Source: Cladocopium goreaui | Lineage: Eukaryota; Sar; Dinophyceae; Suessiales; Symbiodiniaceae | Assembly: GCA_947184155.2 (NCBI GenBank) | Contig: CAMXCT020003179.1 | Location: 320,001-384,000, forward strand | Length of the DNA stretch: 64,000 nucleotides | Reading direction: 5' to 3' | Part shown: piece after piece, positions 1 through 64,000 of the stretch | How positions within the stretch are numbered: position 1 is the stretch's first letter | How the letters are laid out: each line of letters opens with the position of its first letter | Program-made: the position numbers and the translations under genes | Notes under the pieces: generated by a model | What the model was told of the DNA's origin: nothing | The model's database searches: none | What the model saw: the letters and a program-made list of their open reading frames with translations, nothing else

Positions 1-498
1 GCGGCATTCGCGCCTGCTACATTGAACATAGACACTAAGTACATCAGAAGCTGCATTCTCAGCTGGAGGTCCCAAGTAATTCCATCCGCAAGCCAAACAT
101 CGAACTGGCTCATGCAGAAAACCGGCATCCTTCAACTTCTGGTACGCCAACATCGGGTCACCTATGTTCTTCTGCAAACTCTTCTGAAACTGAGACCATC
201 CTGCACGGCAGTCTTGCTGACGCTTCTTCAAGAAAGTCTTTCTAACATTTTGCTTGGTGTAAGCTTTCCTCGCTTTCTCTTTCGACCAACCTTTCTTTCG
301 GCTTTGCCGTCCAGGATTGTTCCTGGAACCAGGCTTGTGTCTGGTTTTCTCCACTTTTGCTCTCAGTCTGCTGATCTCAAAAGCCGCTTTCGAGCTGCAG
401 CTTTCCAAGCGATGCCCCGCTTTGCCGCAAGCAAGACATTTGCGCGTCATGCAAGAGGTTGAAACTTTGATGCTCTTGTATATGACAACTTCACTTCT
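1..498 (-). CDS. Zinc-knuckle protein, partial (runs off left edge)
   Basis: The minus strand is open from position 498 to the window edge. A CX2CX4HX4C zinc knuckle lies at 397-438 (CLACGKAGHRLESC). It is followed by a Lys/Arg-rich stretch and, close to the edge, a second set of cysteines (CLACGW, then CSRREC) that could form a zinc ribbon. An in-frame TGA ends the frame upstream at 499-501 and the only ATG lies just before the knuckle, so the true start may be in another exon. A single knuckle with a basic linker occurs in retroelement Gag proteins and in N-terminal parts of some transposase-like families of dinoflagellates. I cannot decide between these and name no function beyond likely nucleic-acid binding. 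Confidence 0.5.
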
Positions 499-941
499 TC
501 AAAGCTTGTCACTTCTGTAAACATAGATTGATAATTTTGCGGTGCCTGATTTTCACTTTTCTGCACATGAAGTTTGATTTGTTGAAAGATGAAATTTGTC
601 TGCATGATGACGCAAGCTGAAATTATATGGGAAAACGCAGGAAAATTAACATGCAAATGGCTGCGGAACATGAATCATAAAATCCAAGCAACAAGAAAAA
701 AAACTGGAGTCCGCTAAAATGAAAATGTACCCTACTTGGCTATTTCGTTAGGATTGCCATGATCCCCAGCAAGTGCTATTCATGGCTATTCCACACCCCA
801 AGTCCGAACCGAAACTGGTGGTGTTAGATTCCCCAGCTACGGGACCAAGCCAATGCACAGTGAGATGGCCCTCCAAGTAGGTCCACTGATCCTTTTTCGG
901 AGCTCATGGAGCTTTTCTTTAAAAGACTCTAGCAGCAACTA

Positions 942-1090
942 CCCTCTGGTGACTAGTTTGCGACATTGAAAATGGCCATGGAAATTGTTATTTACTGTAA
1001 TATAACTCTTGAAAATGGCCATGGAAATAGTTGATTTACCCAGCTATAAAATGGTGATTTTCCATAGTTTTTTGTATGTTTACCAGAGGG
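942..1090. mobile_element. MITE-like inverted-repeat element, copy 1
   Basis: This 149-bp segment starts CCCTCTGGT and ends GTTTACCAGAGGG, nearly perfect terminal inverted repeats. A TA dinucleotide flanks both ends, as expected of a TA target-site duplication. It holds two internal copies of TGAAAATGGCCATGGAAAT and no coding potential. Related copies lie at 12175-12278, 12622-12731, 13370-13456 and 16091-16196. It would depend on a transposase supplied elsewhere. Confidence 0.7.
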
Positions 1091-1177
1091 TACCACTTGG
1101 ATCCTGACACGAACCTGCGACATGTTGCAATGTGTTCCATTCTTCCTGGAAACCCAACCACGTGGTCGGGGATGACA

Positions 1178-1657
1178 CTACGAGAAAGTCACACAATAAA
1201 CAAAAAACAGCCTTCGCGCTGTGCGAATCGCACGCTTGGGAAGACCATCTTGGTGCATGACACCGAAAATTTGCTCTACATTGGTGCGTGCACGAATTTC
1301 ACTCGGTCTCATTTGGGTGAATGATTCTCCCCATCTCGGCACGTGCGCTCTCCAAAGCAACCGACCTTCAGGGTTGAACGACGCGCCGTACTCACACTCA
1401 CCTTGGACTTGGGTCTGCATCAACTCATCATTAAGGCATCCGCACTGTTTGCAGAAGTGGATGCCTCCACCAGGTGCCCTCTTGTAGGTCGAGTCAAATT
1501 CAAAGGTCCACTCGTGCTTCCCACGGCACGTATCATCCATGAACGACTCGACAAATTTCACATGAGGGTTCACCAGGTTTGAAGGAAGGGCGGTTGTCAC
1601 GATCGAAACAGAGCTCCTCGTCTCGACTAACTTCACATCCGAGTGCACGCTGTTCAT
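1178..1657 (-). CDS. Unassigned coding segment with a CxxC motif
   Basis: A 159-codon open frame with coding-like composition. It is rich in Arg and Trp and has a Cys cluster (HFCKQCGCLNDE) near residue 70 that could bind zinc. I do not recognise the family. It lies downstream, on the same strand, of the exon candidate at 2020-2245, and the two may belong to one gene with repeat-filled introns between them. The start at 1657 is only the first in-frame start codon; an upstream splice acceptor is equally possible. Confidence 0.4.
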   Translation of the reverse strand: MNSVHSDVKLVETRSSVSIVTTALPSNLVNPHVKFVESFMDDTCRGKHEWTFEFDSTYKRAPGGGIHFCKQCGCLNDELMQTQVQGECEYGASFNPEGRLLWRAHVPRWGESFTQMRPSEIRARTNVEQIFGVMHQDGLPKRAIRTARRLFFVYCVTFS

Positions 1658-1820
1658 TGCAAAAGCGGTTGATAGATCGATCGAGGGGCGGAAACTGCTT
1701 CGGTCAGAACTCCTCGAGCAAAAAAGCTACGATGGGAAAGATACACATGTTTTCACCGATGATCGAAGGCCGCTGGCTCAACACATGAATGAAACCGAGA
1801 TTCATCCTTCAAAACGTTAA

Positions 1821-2334
1821 CTTCTTGAAGATTCCCAAGCTGATAGGTTCATCGCTTAAGATGGTTTACTTTGAAGGTCGTCCGTCTTCTTGAAGATTCC
1901 CCTGCTGATAGGTTCATCGCTTAAGATGGTTTACTTTGAAGGCCGTCCGTCTTCTTGAAGATTCCCCAGCTGATAGGTTCATCGCTTAAGATGGTTTACT
2001 TTGAAGGCCGTCCGTCTTCCTGTACATGATCCCCCAGCTCTGCAGCAGCTTCAAAGTGACCCTGCTTCCCCAAACGAAGCTGTGCAACCTCGTGCTCCAG
2101 TCTTTGGGCATTTGCAGCGGGGGGAAAATCCAGCAGACGCATGGAGCAGCATTCCTGCTTGCAAGTTGGGACATGGATGCTGGCAAGCTTCGCTTTGACA
2201 GTGTTGGTCAAGCTGACAAAATCGTGGTCCTTCTCCAGTGCTCCACTTGAAGATTCCCCTGCTGATAGGTTCATCGCTTAAGATGGTTTACTTTGAAGGC
2301 CGTCCGTCTTCTTGAAGATTCCCCCGCTGATAGG
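1821..2334. repeat. 65-bp repeat units flanking an exon candidate
   Basis: Units begin at 1821, 1886 and 1951, exactly 65 bp apart and nearly identical. The array is interrupted by about 230 bp of non-repeat sequence (2020-2245) and resumes at about 2246, with a last partial unit from 2308. The interruption is the exon candidate described separately, so the repeats would be the ends of the two introns around it. Confidence 0.8.
2020..2245 (-). CDS. Exon candidate between intronic repeats
   Basis: The 226-bp non-repeat island reads on the minus strand as an open segment ending in a predicted amphipathic stretch (AQRLEHEVAQLRLGKQGH). It starts after CTTCAAG (an AG acceptor) and ends at GTACAG followed by GAAGAC, which would be a GA-type donor of the kind dinoflagellates tolerate. 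Both flanks are the same 65-bp repeat unit. The function is unknown. A spurious frame inside a repeat is the main alternative. Confidence 0.4.
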
Positions 2335-2337
2335 TTT

Positions 2338-2340
2338 TTC

Positions 2341-2372
<32 letters not shown>

Positions 2373-2470
2373 GTCCGAAAAGGGTTTCGGCATCCAAAAC
2401 GTTTTGACCATATGTATGTGTATATATATATGTAGACATATATGTGTACATATACACACATATGCCGAAA
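2338..2470. repeat. ATCA and TATG microsatellites
   Basis: A run of eight ATCA units is followed, after a short spacer, by a TATG/TATA/CACA-rich microsatellite. No gene is supported here. Confidence 0.85.
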
Positions 2471-4620
2471 CTTCTTGGTTGCTTATTAGGGTGCTCCATG
2501 TTTGTGATACCTATGTTCTTGTTGGTGATCTTACCATCCCCAAATGATAGGTTTATTGGGAGTACCAAATTAGAACTTTGAGACGGTCTCCCTATGGTCA
2601 TCTGGCCTCAGAAGATAAAAATAGCATAATCCCCAATTACTTCAGAGTTTATTTTTTTTCCACATTCAATTTACTATAGAATTTCCCAAAAAGAATTCAG
2701 TAAATTCGGCCCATTTTTTGAGCCAATCAGAAATCATTTTCATCACTAAAAGATCTCCAAGTTTTTTCGCATCATGTTCCCAGATGGCAATCCCTCAGTT
2801 GAATTCTTAGGTTTGATGGTGAAGTTCCATGTTGCTAGAATCAGAAAGAATCATTTTCCATGGCACGGTCTTTCATCGTTTTCCCCTGAATGGGCTCCCA
2901 ACACCCCAGATAAGGGCGAGGAAATGGCTAGATTCGGCTAGATACAGAGCTAAGATTAGCCCTTGAAAGTTGCAATCATGCACCTAAAACTGCAAAAACA
3001 GTTGGGAGCACCTCTGTAAAATGGTTTTCTGTTGTGGCTATCCAGCCCATATTTAGACCACGACGCACCTGATGCATCTTGTCGGGCGAAATGGAAGTCC
3101 GCCACGATCTGGGGTCAGGGGGTGCTCCGAGAGTCTGAGGGTGGTGGTTGGGCCAATGGGCCAATAGCCGGAGACTTCAACATGTTCAACTGGAAAAGGT
3201 CAAATCTTGGCTTTCACTCAACAAGAAATGACAGGCTGATGTCTTTTCCCCACAAAAATGAGTGATTACCAACAAGAATCCGGACAAGCAAGAAACACGC
3301 ACGGTGAAGCTTAGATCTCCCAACAAGATTGATGGATGTTTCTCGTACTATATTCCGCTATGGCAAACCCAGGTTTTCCCAAAAGAATCCCACGGGATCA
3401 CGGATAGACTGGTCCTGGCTGTTTCGTTCGACGGCATCCCCATTGGGGCGAAACGAACGATATGGAAAATCCACTATTTGTAAACGATTTTAATGGGGAA
3501 ACCATGGGTTTTCCACATCTGCATGTATACCCTAGGATGTATCTTTTGGTACCCAAGGACTTGACCCATCAGATTCTAACGACCTCACAAGGTCTGACCT
3601 CGCCATCAAATCATGAAAAAAATAAGGCTTTTTTATAGTATCCCTTAAAAACATGATATTTTTTGAAGTGTGATTTGTATCCTACGGGGGAATATGTTCC
3701 CAGGCCTTCTGCCCCGAAGGCGATGAAGCCATGGTGGCCGCTTGCGGCGGCTGTGGCTCGGGTGGCTCCCGTTTTTCAGACAGTTGGATGTTTTATAAAA
3801 TCTTTCAAGAATGTGAAGATGTGTCTGACTTAAGCTTAATGATTGAAAAATCCAAGCATAGTCCTATTCAAAAATATGTCGATAAACAACTGGATCGTTT
3901 TCAGAAAGGTCCAAGTTCAGATGGAAAATGTCCCAACTGCAACCTCCTGCTTTATTGTTAGAGCTCCATTTGATTTGTCCAGTGAGGTTTGTCATTAGGT
4001 GAGGTTTCACTCCCCAATTTCATGCTGGGAATGCTACTTCAAGGCTGAAAAGCTAATCCTCCCGATAGGCTGGTTCTATCCGCATGATCTCTCCATCGGG
4101 CCAAAAGCTGCGTGGGTGTGCCTGTAAGAGCGAGGAAGCGAGTTCTTCCAATCATCATGGACATAAAAGATGATAAGCAAACCCCAAAGTTAGATAGATA
4201 GAAGTCGATGAGGAATAAACATGACAATAGTGGTAAATTACCTAAACCTATTCTTTTTCGGGGTGATTTTGTATCGATTCGGAAAGATTGCTTTGCTCTA
4301 GTGCGGCTGACAGATGGGTGCGGTTGACTGGTCCGTGGCAACCATCCAGGGCGTAGCTTTGGGGTACACCTATTTTTATACACCAAATATCATGGTTTCA
4401 ACAAGATGAGCAAAATCTCTCAGTAGCCAACTCAAAATGGCTTTAAGTCTTACCACCGCGATGGTTTTCCAGATGGGAATCGCCCAGGGTAAAATCAGAA
4501 ACCTCACCCTGATTTCTGGTGACCTCGGGCCAGTGACACTTTTTTTAATTGACTTAGACTCCTCATGAATAAATATACCATTAGGCTTACGAGTGGGTTT
4601 ACCATTTAGTGTACCATTGG
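2471..4620. other. Stretch with no recognised gene
   Basis: The sequence is unique and moderately A+T-rich with only short open frames. The one I noted, on the plus strand at 3731-3961 (76 codons), has CGGCG near its start and CPNCNLLLYC at its end. That pattern is too weak to call a gene. No repeat structure was seen. Confidence 0.5.
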
Positions 4621-4629
4621 AGGAGGTGT

Positions 4630-5430
4630 GTGCATACACATTTATACAATATATACAATATATACAATATATACAATATATACAATAGATACAATATATA
4701 CAATATATACAATATATACAATATAAACAGTATAAACAGTATATACAATATAAACAATATATACAATATATATATATACAATATACACAAAATATACAAA
4801 ATATACAATATATACAAAATATACAATATATACAAAATATACAATATATACAATATAAACAGTATAAACAGTATATACAATATAAACAATATATACAATA
4901 TATATATACAATATACACAAAATATACAAAATATACAATATATACAAAATATACAATATATACAAAATATACAATATATACAAAATATACAATAAATACA
5001 ATATATACAATATATACAATATATACAATATATACAATATATACAATATATAAAATATATATACAATATATACAATATATACAATATATACAATATATAC
5101 AATATATACAACAATATACAAAATATACAAAATATACAATATATACAAAATATACAATATATACAATATATACAATATATACAATATATACAATATATAC
5201 AATATATAAAATATATACAATATATACAATATATACAATATATACAATATATACAATATATACAATATATACAATATATACAATATATACAATATATACA
5301 ATATATACAATATATACAATATATACAATATATACAATATATACAATATATACATATATACATATATACATATATACATTTATGCATACATACATATACA
5401 TATATATATATATCCATGTATATATATATA
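4630..5430. repeat. ATATACAAT 9-mer satellite array
   Basis: About 800 bp of tandem ATATACAAT with variants (AAACAGTAT, AAAATATAC). Part of the left half is itself duplicated: a segment near 4728-4850 recurs near 4857-4980. Because the 9-mer has no stop codon in several frames, long Tyr/Ile/Val/Cys frames result on the minus strand. These are artefacts of the repeat, not genes. Confidence 0.95.
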
Positions 5431-5519
5431 GGAATTTCCCTAAATGTTGGTACCCCAAAATGGATCGTTTATGAAGGAAAATCCCATGAAAATTGATGAT
5501 TTGGAGGTACCCCTATTTC

Positions 5520-6500
5520 AGGAAACCAGCAAATTTATAGTATATATATTTTTATCTATTATATATAAAATATATACATAATAGGTACCATATATATAAT
5601 ATAAACAATATATAATATGTAAATATATGTATATATAATATATTTGAAAAATAGTATATAATATAAATATATATATATAATGTACATAATATTTACAATA
5701 TATATATATAAATGAAAAATATACTATATAATAATTATATATATGTATAGTATTATTTTGAGATTATATATAATATTATATATATTATAAATATAATGTC
5801 TTATACCGCATATATATTATACAATAGATGCAATATAAAATATGTTATATTATTATGTATATATATGTATAATAATCAAAATATAATATATAAAATATAA
5901 TATGTATTGTATATATGATGTTACTGTTCTATTTATATATATACAATATATTATATATATACATTATATATAATATATATATATAATATATATATAATAT
6001 ATATATAGTATATATATTATATATCTTATGAATATTATGTTTATTATATGTAAATAGTATTTATAGTACATATAAATTATAATATATATATATTATAATA
6101 TTGAAAAAATAGGTATATCTATATAGATATATATTATTTTAAAAAAAAGAAAAAAAAACGTATATAAATTATATATACTATAAAAAATATTGCCATATAA
6201 TGTACATAATATATGCACATCATATACATAATATACATAATATACATAATATACATAATATACATAATATACACAATATACATAATATACATAATATACA
6301 TAATATAAATTATACATAATTTACATAACATACGTAAGTAACATACATGATATACATAATATACATAATATTCAATATATAAAATATATATTATATACAA
6401 CATATAATATACACAATATAAATAATATATAAAATAATCTATATTTAATATTTAATATCATATATTTGTAATATATAAAATCATAAATATATATATATAA
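5520..6500. repeat. A+T-rich low-complexity block with ATATACATA array
   Basis: Almost pure A/T sequence. A tandem 9-mer ATATACATA occupies about 6195-6420. No coding, RNA or regulatory feature can be supported. Confidence 0.9.
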
Positions 6501-7250
6501 TGTATTTCAAATATGGAAAAAAAAGGTTCAACTTAGACAGGCGGCGCCTGCGTCCGATTTTTCCATAATTGGATTTTTCCCCATAAGGGTTCAAAATATC
6601 CCGGAAGTGATCCGAACCTTTTTTTTTCCATAATTCTTGGAGGTGGCCATTATTTCCATAATTGATTTTTCCTGTGAAATCAGGGGGCTCGGGCAAATTG
6701 ACCGGTTTTTCCATAATTACTTTTTTTCCATCATTAATGTTTGGGGCTCCACCTGTTGGACATGTCATGGATCCACAATTCAAACCCGTTTTTTTTGGGG
6801 GTTATGGAAATATGTATGCAAATGCAAGTATGTAGTATCAACCCAATTGGTGGCTTGGCAAAAGGAAACATCCCGCATATGTATATCAATGTCAGGCTGT
6901 AGGGGCATATACCAGATCTTTAAACACATATTTTCTATAATTCAATATTCCCCCTTAAAATGCATTCAAATTGCGAACATCACATGATATTATGTATATC
7001 AATGGAAGACTTTAGGGGCATATACCAGATCTTTAGACACATATTTTCTATAATTCAATATTCACCCTTAAAATGCATTCAAATTGCGAATCGATGGACA
7101 TACAGTCACCGACAGAATTATGGAAAAAAACAAATTATGGAAACAATAATTATGGAAAAAAAAGGGTTCGTAACTTTCCTATCATAGACAGGCGGCGCCT
7201 GTAAATTGAAACGTTTTTTTTTCCATAATTCTGTCGGTTCCTGTATATAC
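6500..7250. repeat. Island with CCATAATT motifs and paired GC-rich copies
   Basis: This non-satellite island sits inside the A+T block. The 16-mer AGACAGGCGGCGCCTG occurs at 6535-6550 and again at 7186-7201, each near runs of T or A and TTTTTCCATAATT or its complement. Between them lies a direct duplication of 97 bp (6881-6977 and 6994-7090). The left side mostly carries CCATAATT and the segment before the second GC motif carries AATTATGG, so the island is partly an inverted structure. Confidence 0.75.
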
Positions 7251-8680
7251 CATATAATATTTAATATTTATTGTATATTCGATATTATATATTATGAACT
7301 AGAATTTATATTTTATATATTATATATTAAATATTATTTTGTGAATATTAAATATTATATATTATATTATATATCATATGTTATATATTATAATTCAATA
7401 TTATATCTCATTTATTATATATTAGAACATATTTATTATATATTACATATTATATATTGTATATTACATATTATATATTATATATTATATATTGTATGTT
7501 GTATATAATATATTGTATATTGAAAAGTTGATATATTATATATTGAAATTTTGATATATTATATATTAGATACTATATATCATAAAGTATATATTTTATA
7601 TTATATTTTATATATTATATATCATATACTATATATTATATCAAATATTGTTTTTTATCTTTGGTATATTATACAATATTAAATAATATATTATATGATA
7701 TTACATTATATATCATAGTATATTATATTGTTTAAAATACTATATTTTATTATATTATATTATATTATGTATATATATACTATGGTATATATTATATTAT
7801 CTATTATATTTTAAATATTTTTTAAAATATGACATTTTTAATATTATATAATATATATATTATATTATATAATATTTTAATATTATATAATATATATTAT
7901 ATATTATATAATATATATTATAGATTATATTTTAAATATTATATATGTTATTTTATACATTATATATTATACGTTCTATATTCTATATTATTTATATATT
8001 ATTTATTATCTATTATATATTATCTATTATATATTATATATCATATATTCAATATTATATATCATATATGATATATTATATATTATATATATTAAATATT
8101 TTATATTATATATTATATATTAAATATTATATTGTGAATATTTTACATTATATATTATGATTATATTGTTTTCTTTAATATTATATATGTTATATTATAT
8201 ATTATATATTATATATTATATATTATATATTATATGTTATATATTATATATTATATATTATATATTATATATTCTATATTATATATTATATTATATATAT
8301 ATTATATTATATATATTATACTATTTTATATATATATATATTATACTACTATATATAATATATTAAATATTATAAATCATATATTATATATTTTTTATTA
8401 TATATTATATATTATATATTTGAAATTATATACTATATATTATATAGTATATTTCATATTATATATTATATGTTATCTATTATCTATTGAATATTCTCTA
8501 TTTTACATTATATATATAATATATGTTTTATTTCATACTATATATTTTCTATTATATTAGATATCTATATATACGATATTATATACTTATTTATATATAT
8601 ATATTTATTATTATTATTATTCTTATTATTATTATTTTTTTGTTATTATTATTATATATATATATGTATTTCATGTACTC
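7251..8680. repeat. A+T-rich satellite (TATATTATAT type)
   Basis: About 1.4 kb of degenerate TATATTATAT repeats, ending in TTATTATTATT and TATATG microsatellites. Open frames rich in Tyr, Ile and Leu run through it in several phases and are repeat artefacts. Confidence 0.9.
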
Positions 8681-10370
8681 ACCCATTACAAATTCACCTT
8701 CACTGGAGCTCCTGGATTTCCCTGAGCACCTGAGGCGTTGCTACCGTCGTTGCACCTTCGGTTCAAAACACGGTGAGGAAGACGAGATTTCAATGAACAA
8801 ATCAGAGGAAGATGCACTGACAGATTCATTTGACCAGCCAAAACATCAGAAATTGGATGAAGAATCACGAAAAAATGGATGAATATGTTACTGTTTTGCC
8901 AGCCAAAAAACGAATTAACTGATTCTTGAAATGGGCAGCTATACTGCAACAGGCCGTAGAAAAGTCTTTGCTACTAGTCCCATCCCAATCATAATACCCC
9001 CCAAAAAAATGGGAGATCCCAGTCTTTTGGTGAAGTGGAATCTCTTTCGCATCCCATCAAAATTTCGGCCCCCCCTTGGGTCCCAGAATTGGTTTCATCA
9101 AAAATTGCCTGTATGTTTGATGATAAAACCCACATAGTATAGAACCCAGTGTTTCCCAGTTGAGATTTTCCCTGAAAAACGTAACGGGTTGACGCCAACT
9201 CAACGTCCAGGAAAACTGCCCTGCAAACTGGTTTCCAGGCTTCAAGTCAATATCTGCATTCGCTTTGATGAGTTCCTGCATGGAGAAACTCGCCGAATTC
9301 TGAAATCCGAACTTTGGGGTGGTGTTCGGTGTTTGTAGTTGGGTCACCCAAACATATGGGACATCAAGGAGAGTTTCAAACCATGGAGAAATTTGCCAAA
9401 ATCATCCGGCTAGTTTTGGGGAAGACTGCAGGCGTTTTGACTACACCATTGAAAATGGGGGTTGGGGTTTTGAATCTTTAAAATACAGTGCGCACACAAG
9501 AGTATAAAATTCCCTCCCTTGCAGGAACCACCAACCTGAACCACCGCATTCGACATCAATGATGAATCATCCAGGTGTGGATGGATGGGTCGACAGACAG
9601 ACAGACAGATAGGTAGATAAACAGATAGACAAACAGACATGTTATGGATAGATATATAAAAAAATAAGTACACACATATATCAACAAGTTCCATGTCACA
9701 CGTTGATCCCAACTTCTCCAACGCATCCAACGATAGTAGCCATCGAGTGGCTGTTATCCCCCAGAATCCTCAGATGGTCTTGAACGAACCAATATCGTGT
9801 TGAGAAATCACTGGGTAAGTTACTACACACCGGAATGAACTCGCAATAGTTGTGAAAAAAAATCACGGGTTTGATTGTCGAACGACCCTCGGAAGGAAAT
9901 TGACAACTTCAAATTTGGTTCGGTTGGGTCAGGTTGGACTATTTGTGAGTTTGTCGTGCAAACAATGCATTGGTAATAAGATTGCCCGATACTTTCAAAA
10001 TACAAGTGTTCAGCAAGTTCGTGGACGTCACTTTCAAGAACCAGGTAATGCGAAAATCCGACCCTTTTCGAAATTACAGTGCGTTCGGCCCATGCTTACT
10101 CAAAGTTGTAACGGATTGAATTCACTCAGTTCAGTGGAAAAAACCAGTCGACAACAATTAACGCATATGATATGATGGTTTGTCCACGTTTGTTCAATCA
10201 AACCACGTTTAGCTTGATGGATGGTGTTGCGCCTCAAATTTTTGTGCGCTATCAAGTTTCCTGCCGTTGGCAGAATTGGCCCACTCATCAAACAACCAAC
10301 CACCATGGTTTTACCCAGATTTTAAAATTAGGAGTTTGCAAGCTTCGGGATAATATTTGAGGAAAGGTTT
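8681..10370. other. Mostly unassigned, with a GACA/GATA microsatellite
   Basis: A short microsatellite of GACA and GATA units lies near 9590-9650. At 8682 the minus strand has a strong GTGAGT donor after a short open segment, so a small exon at about 8682-8742 is possible. Nothing else is recognisable. Confidence 0.4.
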
Positions 10371-10454
10371 GCCCACAGGAAGGCTGGCGGCGAAGCTTCT
10401 CCTGCACCAACGGAACTGCTCCGGCACAGGAGGCATAGTGAAGGACCGTCATGC
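10370..10454 (-). CDS. Possible ankyrin-repeat exon
   Basis: After a TTTTCACAG acceptor the minus strand reads MTVLHYASCAGAVPLVQEKL, which fits the first helix pair of an ankyrin repeat (G-T-LH-A...G...V..L). The downstream boundary is not clear. Ankyrin repeats mediate protein binding. One half-repeat is weak evidence, so this may be an isolated exon or a pseudo-exon. Confidence 0.4.
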
Positions 10455-10563
10455 CTGTGAAAATGACACCCAATCACATAAAGATCTTGAAGGTTAGCCT
10501 CCAAAAAATAAGACCCTGGCGGGCTGGAAAAAACACATGTCTTTTTTTCCCTTAAGATGTTTT

Positions 10564-10854
10564 TCATGCCGATCCTATCCCCAACGTTGTTGCTTCAACG
10601 GTCGCTTTCAAAAAGGCGGCCGTCAGCTTACTGGCGGCGTGCTGCTGCCAGTTCTTTGGGTGCTCTGTGAGTTTCTGTGCGCTTGATGTAACCCTTGAAG
10701 GCCTGGTGGGGTTTGAGCCCGTCTGCTTTTGACGCCACTCCGAAACGCTCGGAGACCTTGGGGGAGAGGGGAGCTGCCTGCCCCTTGCTACAGCAAGAAT
10801 AAACTCCAGCTCGCTACCGCTAGCTTCCGTGATTAGCAGACCACCGAACCGTTA
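10564..10854 (-). CDS. Open frame of 96 codons without ATG
   Basis: A G+C-richer segment that stays open on the minus strand between a TAA upstream (about 10855) and a TGA at 10564-10566. The product would be basic and Ser/Thr-rich, ending KATVEATTLGIGSA. Its base composition differs clearly from the A+T-rich surroundings, which suggests an exon. I do not recognise it. Confidence 0.3.
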
Positions 10855-11327
10855 CAAATGCTTACAGACTGTTTTGCATTATTTTGAGTTTTGCGCTAAC
10901 ACCTTGTCCGTTTGTGTTGATGTTGATGCCAAGCTCTGCCATGTGCCATGGTTTTCACTTTTCGGTCCCCAAAACAGTTGGCCAAGAACCACCACAGCTG
11001 GGACCAATGGTTTGGCCAAGTGCTTTCCAGTAACCAAACGTGCATGGGAGATCTAGCACGTTCGACGACATGAATTGTAAATATGTTTTGGCAGCGGCAG
11101 CAGATTGCATCTAAATCCAATCATTTGGAAATGCACAAATTGCACCTACATTCCTGAACTTCAAAAACAGTCATCCTTTCTTGTTCAAGTGCATGTCATA
11201 CCTATGTTGGGACAACCGCCAAAACGTTTCTTCTTGGGGCAACCACTTCGACCGAATCCCAAGTTGTAGCTGGTCACATGCTATGCTATGTTGCTCACAT
11301 GCTGCGCTTTCTTGATACGTTGCTGAT

Positions 11328-11390
11328 GCTATCTATCTATCTATCTATCTAATCTAATCTAATCTAATCTAATCTATCTATACATATACA
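11328..11390. repeat. ATCT/TCTAA microsatellite
   Basis: Tandem CTAT units followed by TCTAA units. Confidence 0.9.
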
Positions 11391-11720
11391 CATGGTGTCA
11401 CAGTCCCATATCTAATGGTCCAATCCCAATCCAAGCCAGCTTCCCTGTGTATACTCTGGAGATGCTGAAAACAACTTCGTGCTGCAGCCAGATGCTCCAA
11501 TCTCCAATGACTGGTGAACCAAATCGGAAACCAAAAAACTTTTCACAAGAAAATGACAGAATGAAACGATACCAAATTTGCAAATGAAACAAAGCATAAT
11601 CAAATGCAAATGAAACAAAGGACATACAATGCAAATGCAATTTCGTTCATATTAGCGGCCCTATTTTGGTGCAACCTAGTCGCTAGTCGTACATGCTGAG
11701 TCCCCGGCATTCGCTGATGG

Positions 11721-11874
11721 TTCAATGGGAATTTCAGGATCCAATACATGGAGGTACGTTAGTACCATATTTCTGGGCATATTTTCTAGGGATATCCCCT
11801 TACATAGGCCTAAAAAATCGGCCTTATATATGGTAGGTACCTCCAATCAATCGGTTCCTGAAATGGCCATTGAA
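11721..11874. mobile_element. 154-bp foldback element
   Basis: The left arm from TTCAATGG through ATTTCAGGA to TGGAGGTAC is matched in reverse complement by the right arm, GTACCTCCA through TCCTGAAAT to CCATTGAA. An inner pair TACCATAT/ATATGGTA extends the stem. Each arm is about 40 nt with a few mismatches, around a loop of roughly 50 nt. No frame is present. It could be a non-autonomous foldback or MITE-type element, or a hairpin-forming regulatory sequence. Confidence 0.6.
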
Positions 11875-12174
11875 TGGTATCCACATTTTTGGTGATACAG
11901 TATCCAAGTATATGCTATTTTTTGTTGGTCCAGTACCCTACTTTGACCATCATGTCTGGCTTCAAGAGCTGAATCCGGTGTCAAAACGCCATTTCTGGCA
12001 GCGCAAATCCTGACCTCTTGCGATGTAATCCCACACTTTTGTAGCACAACAAAAAGAACTGGTGCAAACTTCAACACTCCTTCTGTGTCGAAACTCAGTT
12101 TTAGCTCAAAACCTGTCAGAGGAAACCTCCATATCTATCCAGCAAAACACAACAACAGTTTCTGCAGCTCTGTA

Positions 12175-12278
12175 GCCTCTGCTAATTTAACATAGCTATG
12201 GAAAGATCCACCATTTTTAATGGGTAAATCCACTATAAATGGCAATTTTCAATAGCAAACTGTCAGTTTACCAGAGGG
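12175..12278. mobile_element. MITE-like inverted-repeat element, copy 2
   Basis: It starts GCCTCTGCTAA, a diverged left end, and ends GTTTACCAGAGGG. TA lies directly outside both ends. The interior (CACCATTTTTAATGGGTAAATC and CAATTTTCAATAGC) matches the other copies. Confidence 0.6.
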
Positions 12279-12284
12279 TATATC

Positions 12285-12415
12285 CCATTCATAATCCATT
12301 AAATCACTATAAAGTCCCATTAAACCACAATAAATCCCATTAAATCCCATTAAATCCCATTAAATCCCATTGAATCACCATTGAATCACCATTAAATCAC
12401 CATTAAAAAAACACC
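12285..12415. repeat. CCATTAAATC minisatellite
   Basis: Tandem 9-12-bp units of the type CCATTAAATC/CACCATTAAAT directly follow copy 2 of the inverted-repeat element and may derive from its interior. Confidence 0.8.
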
Positions 12416-12621
12416 TCAGCTGGGACCCCACCAGCCTCGTTCATCCTGTGCATCCAACTCGCCCAGCGCGGCGGCGCGATGCAGAGCCAGGGCCTCGTTG
12501 GATCGCCGACGTTGAACGGTGTGCAACGGTTCGTGGCTGAATTCTATGGTTTAACTATGGTTTATGGTAGATATAACTTGATATAACTATAGTCTTCATG
12601 GGGTTTTTTAATCAACATATA

Positions 12622-12731
12622 TCTGGTAATGACTAACAGTTTGCTATTGAAAATGAGCCATTGAGTTCGTGAAAATTTACCGTTCTTAAAGACGGTGATT
12701 TTCCAATTCGATATGTCAGTTTACCAGAGGG
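12622..12731. mobile_element. MITE-like inverted-repeat element, copy 3 (decayed left end)
   Basis: The right end GTTTACCAGAGGG is intact, while the left end is reduced to CTGGTAA. Interior motifs TTGCTATTGAAAAT and GGTGATTTTCC link it to the family. Confidence 0.5.
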
Positions 12732-13369
12732 TTGCTTATCCCCACGAATACGTACCGTTCTTAGTTCTCTTTTCAACTACGTACCATAAACCATAGTAAA
12801 GTTGGAGTTATAAACCATAAACACCATAAATCATATCATATAGTTGTTGGATAAAAACCGAATCAGTGATCATTGGTTGATATCAACTAGTGACGATTTT
12901 CGTAGAAAATCCCAATCAGTTGCTATCCTTGGCTGACTGACTAGCTGTATTGAGTCAACTGCAGTGGGAATTGAATTGCCTGAAAAATCTGTGATTTTAA
13001 TTCATATAGGTGGAGGAGTACGGTTGAAACCATGGATTTATGCAACAAAAGTTGGGATTTTGATGGATTTTGATGGATTGTATCTTTCCGGATTTGCTGT
13101 GTTAGGTCGAAAAACTCCTGCTGAAACCCGGTGGATTTTGACATCGTTTACACGGTGGTTTTCCCGACACACATGTTTCCCTTCTCTGGGATCATCGTGC
13201 TTTTTCCGAGGCCTGGGTATGAAAACAGGGCCTGGGTAAGATGGCCATTGGACGTAAATTGCCGCAATTGCCCATGTTCAGACTCATTCATCTCATGCTG
13301 AATCAGATATCTCAGATATCCCACCCCTGTAAAAACTCCCTATGCTGCTTGAAAGTCCCCACTATTTAA

Positions 13370-13600
13370 CCCCCTGGTAATTTCACATAGCTACGTAAAA
13401 TCACCATTTTTAGTAGGTAAATCATCGAACTAGCAAACTCTCAGTTTACTGACGGGTAAATCCCCATCAAAAATCACCATTTATAGTGGTTTCCATTAAA
13501 TCACCATTTATAGTGGTTTCCATTAAATGATTCACCATTTATAGTATAGTAGTTTCCATTTAAAATCACCACTTTACTGACTTTAGGTTTCCATTAAATG
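13370..13600. mobile_element. MITE-like copy 4 plus derived minisatellite
   Basis: Positions 13370-13456 start CCCCCTGGTAA and end GTTTACTGACGGG, decayed inverted repeats of the same family. Directly after it, CACCATTTATAGTGGTTTCCAT recurs three to four times up to about 13600. This motif resembles the inner part of the element, so local amplification of it seems likely. Confidence 0.5.
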
Positions 13601-16085
13601 ATCATCGTTCGTGGTGAAATCCCCCACTTTCACCAAAGATATCCACCGAGCATCGGCTTGGCCAGGGGGACCTTTGCCTTGGCCGTCAGAAATCCCGTCA
13701 GGTCCAGAGCGCAAGACAGGAGATCCGACATTTAAAAAAATACCGATGTGTTCTGATAGTTTTCCTAATGGTGATATTAATACTCATGCTGATTCATGAT
13801 GTATATATGTATATATATATATATATGTGATATATGTGCGGATATGATAATTTAATATAATATGTATTATATACTGATGGTATTAGTTTTACTTCTGGTG
13901 ATTGATGTGGTAAACCCAAAGCCACAAACCATCCCTAATATCCCAATTTGTTATGGCTAGTAAATAGCATCCCCAAATGGTAGTTGTTTATGGCATTGAG
14001 TTTACCACATCTCAATGGGATATGATCTAGTGGTAATTTACACAGTCAATATCAGTCAATGGAGAAATAATGGGATATGATTGATGGATATAGATATGGG
14101 ATGTATATCTATCCAACAACATGATATTGGGGTGCGTCTGAAAAATCAAATGGGATACATCCCCGAGAAACTGTTTTTTGTTGTTTTTTTTTCGGTGGGC
14201 AAAATGAGGAGTTTTTACACCACTGGATGAGATCAGTTTTTAACTATGGATATGTTGGCATGGGAATAGAATGGGACATGGGCATGGGGATATCATGATA
14301 GACAATTGATAACTTCTTGGAGGTTTATTGATCCCCGGCTTGGGCCCCATCTGATTCTTAACAGACTAAAATACTCAATGCACGGCTGAAATCCAGCCAG
14401 TATTGATGGATATGAGGTTATTCAGATTTGAAGTGTCTGCTTGCCATGAATGAATGGGGAACACTATAAGATTTGGGGAAACGAATTTTGCCACCCATGC
14501 TTTCCATGGTTGTTGGTGTATATTGGCATTGCGCCTCAAGCAAATCTAGATTCTGAGTCCTTGTTCAGTGGGTAGGACCCAAAAAATATCAGCTCCAGGT
14601 CAGGTGAACTGACCAATACAACACCCATCCAAGAGTTCTCTCAAAGGGGAGCGACCCACGTCACAGATAAACCACACTCAACTCTATCCTTTGGGGCTTC
14701 TAAACCATGCGCAATGGTCTAAAAAATAAACAGCCATTCTAAATTCGACTTTCCCGTCCAAAATGGATCAAGCTTGACCAAATCCATTGGGCATCTAGAT
14801 TGGCTCCCATGTTTGATAGTCTATCATCTTTCGTACAGGCAGCCAGGTTTCCTAAATGCTAGGAAATGTATTTCAACAAGCATGACTTTGGTATCCTCAA
14901 TTCACTAATTAACTGAATCGACCATGACATAAAAAATCAAAAAACTATTGAAACTTACTAATTCAATAAAATTCTGGGTTTCCGGCCTCGAAGTTCGCAT
15001 CGCACAGCCCATCGCTTTGCAGCGCCTCATAAAACGAAACGCCGCGACGCCCGTTGTTTGAAACATGGGATGGCGGCTGATAGGTGATTCAATGATGATT
15101 GAATGGTGACTTAATGATGAAATATCGGAATTGTCCAAGCAAAATGTTGGATATGGCATATGGCCATCGCGATCCAAAATAGGAAGGGTATCAACTGACC
15201 CACGAGCTCATTTTGAGTGCTGCATCCATCCACCTCATTTCATCAGCTACTGGTGGGTTGGTTCTAACTAACCGCAACTACCCCCCACTGATATTCCATA
15301 TTTTCCTACGTGTATCTGCACATGTATACGGTAGCTATAAAATTACATGTATATACGGTTATATACGTATAATAACACATGCATATAAATATGCGCATTT
15401 CCGAACAGCTTCCTCACGTGCCACGAAATCAGGAAAGTTCCGCAAATGTCGATCCCAAAAAATCATTGGTAGATCATTGTCAGCTTCGATTACCTCGGGA
15501 TCACATCCCCACGTTGGTGGAAACCCCTGCCGACTGTGGATTGGGGAATCACCATCGCATTTCTTGGAACCGACATAGCTGTATCATATCTATCTGGCTG
15601 AATTAACATAGTGCACCAATTTGAAATCCTGAAATGTTGTGTCATTTTGGAATAATCCTACCAACAATCATCGATGTGGGCCAGTGAGGCAGTTTTTTTA
15701 TTCACCCAGAACATCTATTGTTATGCTATGTTATGCTGATTAAAAACCCGTTGTTGCTTCACCTTTCCCCATTTTTCTTGGTACCACCATGGACTTCATC
15801 CAGAACATTGGTACCTATCATTTGGCCTTCGTCGTGGTCTTGGATGACTTCCGAGAGCCTTGGAGAGGGTGGGTTTAACCCGGCGCGAATGTCATGATGG
15901 GGGGGCAATGTTTTTGACCCCCAAACCCACTGCAGTCACTGCTTTGAATACGTATTTACGTATTGATCATGAAAACGCCCACCAAGCCATATCACTTGCG
16001 GCTGTGACTGTCGGCCACAGTTGAGCCCACAGTATCTGATGATGGCGAGATCTCAATCTGTCAGCTATCTCGAAGCTCTCAGCAA
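13601..16085. other. Stretch with no recognised gene
   Basis: The sequence is unique apart from a short TATATATG microsatellite near 13803-13860. Open frames are short and overlap on both strands without family motifs. I see no RNA gene. Confidence 0.45.
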
Positions 16086-16090
16086 GAAAA

Positions 16091-16196
16091 CCCTCTGGTA
16101 AACATACAAAAAGCTATTGAAAATGGCCATAGAAATAGTGGATTTTCCCATGAAACATGGTGATGTTCCATAGTTATGTAAACGTTTACCAGAGGG
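16091..16196. mobile_element. MITE-like inverted-repeat element, copy 5 (best ends)
   Basis: 106 bp with perfect 13-bp terminal inverted repeats: CCCTCTGGTAAAC at 16091-16103 and GTTTACCAGAGGG at 16184-16196. The interior has TGAAAATGGCCATAGAAATAG and GGTGATGTTCCATAG. Its immediate flanks are AA on both sides rather than TA. It has no coding capacity. Confidence 0.75.
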
Positions 16197-17365
16197 AATG
16201 TCCAATGATTCTTGATGGGAAAAACATTTCGCAGTTGGGGGATTTTCAACCAGGCTGAAGCATCTCCGACTAAGTCTCGGGCGGAGCCAAAGGTCCCTTC
16301 CTGTCGCGTCGAGTGGCAAGTGGAGTGGCAAATTGGCCAAAAGTTGTTTCAAAAAGAATGTGGTAAAAGAATTTCAGGATTGAAGCAAATCAAATAAAAT
16401 GATAGATTTTGCAGAGTTTTTATCTCAAGCCATCAACTTTGAGAAAAAATGTGGGAGTGCCCACTTCTGACAAAAAAATACTGTATGCTAGAGTACTATC
16501 CTGGCGACTTATGATCACAAAGCTATCGTATCCACACCCCTGAACACTACATGGTTAAATCCCCAAAAGACGGGAGTTGGGGCCAATTTTCCGGATTTCG
16601 AATATGGAGGTGTCCTTGGCGGTTTCCCAATGTCTGAAGTTTTCCATCCCAGTGTACCCTATTCTCATCGGCAAAATCAATAAAATCCACCATTTCCCAC
16701 GGTTTTATCACCAATTCCACTCGTGATATCATGTGATATCGCTGTGCATCGCAGGGTACCCAGCTTCAAGCGATGTTCCAAATCTTGTGTCATGACGTCA
16801 TACTCAAACACTTTTGCGCGGCGTTCGCAATGCACCCTTTTCGCGCGGTGAATTGTGGAATCAATCACTTCCGCAAAGCTTTGGTCATACTTAGGGGAAC
16901 ATACACATGAATGATTTCGGAACAGAAATGCTTCACTAGGACGATTTGTTTTTTCCCCTCCGCTGTTTCAGAACAAAGCACTTTATACCTTGCAGATCAG
17001 CGTTATGATTCTGAGGGCCATTTTGTGCCTGCGAGGTGGATCGAAGGTTACAAATGTGATCCGTGGTCCAGGACCCAAGTAGAAACTTCTTAAGTAGAAA
17101 CATCTTTGAAGTAGGAGTCTATGGGGAAAGGGTAGAGGAATTGTTTTTCTCCTGGCGGTGTATACCTACACAAGCCACTGTCGCAAAGTTGTTGCATCTT
17201 TCAACTTGGCGTTTGGGCACTTTTTGCGGTGATTTCACAACTTGGATTTTGTTTTTTCGAGCATGAATCTGTTAAAGCCCACTGTTGTTTTCTACATATT
17301 TTTTTTGAAACGCGGCTCAAATCGATGTTTCGCAAAATTGGAGTACCCCAAAACATTAAAGGCAT
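16197..17365. other. Stretch with no recognised gene
   Basis: Only short overlapping frames without recognisable motifs are present. A gene here cannot be supported from the sequence alone. Confidence 0.4.
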
Positions 17366-17366
17366 G

Positions 17367-18640
17367 GTACTCGCTTGTGCACCTGAGAAACGTCTCGCTT
17401 GCGCACCTGAAAATCCTCTCGCTTATGCACCTGAGAATCTTCCACTTCTACCTCTACTTGCACCTCTCATTCTACTTCCACTTCTACTTTCAGCTCTATT
17501 CCTACTTGTCCTTCTACATATTTTTCCACATCTATGTCTACTTCTCCTTCTACTTCCACTTCTACTTCTACGTCCACTTCTACTCCTACATCATCTACTT
17601 CGACTTCTACTTCTACTTGTACTTCTACTTCTACATCTACTTCTACTTCTATTTACAATTCCACTTCTACTCCTACATCTACTTCTACTTCTACTTCCAC
17701 TTCTACTTCTACTTGTACTCCTACATCTACTTCTACTTCTATTACTGCTTCTACTTCTACTTCTACTACTGCTTCCACTTCTACTTCTACTTCTACTCCT
17801 ACATCTACTTCTACTTCTACTTCTACTACTGCTTCTACTTCTACTTCTACTTCTACTTCTATTTTTACTTCTATTTCCACCTCTAGTTCTACTCCTACTA
17901 CTGCGTCCACTTCTACTTCTACTTCTAATTCTAAAGATATAAACCCTAAAGGTGTCGTGGCTCTTCTTACATCAAGTGCAACAAGATATAAACCCTAAAG
18001 GTGTCGTGGCTCTTCTTACATCAAGTACAACAAGATATAAACCCTAAAGGTGTCGTGGCTCTCCTTACATTAAGTGCAACAAGATATAAACCCCAAAGGT
18101 GTCGTGGCTCTTCTTACATCAAGTGCAACAAGATATAAACCCTAAAGGTGTCGTGGCTCTTCTTACATCAAGTGAGACAAGATATAAACCCTAAAGGTGT
18201 CGTGGCTCTTCTTACATCAAGTGCAACAAGGTATAAACCCTAAAGGTGTCGTGGCTCTCCTTACATTAAGTGCCACAAGATATAAACCCTAAAGGTGTCG
18301 TGGCTCTTTGTTTGCAATGCGTGATAGCGTAATTTCCTGGTAATTGACGTATAAAATGCAACAAGATATAAACCCTAAAGGTGTCGTGGCTCTTTGTTTG
18401 CAACGCGTGATAGCGTAATTTCCTGGTAATTTACGTATAAAATGCAACAAGATAAAAACCCTAAAGGTTTCGCGGCGCTTTGGTTGCAATGCGTGATAGC
18501 GTAAGCTCCTGGTAATTTACGTATAAAATGGAGACCCAGGTGCATAAGTAAGTGATTTTCTAGGTGCGCAAGTGAGTGCATTTCCCAGGTGCGTAAGTGA
18601 GTGAATTTCTAGGTGTGCAAGTGAGTGTAGTGCCTTAGTT
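17367..18640. repeat. Composite tandem-repeat complex with inverted flanks
   Basis: Four parts can be separated. (1) 17367-17430: about three imperfect 25-30-bp units containing GCGCACCTGA. (2) 17430-17935: a TTCTAC hexamer array with TTCCAC and TCCTAC variants; it gives long artefactual Leu, Tyr/Phe or Ser/Thr frames. (3) 17936-18480: a 49-bp unit repeated about seven times, each with AAACCCTAAAGGTGTCGTGG, then two or three longer variants of 80-90 bp with TGCGTGATAGCGTAA. (4) 18538-18630: units with AGGTGCGCAAGTGAGTG, which are the reverse complement of part 1. Confidence 0.85.
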
Positions 18641-18998
18641 CGACCAACAAGTTTATTTCTTTGGGCCTTTGGGGTTCCATTAATTAATTCAGCAAAAATC
18701 CAAATAATTTCAAGTGCCGTGGGTTCTGGGGTCGACTCGACCTCGAAAATGTTAGGGTTCCATGGATCACTGGGAAGCCCTGCAGCAACTCATCCAGGAC
18801 TTTCAAGAAACCTTGAGACACCATGGATGTCGGTAGCTATGGGGAAACCTTGGTGGTAAAATAGCAAGAATGCGAGTTTTAGCAAGAATTTACGGGTAAC
18901 AATTAGATCTAAGCTGGAGGATCACTTCACATAGTAATTGGCTAGCTACTGACTCGATCATAATTGGAATCACCACAGTGAACGGACCTTGATGGGGG

Positions 18999-19631
18999 TC
19001 AACTGTCGAACCTGGAAATCCAACCAAACCAAAAGGGCCCAGGACCCAAACACTCGAAGTACCCAGAAAAATGGGTCAAATACCAAATTTGGGTAAAATG
19101 GTACAAGTTGAGAAACCTGGAGATTGCGAGGTCAACATCATCTAGAGCGGGGAAAAAAATTGGGAAAAATGAATAAACCATTATGTGCCATTGTTGATCC
19201 ATTGGCCGCACAATGTCCCACGATCTGGCAGAGTGACCACCACAGCACGTCATGGCCCCAATGGGGAGCAAGTGGACGCTCGTCAAGAGATCTGTGTTCC
19301 AGGAAACCACTAAAGCGAGTCTGGTTGCGAACATGTTTTTTAGACGTGGTGGATTGAGTTTAACTGGGTTATGGCCATGGAATGTTACACTGCTCTCCTG
19401 GTACTGGCCAGGGTAGTTCCTGGTCATCCATGACTGTGAACTCCGAGTTGTCATCATTGAATCGAATGCTGTGCCGGGCAATGCGAAACCTATGAAACTC
19501 AGCACCCCAAGAAAAAGATGAGGTTTGGTTTTTTTCATCGGATTAGGTGTGATCCCGGTTTTCAATGTTTTCAAGATCCTAATCCAGAAGAACCTCCAGC
19601 AAGCTGCAACACTGCAACAAATCTTAAGCAT
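18999..19631 (-). CDS. Open frame of 210 codons, unassigned
   Basis: The frame has a hydrophobic segment around residues 39-55 (HLFLGVLSFIGFALPG) followed by a Ser/Thr/Arg region and an aromatic-rich C-terminus. No domain is recognised and codon usage cannot be judged by eye. It is one of the longest non-repeat frames in the first 21 kb, but it could be a chance frame. If real it might be a membrane or secreted protein. Confidence 0.3.
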   Translation of the reverse strand: MLKICCSVAACWRFFWIRILKTLKTGITPNPMKKTKPHLFLGVLSFIGFALPGTAFDSMMTTRSSQSWMTRNYPGQYQESSVTFHGHNPVKLNPPRLKNMFATRLALVVSWNTDLLTSVHLLPIGAMTCCGGHSARSWDIVRPMDQQWHIMVYSFFPIFFPALDDVDLAISRFLNLYHFTQIWYLTHFSGYFECLGPGPFWFGWISRFDS

Positions 19632-20469
19632 GGAAATGTGCTGGAGGTCGTTGGATCAACAAATGGATCCATTCCGTCGCAACTGTAGCAATGTTTGGGC
19701 TGAACTAATCCGGTTGCCAAATGCTTTGCGGTTGTTTCGCAGTCCATTGTGGCGGGGCATCGACCAGCTACTTGGAGATGCTCTTCTAAGTCGTAAGTGG
19801 ATCTACTGACATGAATTTTGGGGTTTATATCCCGAGATTCTGATTGTAATAATCACCGTTTTATCCATTTTCCACCTGAATACAATCCCGAACCGATGAT
19901 GTACCAATAAGTTTCCAATTGTGATGCGATATCCAAATATATGTGTATATCATACTCTATATATATATAATGTATATATATATGTATATATTACCGTATA
20001 TTTCTGTTTTCAACTGAAATATAGTTGTGAAACTTCCACATTGCGGAAAGTTGAAAACGGCAGTTGGAAACAGGGAGGCGAAGACAGCAGAGAAGTAACG
20101 AGAACAACGAAGTGAGGGAAGAAAAACAAGATAGAGACAGAGAGAGGATGAGCACGCAAGTGAAGAAGGCAGCGAAATGAGAGGTGTGTATGCTCTTGGT
20201 TGGTTTTTTGCGCGGAATGCGTCCCAGCGTCTATGTGGCCTGTTTTCGGCTCATCTGCGCAAGGACGCGACATCCACCTCAAAATTGAATTTGAGGCGGG
20301 TCAGTGGAACTCGGCGAAGATAGCGTTGATGCCCAAGCCTGATGTTTCATAGCACGTGGGGGGAATTGAAGTGGGTTTTGGTCATGACGCACATGAGTCG
20401 TTCATGCAAACAATCATCCACGCAGCAGGTTGGGTGTTTGTTGTGGAACACATGCTGTCTGGGGGTTAC

Positions 20470-20600
20470 CCCCTCACTTCCAACACCAAGTTTTAACTCA
20501 CTCCCAACACCCCTTCACTCCCAACACCAAGACGTTACTCCCAACACCAAAACATGCCTCATTTCCAACACCAAACGCAGTTTTCATCGTCGAGGGCGAG
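20470..20600. repeat. TCCCAACACCAA minisatellite
   Basis: Six or seven imperfect copies of a unit containing (T)CCCAACACC, spaced 15-25 bp. Just downstream (20670-20735) lies a G-rich tract of GGGGTGG/GGGCTGG units. Confidence 0.7.
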
Positions 20601-20814
20601 TTATTTTTAAGTACTTCCCATAGAAGCTGCGACGTCAGTGCTGCAACCCCATCATCATAAATCAAACATTAGTGGGGTGGGGTCGGATGGGGTGGAGTGG
20701 GGTGGGCTGGGCTGGGGTGCAGTTGGGCGGGCGGGTGTAATAACGTCCCTAGCCACTGCGCACCGATTGGAGATTCAAGTGTTATTTGTTTTTCTTTACT
20801 CGTCATGATCGCTA

Positions 20815-21255
20815 AAAAACAATACAATGATAGTTTAAGGAAAGTTGACAGAGCAATTTATGTTAAGTGCAAATTAAAATTTTACCCACCCCCAAAACCT
20901 GCAAACCAATACGTTAATAGTATAAAGCAAATTGACACGGGAAGTTATGTTAAGTGCAATTGAAAATTTGACGGCCCCTCTCCCCTAGAAAGCAATACGT
21001 TGATAGTAAAAATGAAGGTTGCCAAACTAAACTATATATATCAAGTGGAAATTCAAACTGTACGGACCCCCCATCCCCCACAAAAACACACGTCGATAGT
21101 ATAAAGAAGGTTGACACGGGAAATAACAGTAAGTACAATTGAAAACATTTACGGCCCCCCTTCGATTACAAAACAATACAATACGTTGACAGCAAAAAAA
21201 AAGTTGGCATGGAAAATATGTCAAGTAAAGTTTTAACATTTACGGCCCCTTTCTC
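20815..21255. repeat. Degenerate tandem repeat of about 85-90 bp
   Basis: Five or more diverged copies share the order: CAATACGTTGATAGTA, AAGTTGACACGGGAA, TGTTAAGTGCAATTGAAAA, then (A)CGGCCCC. Copies are about 70-80 percent alike by eye. No coding role is evident. Confidence 0.7.
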
Positions 21256-21885
21256 GCCTACAAAAAAGACTTCGGTGGTATCCCCAACAGCCGCAACATT
21301 TTATTTTTACAAATCTTTCTGAAGTGTCTGCCAAGCCAAGCGCTGGACACACCTCAGCTGGGGTTCCTTGAGTTAAATGGCCGCAAATCCTGTTGAACCT
21401 GACCCGGCTCTGCACCGAAGCCTCCCAAACCTTCTCCGGAACCTTGATTCTTTTCCTTGATGCAAAAAGCGTCTGAACATACACTTCTCAATTTGTGCGT
21501 GTTGCACATGCAAGACATCCAACTGCAACACCTATGTCTACGCTATTGGAGCTGGAACTACACTGACATAAGTGATTTTCACCCCGCCTCGACACTGCTA
21601 GCAAGCAAGCGTCGCTACTTTCAAAAGAAAACTGCCAAAAGTTGTAACCAAACATGTGCCGCTGGGGTCCTGCATTGGGATGCCAGTACATGCGATGTTT
21701 CTTAGAAGCTTGTTTGCCACAACGACTAGAAACACTCTAATTTCCTCAAGGTAAATGCCTAGCTAAACTGCATGGCCAATCGGGACCCAAGTTAACCCCG
21801 GCCCGGGCTTAGGCCCATCAAAGCTGCGGCACAGCTCTCATGGCTATGTCGCCACTTTCGTTTCCATCAAGCATTCACCAAAGTT
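21256..21885. other. Unassigned stretch next to the copia remnant
   Basis: Minus-strand frames at 21233-21484 and 21488-21691 could be decayed coding sequence, but no motif is recognised. The stretch lies just downstream of the C-terminal end of the copia-type frame and might contain its 3-prime non-coding part; no terminal repeat was found. Confidence 0.35.
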
Positions 21886-22731
21886 GTATTCTTCTATATC
21901 TCTTCATCTTCGCTCTCATCAGACAACTCATCTCCAAAATGAAGATAGTGCCAAAGATCTGGATCAGAAACGTTGCTTCTTCGAGAGCTCATGTAACGTT
22001 CCATTGCTTCTGATCTCGTTTCACCTGCACCAGAACTCGAAGATGGTGAGCGTGGTGGGAATGTAGCATTCCTTCCAAGTGCATTTGCAACCATATCCAC
22101 ATTGGTACTGAATCCTGTATGGTCTGCGGATCCACTTTGAAGCGCGTTAATAAACGCAAGGGCTCGTTGCGCCTGTCCAAGGCTTGTTGGTCCATGGATC
22201 CGCTCGTAGTTTGGTGACCCTTTCTTCATAGAGTCGTCTTCTATCTCCGTTGCCACTCTGATCTCTTCTCCTGCAACATCTTTCAAGCAACCATGCCACA
22301 TAGCTTTCAGCTGTCAGAATTGGGTCAGCTGGAGGAGCATGTGAAGGAGCTCCAGCTGATGAAGATGGCGTTTCATGGCTCGTTGGAGTTTCTGACACTG
22401 GCATTGTTGAACCAGCATCAACATCCATGTCAACACTGTCGTCAAGCATGGGTTCCGCATCTGGTTCATTTTGTAGCTGTTGGTTTTGGTTTCCAACCTG
22501 ATTTCCAACCCTGAACATCATCCAAACCAAAGTGCAGCAAAGTCCAGAAACAACTGGAAAAGCCACAAGTCCAAAGGAAGGGTTTTCATTCCCATCACAC
22601 CCTTTCAAATTCATGAGGCTCAAGACGCATTATAAGTGACATCAAATGCTGCTTCTTGCGGAAGACATTGCCTGGGTCATCAGCTCCTTCAAGAGCACCA
22701 CTGGAAACATTGAACATGCCAAGTAAACACA

Positions 22732-23076
22732 TCACCCACACGGCAATCTCTTCGTTCCAATGTCAGCCGGATTTGTGCTGCCGGCTACGACTCCCGGTCG
22801 AATCACTCCATCGGCTACCAACTGCTGCAAAGTATGCGGCATGAAAGGTGCCTGACACGGCCAACTCCCTGTCTCTGGGGTAGTCTTTTGCCCCTGAACG
22901 GTCGGAACGCAAATGGATTGTCTGTCATCCATGCTCAGAGTCTGGATGATTGCATCAGAGGCACCTGAAGAGCAAGAGTAAACTTCAGCTTCAGCACTGC
23001 TCAAAGAGACAAGCTTTTGGGTCCGTGAGGACGAGAAAAGTAAACATCCACCAACAAACATCGTGGCACATGACAC
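22732..23076 (-). pseudogene. Copia RNase H segment
   Basis: 114 codons with the copia RNase H hallmark QKLVSLSSAEAEVYS, where the E of SAEAE is catalytic, and ADIGTKRL near the end. It is out of frame with the RT segment by a small indel near 23080-23110. Together they belong to the remnant at 21890-24700. Confidence 0.8.
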
Positions 23077-23112
23077 AGACGTCGTGAGGTTTTGTCAGAA
23101 GCTCAATCGCTG

Positions 23113-24000
23113 TCAGTAAACACTTCTAAGATTTTCACCAGGCTCAGTATAGTGGTGGAAGAATCCAACATTTCTTCCGCGCCACTTCAAAGATATGCAA
23201 ACATCTTCATGGCATGCCAGGTATGATACAAGTGCTTCAAAACGACTAGGCTCTTTTGGGTCGGCTGTGCAGTGTAGGTTGCCAGGTGCCGCAATGTGTT
23301 GGCAATGAGGAAGATCTGAGGCCAAGTACAAAAGGATTCCAACGCAAGTTCGAAACTTCTTCGCAAGGGCGGGACTCAGTTCACCTGTGTTGTCCTGCAA
23401 ATCCATGTCAGAATGGCCAGGTGTCTTCTTCGATTGCAAACGCTTGTTCAAACCCAACAACGCACACATTTGTTGAACATGCTTGTAATAAGTCTGGATG
23501 CTGAGCCGGCCATTATGGTGAAGAACCCTTTTGCGTTTCAAAAACTGTATTTCATCACCAGGTGTCTCCATAGTCTGCACAGAAATTTCGTACTTCTCCT
23601 TGAGGCATTTCACAAGTCTGTTCATGACAAAATCACGTTTTCCAACAACCAACATGTCATCCACATGAATGAGGGCCTGTTGTTTCAGTGTCAAGAATGC
23701 ATCTTTCACATCAGTGCTAACCATGACACAATCTGCGTTCTCTTTCATCTCCAAAAACATGGTTGGCAGCAGTCGTGCCACAATTGCATTGCTCGCTGGT
23801 GAAAACAGAAAATCTCTTTCACTATCCATCCATGCAAACTCTCTTGTAACCAGCCTTGAGCTCAACGAAATTGGCTCTCCAGTATCACTCAACTTTTCCC
23901 GCCACGTACATACGAAGCGAGTTGACAGAACTTTGTGATCTGCAGGCATCTCTGATGTGTCTGTGAACACTGCATACTTCAGTCTTTTCACTTCTATCAT
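23113..24000 (-). pseudogene. Copia reverse transcriptase segment
   Basis: 295 codons open on the minus strand. The N-terminal part has LSTRFVCTWREK, the conserved start of copia RT. Then TDVKDAFLTL supplies the first catalytic Asp and IHVDDMLVVG the DD pair. The usual region between these (the ALYGLKQAP block) is missing: DAFLTLKQQA runs straight into LIHVDD. This indicates an internal deletion of the palm. The tail (SDMDLQDNTGELSPALAKKFRTCVGILLYLASD) is the normal connection to RNase H. The frame is part of the remnant at 21890-24700. Confidence 0.8.
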
Positions 24001-24599
24001 TCTGCAATTGCATCCAAACGTTGCAACTCCTCTGGGGAAAGATTGGGCTCTTCTTTGCTGAAAGGAAACATGACCCGCTTGGTTAGTTCATCGTTGCTAA
24101 GCTCCTGACTTTCGTAGAGCTCGTCATTGGGTTCAGCTCATATTCTTCCAACTCACCAAGTTCGTCATTGTTGAATGCAAACCTCACACCATCCTCATGC
24201 TCATAAAGTGACAGATCTATACGGGTGACTGATTCAGCATTTTCTTCTGTACATCATCATCCAACTTTTGGCGTCTTGGGGGAGCTCTCACCAATTGCAG
24301 TTTCGTCCAAAAGAAAGGTACGCTCTACAGATGAAAACGCTGCATCTGCAAATTTGACACGCTTCTGCGTCTCATCCTGCTCTACCTCATCTGGTCGTTT
24401 TTGTCCATGCGCAGCTGGCTGATCACTGCTGAAAAGAAGCTTGGCAACTCTGCAGACTCAAGAGGTTCAGGCAAGGGTTTCATGATCTACCCCCGTCTCA
24501 GCTGATGCTTCAACATCTTCGTTAGGATATTCTCTGGCATAGTTTTGGACATGCACAGCAAGGTCCAATTGTAGGGGTAATGAGGGCTCCAATGCCGTG

Positions 24600-24832
24600 G
24601 GTTTGTTTTTGCTTTGTTGTTTTTTGGTTGTTTTGTGTTGGTTGGATGTCCTTGCACGGTGAAAGCTCAATGGATTATGTATCGATCCTTATTCAGTTCT
24701 ACTTTTGGTGCACATTGTCGATATGATGATGTTGCCATTGCAGGAATTCACTGAATTTGCAAATATGCAACTGGCTTTCCGGCTTGCTTAACGACCTGGC
24801 GAGAGCCATATGGCGTTGGACGGAAAAAAAAG
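24600..24832. repeat. Inverted repeat, left copy (partner at 35345-35600)
   Basis: The plus-strand sequence from TTTGTGTTGGTTGG through CAGTTCTACTTTTGG and ATATGCAACTGGCTTTCCGG to GCCATATGGCGTTGGACGG is found as reverse complement at 35345-35600. Matches extend over more than 200 bp with small indels. The pair encloses the YR retrotransposon and copia debris. Confidence 0.8.
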
Positions 24833-24889
24833 AGGGCTCCGATGCCAAATGCTACCGGTCTAAAACACGCTTGTTGTAAACCAAACGAT

Positions 24890-25120
24890 TTCCAAGCGCT
24901 GCCAGCATTTGCGTGCCGGATATTCAACGGTCATGCACGGATGAGTGCGATGTGATTCTTGATAGTGGAGCAGATACAAGTGCTCTACCACTCAAATATC
25001 CTGCAGTTGGCATTGCATGGCCGAAGCTGTTTTTTTTTCCCCTGTTGCGGCCGATTTCGCTCTGAGGCTCGGTCCTGACATTGGGAGAAGCGGGTAAACA
25101 AATTAAAAACATTATGAAAC
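24890..25120 (+). pseudogene. Copia aspartic-protease fragment
   Basis: The plus strand reads CDVILDSGADTSALPL; the DSGAD at 24961-24975 is the catalytic triad of a retroviral-type aspartic protease. The fragment continues as KYPAVGI and is then broken by a T-tract. It is on the opposite strand to the copia RT remnant nearby, so it comes from another copy or from an inversion. A related copy of its 3-prime part lies at 33880-34070. Confidence 0.75.
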
Positions 25121-25127
25121 ACCTTGG

Positions 25128-25470
25128 TACTAGTATAGTACCACTAGTATACCCTCCCTAAACCCTCCCAGTGATACGTGGAATATAACGAGTATATTTC
25201 CGATATCAAAAAGAGGTAACGCAATCTACGCGGTATATATTTTCGAACATAAAAACATCAACAAACAAAAACATCTCAAAAACAAACAGGCATCTCTGAA
25301 ACTTCCCACGTCGTTCCATGCAACAAACAAAATACATCATGATGAATTTCAGAGCAGCTCCATCTTTTTCCTTTCGCTATTTCATTGGGTACGGATTGGA
25401 AATCCAGCCCCTTTTGCAACATCCGTCAGTTGACCATTTGCGAATGGTACCCGAGCTGAAAGTTGCATCC
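25128..25470 (-). repeat. Split direct repeat B2
   Basis: 343 bp, near-identical to 25935-26277. In element orientation it forms the 3-prime end, finishing GGTACTATACTAGTA. The plus strand carries two ACTAGT palindromes near the outer end, possible recombination-core sequence. Confidence 0.9.
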
Positions 25471-25486
25471 GGGACTGGGTGGGTGG

Positions 25487-25935
25487 GACCTTTTAGTCTC
25501 CAACCCTTTTGATCCACTAAATTTTGTGACATAAAAGAAATATATGAAACCAGTAATGACGGAATTCAAGTTGAAATGAATTCAGGTTTCAGATTTGTTT
25601 GTTTGTCCAAATAAAAACCGAGGAAAACAAATCAAAAATATGAAGATGAGAAAACCTTTCAGATTCTTTCTGAAAAATTTATTCACGAGAATTCAGATGA
25701 CGGAATTCCAAATAGAAAACGTGTCAAGCATGACACTGAAGTTCCCTTATCGGAACCCATGAGTAGAATGTTCAGAACCATTCAAAGAACCTTCCCGGGA
25801 ACCGCGCGAGAAAGGAAAGTATAAATAAGGAGCGAGGAACGCAAGGGAGCACGGCGTAGACGCGCAGGGAGAGACGGCGCTCAATACGGGCGCAGGTACT
25901 AACTAATACACTATCGCAACGAGTCGCGAGTGCGT
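25487..25935 (-). repeat. Split direct repeat A2
   Basis: 449 bp, near-identical to 33240-33688. It joins B1 with a shared single base. The B1-A2 junction has the sequence expected if B2 were joined to A1 in a circular intermediate. It also contains heat-shock-like elements and a TATAAATA, described separately. Confidence 0.9.
25765..25827 (+). promoter_or_regulatory. Heat-shock-element-like motifs and TATA-like box
   Basis: AGAATGTTCA (25765-25774) and AGAACCTTCC (25786-25795) each match nGAAnnTTCn, the core pair of a heat-shock element, with CATTCAAAG between them. TATAAATA follows at 25820-25827. The same set is present in repeat A1 (TATAAATA at 33573-33580). The HSE-then-TATA order points along the plus strand, opposite to the element's genes. 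HSEs work in either direction, and dinoflagellates seldom use canonical TATA boxes, so transcription direction is uncertain. Confidence 0.4.
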
Positions 25936-26277
25936 ACTAGTATAGTACCACTAGTATACCCTCCCTAAACCCTCCCAGTGATACGTGGAATATAACGAGT
26001 ATATTTCCGATATCAAAAAGAGGTAACGCAATCTACGCGGTATATATTTTCAAACATAAAAACATCAACAAACAAAAACATCTCAAAAACAAACAGGCAT
26101 CTCTGAAACTTCCCACATCGTTCCATGCAACAAACAAAATACATCATGATGAATTTCAGAGCAGCTCCATCTTTTTCCTTTCGCTATTTCATTGGGTACG
26201 GATTGGAAATCCAGCCCCTTTTGCAACATCCGTCAGTTGACCATTTGCGAATGGTACCCGAGCTGAAAGTTGCATCC
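25935..26277 (-). repeat. Split direct repeat B1
   Basis: 343 bp, near-identical to 25128-25470. It lies directly downstream of the RT/RNase H gene in element orientation. Confidence 0.9.
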
Positions 26278-26410
26278 CTTTAGGATAACGAGGGCACCAA
26301 TCACCAATGGTCTAGTTTCTTCTTTTGTTTTGGAGAAGCTCTTTTCCTCTTGTCTTTGTTTTCAAGCTTGGCTTTCTGAAGTTCGGTGAAGAATTCCTTT
26401 GCTTTGTCCA

Positions 26411-26893
26411 TTAGCCCGTCAAGCACGTCCATTTGGTGTTTCCTCCGACCCATTGAACTCTCCGCTCTCCAGGGAACTTGCTAAAATCCTCATTGGTGAG
26501 GTCGTCTGCTAGTTGGTTGTGTTCACGCGGTATCCATTCCAAGCCCAACTCGCAATTCCTGAGCCTCAAGGTTTCTGAGAGCTCCAACACCAATAGGGTC
26601 AGTGGAAATTTGGTGCTCATGAGCTTATTGACAGCGTATGTGTTCCCTTGATTGTCGGTACCTGCACGAATCCAGCAAGTGCCAGTGCTAGCGACTCCTA
26701 GATCCTTTGTCCAGAGTCGTAGCATCGCAGGCAGCTTCAGAGTACCTCTCTTGTTTCTTATCGCAGCTGTCCAAGAAAACGTAGCATCGCAGGCAGCTTC
26801 AGAGTACCTCTCTTGTTTCTTATCGCAGCTGTCCAAGAAAACAATGGTCCCAAGAAAGGACGCTCCCACAAGAGAGCGTTTGCAGCGAAACAC
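26411..26893 (-). pseudogene. RNase H part of the YR-element polymerase, out of frame
   Basis: This frame carries the RNase H region of the element. It includes TDNQGNTYAVNKLMS and the exit motif EWIPREHNQLADDLTN, typical of DIRS-class RNase H. It is out of frame with the upstream RT because of a 62-bp tandem duplication (26719-26780 and 26781-26842). A second frame change near 26425-26445 separates it from the likely true C-terminus, which reads MDKAKEFFTELQKAKLENK and ends LDHW before a TGA at about 26299. RNase H would remove the RNA strand during cDNA synthesis; this copy cannot make one fused enzyme. Confidence 0.8.
26719..26842. repeat. 62-bp perfect tandem duplication inside RT/RNase H
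   Basis: Positions 26719-26780 are repeated exactly at 26781-26842. Sixty-two is not a multiple of three, so the duplication shifts the frame between RT and RNase H. The identity of the two copies indicates a recent event. Confidence 0.95.
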
Positions 26894-28374
26894 AAACGTC
26901 CAAGACCCTGCTCCATCTCCTTCGCAGTTGCATTTCCTGAGTCAGCAAGACCTTTGGTCCATTTTGCAACCCAAGTTGCCCTTGAGGGCGAAAGACCAAG
27001 TTTCATGCTGGTGTAATCAGCAAAAAGTCCTATCCACTCCACTTTCAAGCCACCTCTCTGCTTTGCCCATTTAAATGGGAAACCAAGAACTGCTAAGTAG
27101 AGAAACGCCAGCACCACACCCCTTCTCCCTTGCCTGTCTGGTCCAAGCGCCTCCAGGTCATCTGCAAATATCAACATCTCTACCGGCATCTCCGGACCTA
27201 TCAACTCATGGACCAGCCTCAGGCCTGATCCCCAATATGATGCGGAAGCCACTCCAAACGTTCCCACATTGTTGATGTACACATGGTCATCTGTGGAAAG
27301 GACTCGGCATGCCAGAAGGCCCCTTTCGCTGGGGTGATGCAGGAAACGTCGGTGAGCCTTGCTAATGTCACCCACAAGGCTGAAGATCACATTGCCCTTG
27401 TCTTTGTAATAGGCTAGCAAGTACATTTTCTCCCGTGCCCCCGGGCTCCTTTGTTTGTCCCGGCACTTGATTCTGTTGTTGATCTTCGTCCCATGAGTTG
27501 CATCGTGTATTATACGCCGCTTGTTACCATGAGCTTCTTCCACCAGAACTGATAGGGATGAGATTGCAATCTTATCCCCAAAACGCCTCCTGGCCTCTTC
27601 AAGCGACATCTTTTCCATGAGCCCTTCTTCGCATTCAGCTTTGAAGTGTTCTCGCACGAACTCCTCATGGTCCTGGACTGACTCATAGTTATCTCGCCAG
27701 ATTTCTTCACGCATATATGGATCCTCTTCCAACTTCCAAGCCGTCTGCTCCTCATACATATGAGGAGTCCTAGGCAGCTGGTGCAGGACCCCCACTGGAA
27801 AACCTTCTTGACCTTGCAAAAGAAAACGGTGGTCTGGGCCTCCTGCCCGTTCTGACAACGCTTGCATAAGCTTCAGCCTGAAAGGCTGTCCATCTGCAAT
27901 CTCACCAAGACCTTCAGTTTCATATCCCTCTTCTCTCAAAAGTGTGATCCACAGATCCACCAGTTTTGACTGTAACGCCTGATCTCGAACCAGGTTGCAG
28001 CCCTGTTCACCCTTGGCCGCCATTTGAAAACACTCCAAGTCAAACTTTTGCCAACCACCGCAGCTCTCCAAAACCAAACGCAAGGATCCTTCCCTGAGTT
28101 TCTTCCAAAAACCATCTGTGTTCCATGTCCTACGTTCCAGGTCCCAACGCCCTGGTGAAGCCAAACCTGCACCATCATGGAATTCTCTGGTCTTACCTGG
28201 GGATCTGCAGATCCTTGGTTCATCGCTTCCACCACGTATCTTCCAGCCTTCTGGTTCTGTGGTTGTAAACTTTTCCGAGGTTGTTGTGGTATTTTGTTGA
28301 ACCCCTCCGGAGGCCAAAACGACTGAGGTATGAAATTTCTCTAAAATTTGCAACGCTATCCAACGACAGCTCAC
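26758..28374 (-). CDS. Reverse transcriptase of the YR retrotransposon
   Basis: 538 codons. An N-terminal domain of about 300 residues precedes the RT core. Catalytic motifs: VGDISKAHRRF (about 334-344, first Asp), GTFGVASASYWG (371-382, the F/YG-AS-W block of DIRS-class RTs) and IFADDLEALG (402-411, FADD replacing YxDD). Later FKWAK and EWIGL belong to the thumb and connection. The frame ends early because of the 62-bp duplication; RNase H continues in another frame. Its start overlaps the methyltransferase frame by 155 nt in the +1 phase, so it may be made by frameshifting or internal initiation. It would synthesise cDNA from the element's RNA. Confidence 0.85.
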   Translation of the reverse strand: MSCRWIALQILEKFHTSVVLASGGVQQNTTTTSEKFTTTEPEGWKIRGGSDEPRICRSPGKTREFHDGAGLASPGRWDLERRTWNTDGFWKKLREGSLRLVLESCGGWQKFDLECFQMAAKGEQGCNLVRDQALQSKLVDLWITLLREEGYETEGLGEIADGQPFRLKLMQALSERAGGPDHRFLLQGQEGFPVGVLHQLPRTPHMYEEQTAWKLEEDPYMREEIWRDNYESVQDHEEFVREHFKAECEEGLMEKMSLEEARRRFGDKIAISSLSVLVEEAHGNKRRIIHDATHGTKINNRIKCRDKQRSPGAREKMYLLAYYKDKGNVIFSLVGDISKAHRRFLHHPSERGLLACRVLSTDDHVYINNVGTFGVASASYWGSGLRLVHELIGPEMPVEMLIFADDLEALGPDRQGRRGVVLAFLYLAVLGFPFKWAKQRGGLKVEWIGLFADYTSMKLGLSPSRATWVAKWTKGLADSGNATAKEMEQGLGRLCFAANALLWERPFLGPLFSWTAAIRNKRGTLKLPAMLRFLGQLR

Positions 28375-29188
28375 TAGGCCACTGCTCGGTCCCCTTTGTC
28401 ACAAAACTGTTGCCTGCATGGCCAATCAACTGTTTGACGGCCTCTCTCTTCGTCAGAGGACCCTCGTAGAATCCTTGTTCATCAAAACTGGGCCTACCTT
28501 GCACAAAAGCTGTCTGTTGTTGAGTTTGAAAATCTTTGAGCAGTAAACGCGTGGGTTTCAAATATTCCGTGCCAAAATCAGCCTGGTAAAACGCAACTGT
28601 TTCCCAACCCTGTCTTTCCAACAACTCAAAAAAGGTTGGCCATTGCCACATGCTGGCTGGACGTTGGCCATAAAGATTTCCCTGTTGTACTGCTCCAAGA
28701 TCTTCAGGGTTTTCAAACAGCAACATTGTGTCGGTCGTTGAAACTTCTACACAAACTTCAAAGGAAAAATCTGTGAGCTCATTTCCCCATTTTGCCTTCT
28801 GCCGCTCCGACCATGTCAATCGCTGTAGCCCTCTTGGCTGCACATAAGACCGGACCGGTCTTGGTCCTTTTTGGTTCGCCCATGTCGCCCTTGTAAAAGT
28901 GCTGCAAGGCGGTGAAATCAAAACTGCAAAGTAACGCCCGCTACGTATTTTGTTTAACAAAACTTGTCTGCTCTTTGACTTGGTCAAGTCCCAGTTCGGA
29001 CGCACTTTGATGTCAATCATTTCGACTTGAACTGTGATACCCATGCGTGAGCCCAGCTTTTTGGCCCATGCAGAAACAGATCCTTTGCGGCTGCTCCCTG
29101 AAAAAATGTATAGAATACGGCACACTCTGCTACCAGTTTCTGCGCCATTCAAATTCTGTGAAACTGTTTCACCTCCACCATCCTGCAT
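28220..29188 (-). CDS. DNA-methyltransferase-like protein of the YR element
   Basis: 322 codons. The fold-defining motifs of a Rossmann-type, SAM-dependent DNA methyltransferase are visible: YIFSGSSRKGS (about 27-37, SAM-binding motif I), MIDIKV (57-62, acidic end of strand 2), ISPPCSTFTRA (91-101, PPC motif IV with the cysteine used by C5 methyltransferases) and LFENPEDLG (157-165, ENP in place of the ENV of motif VI). This points to a cytosine-C5 type rather than the adenine (DAM-like) type I associate with DIRS elements. It follows gag in the same frame after one stop and one codon. It may methylate element DNA or host targets; the activity is inferred only. Confidence 0.7.
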   Translation of the reverse strand: MQDGGGETVSQNLNGAETGSRVCRILYIFSGSSRKGSVSAWAKKLGSRMGITVQVEMIDIKVRPNWDLTKSKSRQVLLNKIRSGRYFAVLISPPCSTFTRATWANQKGPRPVRSYVQPRGLQRLTWSERQKAKWGNELTDFSFEVCVEVSTTDTMLLFENPEDLGAVQQGNLYGQRPASMWQWPTFFELLERQGWETVAFYQADFGTEYLKPTRLLLKDFQTQQQTAFVQGRPSFDEQGFYEGPLTKREAVKQLIGHAGNSFVTKGTEQWPSELSLDSVANFREISYLSRFGLRRGSTKYHNNLGKVYNHRTRRLEDTWWKR

Positions 29189-29191
29189 TTG

Positions 29192-30415
29192 TCAGTTGGT
29201 GCCCGTAGTATCCGGGCTGCTCTCCTTGCAGTTCAAAGCATTGTGACCCTTCTTGAAGCATTTGCTGCAAATATGCGCGAACTTGCAACCCTTGTGCTTG
29301 CACATGCCCTTGTTGAACCGATAGCAGTACTTTTCTCCTGCTGGACCTTGTCCTTTCCCTTTGGAGGATCCCTTTGGGGATTTTGACTTGCCTTTGCCCT
29401 TTGCATTCCAAAGCCCTGGCGAAGGTGCCGACGAGGAAGAAGCTCCATAAGAACGCTTTGAGTATAGCGCCAATGGCGTTATGAAGTGTCTCTCTTTCAC
29501 TGTCGGACACTTCCAAGCTTGCTCCAGGGCTGCACCAAGTTGTAGCCTCTCTTTGATCATGATCACATAGGCTCTCTTTCTAATAGCCTGCTCATAGGAC
29601 AAGACCAAGCTCCAAGGTGGCGTCTGAATTTGTTGCCCTTGAAGGTCTGTTGAGCTAAGACCCCAAACGTAATCTCCCAGCAAGTAGTCCTTGTATCTAT
29701 CAAAGACATCTTTGTCCACGTCTTGAATCTCCTCTCTATTGACATGTTTCAAAGCCAGCATCATGATGCAGTTTTGCATGACGCTCAACCGCCTCCTCAG
29801 TTGCTCGGGCCCCGTGGGTAAAGCTACTGTGGAAGAACCTTTCTTCACACTGAGAGATCCTTTGGCATCAAAGATCGGCACCAAAACGTCTGGGTCTACT
29901 TCGTCCTTGCTCACTACTTCTGACAAGGTCTCTGCTCTGAACTCTCCATTTTCCAGCTCCTGTAGTTTCTTCTCCAGATACTCCTTTGCAGGCGTAACTT
30001 TGTCCTCCAAATGCCCCATCGCCTGTTGATAGGCATTGCGGAGCTGTACATAGTCTCCTGTAGGAATAGGTTTGGTCCATTCCCTTGTATTCATTTCTGC
30101 TTCAACTTCTGCCTGTCTCTTTGCCTTTGTACTGACTTCTTTCCAAGAGCAAATCACTGCTGCAACTTTTGCACGATCGCCCAAGGAAGCCGCAGCATCA
30201 ACATGGAAATCATCTCTGAGCACTTGTACCAAGTCCGCCTCATCTCTAAAGAAGGCAGAGAATTTGTTGACGTTTGTGACCCCATGTGTAAAAAACTGAG
30301 CTTGCACCTCCTCTGGCACCTCGTTCCGCTCAAACGTGAAACGCAAATCTGAGTTGCCCAGTTTCAAAGTCTCTTCCAGTGTCTGCGGCCACAATCCAGG
30401 TCCCAGAAAAGCCAT
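29192..30415 (-). CDS. Gag-like protein of the YR element
   Basis: 407 codons. Most of it is a helical domain without clear homology. The C-terminus has a Lys/Ser/Gly-rich linker, then CYRFNKGMCKHKGCKFAH, a CCCH-type zinc finger (CX7CX4CX3H), then CSKCFKKGHNALNC, a CX2CX4HX4C retroviral zinc knuckle. This pair indicates RNA binding and packaging of the element transcript. It ends with TGA at 29192-29194. The next in-frame sense codon is CAA and the next is the ATG of the methyltransferase-like frame, so stop-codon readthrough or re-initiation could link the two. Confidence 0.85.
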   Translation of the reverse strand: MAFLGPGLWPQTLEETLKLGNSDLRFTFERNEVPEEVQAQFFTHGVTNVNKFSAFFRDEADLVQVLRDDFHVDAAASLGDRAKVAAVICSWKEVSTKAKRQAEVEAEMNTREWTKPIPTGDYVQLRNAYQQAMGHLEDKVTPAKEYLEKKLQELENGEFRAETLSEVVSKDEVDPDVLVPIFDAKGSLSVKKGSSTVALPTGPEQLRRRLSVMQNCIMMLALKHVNREEIQDVDKDVFDRYKDYLLGDYVWGLSSTDLQGQQIQTPPWSLVLSYEQAIRKRAYVIMIKERLQLGAALEQAWKCPTVKERHFITPLALYSKRSYGASSSSAPSPGLWNAKGKGKSKSPKGSSKGKGQGPAGEKYCYRFNKGMCKHKGCKFAHICSKCFKKGHNALNCKESSPDTTGTN

Positions 30416-31196
30416 GCCCTAACGCTCACAGCCCTCTAAAGAGGAAGTGTAACAGTGCAGAAAAAGTTTTGCATCATCTCGTAATTGACATGCACTATCC
30501 AGCGATATGCAGAGAAAAACCCAACAGCTGTCAACGTCAAACTCAATGAAAACTTTTCAGCACTGCAAGAGTGAGCTTTCTACTTATGTCAAATTTGTGC
30601 ACTCAGTTTGTCTGAAGAAATATGTTTGTCTTTGCAACATTTGTATGTCTCATGACGCATCACGGTGACCTTCGTCACTGCGCTTGAACCGAGGACCCCC
30701 GAGTGCAATTCCGGCACATCAGTCCCTTGATTTCTATGTCAGCACAGGTGTTTTCCGGGATCCTTCGATCCAAATTGATTTGAAAGACCTTTACATGTAC
30801 CTGACGCCTGTGCACAGTCCAATTTCCCCTCACCATGTTTTTGACATGACAAACTGCTCAAAAAACTCTGAGTTGAAAACCGGAACATCTCCCGCCAGAA
30901 CTGGGCAGCAGTCTAGCATATTTTGCTTCTGTATGCCCTCCGGTTCTGGTTATGTTCTGAGCCGCTTTCGGCCCTTTCAATGCACGACCCTTCAAGTGTC
31001 ATCGACACCATGGAAACTAAATGCCGCTCTGGGGTTTGCATTGTTTGACAACTCCACTGAAATGATCCTAACTGAAAATGAAATGAAGTGGCAACGTTTC
31101 AATGTTTCAACTGTCTCTCAAAAAAAACATACACTGCATCAGAAGAAACAAGTGCAATCACATCCAACCGTCCTGAACCCCAAAATGACAAGACCC
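30416..31196. other. Spacer between recombinase and gag genes
   Basis: 780 bp without a sense-strand gene. A 180-codon frame runs antisense (30684-31226, plus strand) and overlaps the recombinase 3-prime end by 30 bp. It has no recognisable domain. The spacer may hold the gag promoter or a trans-splicing acceptor, but no motif can be pinned down. Confidence 0.5.
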
Positions 31197-33197
31197 TCAA
31201 CTACTGTTGCTACCAGCTTTCTCTGATTCCTCAGAGCTAGACGAGCTGGTGCTCGATGAGGTATCCTCTGTGCTGTCGTCCTCCCCTTTTGAGGCTGGCC
31301 AACAAACGCGACAGACATGTGTGAAACTAGTGTCTGGTGGCTTCTCCATGTACTCTTCTGACGTCTTAAACGTTTTTTCTCTTGCCATCCAACAACCTCC
31401 TTTGGTCTTGTGCAAACGTTTGCAACGATTGTTGACATGCACCACTACGTATTCAGCATCCCTCTGAATCTTCTGTTCCTGAGTGTCCGACTGTCCTCGA
31501 ATCTCTTTCAGGTCCAAGGTTTCAAATTCAACGGGAACAGTCTCAAAAGGTTCAGGATCTAAACTCGCATCAAAGTAATATGTCATCGATGTTTCAAGTG
31601 AAAACAAAATGAAATCACACTCAGCCTTTGCAATATCCGTCCTGCGCGACCTCAGCCACGCCCCTGCAGACTCCAGGATGTCTACCTCATCCAGGATTTT
31701 CATGCGGTCCGGTTTCCTCAAAGCTTTGGCAAACTTCAACTGCAAGTTGGCAACCAAACCATTGTATGATCTGATATAAGTGTCACTGGCCTCTGGTTTC
31801 CACCTGCCAATCAGGTTCCTGTCAGTGGTCTGTACTCCTAACATTGCAATACCTGTTGGGAAAGTTGCACGTTCAGAGTGTTCTGTCCAGAAAGTCGCAA
31901 GATCCTCCGGGATCAACATTTCCCAGTCACTGGACCTTATCAAGGTCTTGCGCAAGTAAGTTGAATATGCCGTCATGTCTGCATAAGTGGCATACTTCTT
32001 CCTGAACCCTTTCCAGTCCTCTGCAAACCTGGGTATCAGGTAATCCCTGTCAAAGTCAGTGTTCTTTTTGAGTAAATCAAATCCAGTTGGAATCCATTTC
32101 GCACTCCAAACGAACGCCAATTCAGAAACACATACTGGCAGTTCCTGCAGTCTCTTCCCCGGCCCTGAAGTCTTTGTCACCCTGAGAAGAGTGGTCAACC
32201 TTCCATTTGTCAAATGAAGTTCACCAGGTTTTCTCTTCTGTAAATCGTCATAGCGTAATCCTCCCCAGATTTTGAGAAGCTTGCACCAAGCTAAAACTCT
32301 GAGGCAAAGCAACATTGCAGAATCCAAAACCATGCACTCCAAGGCTTCGATCACCACTGCAGGATATCTTGGCGCCCGACGAGGTGGTGGACTATCCCTT
32401 GACAGCTGTTCAGTGATATAATCCCTGATCTGTATAACGGCACGACTGGAAGTGACTATGGAAGACTCATCTAAACCTGCCACCTTCTCAAACCAGTTGA
32501 TTGCTTTGCAAATAAACCCAGGAATCGAAGGACCACAAGGCTCATCCATCCTTGAAAAAAGGTACTCACAAAACATCCCAGGATGCACAAATGATTCTTC
32601 ACCCCAAGCTGACTTCTTCCAAAGCTGACAGGCCTTCCAAGCCTTGACATATCGTTTCAACGTTGATCCCCTTGTTTTCCCAGCCAAGGCCAAATGAATA
32701 CGCTCCGAACCGACACAGAAGTCCATGCCCTGTAAGATTGGAGCATTGATTGCAGCTAGCTGTATATACAACTCCCTTGACCACTTCTCTTTTAGGTCTG
32801 TCTCCCATTTTCTCTTTGCATCAACTTGTTCATCTTGTGCACGGTGTTTGACCCTTAAAGGTTTCCAAACATCAGTAGAAGACCCTGCAACCGAAGAAAC
32901 GTGGACATGAGCAGCTGTACTGGGTTTGACTTTGAAACGGTCATCCAATGTTGCATGCAAAGATTCAGGCATGTGGTCACTCCGTAGCCGCTTCTGAAAA
33001 GGCTCATCTGTGTTTACTCTGCACAACCAAGACCTGACTATCTCAACATGTGTGCCATCACAGATCCAACCTAGTTCATGACAAACTTGCTCTGCAATGT
33101 CGTGTGCATCATCCGGTTTGTAAACTGCAAGTTTCTTACTATCCAGACCGAAACGTTGGAGAATCGTCCACATCGCCTCCTCAACATCCACATCCAT
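31197..33197 (-). CDS. Tyrosine recombinase (integrase) of the YR element
   Basis: 666 codons, the first gene of the element. Catalytic set: Arg315 in GGLRYDDLQ, then HxxR as His440-Ser-Glu-Arg443 (TEHSERATFPTGIAMLG), then GRWKPEASDTYIRSY with Trp466 in the H/W position and Tyr474 as the likely nucleophile. The GRW-PE-SDTYxR signature is typical of DIRS/Ngaro-class recombinases. After residue 540 there is a Cys-containing tail (CKRLHKTKGGCW and CRVCWP), a possible zinc ribbon, and a Ser/Glu-rich C-terminus. It would join circular cDNA to genomic DNA without a target duplication. All catalytic residues are present, so this gene may still be active. Confidence 0.9.
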   Translation of the reverse strand: MDVDVEEAMWTILQRFGLDSKKLAVYKPDDAHDIAEQVCHELGWICDGTHVEIVRSWLCRVNTDEPFQKRLRSDHMPESLHATLDDRFKVKPSTAAHVHVSSVAGSSTDVWKPLRVKHRAQDEQVDAKRKWETDLKEKWSRELYIQLAAINAPILQGMDFCVGSERIHLALAGKTRGSTLKRYVKAWKACQLWKKSAWGEESFVHPGMFCEYLFSRMDEPCGPSIPGFICKAINWFEKVAGLDESSIVTSSRAVIQIRDYITEQLSRDSPPPRRAPRYPAVVIEALECMVLDSAMLLCLRVLAWCKLLKIWGGLRYDDLQKRKPGELHLTNGRLTTLLRVTKTSGPGKRLQELPVCVSELAFVWSAKWIPTGFDLLKKNTDFDRDYLIPRFAEDWKGFRKKYATYADMTAYSTYLRKTLIRSSDWEMLIPEDLATFWTEHSERATFPTGIAMLGVQTTDRNLIGRWKPEASDTYIRSYNGLVANLQLKFAKALRKPDRMKILDEVDILESAGAWLRSRRTDIAKAECDFILFSLETSMTYYFDASLDPEPFETVPVEFETLDLKEIRGQSDTQEQKIQRDAEYVVVHVNNRCKRLHKTKGGCWMAREKTFKTSEEYMEKPPDTSFTHVCRVCWPASKGEDDSTEDTSSSTSSSSSEESEKAGSNSS

Positions 33198-33239
33198 CTA
33201 CGGGAGTGTGAGCGCTCCGGGGCAAAGCCGTCCATTAAC

Positions 33240-33688
33240 GACCTTTTAGTCTCCAACCCTTTTGATCCACTAAATTTTGTGACATAAAAGAAATATATGA
33301 AACCAGTAATGACGGAATTCAAGTTGAAATGAATTCAGGTTTCAGATTTGTTTGTTTGTCCAAATAAAAACCGAGGAAAACAAATCAAAAATATGAAGAT
33401 GAGAAAACCTTTCAGATTCTTTCTGAAAAATTTATTCACGAGAATTCAGATGACGGAATTCCAAATAGAAAACGTGTCAAGCATGACACTGAAGTTCCCT
33501 TATCGGAACCCATGAGTAGAATGTTCAGAACCATTCAAAGAACCTTCCCGGGAACCGCGGGAGAAAGGAAAGTATAAATAAGGAGCGAGGAACGCAAGGG
33601 AGCACGACGTAGACGCGCAGGGAGAGACGGCGCTCAATACGGGCGCAGGTACTAACTAATACACTATCGCAACGAGTCGCGAGTGCGT
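33240..33688 (-). repeat. Split direct repeat A1 (5-prime end of the YR element)
   Basis: 449 bp, near-identical to 25487-25935 (one visible change, GCGCGAG versus GCGGGAG). In element orientation it starts ACGCACTCGCGAC. The start codon of the recombinase lies about 40 nt downstream of its inner end. It contains the same HSE-like and TATAAATA motifs as A2. Confidence 0.9.
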
Positions 33689-33879
33689 TCCATAATCTCT
33701 CGGCAAATCATACACCAAAAAGAAACAAAAAACAGCAGCAACGACACGCAAATCCCCCGGCCAGATTTGCGTTCCGCCAGCAGGAGAAACAGCAAAGCAA
33801 ACAAAGAAAGGGGCCAACTGTTGATAGTAACGACAAACTGAAACGTTCTATTGGCAAACTATACACTACGGCAGCCACC

Positions 33880-34140
33880 TCAGATTCCTCTGATGTGCAT
33901 TGCAGGGCCGAAGCTGGACACTTGTTTTGTGGATGCTCAGGGACTCCATTGAACGTGCAAACAACAAGGTTCGCAATTTTTTTTCCTCAGGTATGGCCGA
34001 TGTCGCTTTAAGGCTCGGTCCTGAAATTGGTATAAACAGGTCAAACGAATTAAAAAACTCAGCATGAAACGCAGTGGTTCCATCCATAGCAAACAACAAG
34101 GTTGGCAAAGATCCTCATTTCAGACGTGACATGTTTCACT
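33880..34140 (+). pseudogene. Copia protease-region fragment, second copy
   Basis: The plus strand reads GPKLDTCFVDAQG, and after a one-base shift TPLNVQTTRFA, the sequence expected just after the protease site in copia elements. The following stretch (GGCTCGGTCCTGA..., about 34013-34070) matches 25068-25120 closely. It is thus a direct duplicate of the fragment left of the YR element, now degenerate. Confidence 0.6.
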
Positions 34141-34589
34141 TCGAAATGTCTTGAGAGCAGGTAGGAGTGTTGTTCATGTTTATGGAGTGCCTTGTTTGAC
34201 AAAAGCTCACAAGCAAATCGAGGCTGTTCAAGAAGAATTCTTTGTGCGCACATGGTCAGACATCAGTTGTTTTCAGAACACTTCCAAGTGTCTCCAAAGT
34301 TGCTGGGGTTTGGAGAAGCTTGTTTTGGTGTCTTGAAAGTGTCAGGCTGTGGCGTGGCATCATGGGCTTTACGAAATTTGGCGACAAGCGTGTCAATGAG
34401 TTGGATTTGCTTTCAGGTTATATAGTTGGAGTTGCATACAGTAGTTGGCAACTGTGCTGCCTTGCTAGAATTTTAGGCCGCAGCTGGCGCAGCGGGACAG
34501 CCTCAAGGCAAGCCTCGAGGCTTCAAGTTGATGGAAAATATAACAAAAAGTTTATAAGATGAAACAAAGTTGAAGGCAGGCCTCAATGC

Positions 34590-34735
34590 AAATCTCTTTT
34601 TTTTGTCCGAGCCCGTTGCTTTTCGGCAGGTCTACGGTCTTGAGTTTTACTCGCGGACCAGCAGGGAGTCGAACCACCACCGGCAGTCTGTCAGCGACAC
34701 AAGAGTGCCGCGATACCAACTGCACCACAACTTTC
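34590..34735 (-). mobile_element. tRNA-derived SINE, copy 1
   Basis: On the minus strand a tRNA-like head (A box TGGTGCAGTTGG, B box GGTTCGACTCC) is followed by a body (ACCTGCCGAAAAGCAACGGGC) and an A-tract. The putative anticodon loop CTCTTGT has CTT, suggesting descent from a tRNA-Lys(CUU). Thirteen or so extra bases between the anticodon stem and the T arm, and a poor acceptor stem, show that it is not a working tRNA. Confidence 0.7.
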
Positions 34736-34916
34736 AAGCCTCGAGGGAAGCAAAAGAATATGACAAAGAAGGGGCTCTTTTTCGGTCCTCAAAACGTAAG
34801 AAAAAGCAGGCGCAAATGGACCTCCCCAGTTCAAGCTTCGACTCGCATCTCTTGCTGGTCAAATCAGCTTCAACTTGCAAATAAACGCTTCAACAGATTT
34901 GCCACAATGAAGGGGC

Positions 34917-35025
34917 CAAAACTGGACCCTGCAGGGGTCACCACTTTTTATTCCAGGGGGTCCACTTTCTGAGTCCTTTAAAAACACCGTTTCCTTTGCA
35001 CAGGGGTCCAAAACTGGACCCTCAA
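34917..35025. repeat. Two direct copies of CCAAAACTGGACCCT
   Basis: The 15-mer appears at about 34917 and 35008, about 90 bp apart, with GGGGTC motifs in both orientations between them. No function can be given. Confidence 0.5.
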
Positions 35026-35344
35026 CAAGACCTTAAGCCTACCCAAGCAGATTCTTCAGCTGCGGTTCCAAAAACCATACCGAGTTGGCAATAAGGGCCT
35101 CGAACAAGGGAGCCTCGAACAAGGGAGTTCCGACTCCGTCTCAAAGTAATATCAATTTCAGGTGCCAAAGACGAATCTAAAACCAGCTGACTGCTTGTCT
35201 TGGTCATGACAATCTTTCCCTTCGATTCTGTTGAAAGAGGTTTCGTGTTTCCAAAGCCTGCAATCGAGGCGCTTCGAAGCTCGGCGAGGCGCGGCAGGCT
35301 TCGAGGCAGGCCTCGAGTCGTTGATCGAATACGTTTTCTCCAAG

Positions 35345-35600
35345 CGATTTGGCTTTTTTTCCGTCCAACGCCATATGGCTGTTAAGTAAGCCGGAAAGCC
35401 AGTTGCATATTTCAAATTCAGCGAATTAATGCAACAGCAACATCATAAAATCGACCATGTGCAGCAAAAGTAGAACTGAATCGATAGATAATCCATGAGC
35501 TGTCACCGTGCGAGGACAAGAACCCAACAAAACACGAAACACAACGCAAAGACAAAACAGAACCAACACAAACAAACCAAAAACCAAACAAGACACAACC
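35345..35600. repeat. Inverted repeat, right copy (partner at 24600-24832)
   Basis: The reverse complement of this segment matches the left copy over more than 200 bp, including ATATGCAACTGGCTTTCCGG and CAGTTCTACTTTTG. Together with the copia fragments at 24.9 and 33.9 kb it shows that related sequence lies on both sides of the YR element in mixed orientation. Confidence 0.8.
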
Positions 35601-36550
35601 CAAAAACAGCACGGCCGGTGATCAGCTGGTCAGTTCATAGTCATCAGAAGAGATGATAAATGTCTCCAAGCGATTTGGCTTGAAATGGACGTGCAGTGGA
35701 TCACTGTAGAGCGGGACAAAGCAAGATGATTCCTCCAATTGACTTTGATCTCGGACCCAAAACTTATTGGACAAAGTAAGACTCAGGATGGAGGTTACAA
35801 CTCTGCGTAAGGTGATATTTTTATTGTTTTGATCGTGCAGTCGGTACCTCAAACGGAACCTTCTCCCAGAACCCAAGAATCTGAGAGAGTTTCAAGAGCC
35901 AAAAAACAACCCAAACCAGCCCCAAAACCTCGTTACAATTCAATTTCAGTCCAAAAACATTCTCCTCCTTCATCAAGTTGACGAAAAACATTCACATTCA
36001 CATAAAACGCATCTTCAGGTGTTGTAACCAATTCCAGTTGTTCTCAAACCATTCTGCATCTCTTTCAGAGATCTTGCACGAATTTTTCACACTGGCTGTT
36101 GCATGTTGCAGAGATAAGTGAATTGATTAACGCATAGACGTGGCCGTCTGCTGATTGAGTGGCCCCCAAAGTGAACTGGTGGATAGTTTCGGTGGATTTC
36201 CGTCCTTGTCCAAGGCAAATCCGGTGGTTCTTGCGTGGATGTTTCGCTTGTGGCTCCGGCCCCTTTGATCTGGCCGGAGCATTTTTCGTGTCGTCGCTGC
36301 TGTGGTGTTCTCGTTTGTTTTCCACCTCTTTTCTTGCTTTTCCTTTCTGTTATGTCGATGAAAGAGGCTACGAGTGATGCTTCAAATCATTGCAGTATCT
36401 CGTCCAGCAGCATCATAACCGAACGTTGGCGGTAATCGGAAGACGCTTCGAGACGCAACGTGGCGGATGCCATGCCTCTAATGAGACACGTGCTCCAGTT
36501 TCACGTGAAAGGAATGAATTCACTCTGGCTACAAAGAATCGTGTGAAGTC
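35601..36550. other. Stretch with no recognised gene
   Basis: Only short overlapping frames are present, for example one on the plus strand at 36159-36377. No motif, RNA gene or repeat was recognised. Confidence 0.45.
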
Positions 36551-36556
36551 TCCTTC

Positions 36557-36618
36557 TCACCAGCGACAGTCTGTCAGCGCCACAAGAGTTACACGATACT
36601 AACTGAGCTAGGAGAGCG
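36557..36618 (-). mobile_element. tRNA-derived SINE, copy 2 (head only)
   Basis: The minus strand shows CCTAGCTCAGTTAGTATCG (A box region), the loop CTCTTGT and GCGCTGACAGACTGTCGC, matching the other two copies. The B box and body are lost or too diverged. Confidence 0.55.
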
Positions 36619-36977
36619 ACTGGAGATTTCAGTTTTTGGAATCATGATTGTTTGAGTGTTTTAACATTGGGTTGAAGAAACGAACATTTTGGACTCAAGT
36701 GTCCGGACCGTGCCTCAGAGCGAAAACGGCCGTGGAAAAAGTCTCGACCAAGTCAAAGACTTTTTTTCTTGCACGAGGAAAAAAGAGAGACCTGCGGGAC
36801 AAAAGAATGAAATTCCAGCAAGGTTGAACTTGAAGAACTGTAGTGGCAACGTCTTGCAACGACAGATGCCCGATTTGCGTTGTCTTGAAAGTCAAGTGCA
36901 AACAAGATCGCATTCTCTATTCCAATTGCTAGTCTTTGCTGTTAGATTTTCGTTTTGCAGTCTCGTTTTTCAGCACT

Positions 36978-37117
36978 TTTTTGCGGTCGGCGCCCGTTGC
37001 CTTTCGGCGGGTCGCACTTGAGACTTCCGAGTGGACCAGCAGGGATTCGAACCACCACCGGCAGTCTGTCAGCGCTGGCAAGACCAACGCCATACCAACT
37101 GAGCCATCGGGTCGCCT
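36978..37117 (-). mobile_element. tRNA-derived SINE, copy 3, with target-site duplication
   Basis: 140 bp. The 5-prime head has A box TGGCTCAGTTGG and B box GGTTCGAATCC. The predicted anticodon stem CGTTG/CAGCG encloses loop GTCTTGC (anticodon CTT, Lys). The body includes GACCCGCCGAAAGGCAACGGG and the 3-prime end is a short A-tract. The 19-bp AGTCTCGTTTTTCAGCACT flanks the element exactly at 36959-36977 and 37118-37136. This is the target-site duplication left by endonuclease-primed retroposition, so a LINE-type partner must exist elsewhere. Confidence 0.85.
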
Positions 37118-37289
37118 AGTCTCGTTTTTCAGCACTGTCAGATCCTCAGTTGGTGTTGCGGCCTTCTTCACATTGCAAATCCATTCCCCGCTGGTCCAGG
37201 AGAAAAAATTAAGTTGACTCTCAGAACATGAATGGATGTCGAAAAACAGTTTTCGCATGGAACCGGAATGCTTCCTGAGCCGATGAATT

Positions 37290-37507
37290 GGAGAAGCTGG
37301 ATATCCAAGCAGGATTCACTGAAATCGAGCGAGTGCTGAAGATGATCGTGGGAGCCTTGAGACCTTTGCTCATACATCAGGAATTGGGTCCAGATGGGTT
37401 TTGTTGCTTCACACTTGCTTGCGGTGGTTCCATAGACATCAAGGATGCATTCCTTCTGGTACCACAACAAGAGCATGTGTTGGTTGAACAACCTTCATGG
37501 TTTGCAG
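37290..37507 (+). pseudogene. Copia RT fragment upstream of the helicase exon
   Basis: The plus strand encodes GGSIDIKDAFLLVPQQEHVL followed by EQPSWFAG. The IDIKDAFLLVP block is the first catalytic motif of Ty1/copia reverse transcriptase. It stops matching at TTTGCAG (37501-37507), where the helicase frame becomes coding. The fragment either borders the helicase exon by chance or marks an old insertion into its intron. Confidence 0.7.
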
Positions 37508-40111
37508 GACTGGTACCTTGCCTCTGGCCAGAGCCTGGAACCCATAGATGCCACAGTCAGGGATGACAGGGGCCCACTCCCAGGCACCTTTTTCCTCCAT
37601 ACTATGTGGATGTTTGGATGCACCAAGCCCACCAGCGAGGTGACTGCTGTTGCGCACTCTCCCCCCTGTAGGTACCACCTTGGCCTAGGCATCTACAACG
37701 TCCAAACAGCAGTTGAAGGGATGGATGGCAACAAACGATCACATTTGTTGCATTTGTGCGGGCAATTGCTGCGCCTCGTCCTCATCCCATGTCATGTAGA
37801 GGGAGAACCCTATCAGTGGACCCGCACAACGGCACTTTCCTTTGCTGCCGAAATGGACGGACATGTCTTGGGCACGCTATGTGCAGTGACAATGGCATTG
37901 CTCACCAATCGGCTAGACCTGTGCATTCAAGGACTCTTTGGTGCAGGCAAGTCAAAATCGATGGCAGTCCTCATCCTCGCCCTGATCGAAATCGACACCA
38001 CCAATAGCCTTAAGATATTGTTTATATGTAAGGAAAACTCAGGCACTCGATCCTTTGCTGACCTGCTCCTATGGCTCGACCCCCCGTCGGGGGTGTTTGG
38101 GCGCATAGGCAGGTTAGTAGGGGACCAAGAACGTAACAAGAGCAGTTACTCCCACACCAAATTCGACATCCATCCGAGAGAAAGAAGACAAATGCTGAGC
38201 AAGTGCCAGCTAGTTTTGGCCACAGGAGGTACTGTAGCCCAAGATCTCACCATGCAATGGTCCACGCTGGGCGGCTTCATGCAAGAGTTGTCCCTCATGG
38301 TCATCGACGAAGGCCAGCAATATGGCACTGACCGGGAAATTGCAGTCATTAGTCTGCTGAGACAACAACCCTTAGTCCTGTGGACGGGAGACTCAGAGCA
38401 GACGCCAGGAGGTATTGCTCGAGCAGCCCCCAACGCCAAACGATCTCGGCAACTCCTCTTAGCCAAAAAGCATGGGCTACGCAGTGACCGCAATTATTAT
38501 ATGCCATCTAACTTAGCAGATGCAATGATTCGGCTGTTTGACGACTCATCCAATGAAGGTCTGACCACCCTTAGCCAAATCCTCCGTCGAGGCCAGCACA
38601 CGTTGGGTCAGCTATGGACAAACCAACTCTCGCCACAATCTACCGAAGACCTGGAGGCGGCGAACGCTGTCCTCCCCGGCCTGAGAGCGCAATTTGAAGC
38701 AGCCCAGCCACATGAGCAAAGACAACTCCCCACAATCGTGGACACCGAACTGCTGGCAGGCACAACAGTCAACTTTCCACGGTCCCTGGTACGCCTTGCC
38801 TGGATTTTGCAACATGCCGCGACCCTCCTACCCATGGCTGGTGACATACAAGCAGTGCTAAACTCCCATACCGCAGGAGTTAGCGACATCCATGCATGGG
38901 GATTGATGCTCCCGTCTAGCTCAAGAGTTAGCCCGGTGACATATCATTCAGTAGTGGCTGTCAGATACCCTGATCTTTGCAGACTCATTAACGACATGTG
39001 GGAACTTGGAAGTTTTGCCTCCGGAGGGCTTCCAGACAGGCCACCAGGGTTCCAGTTCGTGCTTTGGGACACCAATGTCTCCCCCTTCCCCAGGAATGCC
39101 GGGTTTGCCGATGGGCTCTTCGTAATGACCACTGCAACAGATCACAAGAACAACCTCAACCGTTCAGTGCTCAAGAAAGATTATGCCCGCACTCTCCACG
39201 TAGAAACAATAGCCAACTCAGCAGGAGGAACAGCACAGGTAGCAATCGTAGCCCAGCCGAGTATTGGATTCCTGAACGCGAAGTACTACTCCAACGGCTC
39301 CCCTACGGAAGATACGGAAGATTGCCTTGGCCGAATCACTGTCGGACTCACCCGCTCAAAATCCTTAACCGTATTGGTCTCCCCGCTAGACATGATGGGG
39401 CTTATGGGCATGGCTCAGGTTGTCGCGACCATAGCATATGGCATCCGAGGCCTTCGAAGAGGAGAAACGACATGGGATTGGCCTGACTTCAACGCCAACC
39501 CAGAACAGGAAAATCTTGCACAGATGAACAGATGGTCTCTGAACTCAACACCCGCATGGGAATTCCCTCCCCTCGCAATCGCAAACCAATACCATGACCA
39601 ACAGAGCAATCAGGTGAAGCGAGCGAGATATCGTCTGATATTGGTACGAGGGTCAGATCTTGCGTGGCTGAACAGAGATCGCCTCCAAGAAGTCAAGGCA
39701 GGGCTAGCAGCTGAACACAAATGGATTCCTGTGCAGAATCTCCCGTTCCCGGAAGTCGTCCTGTATGCCTACGCAGCTGATCGCACGCCCTTTCCCACAT
39801 ATGTATGCCTGCCTTCAGGATTGTACAAGGCGCGTACTGGGCAGATTGTGGCGCAGACCGGCCCTGAACAGGAAATCCTACCTTTGTCAGGTATGTACTT
39901 CTTTGATGGATGGCGGGTACATCCAACGCTACCAATACCCAGCTACCACGCACCAAAGAAGCGCCAGTCCGGGATATCACTCCTGCTACACCCTCAGCTG
40001 GTACGGAACCAACCCGGTCGCCAGAAGAAGAAGCGAGAGACATCCTTGCGACAGCCGCCAAGAATCAGGCGGAAGATGGGCCAAATACAAGGCGGGCAGC
40101 GGTCCGCGCAT
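37508..40111 (+). CDS. SF1-type (UPF1-like) helicase, large exon
   Basis: An open frame of 868 codons from a TTTGCAG acceptor (37501-37507) to a GTAAGT donor (40112). Both ends are in phase 0, which supports one exon. Helicase motifs: GLFGAGKSKS (about 142-151, Walker A), MVIDEGQQYG (about 264-273, Walker B with DEGQ), LWTGDSEQTPGG (about 292-303, motif III) and GRITVGLTRSKSL (about 608-620, motif VI with the arginine finger). This is the layout of UPF1/SEN1-like superfamily 1 helicases, which unwind RNA or DNA with ATP. I associate such proteins with dinoflagellate multi-copy families. The frame is open upstream to an ATG at 37445, but that part overlaps the copia fragment. Past about 39955 another frame, to about 40140, looks more protein-like (RSPEEEARDILATAAKNQAE), so a small indel near there is possible. 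Confidence 0.75.
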
Positions 40112-40164
40112 GTAAGTACCTAAGATTACAACACCGGAATCCCTCTAGGATGCTGAATTCAGGA

Positions 40165-40860
40165 AATATTTTTTTTACGATTTTAATATGGTTTTGGATA
40201 CGATTTGACGATATGAATTTGATATGCTTTGAATTTGGGGTTATGATTTCGATATGATTTTGATATGGTTTTGATACGATTTTGATACGATTTTGATACG
40301 GTTTTGATATGATTTTGATACGGTTTTGATATGGTTCCAGCGAGTTGGCTTCAAAAAAAGAAACAGAAACAGCGCAGGGATAGGTTTTTGGTCGATGTTT
40401 CGAGGATTTTTATGGTTTTGGTATGATTTTGATATGGTTTTGATGCGATTTTGATACGATTTTGATACGCTTTTGATACGATTTTGATACGGTTTTGGTA
40501 TGATTTTGATCCGGTTTTTACATGGTTCCAGTGAGTTGGCTTCAAAAAAAGAAACAGAAACAGCCCAGGGACATGTTTTTGGTCGAATTTTCAATGGTTT
40601 TTAGGGTTTTGGTATGATTTTGATATGGTTTTGATACGATTTTGATACGATTTTGATACGATTTTGATATGATTTTGATATGGTTCCAGTGAGTTGGCTT
40701 CAAAAAAAGAAACAGAAACAGCCCAGGGACAGGTTTTTGGTCAATTTGTCGAAGGTTTTTGTGGTTTCGATATGATTTTGATACGATTTTGATACGCTTT
40801 TGATACGATTTTGATACGGTTTTGATACGATTTTGATATGGTTTTGATACGATTTTGCAA
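40165..40860. repeat. GATTTTGATACG minisatellite with a higher-order unit
   Basis: Tandem 12-mers GATTTTGATACG/GGTTTTGATATG are interrupted three times, at about 40335, 40525 and 40682, by the same 60-bp block starting GGTTCCAG(C/T)GAGTTGGC and containing AAAGAAACAGAAACAGC. The array therefore has a higher-order period of about 160-190 bp. It begins right after the helicase donor site and so may lie in an intron. Confidence 0.85.
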
Positions 40861-41082
40861 TATTTTGGATATTGTTCCGATGGGTTCTTGGAGGTGCGGC
40901 CCTGCTTATAACTAGTTGTTATACTTGTCATGGTTATCGTTCCAGTTACTGTATCACTTATAGTTGGACTTACTAAGTCAGTCATGCTAGACTTATGGTT
41001 TGACTTAGGTAAGTGCGACAACCTAGTTGTCGTCTACTTGTAAGTATTTACGGTTGGACTTGTGCTACTTATTAAGTCAGAC

Positions 41083-41205
41083 GTGTTCGACTTATAAGTA
41101 GGACATGTTCGACTTATAAGTAGGACATGTTCGACTTATAAGTAGGACATGTTCGACTTATAAGTCGGACGATTTCGACTTATGTTTGACTTATAAGTCG
41201 AACCA
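41083..41205. repeat. 22-bp repeat with ACTTATAAGT palindrome
   Basis: GTTCGACTTATAAGTAGGAC recurs every 22 bp about three to four times, then in diverged form. Each unit contains the perfect 10-bp palindrome ACTTATAAGT. Before it (40985-41080) lie more scattered GACTTA motifs. Confidence 0.8.
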
Positions 41206-41209
41206 GCAG

Positions 41210-41999
41210 GTTCCCCAAACGCGCCAAAAGTGTTTCGATCATGTTGTTTTTTAAAAAAATTCTTTGTGAAACCGAGCCCTCGCTATACATTCCTGTGCTC
41301 CTTTTTCGACAACTTCCGAAGATATGCTGCACTCACGGAAACAGAGAGACTTCGGCAACCCCACGTTTCGCGCCCGTGAGTGCTTTCACCTGTGATTTCA
41401 CACGCTTCGGAAGCGTTATACTTTTCCCACATACTTGGTATAGATGGTTGCAGCTGACATGTGTTTTTTAAAAACATGCTGATGTGTTTGACATGATGGT
41501 TGCAGTCCAAAAACTAATATGTGGCACATGAAAAACCAGAGGAAAGTTTGTGTGACTGGCCGGACTATCGGAATTGATGGAACTCTTTCACATCAGGCTC
41601 AAAAGAAGCATATCACGTGGCAGAACCCCAGCGCAGAAGTTCATGTTTTCTGCATCACTCAGGATTCAGCTAGAGCTCCACCGATCACATGGGCCTCCAT
41701 GCAGAGGCCAAAGAACATATATGACAATAACAGAGATTGGAAAATGGCGAGACAGGGAAGTTGGTCATGGTTTCTATCTTTGTTTTCTCACTCTGATTGA
41801 ACGATCCAAAGCCAGCAAAGTATATTGAAGCAACCGCGTGTCTTGTTTCTATGTATACTATACACGGAATGGTTGAAGTGATACACCTTTTTGCCGCGAG
41901 CATGGATCCAACGGCTTTGTACGGCAGCCAGTTCGCTGCCACGCAATTTGAACCAATTATGTTCTGCTCTACATGGCAGAAAAGCAAATGTCAAATATT
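41210..41999. other. Intergenic stretch with no recognised gene
   Basis: The region lies between the plus-strand helicase and the minus-strand gene ending at 42000. Short frames on both strands carry no motif. Confidence 0.45.
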
Positions 42000-42912
42000 T
42001 CACACGGCATGAGGGATCACCAGCGCCGAATTGTCAGGCAAAGGCTGGTATATTACGCTCCCTTTGATGCGCCTTGTCTCTACCCATCTCAACACGCTGT
42101 CCCCACATCGGAACTGATGTTTCGACAAGGATTCCCAAACTGAGATGATCGACACTAAATGTCCCGAACTTTCACAATGATACATCACTTGGCCATGAGC
42201 TGTCTGACCAGTATCCGTTGCGAAAGTCACCACATCATCCCGTTTGATCATGTTCCCGCAAACAGAGGCACCCAATGCAGTCATGACTGGCGCAGAGCCA
42301 GGAAAGTCATCCTGAAAAGATTGGTTGATTTCTGCAGGTGCATCCTGAACAGCTCCTGCCAAAAACACTGCATCATGCTCCAATGGCTCTTCATGTTCTG
42401 CTAGTCTTTGGCAGTAAGACAAGGTGACCTGTTCCAAGAGCTGCTTGGACCAATCAGGACTTACGGTGTGCCGATTGTTGGCATAAAGTTTGATGCCCTT
42501 GTGCTTTCTCTCCAACACAAAGCAGTTTAGGAGATAACCTGTCTCGCGCATGGATTGAGCGACATGCAGCATGTAGTGGTGTTTTGGCAGAACGGATTCT
42601 TCTCCATGCGCCAGCTTGAAAGCTTTCAGGTGATCGACAACATACTTGTGCAAAGTGTCAGAGGAGATCGGGCCACGCATGGATGAATGACATAATTCAA
42701 GAAGGTTCAACGCCAGAACCAAAGATCTAACAGTCAGACGAACTGATGCATCCTCGCTTCTATCAAGATTCAAAGTTCTCAAGAAATGCCGGATAGGGCC
42801 ATAGAGACTCAAACATTCGCTGGCACTGCAACTGAACTCAGCATTCTTGCGAAAGCAATCCTTTCCAGTGTTTCCAGAGCTCTGGATGTAGTCTGGCCAC
42901 ACCAGTTTTGCC
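42000..42912 (-). CDS. Last exon of the TNP2-like gene
   Basis: This exon begins after CTCTGCAG (acceptor at 42913-42914) and ends at TGA 42000-42002. About 300 codons contain LPKHHYMLHVAQSMRETGY and CFVLERKHKGIKLYAN. These match the C-terminal core of TNP2-type proteins, where a His-His and the E-KHK motif are conserved. The tail (GQVMYHCESSGHLVSIISVW) resembles a small beta-barrel. Confidence 0.7.
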
Positions 42913-44837
42913 CTGCAGAGTTGAACACATGCAAAATATTTCTTGCGTTTAACATACATACATGCATACACACATATATATATATGTGTGTGTGTCTATG
43001 TATATATATATATGTATGTGTGTGCGTGCGTCTAGGGAGACAACTATTTACAGATAAAGAAAAAGGAATCGAAAACAATATCGTTATTCTGATCACAGGC
43101 AAAGGCTCAGCCAATTCCGCAGAGCAACTGGAGTGAACCCATGCCCGGCCAGGCGATGCAAGGAGAGGTTGATCTCAAGGACCACCACTCCTTGCACCAC
43201 CAGGCAATGCATCCAGTCGTACTGGAGGCACTGCAGTGGCCGGACATGGGTCCGTACAGGATCGAACAGAAGGCCCTGTGGAGAATAGGAGATGCCGAGG
43301 GATTGCTCCAGCTCTGCGAACTTCATTTTGCCCAAATGGGCGCTCTGGGCCCTGCATCAACATGGCGCAGCCAAACAACGACAAATTCTATTTCATCCAA
43401 AAGCATGCTTATAAGCAAACAAACACGAAAGACTTTGCAATGTCCCCGAATGGTTTCGTCACCCTGCCTTAGGTGATCGCACGCCTTGAACAGTGTGGCA
43501 TCAGTGTGCTGCTGAAATTTGCTCACATCATGTTCAGCAAGGCTGATGAGGCGATCAGAATTTCTCCAGAGGTCATCCCGGTGCAGCACCTGGTCACTTA
43601 CTTGTTTATCTATAGACCGCAACCATGAGACGGATTTAGTTTTAAGACTCATGATATCACCCACCTGTCCACCAAACACCAAAGCGAAAACACGTCAACA
43701 TCATTGCAGTCAACAAACTACATTGCGGCACCGTATGCAGGGCTTGCTCCCAGATGCTCCCTTGTTCTGGAACATCTGCTTGAGAGCGTCAGCGTCCGAG
43801 ATGACTATTCTCAGCTTAGCTGTCAACATCCTCGGCATGTCCTTCAAAAGGAATCCTGCTGAGAAGCTGGGAACATCGAGCAGGAAGAGCTTCGCCATGT
43901 TCCGCATCACTTGGGATAAGCCGTCCTTAACCTGGGACGCGTCATGAACACCATGCAACAACCTGAAGAAGGACATGTCCTTCCTTTTGTGGTCTCAACA
44001 ACAAGATCCCCGCGAGCTTGCAAAGAGCCCAGCAGGTTTTGAAAGTAAATGGACCAACTCTGTATAACCGGCATGACCCACGACATTTGAAAAGAACACA
44101 CACACTTGTGGCTGTGCCTCCTTCAGCTCATCAGTTCGCAAACATGTGAAGGTGAACCAGGCCAAATCATTTTGAAGGTGTTGGCGAAACTCGGCAAACG
44201 TCCAATACACAGACCACCTCGGTGCATGAGCTTGCAAAGCATAGCATACAAGCAAAATTTGTTTAAAAAAAAAGAGCTTGACATGAGTTTGTGACCCAAA
44301 CCGGGAAAATAGAAACATGTGCAAATATCTTGGCCAGTCAACGTCTTGCGGTGGTTTAATGGACGAAGTGCATTGCCTGGTGTCACTTCATCCGCGTACC
44401 AAACAAGGTTCCATTCTCCAGGAAACTGCTGCATCGTTGATGCCATCAGCCCCGCAAACCATGCAGATGTTTGGATGAGGTGATCAAGGAGGCAGATTGG
44501 ATGCACAAACCACGCCTCCATATTCGATCCATCAAGCATGGACAGGGTCATGCTTTGCATCAAAGGGCCGAAAAAGGTTGACACCCTCACATCTTTCTCT
44601 CGTTTCCTCTTCACTGCCCAGCGGCTGGACCCTGCTTCGAGCACTGTGGGGTCTTCTTTGATGTTCTTCAGAACATTGGCCAAGGCCGCGTTGCTAACAT
44701 ATGATCCGCCTCCCAAATTGGAAAGGCTAACAGATGAAGATGAAGCTGCCATGTTGAGGCCGCCTCGCTTTTTGCACGTTTCTTGCACCTCTTGGTCCTC
44801 AAAAATTGCAGAAACGTGCGCATCAAGGTGCGTCTTG
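42000..44837 (-). CDS. Multi-exon gene, TNP2/CACTA-transposase-like family
   Basis: Six minus-strand exons join with consistent phases: 44837-44343, 44217-44118, 43931-43722, 43665(or 43664)-43468, 43351-43097 and 42912-42000. They give about 720 codons, open at the 5-prime end. Introns are 67-260 bp; two use GC donors (GCACAG, GCAGGG), the others GT. Landmarks: WYADEVTPGNALRPLNHRKT (exon 1), WSVYWTFAEF (exon 2), VISDADALKQMFQNKGASG and KPCIRCRN (exon 3), GISYSPQGLLFDP and YDWMHCLVVQGV (exon 5), and LPKHHYMLHV with FVLERKHKGIKLYAN (exon 6). The D-A-K-KGASG-KPC-C-N and KHH-LH...E-KHK pattern recalls the TNP2 transposase of EnSpm/CACTA transposons. I associate the family with dinoflagellates. 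Whether it still acts as a transposase is unknown. Confidence 0.7.
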
Positions 44838-45251
44838 CTAAATTCATAATCCATATATACAATTATATACATATGTATGCACATGAGCTCTCACATAAAC
44901 CAACAGCATCCATGTCATACTCGCCCTGCTGGCATGGAACTATGTTGAAATGCTGGAGAGTCAACTTGGCTATAGCTAGTTCGCTGCTTGTTTGGCATCC
45001 TTGAGGTGGCAAACAAACCGGCAAAACAAACCGGCAAAACAAATCTCAATATACTGCATGGCACCCATGCATGCACCCAATAAGTGCCTTTTGCAGCATA
45101 TAGCAGGTTCATAGAAGCTCCACAAGCCTGAACAAGTTGTGCTTTCAATCACACCTGAAAAAACGATAAATGACTATACTGACTATACACAGTACAGCTT
45201 CACAAGGAATCAGCTGAATTCTGAAGACCACACGCTCGATTGAAAGCAAGC

Positions 45252-45626
45252 TCAGCTATATGGCTCCATGGAAAATAACATGAATTCTACCTGGTAATCT
45301 CTTTGAAATATTGTCACGCTTGCGGGACTGGGACAATGCATGGTCTTCCAATGAATCCTTTTCTCAAGCGCGATGAGGTCTGCGTTGATGTTTCCCACAA
45401 GCCGGCACTTGGCATGGCTCTCCAAACTTAAAACAACACCACGCCCGTGAACGTCGGGCAGCTCCAAAGCATTCACAGTCTCACGCCACTGGAAATGCGT
45501 TGCGACTGTATGACATGGAGCAGCACTGAAATCAGGTACGGCTTCCTTGCAACCCGCGCATTCCCACAGAATGCATGCAAAGAACAAACACCCTTCGGGT
45601 GAATCCATACACACCTCTGATCTCAC
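45252..45626 (-). CDS. Exon candidate upstream of the TNP2-like gene
   Basis: A 124-codon minus-strand frame whose middle (GRGVVLSLESHAKCRLVGNI) and Cys pair (CAGCKEAV) look coding. It lies between the TNP2-like exons and the last exon of the next gene. It could supply the 5-prime part of the TNP2-like gene. A second short candidate at 45030-45148 (QACGASMNLLYAAKGTYWVH) lies between them. Splice sites were not resolved. Confidence 0.35.
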   Translation of the reverse strand: MRSEVCMDSPEGCLFFACILWECAGCKEAVPDFSAAPCHTVATHFQWRETVNALELPDVHGRGVVLSLESHAKCRLVGNINADLIALEKRIHWKTMHCPSPASVTIFQRDYQVEFMLFSMEPYS

Positions 45627-45638
45627 TTTGACCGCAGC

Positions 45639-47804
45639 TCAGTCGACGTTCTCAGCCGCCAGCTTTTTGGCATGTTCTTCGATGAGCTTGCAGCAGGTTG
45701 CCCATGCGGCTGACTCATCATTCTTGTAGCTGACAGCCTTGTCCTGTCTATCACCAGCCTGCAAGAAGACCCTGAACTTCTTACAGCCGCCTCGGGGAGA
45801 AGAAGAGGGTACCAGTCACAACTATTGAAAACGACTTAATAGTGGAGTAAAACATGTCAAAGCAAAGTTCCAAGGCAAACCGTTCGAAGAAACAGTGCAA
45901 GTTGCTATTGCGGTGGACTTTTCCTTGAAGGTAGTGAGTCGTCGGATCACCATCCTTCATGATGGGCGGTCTCTCCGGGCCAGTGAAGACCCGCGGCACT
46001 TGCCGCGTCTTCTTGGCGGCGTTTGCCTTGACGGGCTTTTCGGTCTCTGCCTTGGCGGCGCTTGCCTCGTCTTCTTGGCAGGAATCTTCTTCCTTCTCTG
46101 TCTCTTTGCTGGCTGATGCTTTCGCTTTGGCCTTGGCCTTTGCCAAAGTTGAGTCTGCCTTCTTCTTTGATGCGGCCTTTGCTTTGGCTTCTGTCTTGGC
46201 CTTTGGTTCTGCCTTAGCCTTTGATGCGGCCTTTGCTTTGGCTTGTGTCTTGGCCTTTGGTTCTGCCTTAGCCTTTGAGCCAGCCTTTGCTTTGGCAGAA
46301 GGCTTGGGCTTGCCATTGGACTCATCACCTTGTTCTTGGGCAGCTTCGGTCTTCTCCTCAAGACGTTTCCTCTTTCTGTCCTCTTTGGCCTTGGCAAAGA
46401 GTTTCGCATCTTGTTCGGGCTCGTATTCCTCATCACTCATCCCTGGCTCATCAGGCTGCTTGGACTTAGCTGGAACCATCATAGTCATCGGTGATGGTGC
46501 AGGTGCAGCTTGCAATGGCTGCTGCTCCTGTGAATCGTTCGCCTCACTTAGTTCAGACCGTGGCGATCTGGAGGGCTCACGCCCTGGCCGCTTGCCCGGA
46601 AAGATTTGCAAGTTTGCGAGACCAGCACCATGGCCCTTGGAGCTTCGGGGAGCATTAGCTTGCTCAAGCAAAGGCGCGAGGAGATCAAAAAGAGGTTTCA
46701 AGGGCGCCAAAGCAGACTTCTCCGCACCCGGGAGGGCAAGGGCCAAAGAGGTAGCCGCACTCGCTCCCTCTTTCCTTAGCACGGCCATCTGCCAACACGA
46801 AAAAGGAACTGCAATACAATGAGCTGTAAACAACATCCTTCGACATGCAACCCACGTGTTGTCATGAGGTAAAAAACGGATCATGCAAAAGCTTCAGAAC
46901 CTGAAGCTCAGCCCAACTGTAAAATGAATTGCGGTACACCAAACCTTGTCGAGAAACTTGGGGCCTCGCAAGTGGCCACTGAACAGAGTTGATCTGTCCT
47001 TTCCCTTTGTGACCATCTCCGCGCACGGAGAATCTGAATAAGGCTCCGGAACTTTAATGTCCTCCAATGTCACAAATTTCTGCTGAAAGAGGCTGTCGTC
47101 CAACTTCACATGGCGTCGTCGCCGACGGACGTAACTCTTCAGCTGCTTGAGATTCTCGGTGGAGTTGTCGACACAGAGTCCCAAGCTTTGCGCCGAGCGC
47201 ATGATCTCTCCATAACACAGCTCTGAGGCCCACATCATCCCGATTTTCACCTTGGAAACAACATCATGATATAAAGATATACATCAGCATGTATAGTCCA
47301 GGTAAATGATGACTCTACATCAGCCATGTGTGTGGGAAGAACCTCTATAAGTTTAATATGCTGACTAGTCACGAGCCTTGCTGCAATTTGCTCCAACTTC
47401 CCCACCAGTGAAGTTTCTGGAGCACGTAGAACCAAAACATCCTCCTGACTCCAAAAGGGAGTAAAGTCAGGACAGACTTGGTTTGGCCTAGACTTCTTGC
47501 CACATGAGGCGACATCCTTGGAACACTCGCCCAAAGCCATGCCGAGACCAGCTTTCTGCTCATCCGTCCACGGCCCAGTCTCAATCAGCCCTGACAAGGC
47601 ATTGATGCCTTCCCAGCCCATACGATGGCTGCCGACCCTCTTCAATACTGACTGATACTGCGTTTCCCTGAGCTGCTCAAATTGCTCCTTAGACAGCAGG
47701 CGCTCCTGGTTAGTCAAGAAGGTCTGCAGCTGCCGCACATCTTCCTTCATACGTTCATCCATGGCTGGGTTCGGGATTGTCCCAGCAGGTTTGAGCGAGC
47801 TCAC
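45639..47804 (-). CDS. Multi-exon gene with an H1-like basic region
   Basis: Four minus-strand exons join in phase: 47804-47319 (acceptor ACATCAG; donor GTAGAG), 47250-46945 (donor GTTTGG), 46788-45906 (probable GC donor GCAACT) and 45790-45639 (stop TGA). They give about 608 residues, open at the 5-prime end. Exon 1 has a helical segment (MDERMKEDVRQLQTFLTNQE). Exon 3 is low-complexity: a Ser/Pro-rich part, an acidic part, then repeated AKAKAASKAKAEPKAK units like the tail of histone H1. After PPIMKDGDPTTHYLQGKVHRNS the last exon continues with KKFRVFLQAGDRQDKAVSYK and ends KKLAAENVD. I associate this arrangement with an expanded dinoflagellate family of unknown function. The basic repeats suggest nucleic-acid or chromatin binding. 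Confidence 0.65.
45906..46788 (-). CDS. Lys/Ala/Pro-rich exon of the H1-like gene
   Basis: The exon starts right after GTTGGCAG with ATG. Residues about 140-215 are tandem KAKAASKAKAEPKAKT-type units. Before them lies an acidic block (DEPGMSDEEYEPEQDAK). The DNA repeats are imperfect, so the protein repeat is retained despite drift. Antisense frames of 159-287 codons across this exon are mirror artefacts. Confidence 0.6.
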
Positions 47805-47839
47805 CTGATGTACAAGACTGCAGCTCAATGACACCTTTC

Positions 47840-50470
47840 AGATCACTTAAACTTGGAGCGAATGAGCGCATTCATCCAGTTGCTGTCCAATACCGAAAGA
47901 ACGTTTGGAATGGCAATAGGTTTTGGAATAAAAGTCACACATACACTGCATGCGAGCAACGGCCCAACATGCATTCCAAAACGGATGAACTTCATGACCC
48001 ATGACAACGAACGGCCCAACCTGCGTGAGCCCCTGCTGCATTGCAGGCAAGTGGATTGCAGAAGCATGCTGATTGGCCGCTCGCATGCAGCCTGCATTCC
48101 CTGCATCACGTCATGTTTGGTTGGTGAAAACCATCCATCATGATACAAACCATCACTAGAAGGTCGCTTGCTGGTATGCCGAGCTTATTCCAGTATGGAA
48201 AAAGGTGTGTTTGACACGTGCATGCATGTCGAAACCAGATACTGTCTATTCTGCCACTCTGCCACTGACATGGGATGTTTATCATATATATATATACATG
48301 TGAATATTTTATGTAGATAAATTTTCTACATGTAGATTTTATTGAAACATGATGGAGTTCCATGATATGAACGAGAACACTGTTCATAACAAATGACATT
48401 GGCGCACATTTGAATGGCGCTGACTGATCTAGAAGAGATGCCATTGCACGCGAGCGGTGCCCGCCCAGCATGCTGGTGATCAATACATGACGCCTCCAAT
48501 AGACGAGCTGCCGCAGGTCACACCTGACATGTTGCGGTGGTGTGACATGAGCGGAGCTACAAACATAAAAGCACTTTGTGAAACATTTCCATGTGCAGTG
48601 ATATGGATTTTCCGGCCAAGTCATGTCCCACAACCGAACAGAACCATACTGGAATGTTAACAAAGCTATGTCACACACTTTGTGAACCTCATGCCAGCAA
48701 AACAACGACATGTTTGGCCTGCTCCATTCATGGGCGATGAGTCCTGGCTTGCAGCAGGCAGTGGATTGCCAAAGCCACAACAAAGGGTGGAATATACATT
48801 ACATATATATATATTGATTTATTTATCTATTTATTTCTTTTCTTTTTTTACTTATCTATTTACATTGATATTAACACATACAAACAACCACCGTTTTGAT
48901 TGCAGCTTTTAGGGATAAAATTCACATGCAACTATCATGAACCCATGCAAAAGCAAGTTGGGCATCGTCTCGCTTGCAGTGCTGGGGGTATATGCTGTGT
49001 AGATGTAGATGGACATGCAAACAAATCCGAAACCTTAGGCTTGAAAGCCACTGTCTTTTCAGAGCGCCGCATGCGGGAGCGCGGGGAATGTTGTCTCTCG
49101 GATGTCATCCAAATTAGGTGAAAACTGAAGTTTATCCAAATATACAATATGCAATGCTTTTGTAAATATCTTTTGGGTTCTTTTGAATGCAATAAAAGCA
49201 TCACTAGTAGGACCCCTTATAAAACTACATTAACTCCGCTTTCACCCAGTGAGCATGCATTCTTCTGATGCAGCTATAAATCACCAATTTGCACGGCCGA
49301 CAATCAGCTGGTGTTCAAACAGTATTTCAAAGAAACTTGATTGATTTCAAGAAAAATACCGATAGATTGCGGCTGTCCGCACATGCACGTGCAAACGCAT
49401 GCCGTTCCGAGCTGGTCGCACGAACACAAACTATGATCTGTTGAATGCACCACAACCTGACAAGTTTGCCAGAAACTATGTAAACATATTTAAACTACAG
49501 TGAACCTCAAACCTCACTTGCGACCTATGCCAGAACACAAGCAAAAAAATGGATGTGTGAAACTGGACAGGCATGCATGAATTGGCGGGTGAGACAGTAC
49601 GCCGATATGCGGGCTCTGCGATCGGTCTGCATTTTTGTGGCACAACCATTTTCTGCAATTTTCGGTATTTTTTTCATACGTGTTGAATGGCACATGACAA
49701 GGTTCATTTGAAACATGCCCATTTGAGCATTTACAAAGGAATTGGCAGCCGAATATAGTTGTGCACCTCACACATCCATCAACGGACCCCAGCTTCTGGC
49801 TGGAACTGGGACTATCGCTTGTCTAAAATCTAAGCTGACTTGTCTTGAACGGCAGCAGCACCAAATCATATTTCCTTGGTGGCTCAATGCCCTTTTCACA
49901 TGGGGAATTGCCGGCCTTCCTTAGTTTGTGCTGCCGCCTTCAAGGCCCTTCAGCGTCTCCGGACTACTTCACGGAGAGTGGCCGCTATGTTGGAGCAAGT
50001 GCCCAACACAGCTCTCCTTTCTTCTGGGCTCATGGTGGTCGATGCTGCCGCCTCGGATGCACATGGATGCAAAAGCACATGGATGCACGGGTGCAAAAAC
50101 GCATGTCTCAGCCTTGGCAGCATATGGATGCAAAAACACATGTCTCAGCCTTGGATGCAAATGGATGCAAAGCCCATGTCTAAAATGCGCAGACCACACG
50201 CTGCTGCCAGGTAGCTTCATTGCCGGTCTCTCTCAGAATGCCGCATTGCTCCTTAGATCACCATGGACTGTGCACGTGCCATGAAGCAAAAAAAAATCGA
50301 ACCGCAGGAATCTTATGCAAGCATGTGCAAATATGTCAATCTATCTATGTATCTATCTGTGTGTGACAGGTGGACAGATATTAACTTGTGTCTATCATAT
50401 ATATATATATATGTGTGTGTATATATATATATATACACAAAGTACTTTTTTTAAATGTTTGTATTTATTT
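47840..50470. other. Stretch with no secure gene
   Basis: A minus-strand frame of 225 codons (48106-48783) lacks motifs and spans a TATATA microsatellite, so I do not call it. The rest is A+T-rich and non-repetitive apart from short microsatellites near 48280, 48800 and 50395-50440, and two imperfect copies of a 45-50-bp GGATGCAAAAACACATG repeat at about 50055-50180. Confidence 0.4.
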
Positions 50471-50599
50471 ATTTGTTTATCTATTTATGTACTCCTGACT
50501 GACACACCTGTTTTTTTAAATATAACCATATACTGCCACCCTGATCTTCATATAAACAAAGACAAGGTTCTCTGGCCCGAACCATGGCACCTCCTCTTG

Positions 50600-50705
50600 T
50601 CCTGCTGCGCATTCTGGTGGAAGAGCTGGCACGGTATTCAGCCAGCTGCCACTGCTCCAGGCGCTTTCCATCCACTGATACTGTGCCATCGTTCCAGTGC
50701 ACCTC
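50600..50705 (-). CDS. Short exon candidate
   Basis: The minus strand reads DGTVSVDGKRLEQWQLAEYR followed by a basic stretch ending near a CCATGGTTCGGG context. Its composition is unlike the microsatellites around it. It could be the 3-prime part of the minus-strand exon series seen further right. No family is recognised. Confidence 0.3.
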
Positions 50706-51004
50706 CTGGCGAATTGATCGACAGAGAATTGATCGATTCGACCTTATATTGCATGATGAATCTGTGCTGGATCAGTATATTGTACTATGTGATGCATGGT
50801 GCTGCTGTCATCCCCCTGCTAATGAGCTCCTTCTTGTTGTTGTACCACACCACCATATGCTCGCTTTCATGCACTACGGGCGGCGGCGGTGGTGGTGGTG
50901 GCGGTGGTGGGAACGCATTCTGCACCGCCACCACATCATTCTCAGCCTGCGGGCAGCATCAGTGCAAAACAGAGAACATGAATCACTAAGGCAAGTAGTA
51001 ACGA

Positions 51005-51240
51005 TACACACAAGTATGTATGTATATATATGTATATATACATACTTGTATGTAAGCATTGAAACATATATATATACATACGTATATACACATAGATGCA
51101 TATACGTATATATACATACATACATGCATACATACATGCATGCGTACATAAACACATACATACAGACATACATACATACATACACGCATGCATACATACA
51201 TACATACATACATACATGCATGTATACATATGTTTGTGCG
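51005..51240. repeat. TACA tetranucleotide microsatellite
   Basis: About 230 bp of TACA/TGCA/TATA units. Several frames of Tyr, Ile, His and Cys cross it and are artefacts. Confidence 0.95.
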
Positions 51241-51459
51241 CACAATTTTACTTGTATGTAAATGTATGCATGTTATATGTATATATATATATTTATACAC
51301 GTAGGTATCTATTATTTATATATATATTTATATTTACACATAGGTACTTATTATGTTTATATATATATGTGTGTGCATCTGTATGTATGTCAATATATTG
51401 GAGTCTTTCCAAACTGGAATATTTCAATGTGTGCACCCACAGAACCATTTCGCAGTAAA

Positions 51460-51690
51460 TCAACAGTCCTTTCTCCACGGCGGGGGCCCTTGTGGTTCCG
51501 GTGGCTGGCTCGACTTTGGGGGCCGCTGTGGTTCTGCTGGCCGGGTGGGCATTTTCTTCACCTCCGGTTTCTTGTTCACCTTCACCTGCACCTTCTTCAC
51601 TGACGCTTTTGGTTTCAGGTGCGCCTTTGGATTCCCTACCAAAGGCTGCGTCGGTTCTGGATACCAGTCCTGCAGCCATGGAAGCAAGAA
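51460..51690 (-). CDS. Low-complexity exon candidate, two competing frames
   Basis: Two minus-strand frames are open. One is Pro/Lys-rich (PKASVKKVQVKVNKKPEVKK), the other acidic and Gly/Glu-rich (EEGAGEGEQETGGEENAHP). The G+C-rich composition suggests an exon of a disordered protein; I cannot choose the frame from sequence alone. Confidence 0.35.
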   Translation of the reverse strand, partial: FLLPWLQDWYPEPTQPLVGNPKAHLKPKASVKKVQVKVNKKPEVKKMPTRPAEPQRPPKSSQPPEPQGPPPWRKDC

Positions 51691-52679
51691 AAGGTACTGC
51701 CGACAATCATTTGGTGCTCAATGAGAAAATAAAACAACCTCATGAGCTCGATCTTCCACATATCACACATGAGTCTCCTCCCCACTGCTGACTTCTTGAT
51801 TGTCAGCTGGTGTCTGGTCATCTGGGGCCGCCTAGGCGCATGTTGAAAGAATGCACACGCAGTGATGATGTGCACCATGGATGAAAGAATGTGTTGAAAG
51901 AGATGTGTCATGTCTCCAACGGATGTGCAGGTATCATGCACCAAGGCACACAAACACCAGCTTCATTGTCCTTGTGGTCAACTGGGGCTTTCCGGCTAGC
52001 AGTTGCCTGAGTGATGGTTGGGCACGATGCCAATGGTAAAACAGAAATCATCACAAAAGCATTCATTGATATGTAGACATGAGACAGGGGCACATGAGGA
52101 ACCAAATGATCAAGAAATTGCCACAAATGATGATGTCCAGAAGTCACGTCGAGCAACCTTGGAGGTACTTGCCTTTGAGTTTCTGTCCTTACATGCAGTT
52201 GCACCACAAGAAATCCATGCAGCAACACGCACTGGTGCGCACACGTTGACATTTATATCCAAGGGTCTCCAGGTGCAGGTGATTTCGGTTTCCACTTCCC
52301 CCATGACTCATCATCCTGCTGCTGCTGCGCTTCACCTTCAGAAACGGCCGGCGTCAGCGTTGTTACCATGGCGGTCGCTTGCTTTTTTGAATTCGATGTA
52401 TTTGTTTGTGGGATATGTAAACTCTAGAAGTGGAACAATTGAAGTTTTACTCTAAGAAGTGGAACAATGGAAAAATATACGTCTGGGGCGACCAAAAAAG
52501 GTCAATGCAATGTGAGTGTGTGTGAGCGCCTGCTCTGTACATGGGTGCCATGAGCATTGACTGGCTTTGAGCCATCCGTCTACAGAAACGCGCACACGTG
52601 TAGCCTTCCATGCGCACTCAACATGAAGCAGCCAATGCTGGGTGGTTTTATAAAATCCCATACTTTCAACTGAATGCAC

Positions 52680-53094
52680 ATGCCCCATCAAAGCATCAGC
52701 CGTCAAGCCATTCCCCATCCCAACCCTCTCCTGTCAACCCACTTGAAGATCGACCAACGCACGCTGTTTGTTTCTGTCCTGGATTCCAAGGAAAATGAGA
52801 ATAAAACTGTGGATGTCAACGCCATATCAGCAAGACTTTTGGGGAGATGGTTGAACTCCCTCATGCACCCACTTATGATGCCTTCTTGACTTCTCATGAA
52901 CATGCCCCATCAAAGCGTCAGCCGTCAAGCCATGCCCCATGCCAACCCTCTCCTGTCAATCCACTTGCAAGTCGACCAACACAGGCTGTTTGTTTCTGAC
53001 CTTGGTCCGGAGATGCAATCCAAGGAAAATGAGAATAAAACTGTGTCTGTCTATGCCAATTTGTGCCAGCAAGACTTTTGGAGAGATGGTTGAA
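52680..53094. repeat. Direct duplication of about 170-190 bp
   Basis: The block starting near 52680 (CCCCATCAAAGCATCAGCC) is repeated from about 52905, and the 3-prime parts (GAAAATGAGAATAAAACTGTG and CAGCAAGACTTTTGG) also match. The offset is about 220 bp with several substitutions, so it is an older duplication. No coding role is apparent. Confidence 0.8.
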
Positions 53095-53479
53095 CATATG
53101 TGTGAGCAAGCTGAAGCAAAAGTGAATCAAAGTTCATGTGCTGTTTTGACACTGGCTTCATGTGGCCGCCCATGCAAGATCTCTTGTAGAAACCCACATA
53201 TGCGTCAGCAAACTTTGTATGATCGTTGAACCTACAAGTTTTCACATGCCTTCAAATTGCCCAGCACATCCCCTATGATCATTGGGCCGCCCGGCACTCC
53301 AATGTTTCGGAGCAACTTTGCAGAGAAGGTGTATCTCAGAACAATGGGCAACTGAGTGGGCATGGAGCAGTTCCAAGGACAAATCGCGCTTCTCATCCCA
53401 ACTAAAATTGACCACCAAGGACGGCCGAGAATGACAAAGTCTTGAATTCAACCAATATGGCAATTTGTGGAAACACAAG

Positions 53480-53650
53480 TGTAATTTCAAAAAATTGTTC
53501 TTCCACAAATTTTCAAATTGAAAATCTGTTCTTCCACAAGTTTTAAAATATGGATATTAAAAAAAAATGTGCTTCCACAACTTTCTGAATTGAAAAATTG
53601 TGGAAGCACAACTTTTCAAATCGAAAACTTGTGGAAGCACAAAATCTCAA
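53480..53650. repeat. Inverted-repeat cluster of CTTCCACAA
   Basis: CTTCCACAA occurs at least three times on the plus strand in the left half, and its complement TTGTGGAAG twice in the right half, with AT-rich linkers such as TTTTCAAATTGAAAA. The segment can fold into several alternative hairpins. Confidence 0.75.
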
Positions 53651-54573
53651 TAGATAACCTAAAATCTCCTAGCGTCACATCACCCCAGATACTATGATAC
53701 AGGGGGGAATGCTGCCCTTTTTTTTTTGCATTTTGACAGTTTAACGTCATTTTTTGAATTTTTTAGTTCTCAAGGCAACCACAAATCTCTTAAAAAGACA
53801 GGCTGTAGCTATACTTTTCAATTTTTTTGGAGCCCCAAAAATATTTGAAATTGATGTGAAATGACGTTTTTTTTGGAGTTGTGATGGTCGCAACTCAGGA
53901 TTCTGAGGCTCCTGTTGATCAACGCATAGGTCCTGACAACGGTGCAGGTGCTGGAAATACCGCACTCGACATTGACATGTGTGACGAGTTTTTGTATTCA
54001 AAAAACTGCTACAATTTAAATCATGTAATGATAATATGGATAAACTAGAACCATGACAAATCCTCAGAAACCAATAAACTATTCGAGACTCATGACTGGG
54101 TCTTGTAATTGTCCCGTTGGTTTGCCACTGCCAAAGGTCCAAAAAAAAACACCTTTCCTTTATTTTGCGGGTTCGAGGTAAGAACGCCAAGCATTGTCCT
54201 AAAAATCACTACCCCGCCTGCAGAAAGAGCTTCCTATGCTGAGCCTGGGCTTGCGTGGCACTGGGGTGGAACGTTTACATCGCAATGCATGCGAGCTGAT
54301 GTAGCCCAACATGCGTTGGACATGCTTGTGGAAAGCCATGATCCCTGGAACGCCGTCACTGAACATCGTTGTGCAGTTGTGGACTAAATGGCGCCAACAG
54401 TTTCGCATGCACGAAAGATTCAAAAATGTATATGTGGTGCAACGATTCGAACTGGGTCCTTTAGGATCCACGCACTGGCTTCAAGGGGAAGGACGGGCCT
54501 TCATGGGCATCTGTTCAGAAATGCTGCTTTGGCAAATCACATGGACTCACAAGCTAGCACAAAGAATGCATAC

Positions 54574-54721
54574 CAATAAATGCAGACACTTTCGAAAGCA
54601 CGCTGGGCATTTGCTCGCGTGTGCATGGATTCTGTATGAACTCAATTTTCCAGAGGTCTGCAAACACCACTGCCAGATATGATTCATCCATCTGAAACTC
54701 ACGAAAGCTCTCGATGCAATG
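54574..54721 (-). CDS. Exon candidate with both splice sites
   Basis: From a CTGCTGTAG acceptor to a GTATGC donor the minus strand is open and reads ESFREFQMDESYLAVVFADL, then WKIEFIQNPCTREQMPSVLS. The composition is coding-like and neither end has an ATG, so it fits an internal exon. It lies just downstream of the exon at 54743-55132. Confidence 0.45.
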
Positions 54722-54742
54722 CTACAGCAGCTCCTTTGCCGG

Positions 54743-55132
54743 TCAGCGAGTGTCGTCATTGCTTGCTTCTGCTTCTGCTCCATTCGCCTCCTGGCTCTTC
54801 CTTCTCTTCAGCCTCCGTCTCTTCCTGGGTGATCTTGGTGCATCTTGCCCATCATCTTTGCTAGTGCCCTTTTCCTTTTTCTCTTCTCTCTCAGAGCACT
54901 CTAAGGCAGCAAAGATGTACCTCAGGTTGGTCTCGGTGAGCTCGATGTGTAGGTCTTTCGACTTGACGGACCACATCATTCTGCATCTGATTGATGCGAA
55001 CTGCGTGCCGTCGGAGGCGGTGAATGGCGGGAGGCTTACCTCCAGGTCCTTTGCCACGAGGAACTTGTCGTCTTCTCGCGCCTGCCTGAACCTGGGCACC
55101 GGCTCACCTTCCTTGACGGCCGCCAACATGTG
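54743..55132 (-). CDS. Exon with basic C-terminal tail
   Basis: About 130 codons. A compact N-terminal part (VPRFRQAREDDKFLVAKDLE, then WSVKSKDLHIELTETNLRYI) is followed by a charged tail (RSPRKRRRLKRRKSQE), a good nuclear-localisation-type sequence. The frame ends in a stop at 54743 but an earlier donor is likely. No catalytic motif is visible. I think it belongs to one minus-strand gene with the exons at 55238-55573 and 54574-54721. Confidence 0.5.
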   Translation of the reverse strand, partial: HMLAAVKEGEPVPRFRQAREDDKFLVAKDLEVSLPPFTASDGTQFASIRCRMMWSVKSKDLHIELTETNLRYIFAALECSEREEKKEKGTSKDDGQDAPRSPRKRRRLKRRKSQEANGAEAEASNDDTR

Positions 55133-55237
55133 AGCCCGAAGCAGGGCAGTGCAGGCATCATGTCCTCAGTATGTATACACGTGCCCAGGCATGTCTACAA
55201 ACTATCGCAAACCAAAACAGAGCCCTACATGTGGCAC

Positions 55238-55573
55238 CTGAATGTCTTTTACAACCCAACAGGTTCTCAACGTGTTTTGGGCTGAGTTGCTCCTCTGGCG
55301 CATTTCTGCCCACCAGACCACATTCAGGTCGTGGGATGCACGGGCACTGTGCCTATTCTGGGCCTTGCCAGTCACCAGCAAACACAGGGCCGCATCTGAC
55401 TTGGAGACCGTGACGAAGGTCCTGCCATGATGCTCTTGGACCTCCGGAAACCACCGGCGCTTGTCAATCGAGATCTTGTGCACAGTCACGATGCTAATGG
55501 CGCAAGAGCCCCAATCATCTCGATCGCCATCCTCCTCACCATTGCCATCACCATCGCCAGCAGCTGCCATTGC
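55238..55573 (-). CDS. Exon upstream of the basic-tail exon
   Basis: The open segment ends at CATTCAG followed by GTGCCA, a good GT donor. It contains an acidic Gly/Asp-rich start (GDGDGNGEEDGDRDDWG), then SIVTVHKISIDKRRWFPEV and SKSDAALCLLVTGKAQNRHS. The second part looks like a folded domain but I cannot name it. Confidence 0.45.
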
Positions 55574-55819
55574 AAATACAGAGCGGACAGTTTTCAACAA
55601 GGGTTGGGCCTTTGTATCGGTTGGTCAAATCTTGCATAGGCAAATACCCCTTGCAGAGTTGCGCCGACTACATCAACAACATCACCTCTTGCAATGCTTT
55701 CAACTATCGATCTATCCAGTGATGAAACACATGTGCGATCTATCCAGTGATGAAACATTGGCATGTGAGGTACATACGTAACACCTGCATGCCTTCAACT
55801 GCGTTTGCGAGTGGTGAAA

Positions 55820-57065
55820 CCCAGCAAACACCATGGAACTACTTCTCAAAGATCTCTCGAGGAATTAGTCATAGTCATCTTTAACAGCACTACTTCTCAA
55901 AGATCTCTCGAGGAATTACTCACCTCTAACAACACTACTTCTCAAAGATCTCTCGAGGAATCACTCATCTCTAACAACACTACTTCTCAAAGATCTCTCG
56001 AGGAATTACTCATCTCTAACAAAACAACTACTTCTCAAAGAACTCTCGAGGAATTACTCATCTCTAATAAAACAACTACTTCTCAAAGATCTCTCGAGGA
56101 ATTACTCATCTCTATAACTACTTCTCAAAGATCTCTCGAGGACTTACTCGTCTCTATAACAACACTACTTCTCAAAGATCTCTCGAGGAATTACGCATCT
56201 CTAACAACACTCTACTTCTCAAAGATCTCTCGAGGAATTACGCGTCTCTAACAACACTACTTCTCAAAGATGTCTCGAGGAATTACGCGTCTCTATATAA
56301 CAACACTACTTCTCAAAGATGTCTCGAGGAATTACTCATCTCTATAGCAACACTATACTTCTCAAAGATCTCGAGGAATTACTCATCTCTAACAACACTA
56401 CTTCTCAAAGATCTCTCAACGAATTACTTGTCTCCAAAAACACTACTTCTCAAAGATCTCTCTCGAGGAATTACTCATCTCTATAACAACACTACTTCTC
56501 AAAGATCTCCCGAGGAATTACTCATTTCTAACTGCACTATAGTTCTCAAAGATCTCTCGAGGAATTAGTTATCTTGAACAACAGGACTTCTCAAAGATCT
56601 TTCTCGAGGATGACTCATCTCTAACAACACTACTTCTCAAAGATTTCTCGAGGAATTACTCAACTCTATAGCAACACTACTTCTCAAAGACTTCTCGAGG
56701 AATTTTCTCATCTTTAACAACACTACTTCTCAAAGATCTCTCGAGGAATTACTCGTCTCTCTCAACACTACTTCTCAAAGATCTCTCGAGGAATTACTCG
56801 TCTCTCTCAACAGTTCTTCTCAAAGATCTCACGAGGAATTACTCATCTCGAACAACACTACTTCTCAAAGATCTCTCTCGAGGAATTGCTTGTCTCCAAC
56901 AACACTACTTCTCAAAGATCTCCCTCGAGGAATTACTCATCTCTAACAAAACAGTACTTCTCAAAGATTTCTCGAGGAATTATACTCATCTCCAACAAAA
57001 CAACTACTTCTCAAAAATGTCGCGAGGAATTACTCAGTTACTCATCTCTAACAGCACTAGTAATG
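55820..57065. repeat. Tandem array of about 45-bp units (CTTCTCAAAGATCTCTCGAG)
   Basis: Around 27 units of 42-48 bp each carry ACTACTTCTCAAAGATCTCT followed by CGAGGAATTACTC. In the first 450 bp many units are 45 bp and stay open on the plus strand, giving a repeated TSQRSLEELLISNN peptide (55805-56251). Later units vary by one or two bases and break every frame. Each unit contains AGATCT and CTCGAG palindromes close together. Confidence 0.9.
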
Positions 57066-57229
57066 AGGGATTTCAGGTAGTTCTTCTGGCGGTCGTCCAT
57101 TGGTGGAGCTTGGATATATGCGAGTATCGTTTCAGTCAGTGGTCACATGCGCGCATGTGTCCATGATATTTGCATGCCTTTGCAACTTCTTGCACTTCTT
57201 GAAAAACAAATTTGATACTTGTTTGTGAC

Positions 57230-57343
57230 CTTCAAGTTGGGATGCCTCTGAATGGTGTCTGCAAACTTCATTCCGCCTTGAATTAAGGGCAGGATCACGC
57301 ATTCAAGGTGCCACTCGTGAGGTGAGGATTTGGTGAGAGAGCC
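57230..57343 (-). CDS. Short exon with both splice sites
   Basis: After CCATTCAG the minus strand reads GSLTKSSPHEWHLECVILPL and IQGGMKFADTIQRHPNLK, ending at AAG followed by GTCACA. The coding-like sequence and both splice signals support an exon of unknown family. Confidence 0.5.
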
Positions 57344-57644
57344 CTGAATGGAAAAAAAAACGTTAGCATCTAAAAACTCAACAGTGACACCAAGTTCAAA
57401 GTGCAGACTTGAAATTTTCAATGCTTCAAAAACCGTCCAATCTCCGCGCAGTGCATGTGCATGCAGTGCGTCACATCTATTTTCGGTCGGCCGGCTTAGT
57501 GCTTCAAAAACCATCGAATCTCCGCACAGCGCGTGCAGGGCACAGTGCGCTGCGTCAAAGCTACGTAGTTCCGGTGGTCTGGCTCACTGCCTTGAAAACC
57601 GTCCAATCTCCGAGCAGTGCACTGGCACAGTGCATGGTGCGTCA

Positions 57645-57806
57645 CATTTAGTCTCGGTGCTCCGGTTCAAACCCCACACCCGCCACCATCAGCGTGGGTG
57701 TGCCTTCAACTAAGCGGAAGCACTCCCGGTCGGGATGCACCAAGCGGCACACGACCCCTGTCCCACGCCACATGAAGTTCGTGGCGATGCGCCACCCATC
57801 CTGCAA
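57645..57806 (-). CDS. Terminal exon of a minus-strand gene
   Basis: After TTTGCAG the minus strand reads DGWRIATNFMWRGTGVVCRL, then VHPDRECFRLVEGTPTLMVA, and ends EPEHRD with TAA at 57645-57647. It is a clear coding segment with a stop, so it is the last exon of a gene coming from the right. The family is not recognised. Confidence 0.5.
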
Positions 57807-58279
57807 ATTATGTACGTATATCAGCGAAGGAAGTTTAGAAGTCAAACTTCCGACAATATTGACAGATGAAAAGCAGAGGTGGGAAGTGTCAGAGAAGAGA
57901 AGAGAAGAGAAGAGAAGAAGAAAGAAGATCGGAAGGTCGAAAAGCAATCTTGCCAAAGCGGCGGGTGCAAAGCCATCTGGGCAAATGAGAGATTATCAGC
58001 TGCACGCCGGTGCGGTGCGAAGCACATTTCCAAGTCAAAATGTACAAGGCACCTCAGCTTAAGGGTTCTTTTAGGAATTGAGATGTTGGAAAAGTGTATG
58101 CCGTTGTGGCGCGAAGTAAGTTTCGAGGTCAGAGTGCTAAAACACCAAATGTTTGAACCAGTTTTGGTAGTTGGGATGTTGAAAAAGTGCGCGCAATTGT
58201 GGCGCGAAGCACATGTTGAAGTCAAAATGTACAAAACACACCATGCTTGGAGCACTTGTGGAAATTGGGAGCACTACTA

Positions 58280-58578
58280 CAAAAACTACTAGTACTACTC
58301 CCACTCCTACTCCTACTACTACCACCACCACCACGACTACCACTACTACTACTCCTCCTCCTCCTGCTACTCCTGCTACTCCTGCTACTCCTGCTACTCC
58401 TGCGCTACTCCTGCTACTCCTGCTACTCCTACTCTTATTCCTACTCCCACTCCTACTCCTACTACTACTACTACCACCACCACCAGCACGACTACAACTA
58501 CGACTACGACTACTACTACTGGTTCTACTACTACAACAACAACTACAACAACAACTACTACTACTACTGCTACTACTG

Positions 58579-58609
<31 letters not shown>

Positions 58610-59100
58610 TACTTCTACTTCTGCAACTACAATTAGTACTGCACTACATTGCACTACGCTACACGAGAATTACACTGCAGCACGCTACAACTACAAATGC
58701 AAAAAGAATCACGACGACACTGCATAACAGTACACTACACTTCACTGGTTTCATTTCATTACAACTACAACCGCAACTGCCACTGCAACTACGACTACCA
58801 CTACATTGCACAACACTACACTACACTAATTATACACTACACTACGCTATATACAGCGACAACTACACTACTTTACGCTAAGCTACACCACACAACAATA
58901 CACAACAGTATGTAGAGCACATCACCACATGACACTACTTTACACTAAACTACACTACACGGCACGACACTACACTCCTTACCCCACAGCACAACTACAA
59001 CTGCAACTGGGACTACGCGGCACTAATTACACTACATTACCATTACAACTCGACTACACTACAGCACAGCTACAACTACAACTGCGCTACACCACTTTAC
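58280..59100. repeat. CTACTA and CACTACA repeat block
   Basis: Positions 58280-58640 are CTA/CTC trinucleotide repeats (ACTACTACT, CTCCTACTC). Positions 58640-59100 are looser repeats of CACTACACTA and TACAACTACAACT. Frames of Leu, Tyr, Thr or Val through it are artefacts. Confidence 0.9.
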
Positions 59101-59388
59101 ATCCAGCAGTTGTGGTTGAGGTGACCACCGCAACCATTGCAACCACTCCAAAAAACACAATTCCAAACCCCTTTCGGTCCATCAGTGGATTGGCTCTGCC
59201 ATCCTTGATTCACAACAGCCAACCTCTCTTATACGTTTCCTATTTTTGAAACTTCCGCCACGGCCTCGTGCGGTACTACCGGTATATATCTATATCATTC
59301 AAGATCCATCCAGCTCCACATACTTTTTTTTTATCATGTATTTACAGCCATCAGTGATGAACACAAATTTTCACTGCTACAATCTCAC

Positions 59389-59512
59389 CTGGCCTCGGTC
59401 ATGTACTTTGTGTTCAAAATCCGGCAACTCTCCACGGCATCTAAGTTCATGTTCTCCTCCTGCCATTTGATGGCCTTGCTTCTGACGCTCTCCCCCATGA
59501 TCTCCATTGCGG
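59389..59512 (-). CDS. Exon candidate ending at GTGAGA
   Basis: The minus strand reads SAMEIMGESVRSKAIKWQEE and NMNLDAVESCRILNTKYMTEA up to a consensus GTGAGA donor. The probable acceptor is CTTCGAAG. A stop lies just upstream, so the exon start is approximate. The helical, charged sequence looks coding; function unknown. Confidence 0.45.
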
Positions 59513-59699
59513 ACCTTCGAAGAGGGGTTGAGCAGTTTTCATCATGTGTTTACATCATGAGTCTGGATCTCTGTGTGTGTGTGCCGGCATGTTGCCAGGC
59601 AATGCAAAAAAGAATCTGGCGATCGAAACCAGCCAGTGAAAAAAGTTGCACAAAACTGGCAATTTGGCCATCAGCCACTCTAATCCTGAATCTACTTCA

Positions 59700-59949
59700 T
59701 AGCTAAAAATCTCCATGCTCGAAACTCCATCAAGAAACTTAAGAGTGAAGCTGTAGTGCAGGCCGCGAAGGTCACAAAAGGTACCCCTATCACGCGTCAC
59801 CGTCCGCAGGTACACCTCCTGCAGATCGGGGTGCATGTCCAAAGCCTTGCCAACGGAATTCCACGAGGGATCAGCAGGGTGTACGTCCTGCATGGCATCT
59901 ACCACCTGTCGAAGCACATTGACCGTTGCCATGCTTTTTGTTTGGCCAG
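59700..59949 (-). CDS. Exon candidate starting after ATTTTAG
   Basis: From the ATTTTAG acceptor the minus strand reads GQTKSMATVNVLRQVVDAMQ, then DVHPADPSWNSVGKALDMHP, then DLQEVYLRTVTRDRGTFCDL, and GLHYSFTLKFLDGVSSMEIF. About 80 codons without interruption. It precedes the exon at 59389-59512 on the same strand. The family is not recognised. Confidence 0.5.
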
Positions 59950-60149
59950 CTAAAATCTGGGGCCAGCGAAAATGTTGGGCCAGTTTAAAATGCTGCGTGA
60001 TCAAGCTGACTGAAAACTGGTCTGTGATTTTCCCAGGGCTTTGAAAATGTTCGATGCTGAGAAATATCAAGTTTGATCTGTAGAAATGCTACATTATTGT
60101 ACCACCGGACAATATCAGCCAGCCTAACCCAGGATGTCTCTGACGCAGC

Positions 60150-60425
60150 CAGTTCACGATGCAAGCTCCTCCTGCCCGCGGTAATCATAGAACCTAATAC
60201 AATGTATAAGCCCATTATAATTATACAGAAACAGTTTTAGATAGATCACTGTATCGGCGCTTTGCGGGGTGGGGTCAGTAGTAGGGTGAAGGTAATAACT
60301 CATCTGAGGATCGCCAGTTGAACATGGGGCGCTGAAAAACATCACCTCCTTATAGTTTTTTCCAATTAGATTCGATGCATCAAGCATAACGCACCGGCAA
60401 TCCCACAGTCCCATGAGTTGCATGC
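60150..60425 (-). CDS. Weak exon candidate
   Basis: An 89-codon minus-strand frame reads VMLDASNLIGKNYKEVMFFS and later DPTPQSADTVIYLKLF. It could be an upstream exon of the gene above. Codon composition is acceptable but no splice site was confirmed. Confidence 0.25.
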
Positions 60426-60559
60426 GGCTCTAGCGTGGACATTGCCTGGTTAATAGACCCTTTTGCAACTCTGCGGTGGGTTCACTCTTGGACACCAAAT
60501 TCGGTTGCTTGTTTTAACCCATGTGCATATGTAAATTTGAAAACAAATAAATACATGTA

Positions 60560-60830
60560 TGTGTATATATATATATACATATACATATATATAGACAAAT
60601 ACATATACATATATATATACATATACATATATATATATATATATATTTATTTATTTATTTAAAAGGTAAGCATATATATATATATATTTACACGTATACA
60701 GGTAAATGTAAATTTATATGTAGAATTAATAAATAAAAATATGAAGGATTATGATATATGTACACATAACACACATATATATATGTATAAATAAGTATAA
60801 TATAGGTACAGTTCCACACACACAAATTCC
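60560..60830. repeat. TA/CATATA microsatellite
   Basis: TATATACATATA-type repeats with ATTT units. No gene. Confidence 0.9.
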
Positions 60831-61059
60831 TCACATATTGTATAGTGTAGGTTCTTGGCCAACCTCAAATGGCACTATCGAAATCCAGTTGATCTTTGAT
60901 GGGGGGATATATCGATGATAAAGTGCTTACCCTGCTGCATCTGTACTACCTTCAAGGTGAGTTGTCATGCCACCAAAGCCCTTGCCATGTTCAGGAAGGA
61001 CTTTTGGTGGACTTGAACCTGAATCACTTGAGACCTGAACCGGAAAGAAAGACAGAAAC

Positions 61060-61987
61060 CAAAAGGGAAAGACAGAAAGAAAGAAAGAAAGGAAAGAAAG
61101 AAAGAGATATCGATAGGTAGAGAAAACAGATAGATAGAAAAAAAGATGGGATAAGGCAAGGTAAGACTGCAAAGGTAAGTTTAGAATAAAATATCAGATC
61201 TATCTATTATCCAGAAAAGGACAGGATAGGATAGATTGGATAGATGAAAACTAGATAGGTTGGATAGCTTAGATAGATTACAGACTGGATAGATCTGATC
61301 AATTAGACAGGCATAAGACAGATAGGATGAATTAGATTGGTTAGAGCGATTCGATAGGTTATAGGTAGATTAGAAAGCTTAGATAGAGTAGATTAGATGG
61401 AAAGGATAGATCAGGTGGACAGGAAAGATTAGATAGGTTAGGGTAGGTTAGCCAGATAAGAAGATAAGAAAAGACAAGGTAGGATAAGGTAGATTAGATA
61501 CAGAAGAAATAAACGAAAAGGATAAATAGGTAGATAGATAGATATATAGATTGGTAAACGCAAAGAAAGATCGATAGATAGATAGATGAGATAGATTAGA
61601 TCGATCGATCGATCGATAAGCAAATAGATAGTTTGGCATTGAAAAAGTACCCTAAGATTTGGTGTACTTCTACACCCAAAAAAGACCATTAAAATTCACA
61701 CCCAAAATTGACCTTATTTGAGGACAAAGGTTCATCAGGCAAATAGATAGATGGATAGATAAATGGATAGATCGATAGGTGGATAGGCAGACAGATAGAT
61801 AGATAGATAGGTAGGTAGATAGATAGATGAGATAGATGAGATAGATGAGATAGGTAGAGAGATAGATATAGAATGATAGATAGCAGAAATAGATAGATAA
61901 ATTTACGGAAATAGACAGATAGATTGATAGATAGGGGAGATAAGTAGATAGAAAGAAAGATAGATACATAGATTAGATGGGTGGGCA

Positions 61988-62020
<33 letters not shown>

Positions 62021-62150
62021 TAGATAGATAGAAAGCTAGATAGATAAATAGGCAGATCAACATGATAGACAGATAGACGGATAGACAGGTAGACAGATAG
62101 ACAAATAGATAGATGGATAGATAGATCGATCGATCGATCGTTCTTGTGGA
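61060..62150. repeat. GATA-type microsatellite block of about 1.1 kb
   Basis: It starts with GAAA units (61060-61110), continues with degenerate TAGATTAGA/GATAGG sequence, and ends in cleaner TAGA and GACA runs (61730-62140) with GATCGATC clusters at about 61605 and 62125. Minus-strand Tyr/Leu/Ser/Ile frames are artefacts. Confidence 0.9.
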
Positions 62151-62324
62151 TTAGACAAAACGAAAGCAATTAGGTTACAGAAAGAAGAAATTAGATTGGA
62201 TGAAAATGTTACAAATGATTTGATTCATGATTTTGGAACTCTACCTTTCCCATGCTGGGAATTTCTCGCGCGACCTGGTGCTGGGTATATGTCTCGCACC
62301 TGTTTTAATTAAAAAGGCTAACGA

Positions 62325-62735
62325 ATGAACCAACAAAAACCCTTGCGTCCATTGCGCATGTCATTCTATCAATGCGACGTGCAAAACTTGCGAGCCAATA
62401 CGCCCAGCGAGTTAAAGAACTTTCCAGTTCCATGCGTGACCAGCTGCAGCAAACCTCCCAAACTCCGTGCCTGCATGTGCTGCAAAAAGGTCCTGATGCG
62501 TTGGGGTGGATCATGGGAAAAATACAGCAGCATCATTCCAGGTGGACCACGTCCATGTGGGATGAAACAGTTTGTGGGTTTACATGCCCCAGTAATGGTT
62601 CAAACATCAAAACCTTCCAAATATGTAAAAGAAATAAATGTGAAAAGCGTTCCAGACAGGCGCTAGGGCAAGATGCTTGCAATGCTTGGAAACAAGTGAA
62701 ACGATTCACAAGTGTTGTTATGTATACAACATAAA
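62325..62735 (+). CDS. Coding-like segment, frame unresolved
   Basis: Two plus-strand frames are open. One is Cys-rich (VPCVTSCSKPPKLRACMCCK); the other is helical and charged (MRRAKLASQYAQRVKELSSS). The base composition rises relative to the neighbouring microsatellite, which suggests an exon. I cannot choose the frame or family. Confidence 0.3.
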
Positions 62736-62934
62736 AACAGCCTGCAACTGATGGGTCCACAACTGCTATAAAATCACTGAGCACCCGGCAATGCCACGCC
62801 CAAACGATGCATGGACAGGACACCATTCGGTAAACAGATTTGTCACAGAAACCTGTAATGCTTGCGAGCATACAGCCCAGCAAGCTGCAATAAAGAATAT
62901 ATGCGTTTGGTTGAACATTTTGCCACTCTTCAAA

Positions 62935-63000
62935 CGCACCTCTTCTGAAAGTTGAACTTCCAACTCTTCGACCCTGCAGGATGTGGAGCAACAAAACCAT
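62935..63000 (-). CDS. Short exon candidate
   Basis: After CCTGCAG the minus strand reads VEELEVQLSEEVRLKSGKMF, a probable coiled coil. It may be part of one gene with the segments at 63153-63290 and 63430-63661. Confidence 0.3.
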
Positions 63001-63152
63001 CGACAACCAAGCAAAAGTTGATGGAGATATGTTGGCTTGGGTGCATGTTGGATGGGATGTACTGTGCGTCCACACTTGTTTCATTTTCGAATTACCAATG
63101 CACCTTTTGTATTTCAATGCACGTTTAAAAAACTCGCACCGCGCACTCCAAC

Positions 63153-63290
63153 TCATACCCTTATTACTGAAATCCCTGAAGCCATGTTGTAGTTGCTTTT
63201 CAAGTAACTGTAGAAAAAGTCTTGCGGTGAGCTCCAGGTCATGCCATCGCGACTTTTGTTCTGTCTCTGCATGTTGTTTAGCCAACATGT
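63153..63290 (-). CDS. Exon candidate
   Basis: The minus strand reads MLAKQHAETEQKSRWHDLEL, then TARLFLQLLEKQLQHGFRDF. It is charged and helical with coding-like composition. Boundaries are approximate. Confidence 0.3.
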   Translation of the reverse strand, partial: TCWLNNMQRQNKSRDGMTWSSPQDFFYSYLKSNYNMASGISVIRV

Positions 63291-63429
63291 TTTTTGCAAA
63301 TTACTACTGTACAGCTTGCAAGGACACTTGCGATTCGTGCGATGCTTTTCGACATACTCTTCCAAGTAAGCCCCCAAGATATGTGCTTCGCTGTTCGCCT
63401 CGGAACAGCAACGACGCACGATGGCTAAG

Positions 63430-63661
63430 ACAATTCTTTTGTGGTAATGGACATGTTCTTAAGGAAACAGAAAATCATGGCACTGGCAAGACAGCAAGTG
63501 GCTCCTTTCAACAAGTACTCTGCATGCCGCTTGAGCCTTGCTGTTGGTGTTCTCTGCAACATCATCTTCTGCACTTGGTATGGGTGTGGGGCAGTGACCT
63601 CCTGCTCCTTCTTTTTCATGGGAACATGCTTTGGCGGTGGCATGAAGGTTTTCGCCATGGC
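63430..63661 (-). CDS. Exon candidate near right edge
   Basis: After CTTCCAAG the minus strand reads AMAKTFMPPPKHVPMKKKEQ, then EVTAPHPYQVQKMMLQRTPT, then ARLKRHAEYLLKGATCCLAS. Basic and proline-containing, it looks like a real coding segment of an unknown protein. A second open frame exists here, so the reading is uncertain. Confidence 0.35.
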
Positions 63662-64000
63662 CTTGGAAGAATGCAAGTGGTTTGATCACCAGCTCAGGTC
63701 GTTCTTTTGGGCCACAAAGCGCGATTGAGCAATGTGAAAGCCCGCGTGCCGTGAAAACTCGCTTCCCCAGCTGCATTTAAATCACATCTGCTACGGAACC
63801 AGACCACCGCTGTCTTTGAAACGGAGAAGTTTCAAAAAATACGTGTCCGAACCAAAATCCTAAATGCATTGCGGTGCTTCATTCGATGGTTGCATCAGTA
63901 GTTTAAATAACCACTGTATAGAACGCAAAAAACATTTCTTGCAGATGGCCGTGGCCAAAGGTTACACTGTGACAATACATCCAAACATTTGGTTGCCAAA

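Follow-up and report, generated by a model that had tools for sequence, protein, structure and literature searches.

The DNA examined was a 64,000-nucleotide window of Cladocopium goreaui contig CAMXCT020003179.1, in which an element of 8560 bp (positions 25127-33686, with ends compared across 20 elements; hereafter the window copy) encodes all of its genes on the minus strand (Table 1). No further copy of the element proteins was found within the 64,000 nucleotides. The initial annotation had described two pairs of direct repeats, A1/A2 of 449 bp and B1/B2 of 343 bp, in the order A1-genes-B1-A2-B2, and these are real: A1 and A2 are identical at 447 of 449 positions and B1 and B2 at 341 of 343, the B pair extending to 344 bp in BLAST, one base longer. 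The outer edge of the element lies at 33686, and the final two bases of the A1 interval are read as target-derived. The complement of the C-rich spacer between A2 and B2 has four G runs.

Table 1. Features of the window copy and its surroundings (positions in the 64,000-nucleotide window).
Feature	Position	Strand	Basis
A1, 5' direct repeat	33240..33688	-	447/449 match to A2; ends across 20 elements
Tyrosine recombinase (YR) ORF, 666 aa	31200..33197	-	
gag-like ORF, 408 aa stop to stop, C-terminal CCCH finger and CCHC knuckle	29195..30418	-	
Possible RNA hairpin directly upstream of TGA	29201..29217	-	folds, synonymous-codon control, pair counts on relatives
Single in-frame TGA between gag and pol	29192..29194	-	
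C5-methyltransferase-like (MT) N-terminal domain of Pol	28367..29188	-	pLDDT 82 model, Foldseek, VIA-align
Reverse transcriptase (RT) part of Pol, motif FADD	26761..28398	-	
RNase H part of Pol (ORF 26414..26941), disrupted in window copy	26301..26941	-	
B1, internal direct repeat	25934..26277	-	repeat comparison, BLAST
A2, internal direct repeat, abuts B1	25487..25935	-	repeat comparison
C-rich spacer, 16 bp, between A2 and B2	25471..25486	-	conserved in other copies
B2, 3' direct repeat	25127..25470	-	repeat comparison, BLAST, ends across copies
Likely paralogous empty target site adjoining element	33977..34083	+	joined flanks align; one side 7 bases

The PAT/Ngaro-type split-direct-repeat layout (A1-coding-B1-A2-B2) recognised in the initial annotation is present in the window copy and in 19 of its 20 sisters, which we defined as the 20 best-scoring copies. 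The A pair was identified in 19 and the B pair in all 20 (that of L035 in two pieces), and the repeats of the sisters differ from one another in sequence and length. The annotated gene order, recombinase-gag-methyltransferase-RT-RNase H, likewise recurs in 19 of 20 sisters: gag, MT, RT and RNase H are kept in 20 of 20 and YR lies upstream in 19, the exception being L034, which has the end of gag only and no YR in the stretch examined. Of the 79 RT places in the genome, 59 had a YR upstream on the same strand, none had one downstream or on the opposite strand, and 20 had no scored YR, in a search in which the YR profile gave scores for just 67 out of 818 candidates. In other assemblies, gene models or ORFs are fused in the same order (YR-gag in 3, gag-MT in 2, and gag-MT-RT-RNase H in 1), and the distances of the four proteins are congruent across 16-21 elements (matrix correlation 0.97-0.99). 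Near-identical repeats inside one contig could be taken to indicate that assembly duplication, or the merger of two elements, created the layout; we reject both because the sister copies keep it, at 19 of 20 other places and with differing repeat sequences and lengths, and the congruent protein distances further contradict a merger, leaving this explanation with a practically negligible probability. The element represents a real, recently active dinoflagellate retrotransposon family that belongs to the DIRS order and carries split direct repeats. Scans of viral and prokaryotic contigs confirmed no relatives there. In Pfam searches, RVT_1 matched 5 of 39 relatives (best E 3.1e-6) and had no match in the window copy, and the match of RVT_3 to the window RNase H (E 0.018) was below its cut-off.

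Comparison with relatives shows that Pol of the window copy is broken: a frameshift separates its methyltransferase-like and RT parts, RT has a small in-frame loss, RNase H has one loss plus frame changes, and positions 26718-26841 hold an exact 62-bp tandem duplication. MT and RT lie in one open frame in 19 of 21 elements (the window copy and 20 sisters), the exceptions being the window copy and L024. What had been annotated as a methyltransferase gene of its own is therefore the N-terminal domain of Pol, detached by the frameshift.

The predicted structure of the MT domain (pLDDT 82) is of C5 methyltransferase type in comparisons with Foldseek and VIA-align, and its motifs are also of C5 type, rather than of the Dam-type adenine methyltransferase of PAT-like elements. 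The MT cysteine is present in 61 of 62 rows and the glutamate in 60 of 62, and dN/dS is 0.02-0.15. The domain is barely recognised by profiles: that of the window copy had no Pfam match, PF00145 gave no match to P0001 up to an E of 1 and only weak matches to 14 of 50 relatives (best E 0.0066), and weak PHROG matches were found in some relatives. Among the 131 PF00145 matches in the genome, from a search in which 123 of 2685 candidates were scored, none was closer than 10 kb to any of the 79 RT or 70 YR matches. One PF00145 place (L041) was considered as a DNMT-bearing DIRS element and rejected, the next ORF being transposase-like by eye and not an RT. A survey that counts retroelement methyltransferases by PF00145 would record none in these abundant elements; YR retrotransposons may therefore have captured C5 methyltransferases earlier and more often than has been reported.

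The CCCH finger beside the zinc knuckle in Gag, which had been flagged as an oddity, is indeed present in the window copy, but the pair recurs in relatives (by eye) and is no peculiarity of this copy; the Pfam match of the knuckle is weak (E 0.024, below its cut-off). gag and pol share one frame that is split by a single UGA; 20 of 21 long elements and 18 of 20 short ones carry this TGA in the pol frame, and a pol start codon is mostly absent. This combination makes readthrough of the UGA the likeliest route by which Gag-Pol would be produced, as judged from the reading frames. The conservation of the TGA was discarded as proof of recoding, because YR and pol likewise close with TGA.

Alternatively, ribosomes might re-initiate at an ATG past the UGA, or a separate trans-spliced mRNA might encode Pol. 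Dinoflagellates trans-splice a leader, and in the window copy and L021-L024 an ATG does occur two codons past the UGA. However, the first Met lies at codon 44-50, past MT motif I, in 15 of 18 pol frames, so that no Met precedes the motif, and in the far copies L060 and L061 motif I is about 10 codons from the UGA, again with no Met; we regard these routes as unlikely. A host in which UGA is a standard sense codon is very improbable: the relative P0067 is open through the junction, with Trp at that place, but the YR, gag and pol frames of the elements close at standard-code stops and all 18 of 18 recognised pol ORFs terminate in TGA.

Readthrough of the UGA might be accompanied by an RNA hairpin directly upstream of it. 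We folded the 36 bases preceding the TGA at 24 distinct junctions from 41 elements and compared their energy with that of 300 synonymous variants; it fell within the lowest 7% of variants at 16 of 24 junctions, and at 13% and 21% for two further junctions. Six LDTTG-type junctions gave no folding signal against synonymous variants, and the hairpin as a universal feature was rejected accordingly. In a small pair-count control (five distinct rows, 500 shuffles), both partners had changed in two hairpin pairs, and 75 shuffles reached this number. For the percentage paired, for the cells with both partners changed and for the covariation score, the observed value was reached in 11 shuffles each, and for further pair types in 327. 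Once the window's group was added, in which the stem is shifted by one base, 90% of cells paired. Downstream of the UGA, single folds showed no consistent structure.

In known systems, the methyltransferase of the DIRS class is placed after RT, the internal repeats of Ngaro adjoin YR on its downstream side, and VIPER-like elements have gag first and YR before RT. The present element differs from PAT-like elements in its C5-type MT, which precedes RT, and in having YR upstream of gag; from Ngaro in the MT-like domain of Pol and in internal repeats that follow Pol and not YR; and from VIPER-like elements in that YR comes first and an MT-like domain is present, although YR precedes RT in both. 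According to the available text of the sources, it shares split direct repeats (A1-B1-A2-B2), RT/RNase H, YR, a methyltransferase domain and a Gag zinc finger (that of Pat1) with PAT-like elements (Szitenberg et al. 2014, PMC4157794); split direct repeats, YR and RT/RNase H with Ngaro, which has no methyltransferase (PMC4157794); and the A1...B1-A2-B2 repeats and a CCHC box, found in some Gags, with VIPER-like elements (PMC6681497), which also have no methyltransferase (PMC4157794). The methyltransferase of the DIRS class is described as a Dam-like adenine type (PMC5890265).

The closest likeness is to the Symbiodinium DIRS elements (SymbioDIRS-Dnmt3) of de Mendoza et al. 2018 (PMC5890265), which, in the available text, have repeats arranged A-coding-B-A-B, a Pol that includes a cytosine methyltransferase, and two forms with shuffled recombinase/Pol order. 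Because such dinoflagellate DIRS elements were published in 2018, the layout is not categorically new and the proposal of an undescribed system is not supported. The element may simply be SymbioDIRS-Dnmt3 with a DNMT that has drifted too far for Pfam, a reading that we consider possible but somewhat doubtful. It has in its favour the dinoflagellate host, the same repeats, MT and RT in one Pol ORF, a separate YR ORF, and the two shuffled forms; in addition, DNMT conservation is graded by hmmsearch E-value in the available text (PMC5890265), so that weak members may be among the published elements. Conversely, the published DNMT was detected with PF00145 and clusters with Dnmt3 (PMC5890265), whereas the MT here barely or never matches that profile and PF00145 matches in the genome keep away from RT and YR. 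The available text contains no occurrence of Gag and no gag-pol UGA or A2/B2 spacer. The comparison with the published element is one with its text description. Motif IV of the MT domain reads PPC-S-T-F, unlike that of Dnmt3. We put forward only tentatively that the element represents a distinct lineage, with a separately acquired C5-MT at the Pol N-terminus, programmed UGA readthrough that would be hairpin-aided in most clades, and a conserved C-rich spacer that might mark where a cDNA strand ends or begins, at the joint of A2 and B2.

Full-text literature searches (dinoflagellate or Symbiodiniaceae DIRS, SymbioDIRS, and readthrough; split direct repeats and dinoflagellates not being combined) returned no cryptic MT lineage, no UGA junction with a partly conserved hairpin and no conserved A2/B2 spacer. 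Similarly, they returned no DIRS elements with gag-pol UGA readthrough or with a CCCH finger, and no readthrough in tyrosine-recombinase retrotransposons among the matches listed. The many young copies, with their open frames and well-defined ends, make it possible to test how elements with split direct repeats replicate, a little-studied subject that includes the production of Gag-Pol and what rebuilds the ends.

As in the DIRS order generally, RT/RNase H is encoded with a tyrosine recombinase, which is Cre-like, and not with an integrase. Insertion occurred without target-site duplication at the checkable sites, which comprise two solid paralogous empty sites and one weak one: the joined flanks align gap-free across the junction in L022 (30 and 132 bases on the two sides) and L023 (199 and 55 bases), and those of the window copy align with only 7 bases on one side. 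For 17 of 20 joined flanks, no empty site was found in the sequence searched. Overall, the window copy is probably one of many copies of a dinoflagellate DIRS-order element, of recent origin and defective. Its RNA would be read from A1 towards B2 and Gag translated, with part of the ribosomes passing the UGA to yield Gag-Pol. RT would copy the RNA, and the B1-A2 junction, the sequence of which is that expected of a B2-A1 circle junction, would serve as a template to rebuild the ends and close the circle. The MT-like domain probably methylates the new cDNA, and the recombinase would insert the circle at short sites like its own AC end. The terminal base of the 5' flank is C in 14 of 20 elements, and the preceding base is A in 12 of 20.

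Repeat identities in the window copy (447 of 449 bases between A1 and A2, and 341 of 343 between B1 and B2) bore out the repeats and arrangement described in the initial annotation, with the minus-strand order A1, tyrosine recombinase (YR), gag, methyltransferase-like domain (MT), RT, RNase H (RH), B1, A2, a 16-bp spacer and B2. The limits of the element were set by comparing ends across copies. Several lesions damage this copy: a frameshift, a short stretch missing from RT, a tandem duplication of 62 bp and losses in RNase H.

Features located in the window
Feature	Position	Strand	Remark
DIRS-order element	25127-33686	-	limits from ends across copies
C-rich spacer at A2/B2 joint	25471-25486		conserved in 21/21 elements
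Exact 62-bp tandem duplication	26718-26841		within RNase H region of window copy
Copia-like RT fragment	23113-24087	-	by eye; adjoins element
Large imperfect repeat arrays	4634-6527, 7243-8677, 40241-40878, 55837-57059

Among 1,162 RT candidates in the 1.17-Gb genome, 79 places were scored, and the 20 best-scoring after the window were taken as long stretches (hereafter sisters). The gene order and terminal layout, which the initial annotation had proposed comparing among copies, proved to be common: gag-MT-RT-RH is kept in 20 of 20 sisters (only the end of gag in L034), YR lies upstream in 19 of 20, and the A and B repeat pairs are present in 19 and 20 of 20, respectively. YR was upstream at 59 of the 79 listed RT places, downstream at none, opposite at none and without a scored match at 20 (70 YR matches listed, with just 67 of 818 YR candidates scored). 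Protein distances for YR, gag, MT and RT are concordant (r = 0.97-0.99, 16-21 elements), and A1/A2 identity is 99.3-100% in sisters where BLAST pairs the repeats, suggestive of recent movement. The named relatives belong to Symbiodinium natans, Polarella glacialis, Durusdinium trenchii, Effrenium voratum and Cladocopium goreaui. We rejected an assembly artefact as the origin of the layout; the element is real, belongs to a family and represents a variation on a kind already published. A 2018 account of Symbiodinium DIRS (PMC5890265) already describes the repeat layout, Pol proteins with a C5 methyltransferase, and a shuffled YR/Pol order, so the proposal of an undescribed system is not supported.

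The gene order initially assigned to the element stood; a separate methyltransferase gene did not, since MT, RT and RNase H form one ORF in relatives. MT and RT share a single frame in 19 of 21 elements, and MT-RT-RNase H frames reach about 1,040 codons in this genome; more distant Pol cousins there mostly have open frames of about 1,030-1,180 codons. Four gag-to-RT fused gene models have no MT part (P0303, P0315, P0323 and P0329), which may reflect either false splicing or a true lack. The dN/dS of MT is 0.02-0.15 (between groups dS exceeds 1.3 or is undefined), which points to purifying selection, so the domain is probably in use. The DNMTs in PMC5890265 were identified with PF00145. Of 131 PF00145 matches in this genome (123 of 2,685 candidates scored), none lay within 10 kb of a listed RT or YR place, and the 117 contigs with such matches had none in common with the 48 contigs of the more distant Pol cousins. 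The MT domain would therefore probably have counted as absent under that approach, or may be a far member of those DNMTs. One PF00145 methyltransferase ORF of 524 aa (L041, G000:C3021:71000-77000) adjoins, by eye, a transposase-like ORF. In the Pol relative P0338 there is a DUF4326 (PF14216), matched by one member of the aligned set at E = 1.3e-17 and possibly a further accessory domain.

In 20 of 21 long elements, including the window copy, the gag ORF ends in TGA and pol follows in frame; in L034 the frame is shifted and the TGA still present. A gag TGA with in-frame pol recurs in 18 of 20 short stretches, a number of them from elements whose RT identity is 45-48%; the exceptions (L046 and L056) belong to copies whose open frames are shorter (859 and 884). 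Readthrough, the proposed route to Gag-Pol, is weighed by several features. Of 18 pol frames measured, 15 have no Met before MT motif I, and C follows the gag TGA in 39 of 41 cases, compared with 3 of 19 YR stops and 9 of 18 pol stops. Counting against readthrough, an ATG stands two codons past the TGA in the group of the window copy, and TGA also closes 18 of 19 YR ORFs and all 18 of the pol ORFs recognised, which leaves the stop type itself uninformative. A small stem directly precedes the gag TGA; compared with synonymous variants, folding energy of its region ranked within the lowest 7% at 16 of 24 distinct junctions, and outside that range at junctions of the LDTTG clade. Across five distinct rows, both partners changed in two pairs, a result equalled by 75 of 500 shuffles.

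At the 3' edge of A2, CCACCCACCCA followed by two bases and CCC occurs exactly once per element (21 of 21) and is absent from both other repeat edges in the 19 elements compared there. The full spacer spans 16-25 bases (97 in L038), and its complement with the adjoining base contains four G runs in most elements; as a guess, it may be where a strand starts or stops during cDNA synthesis.

All 21 elements have TAC followed by GCACTCG[C/T]GACT at the B1/A2 joint, and L025 is the only one with T. When joined flanks were compared with roughly 300 kb of sequence, a spanning paralog was found for 3 of 20: solidly for L022 (30 and 132 bases either side) and L023 (199 and 55 bases, with a single gap four bases past the joint), and weakly for the window copy, with 7 bases on one side. 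None of the three joints shows duplication or loss. The element is preceded by C in 14 of 20 cases, and the next base out is A in 12 of 20 (25% in flanks); this pattern fits a putative crossing by the recombinase where short AC-like homology exists to the GTAC end of the element itself. The L022 target site is a paralog of part of the Copia-like stretch.
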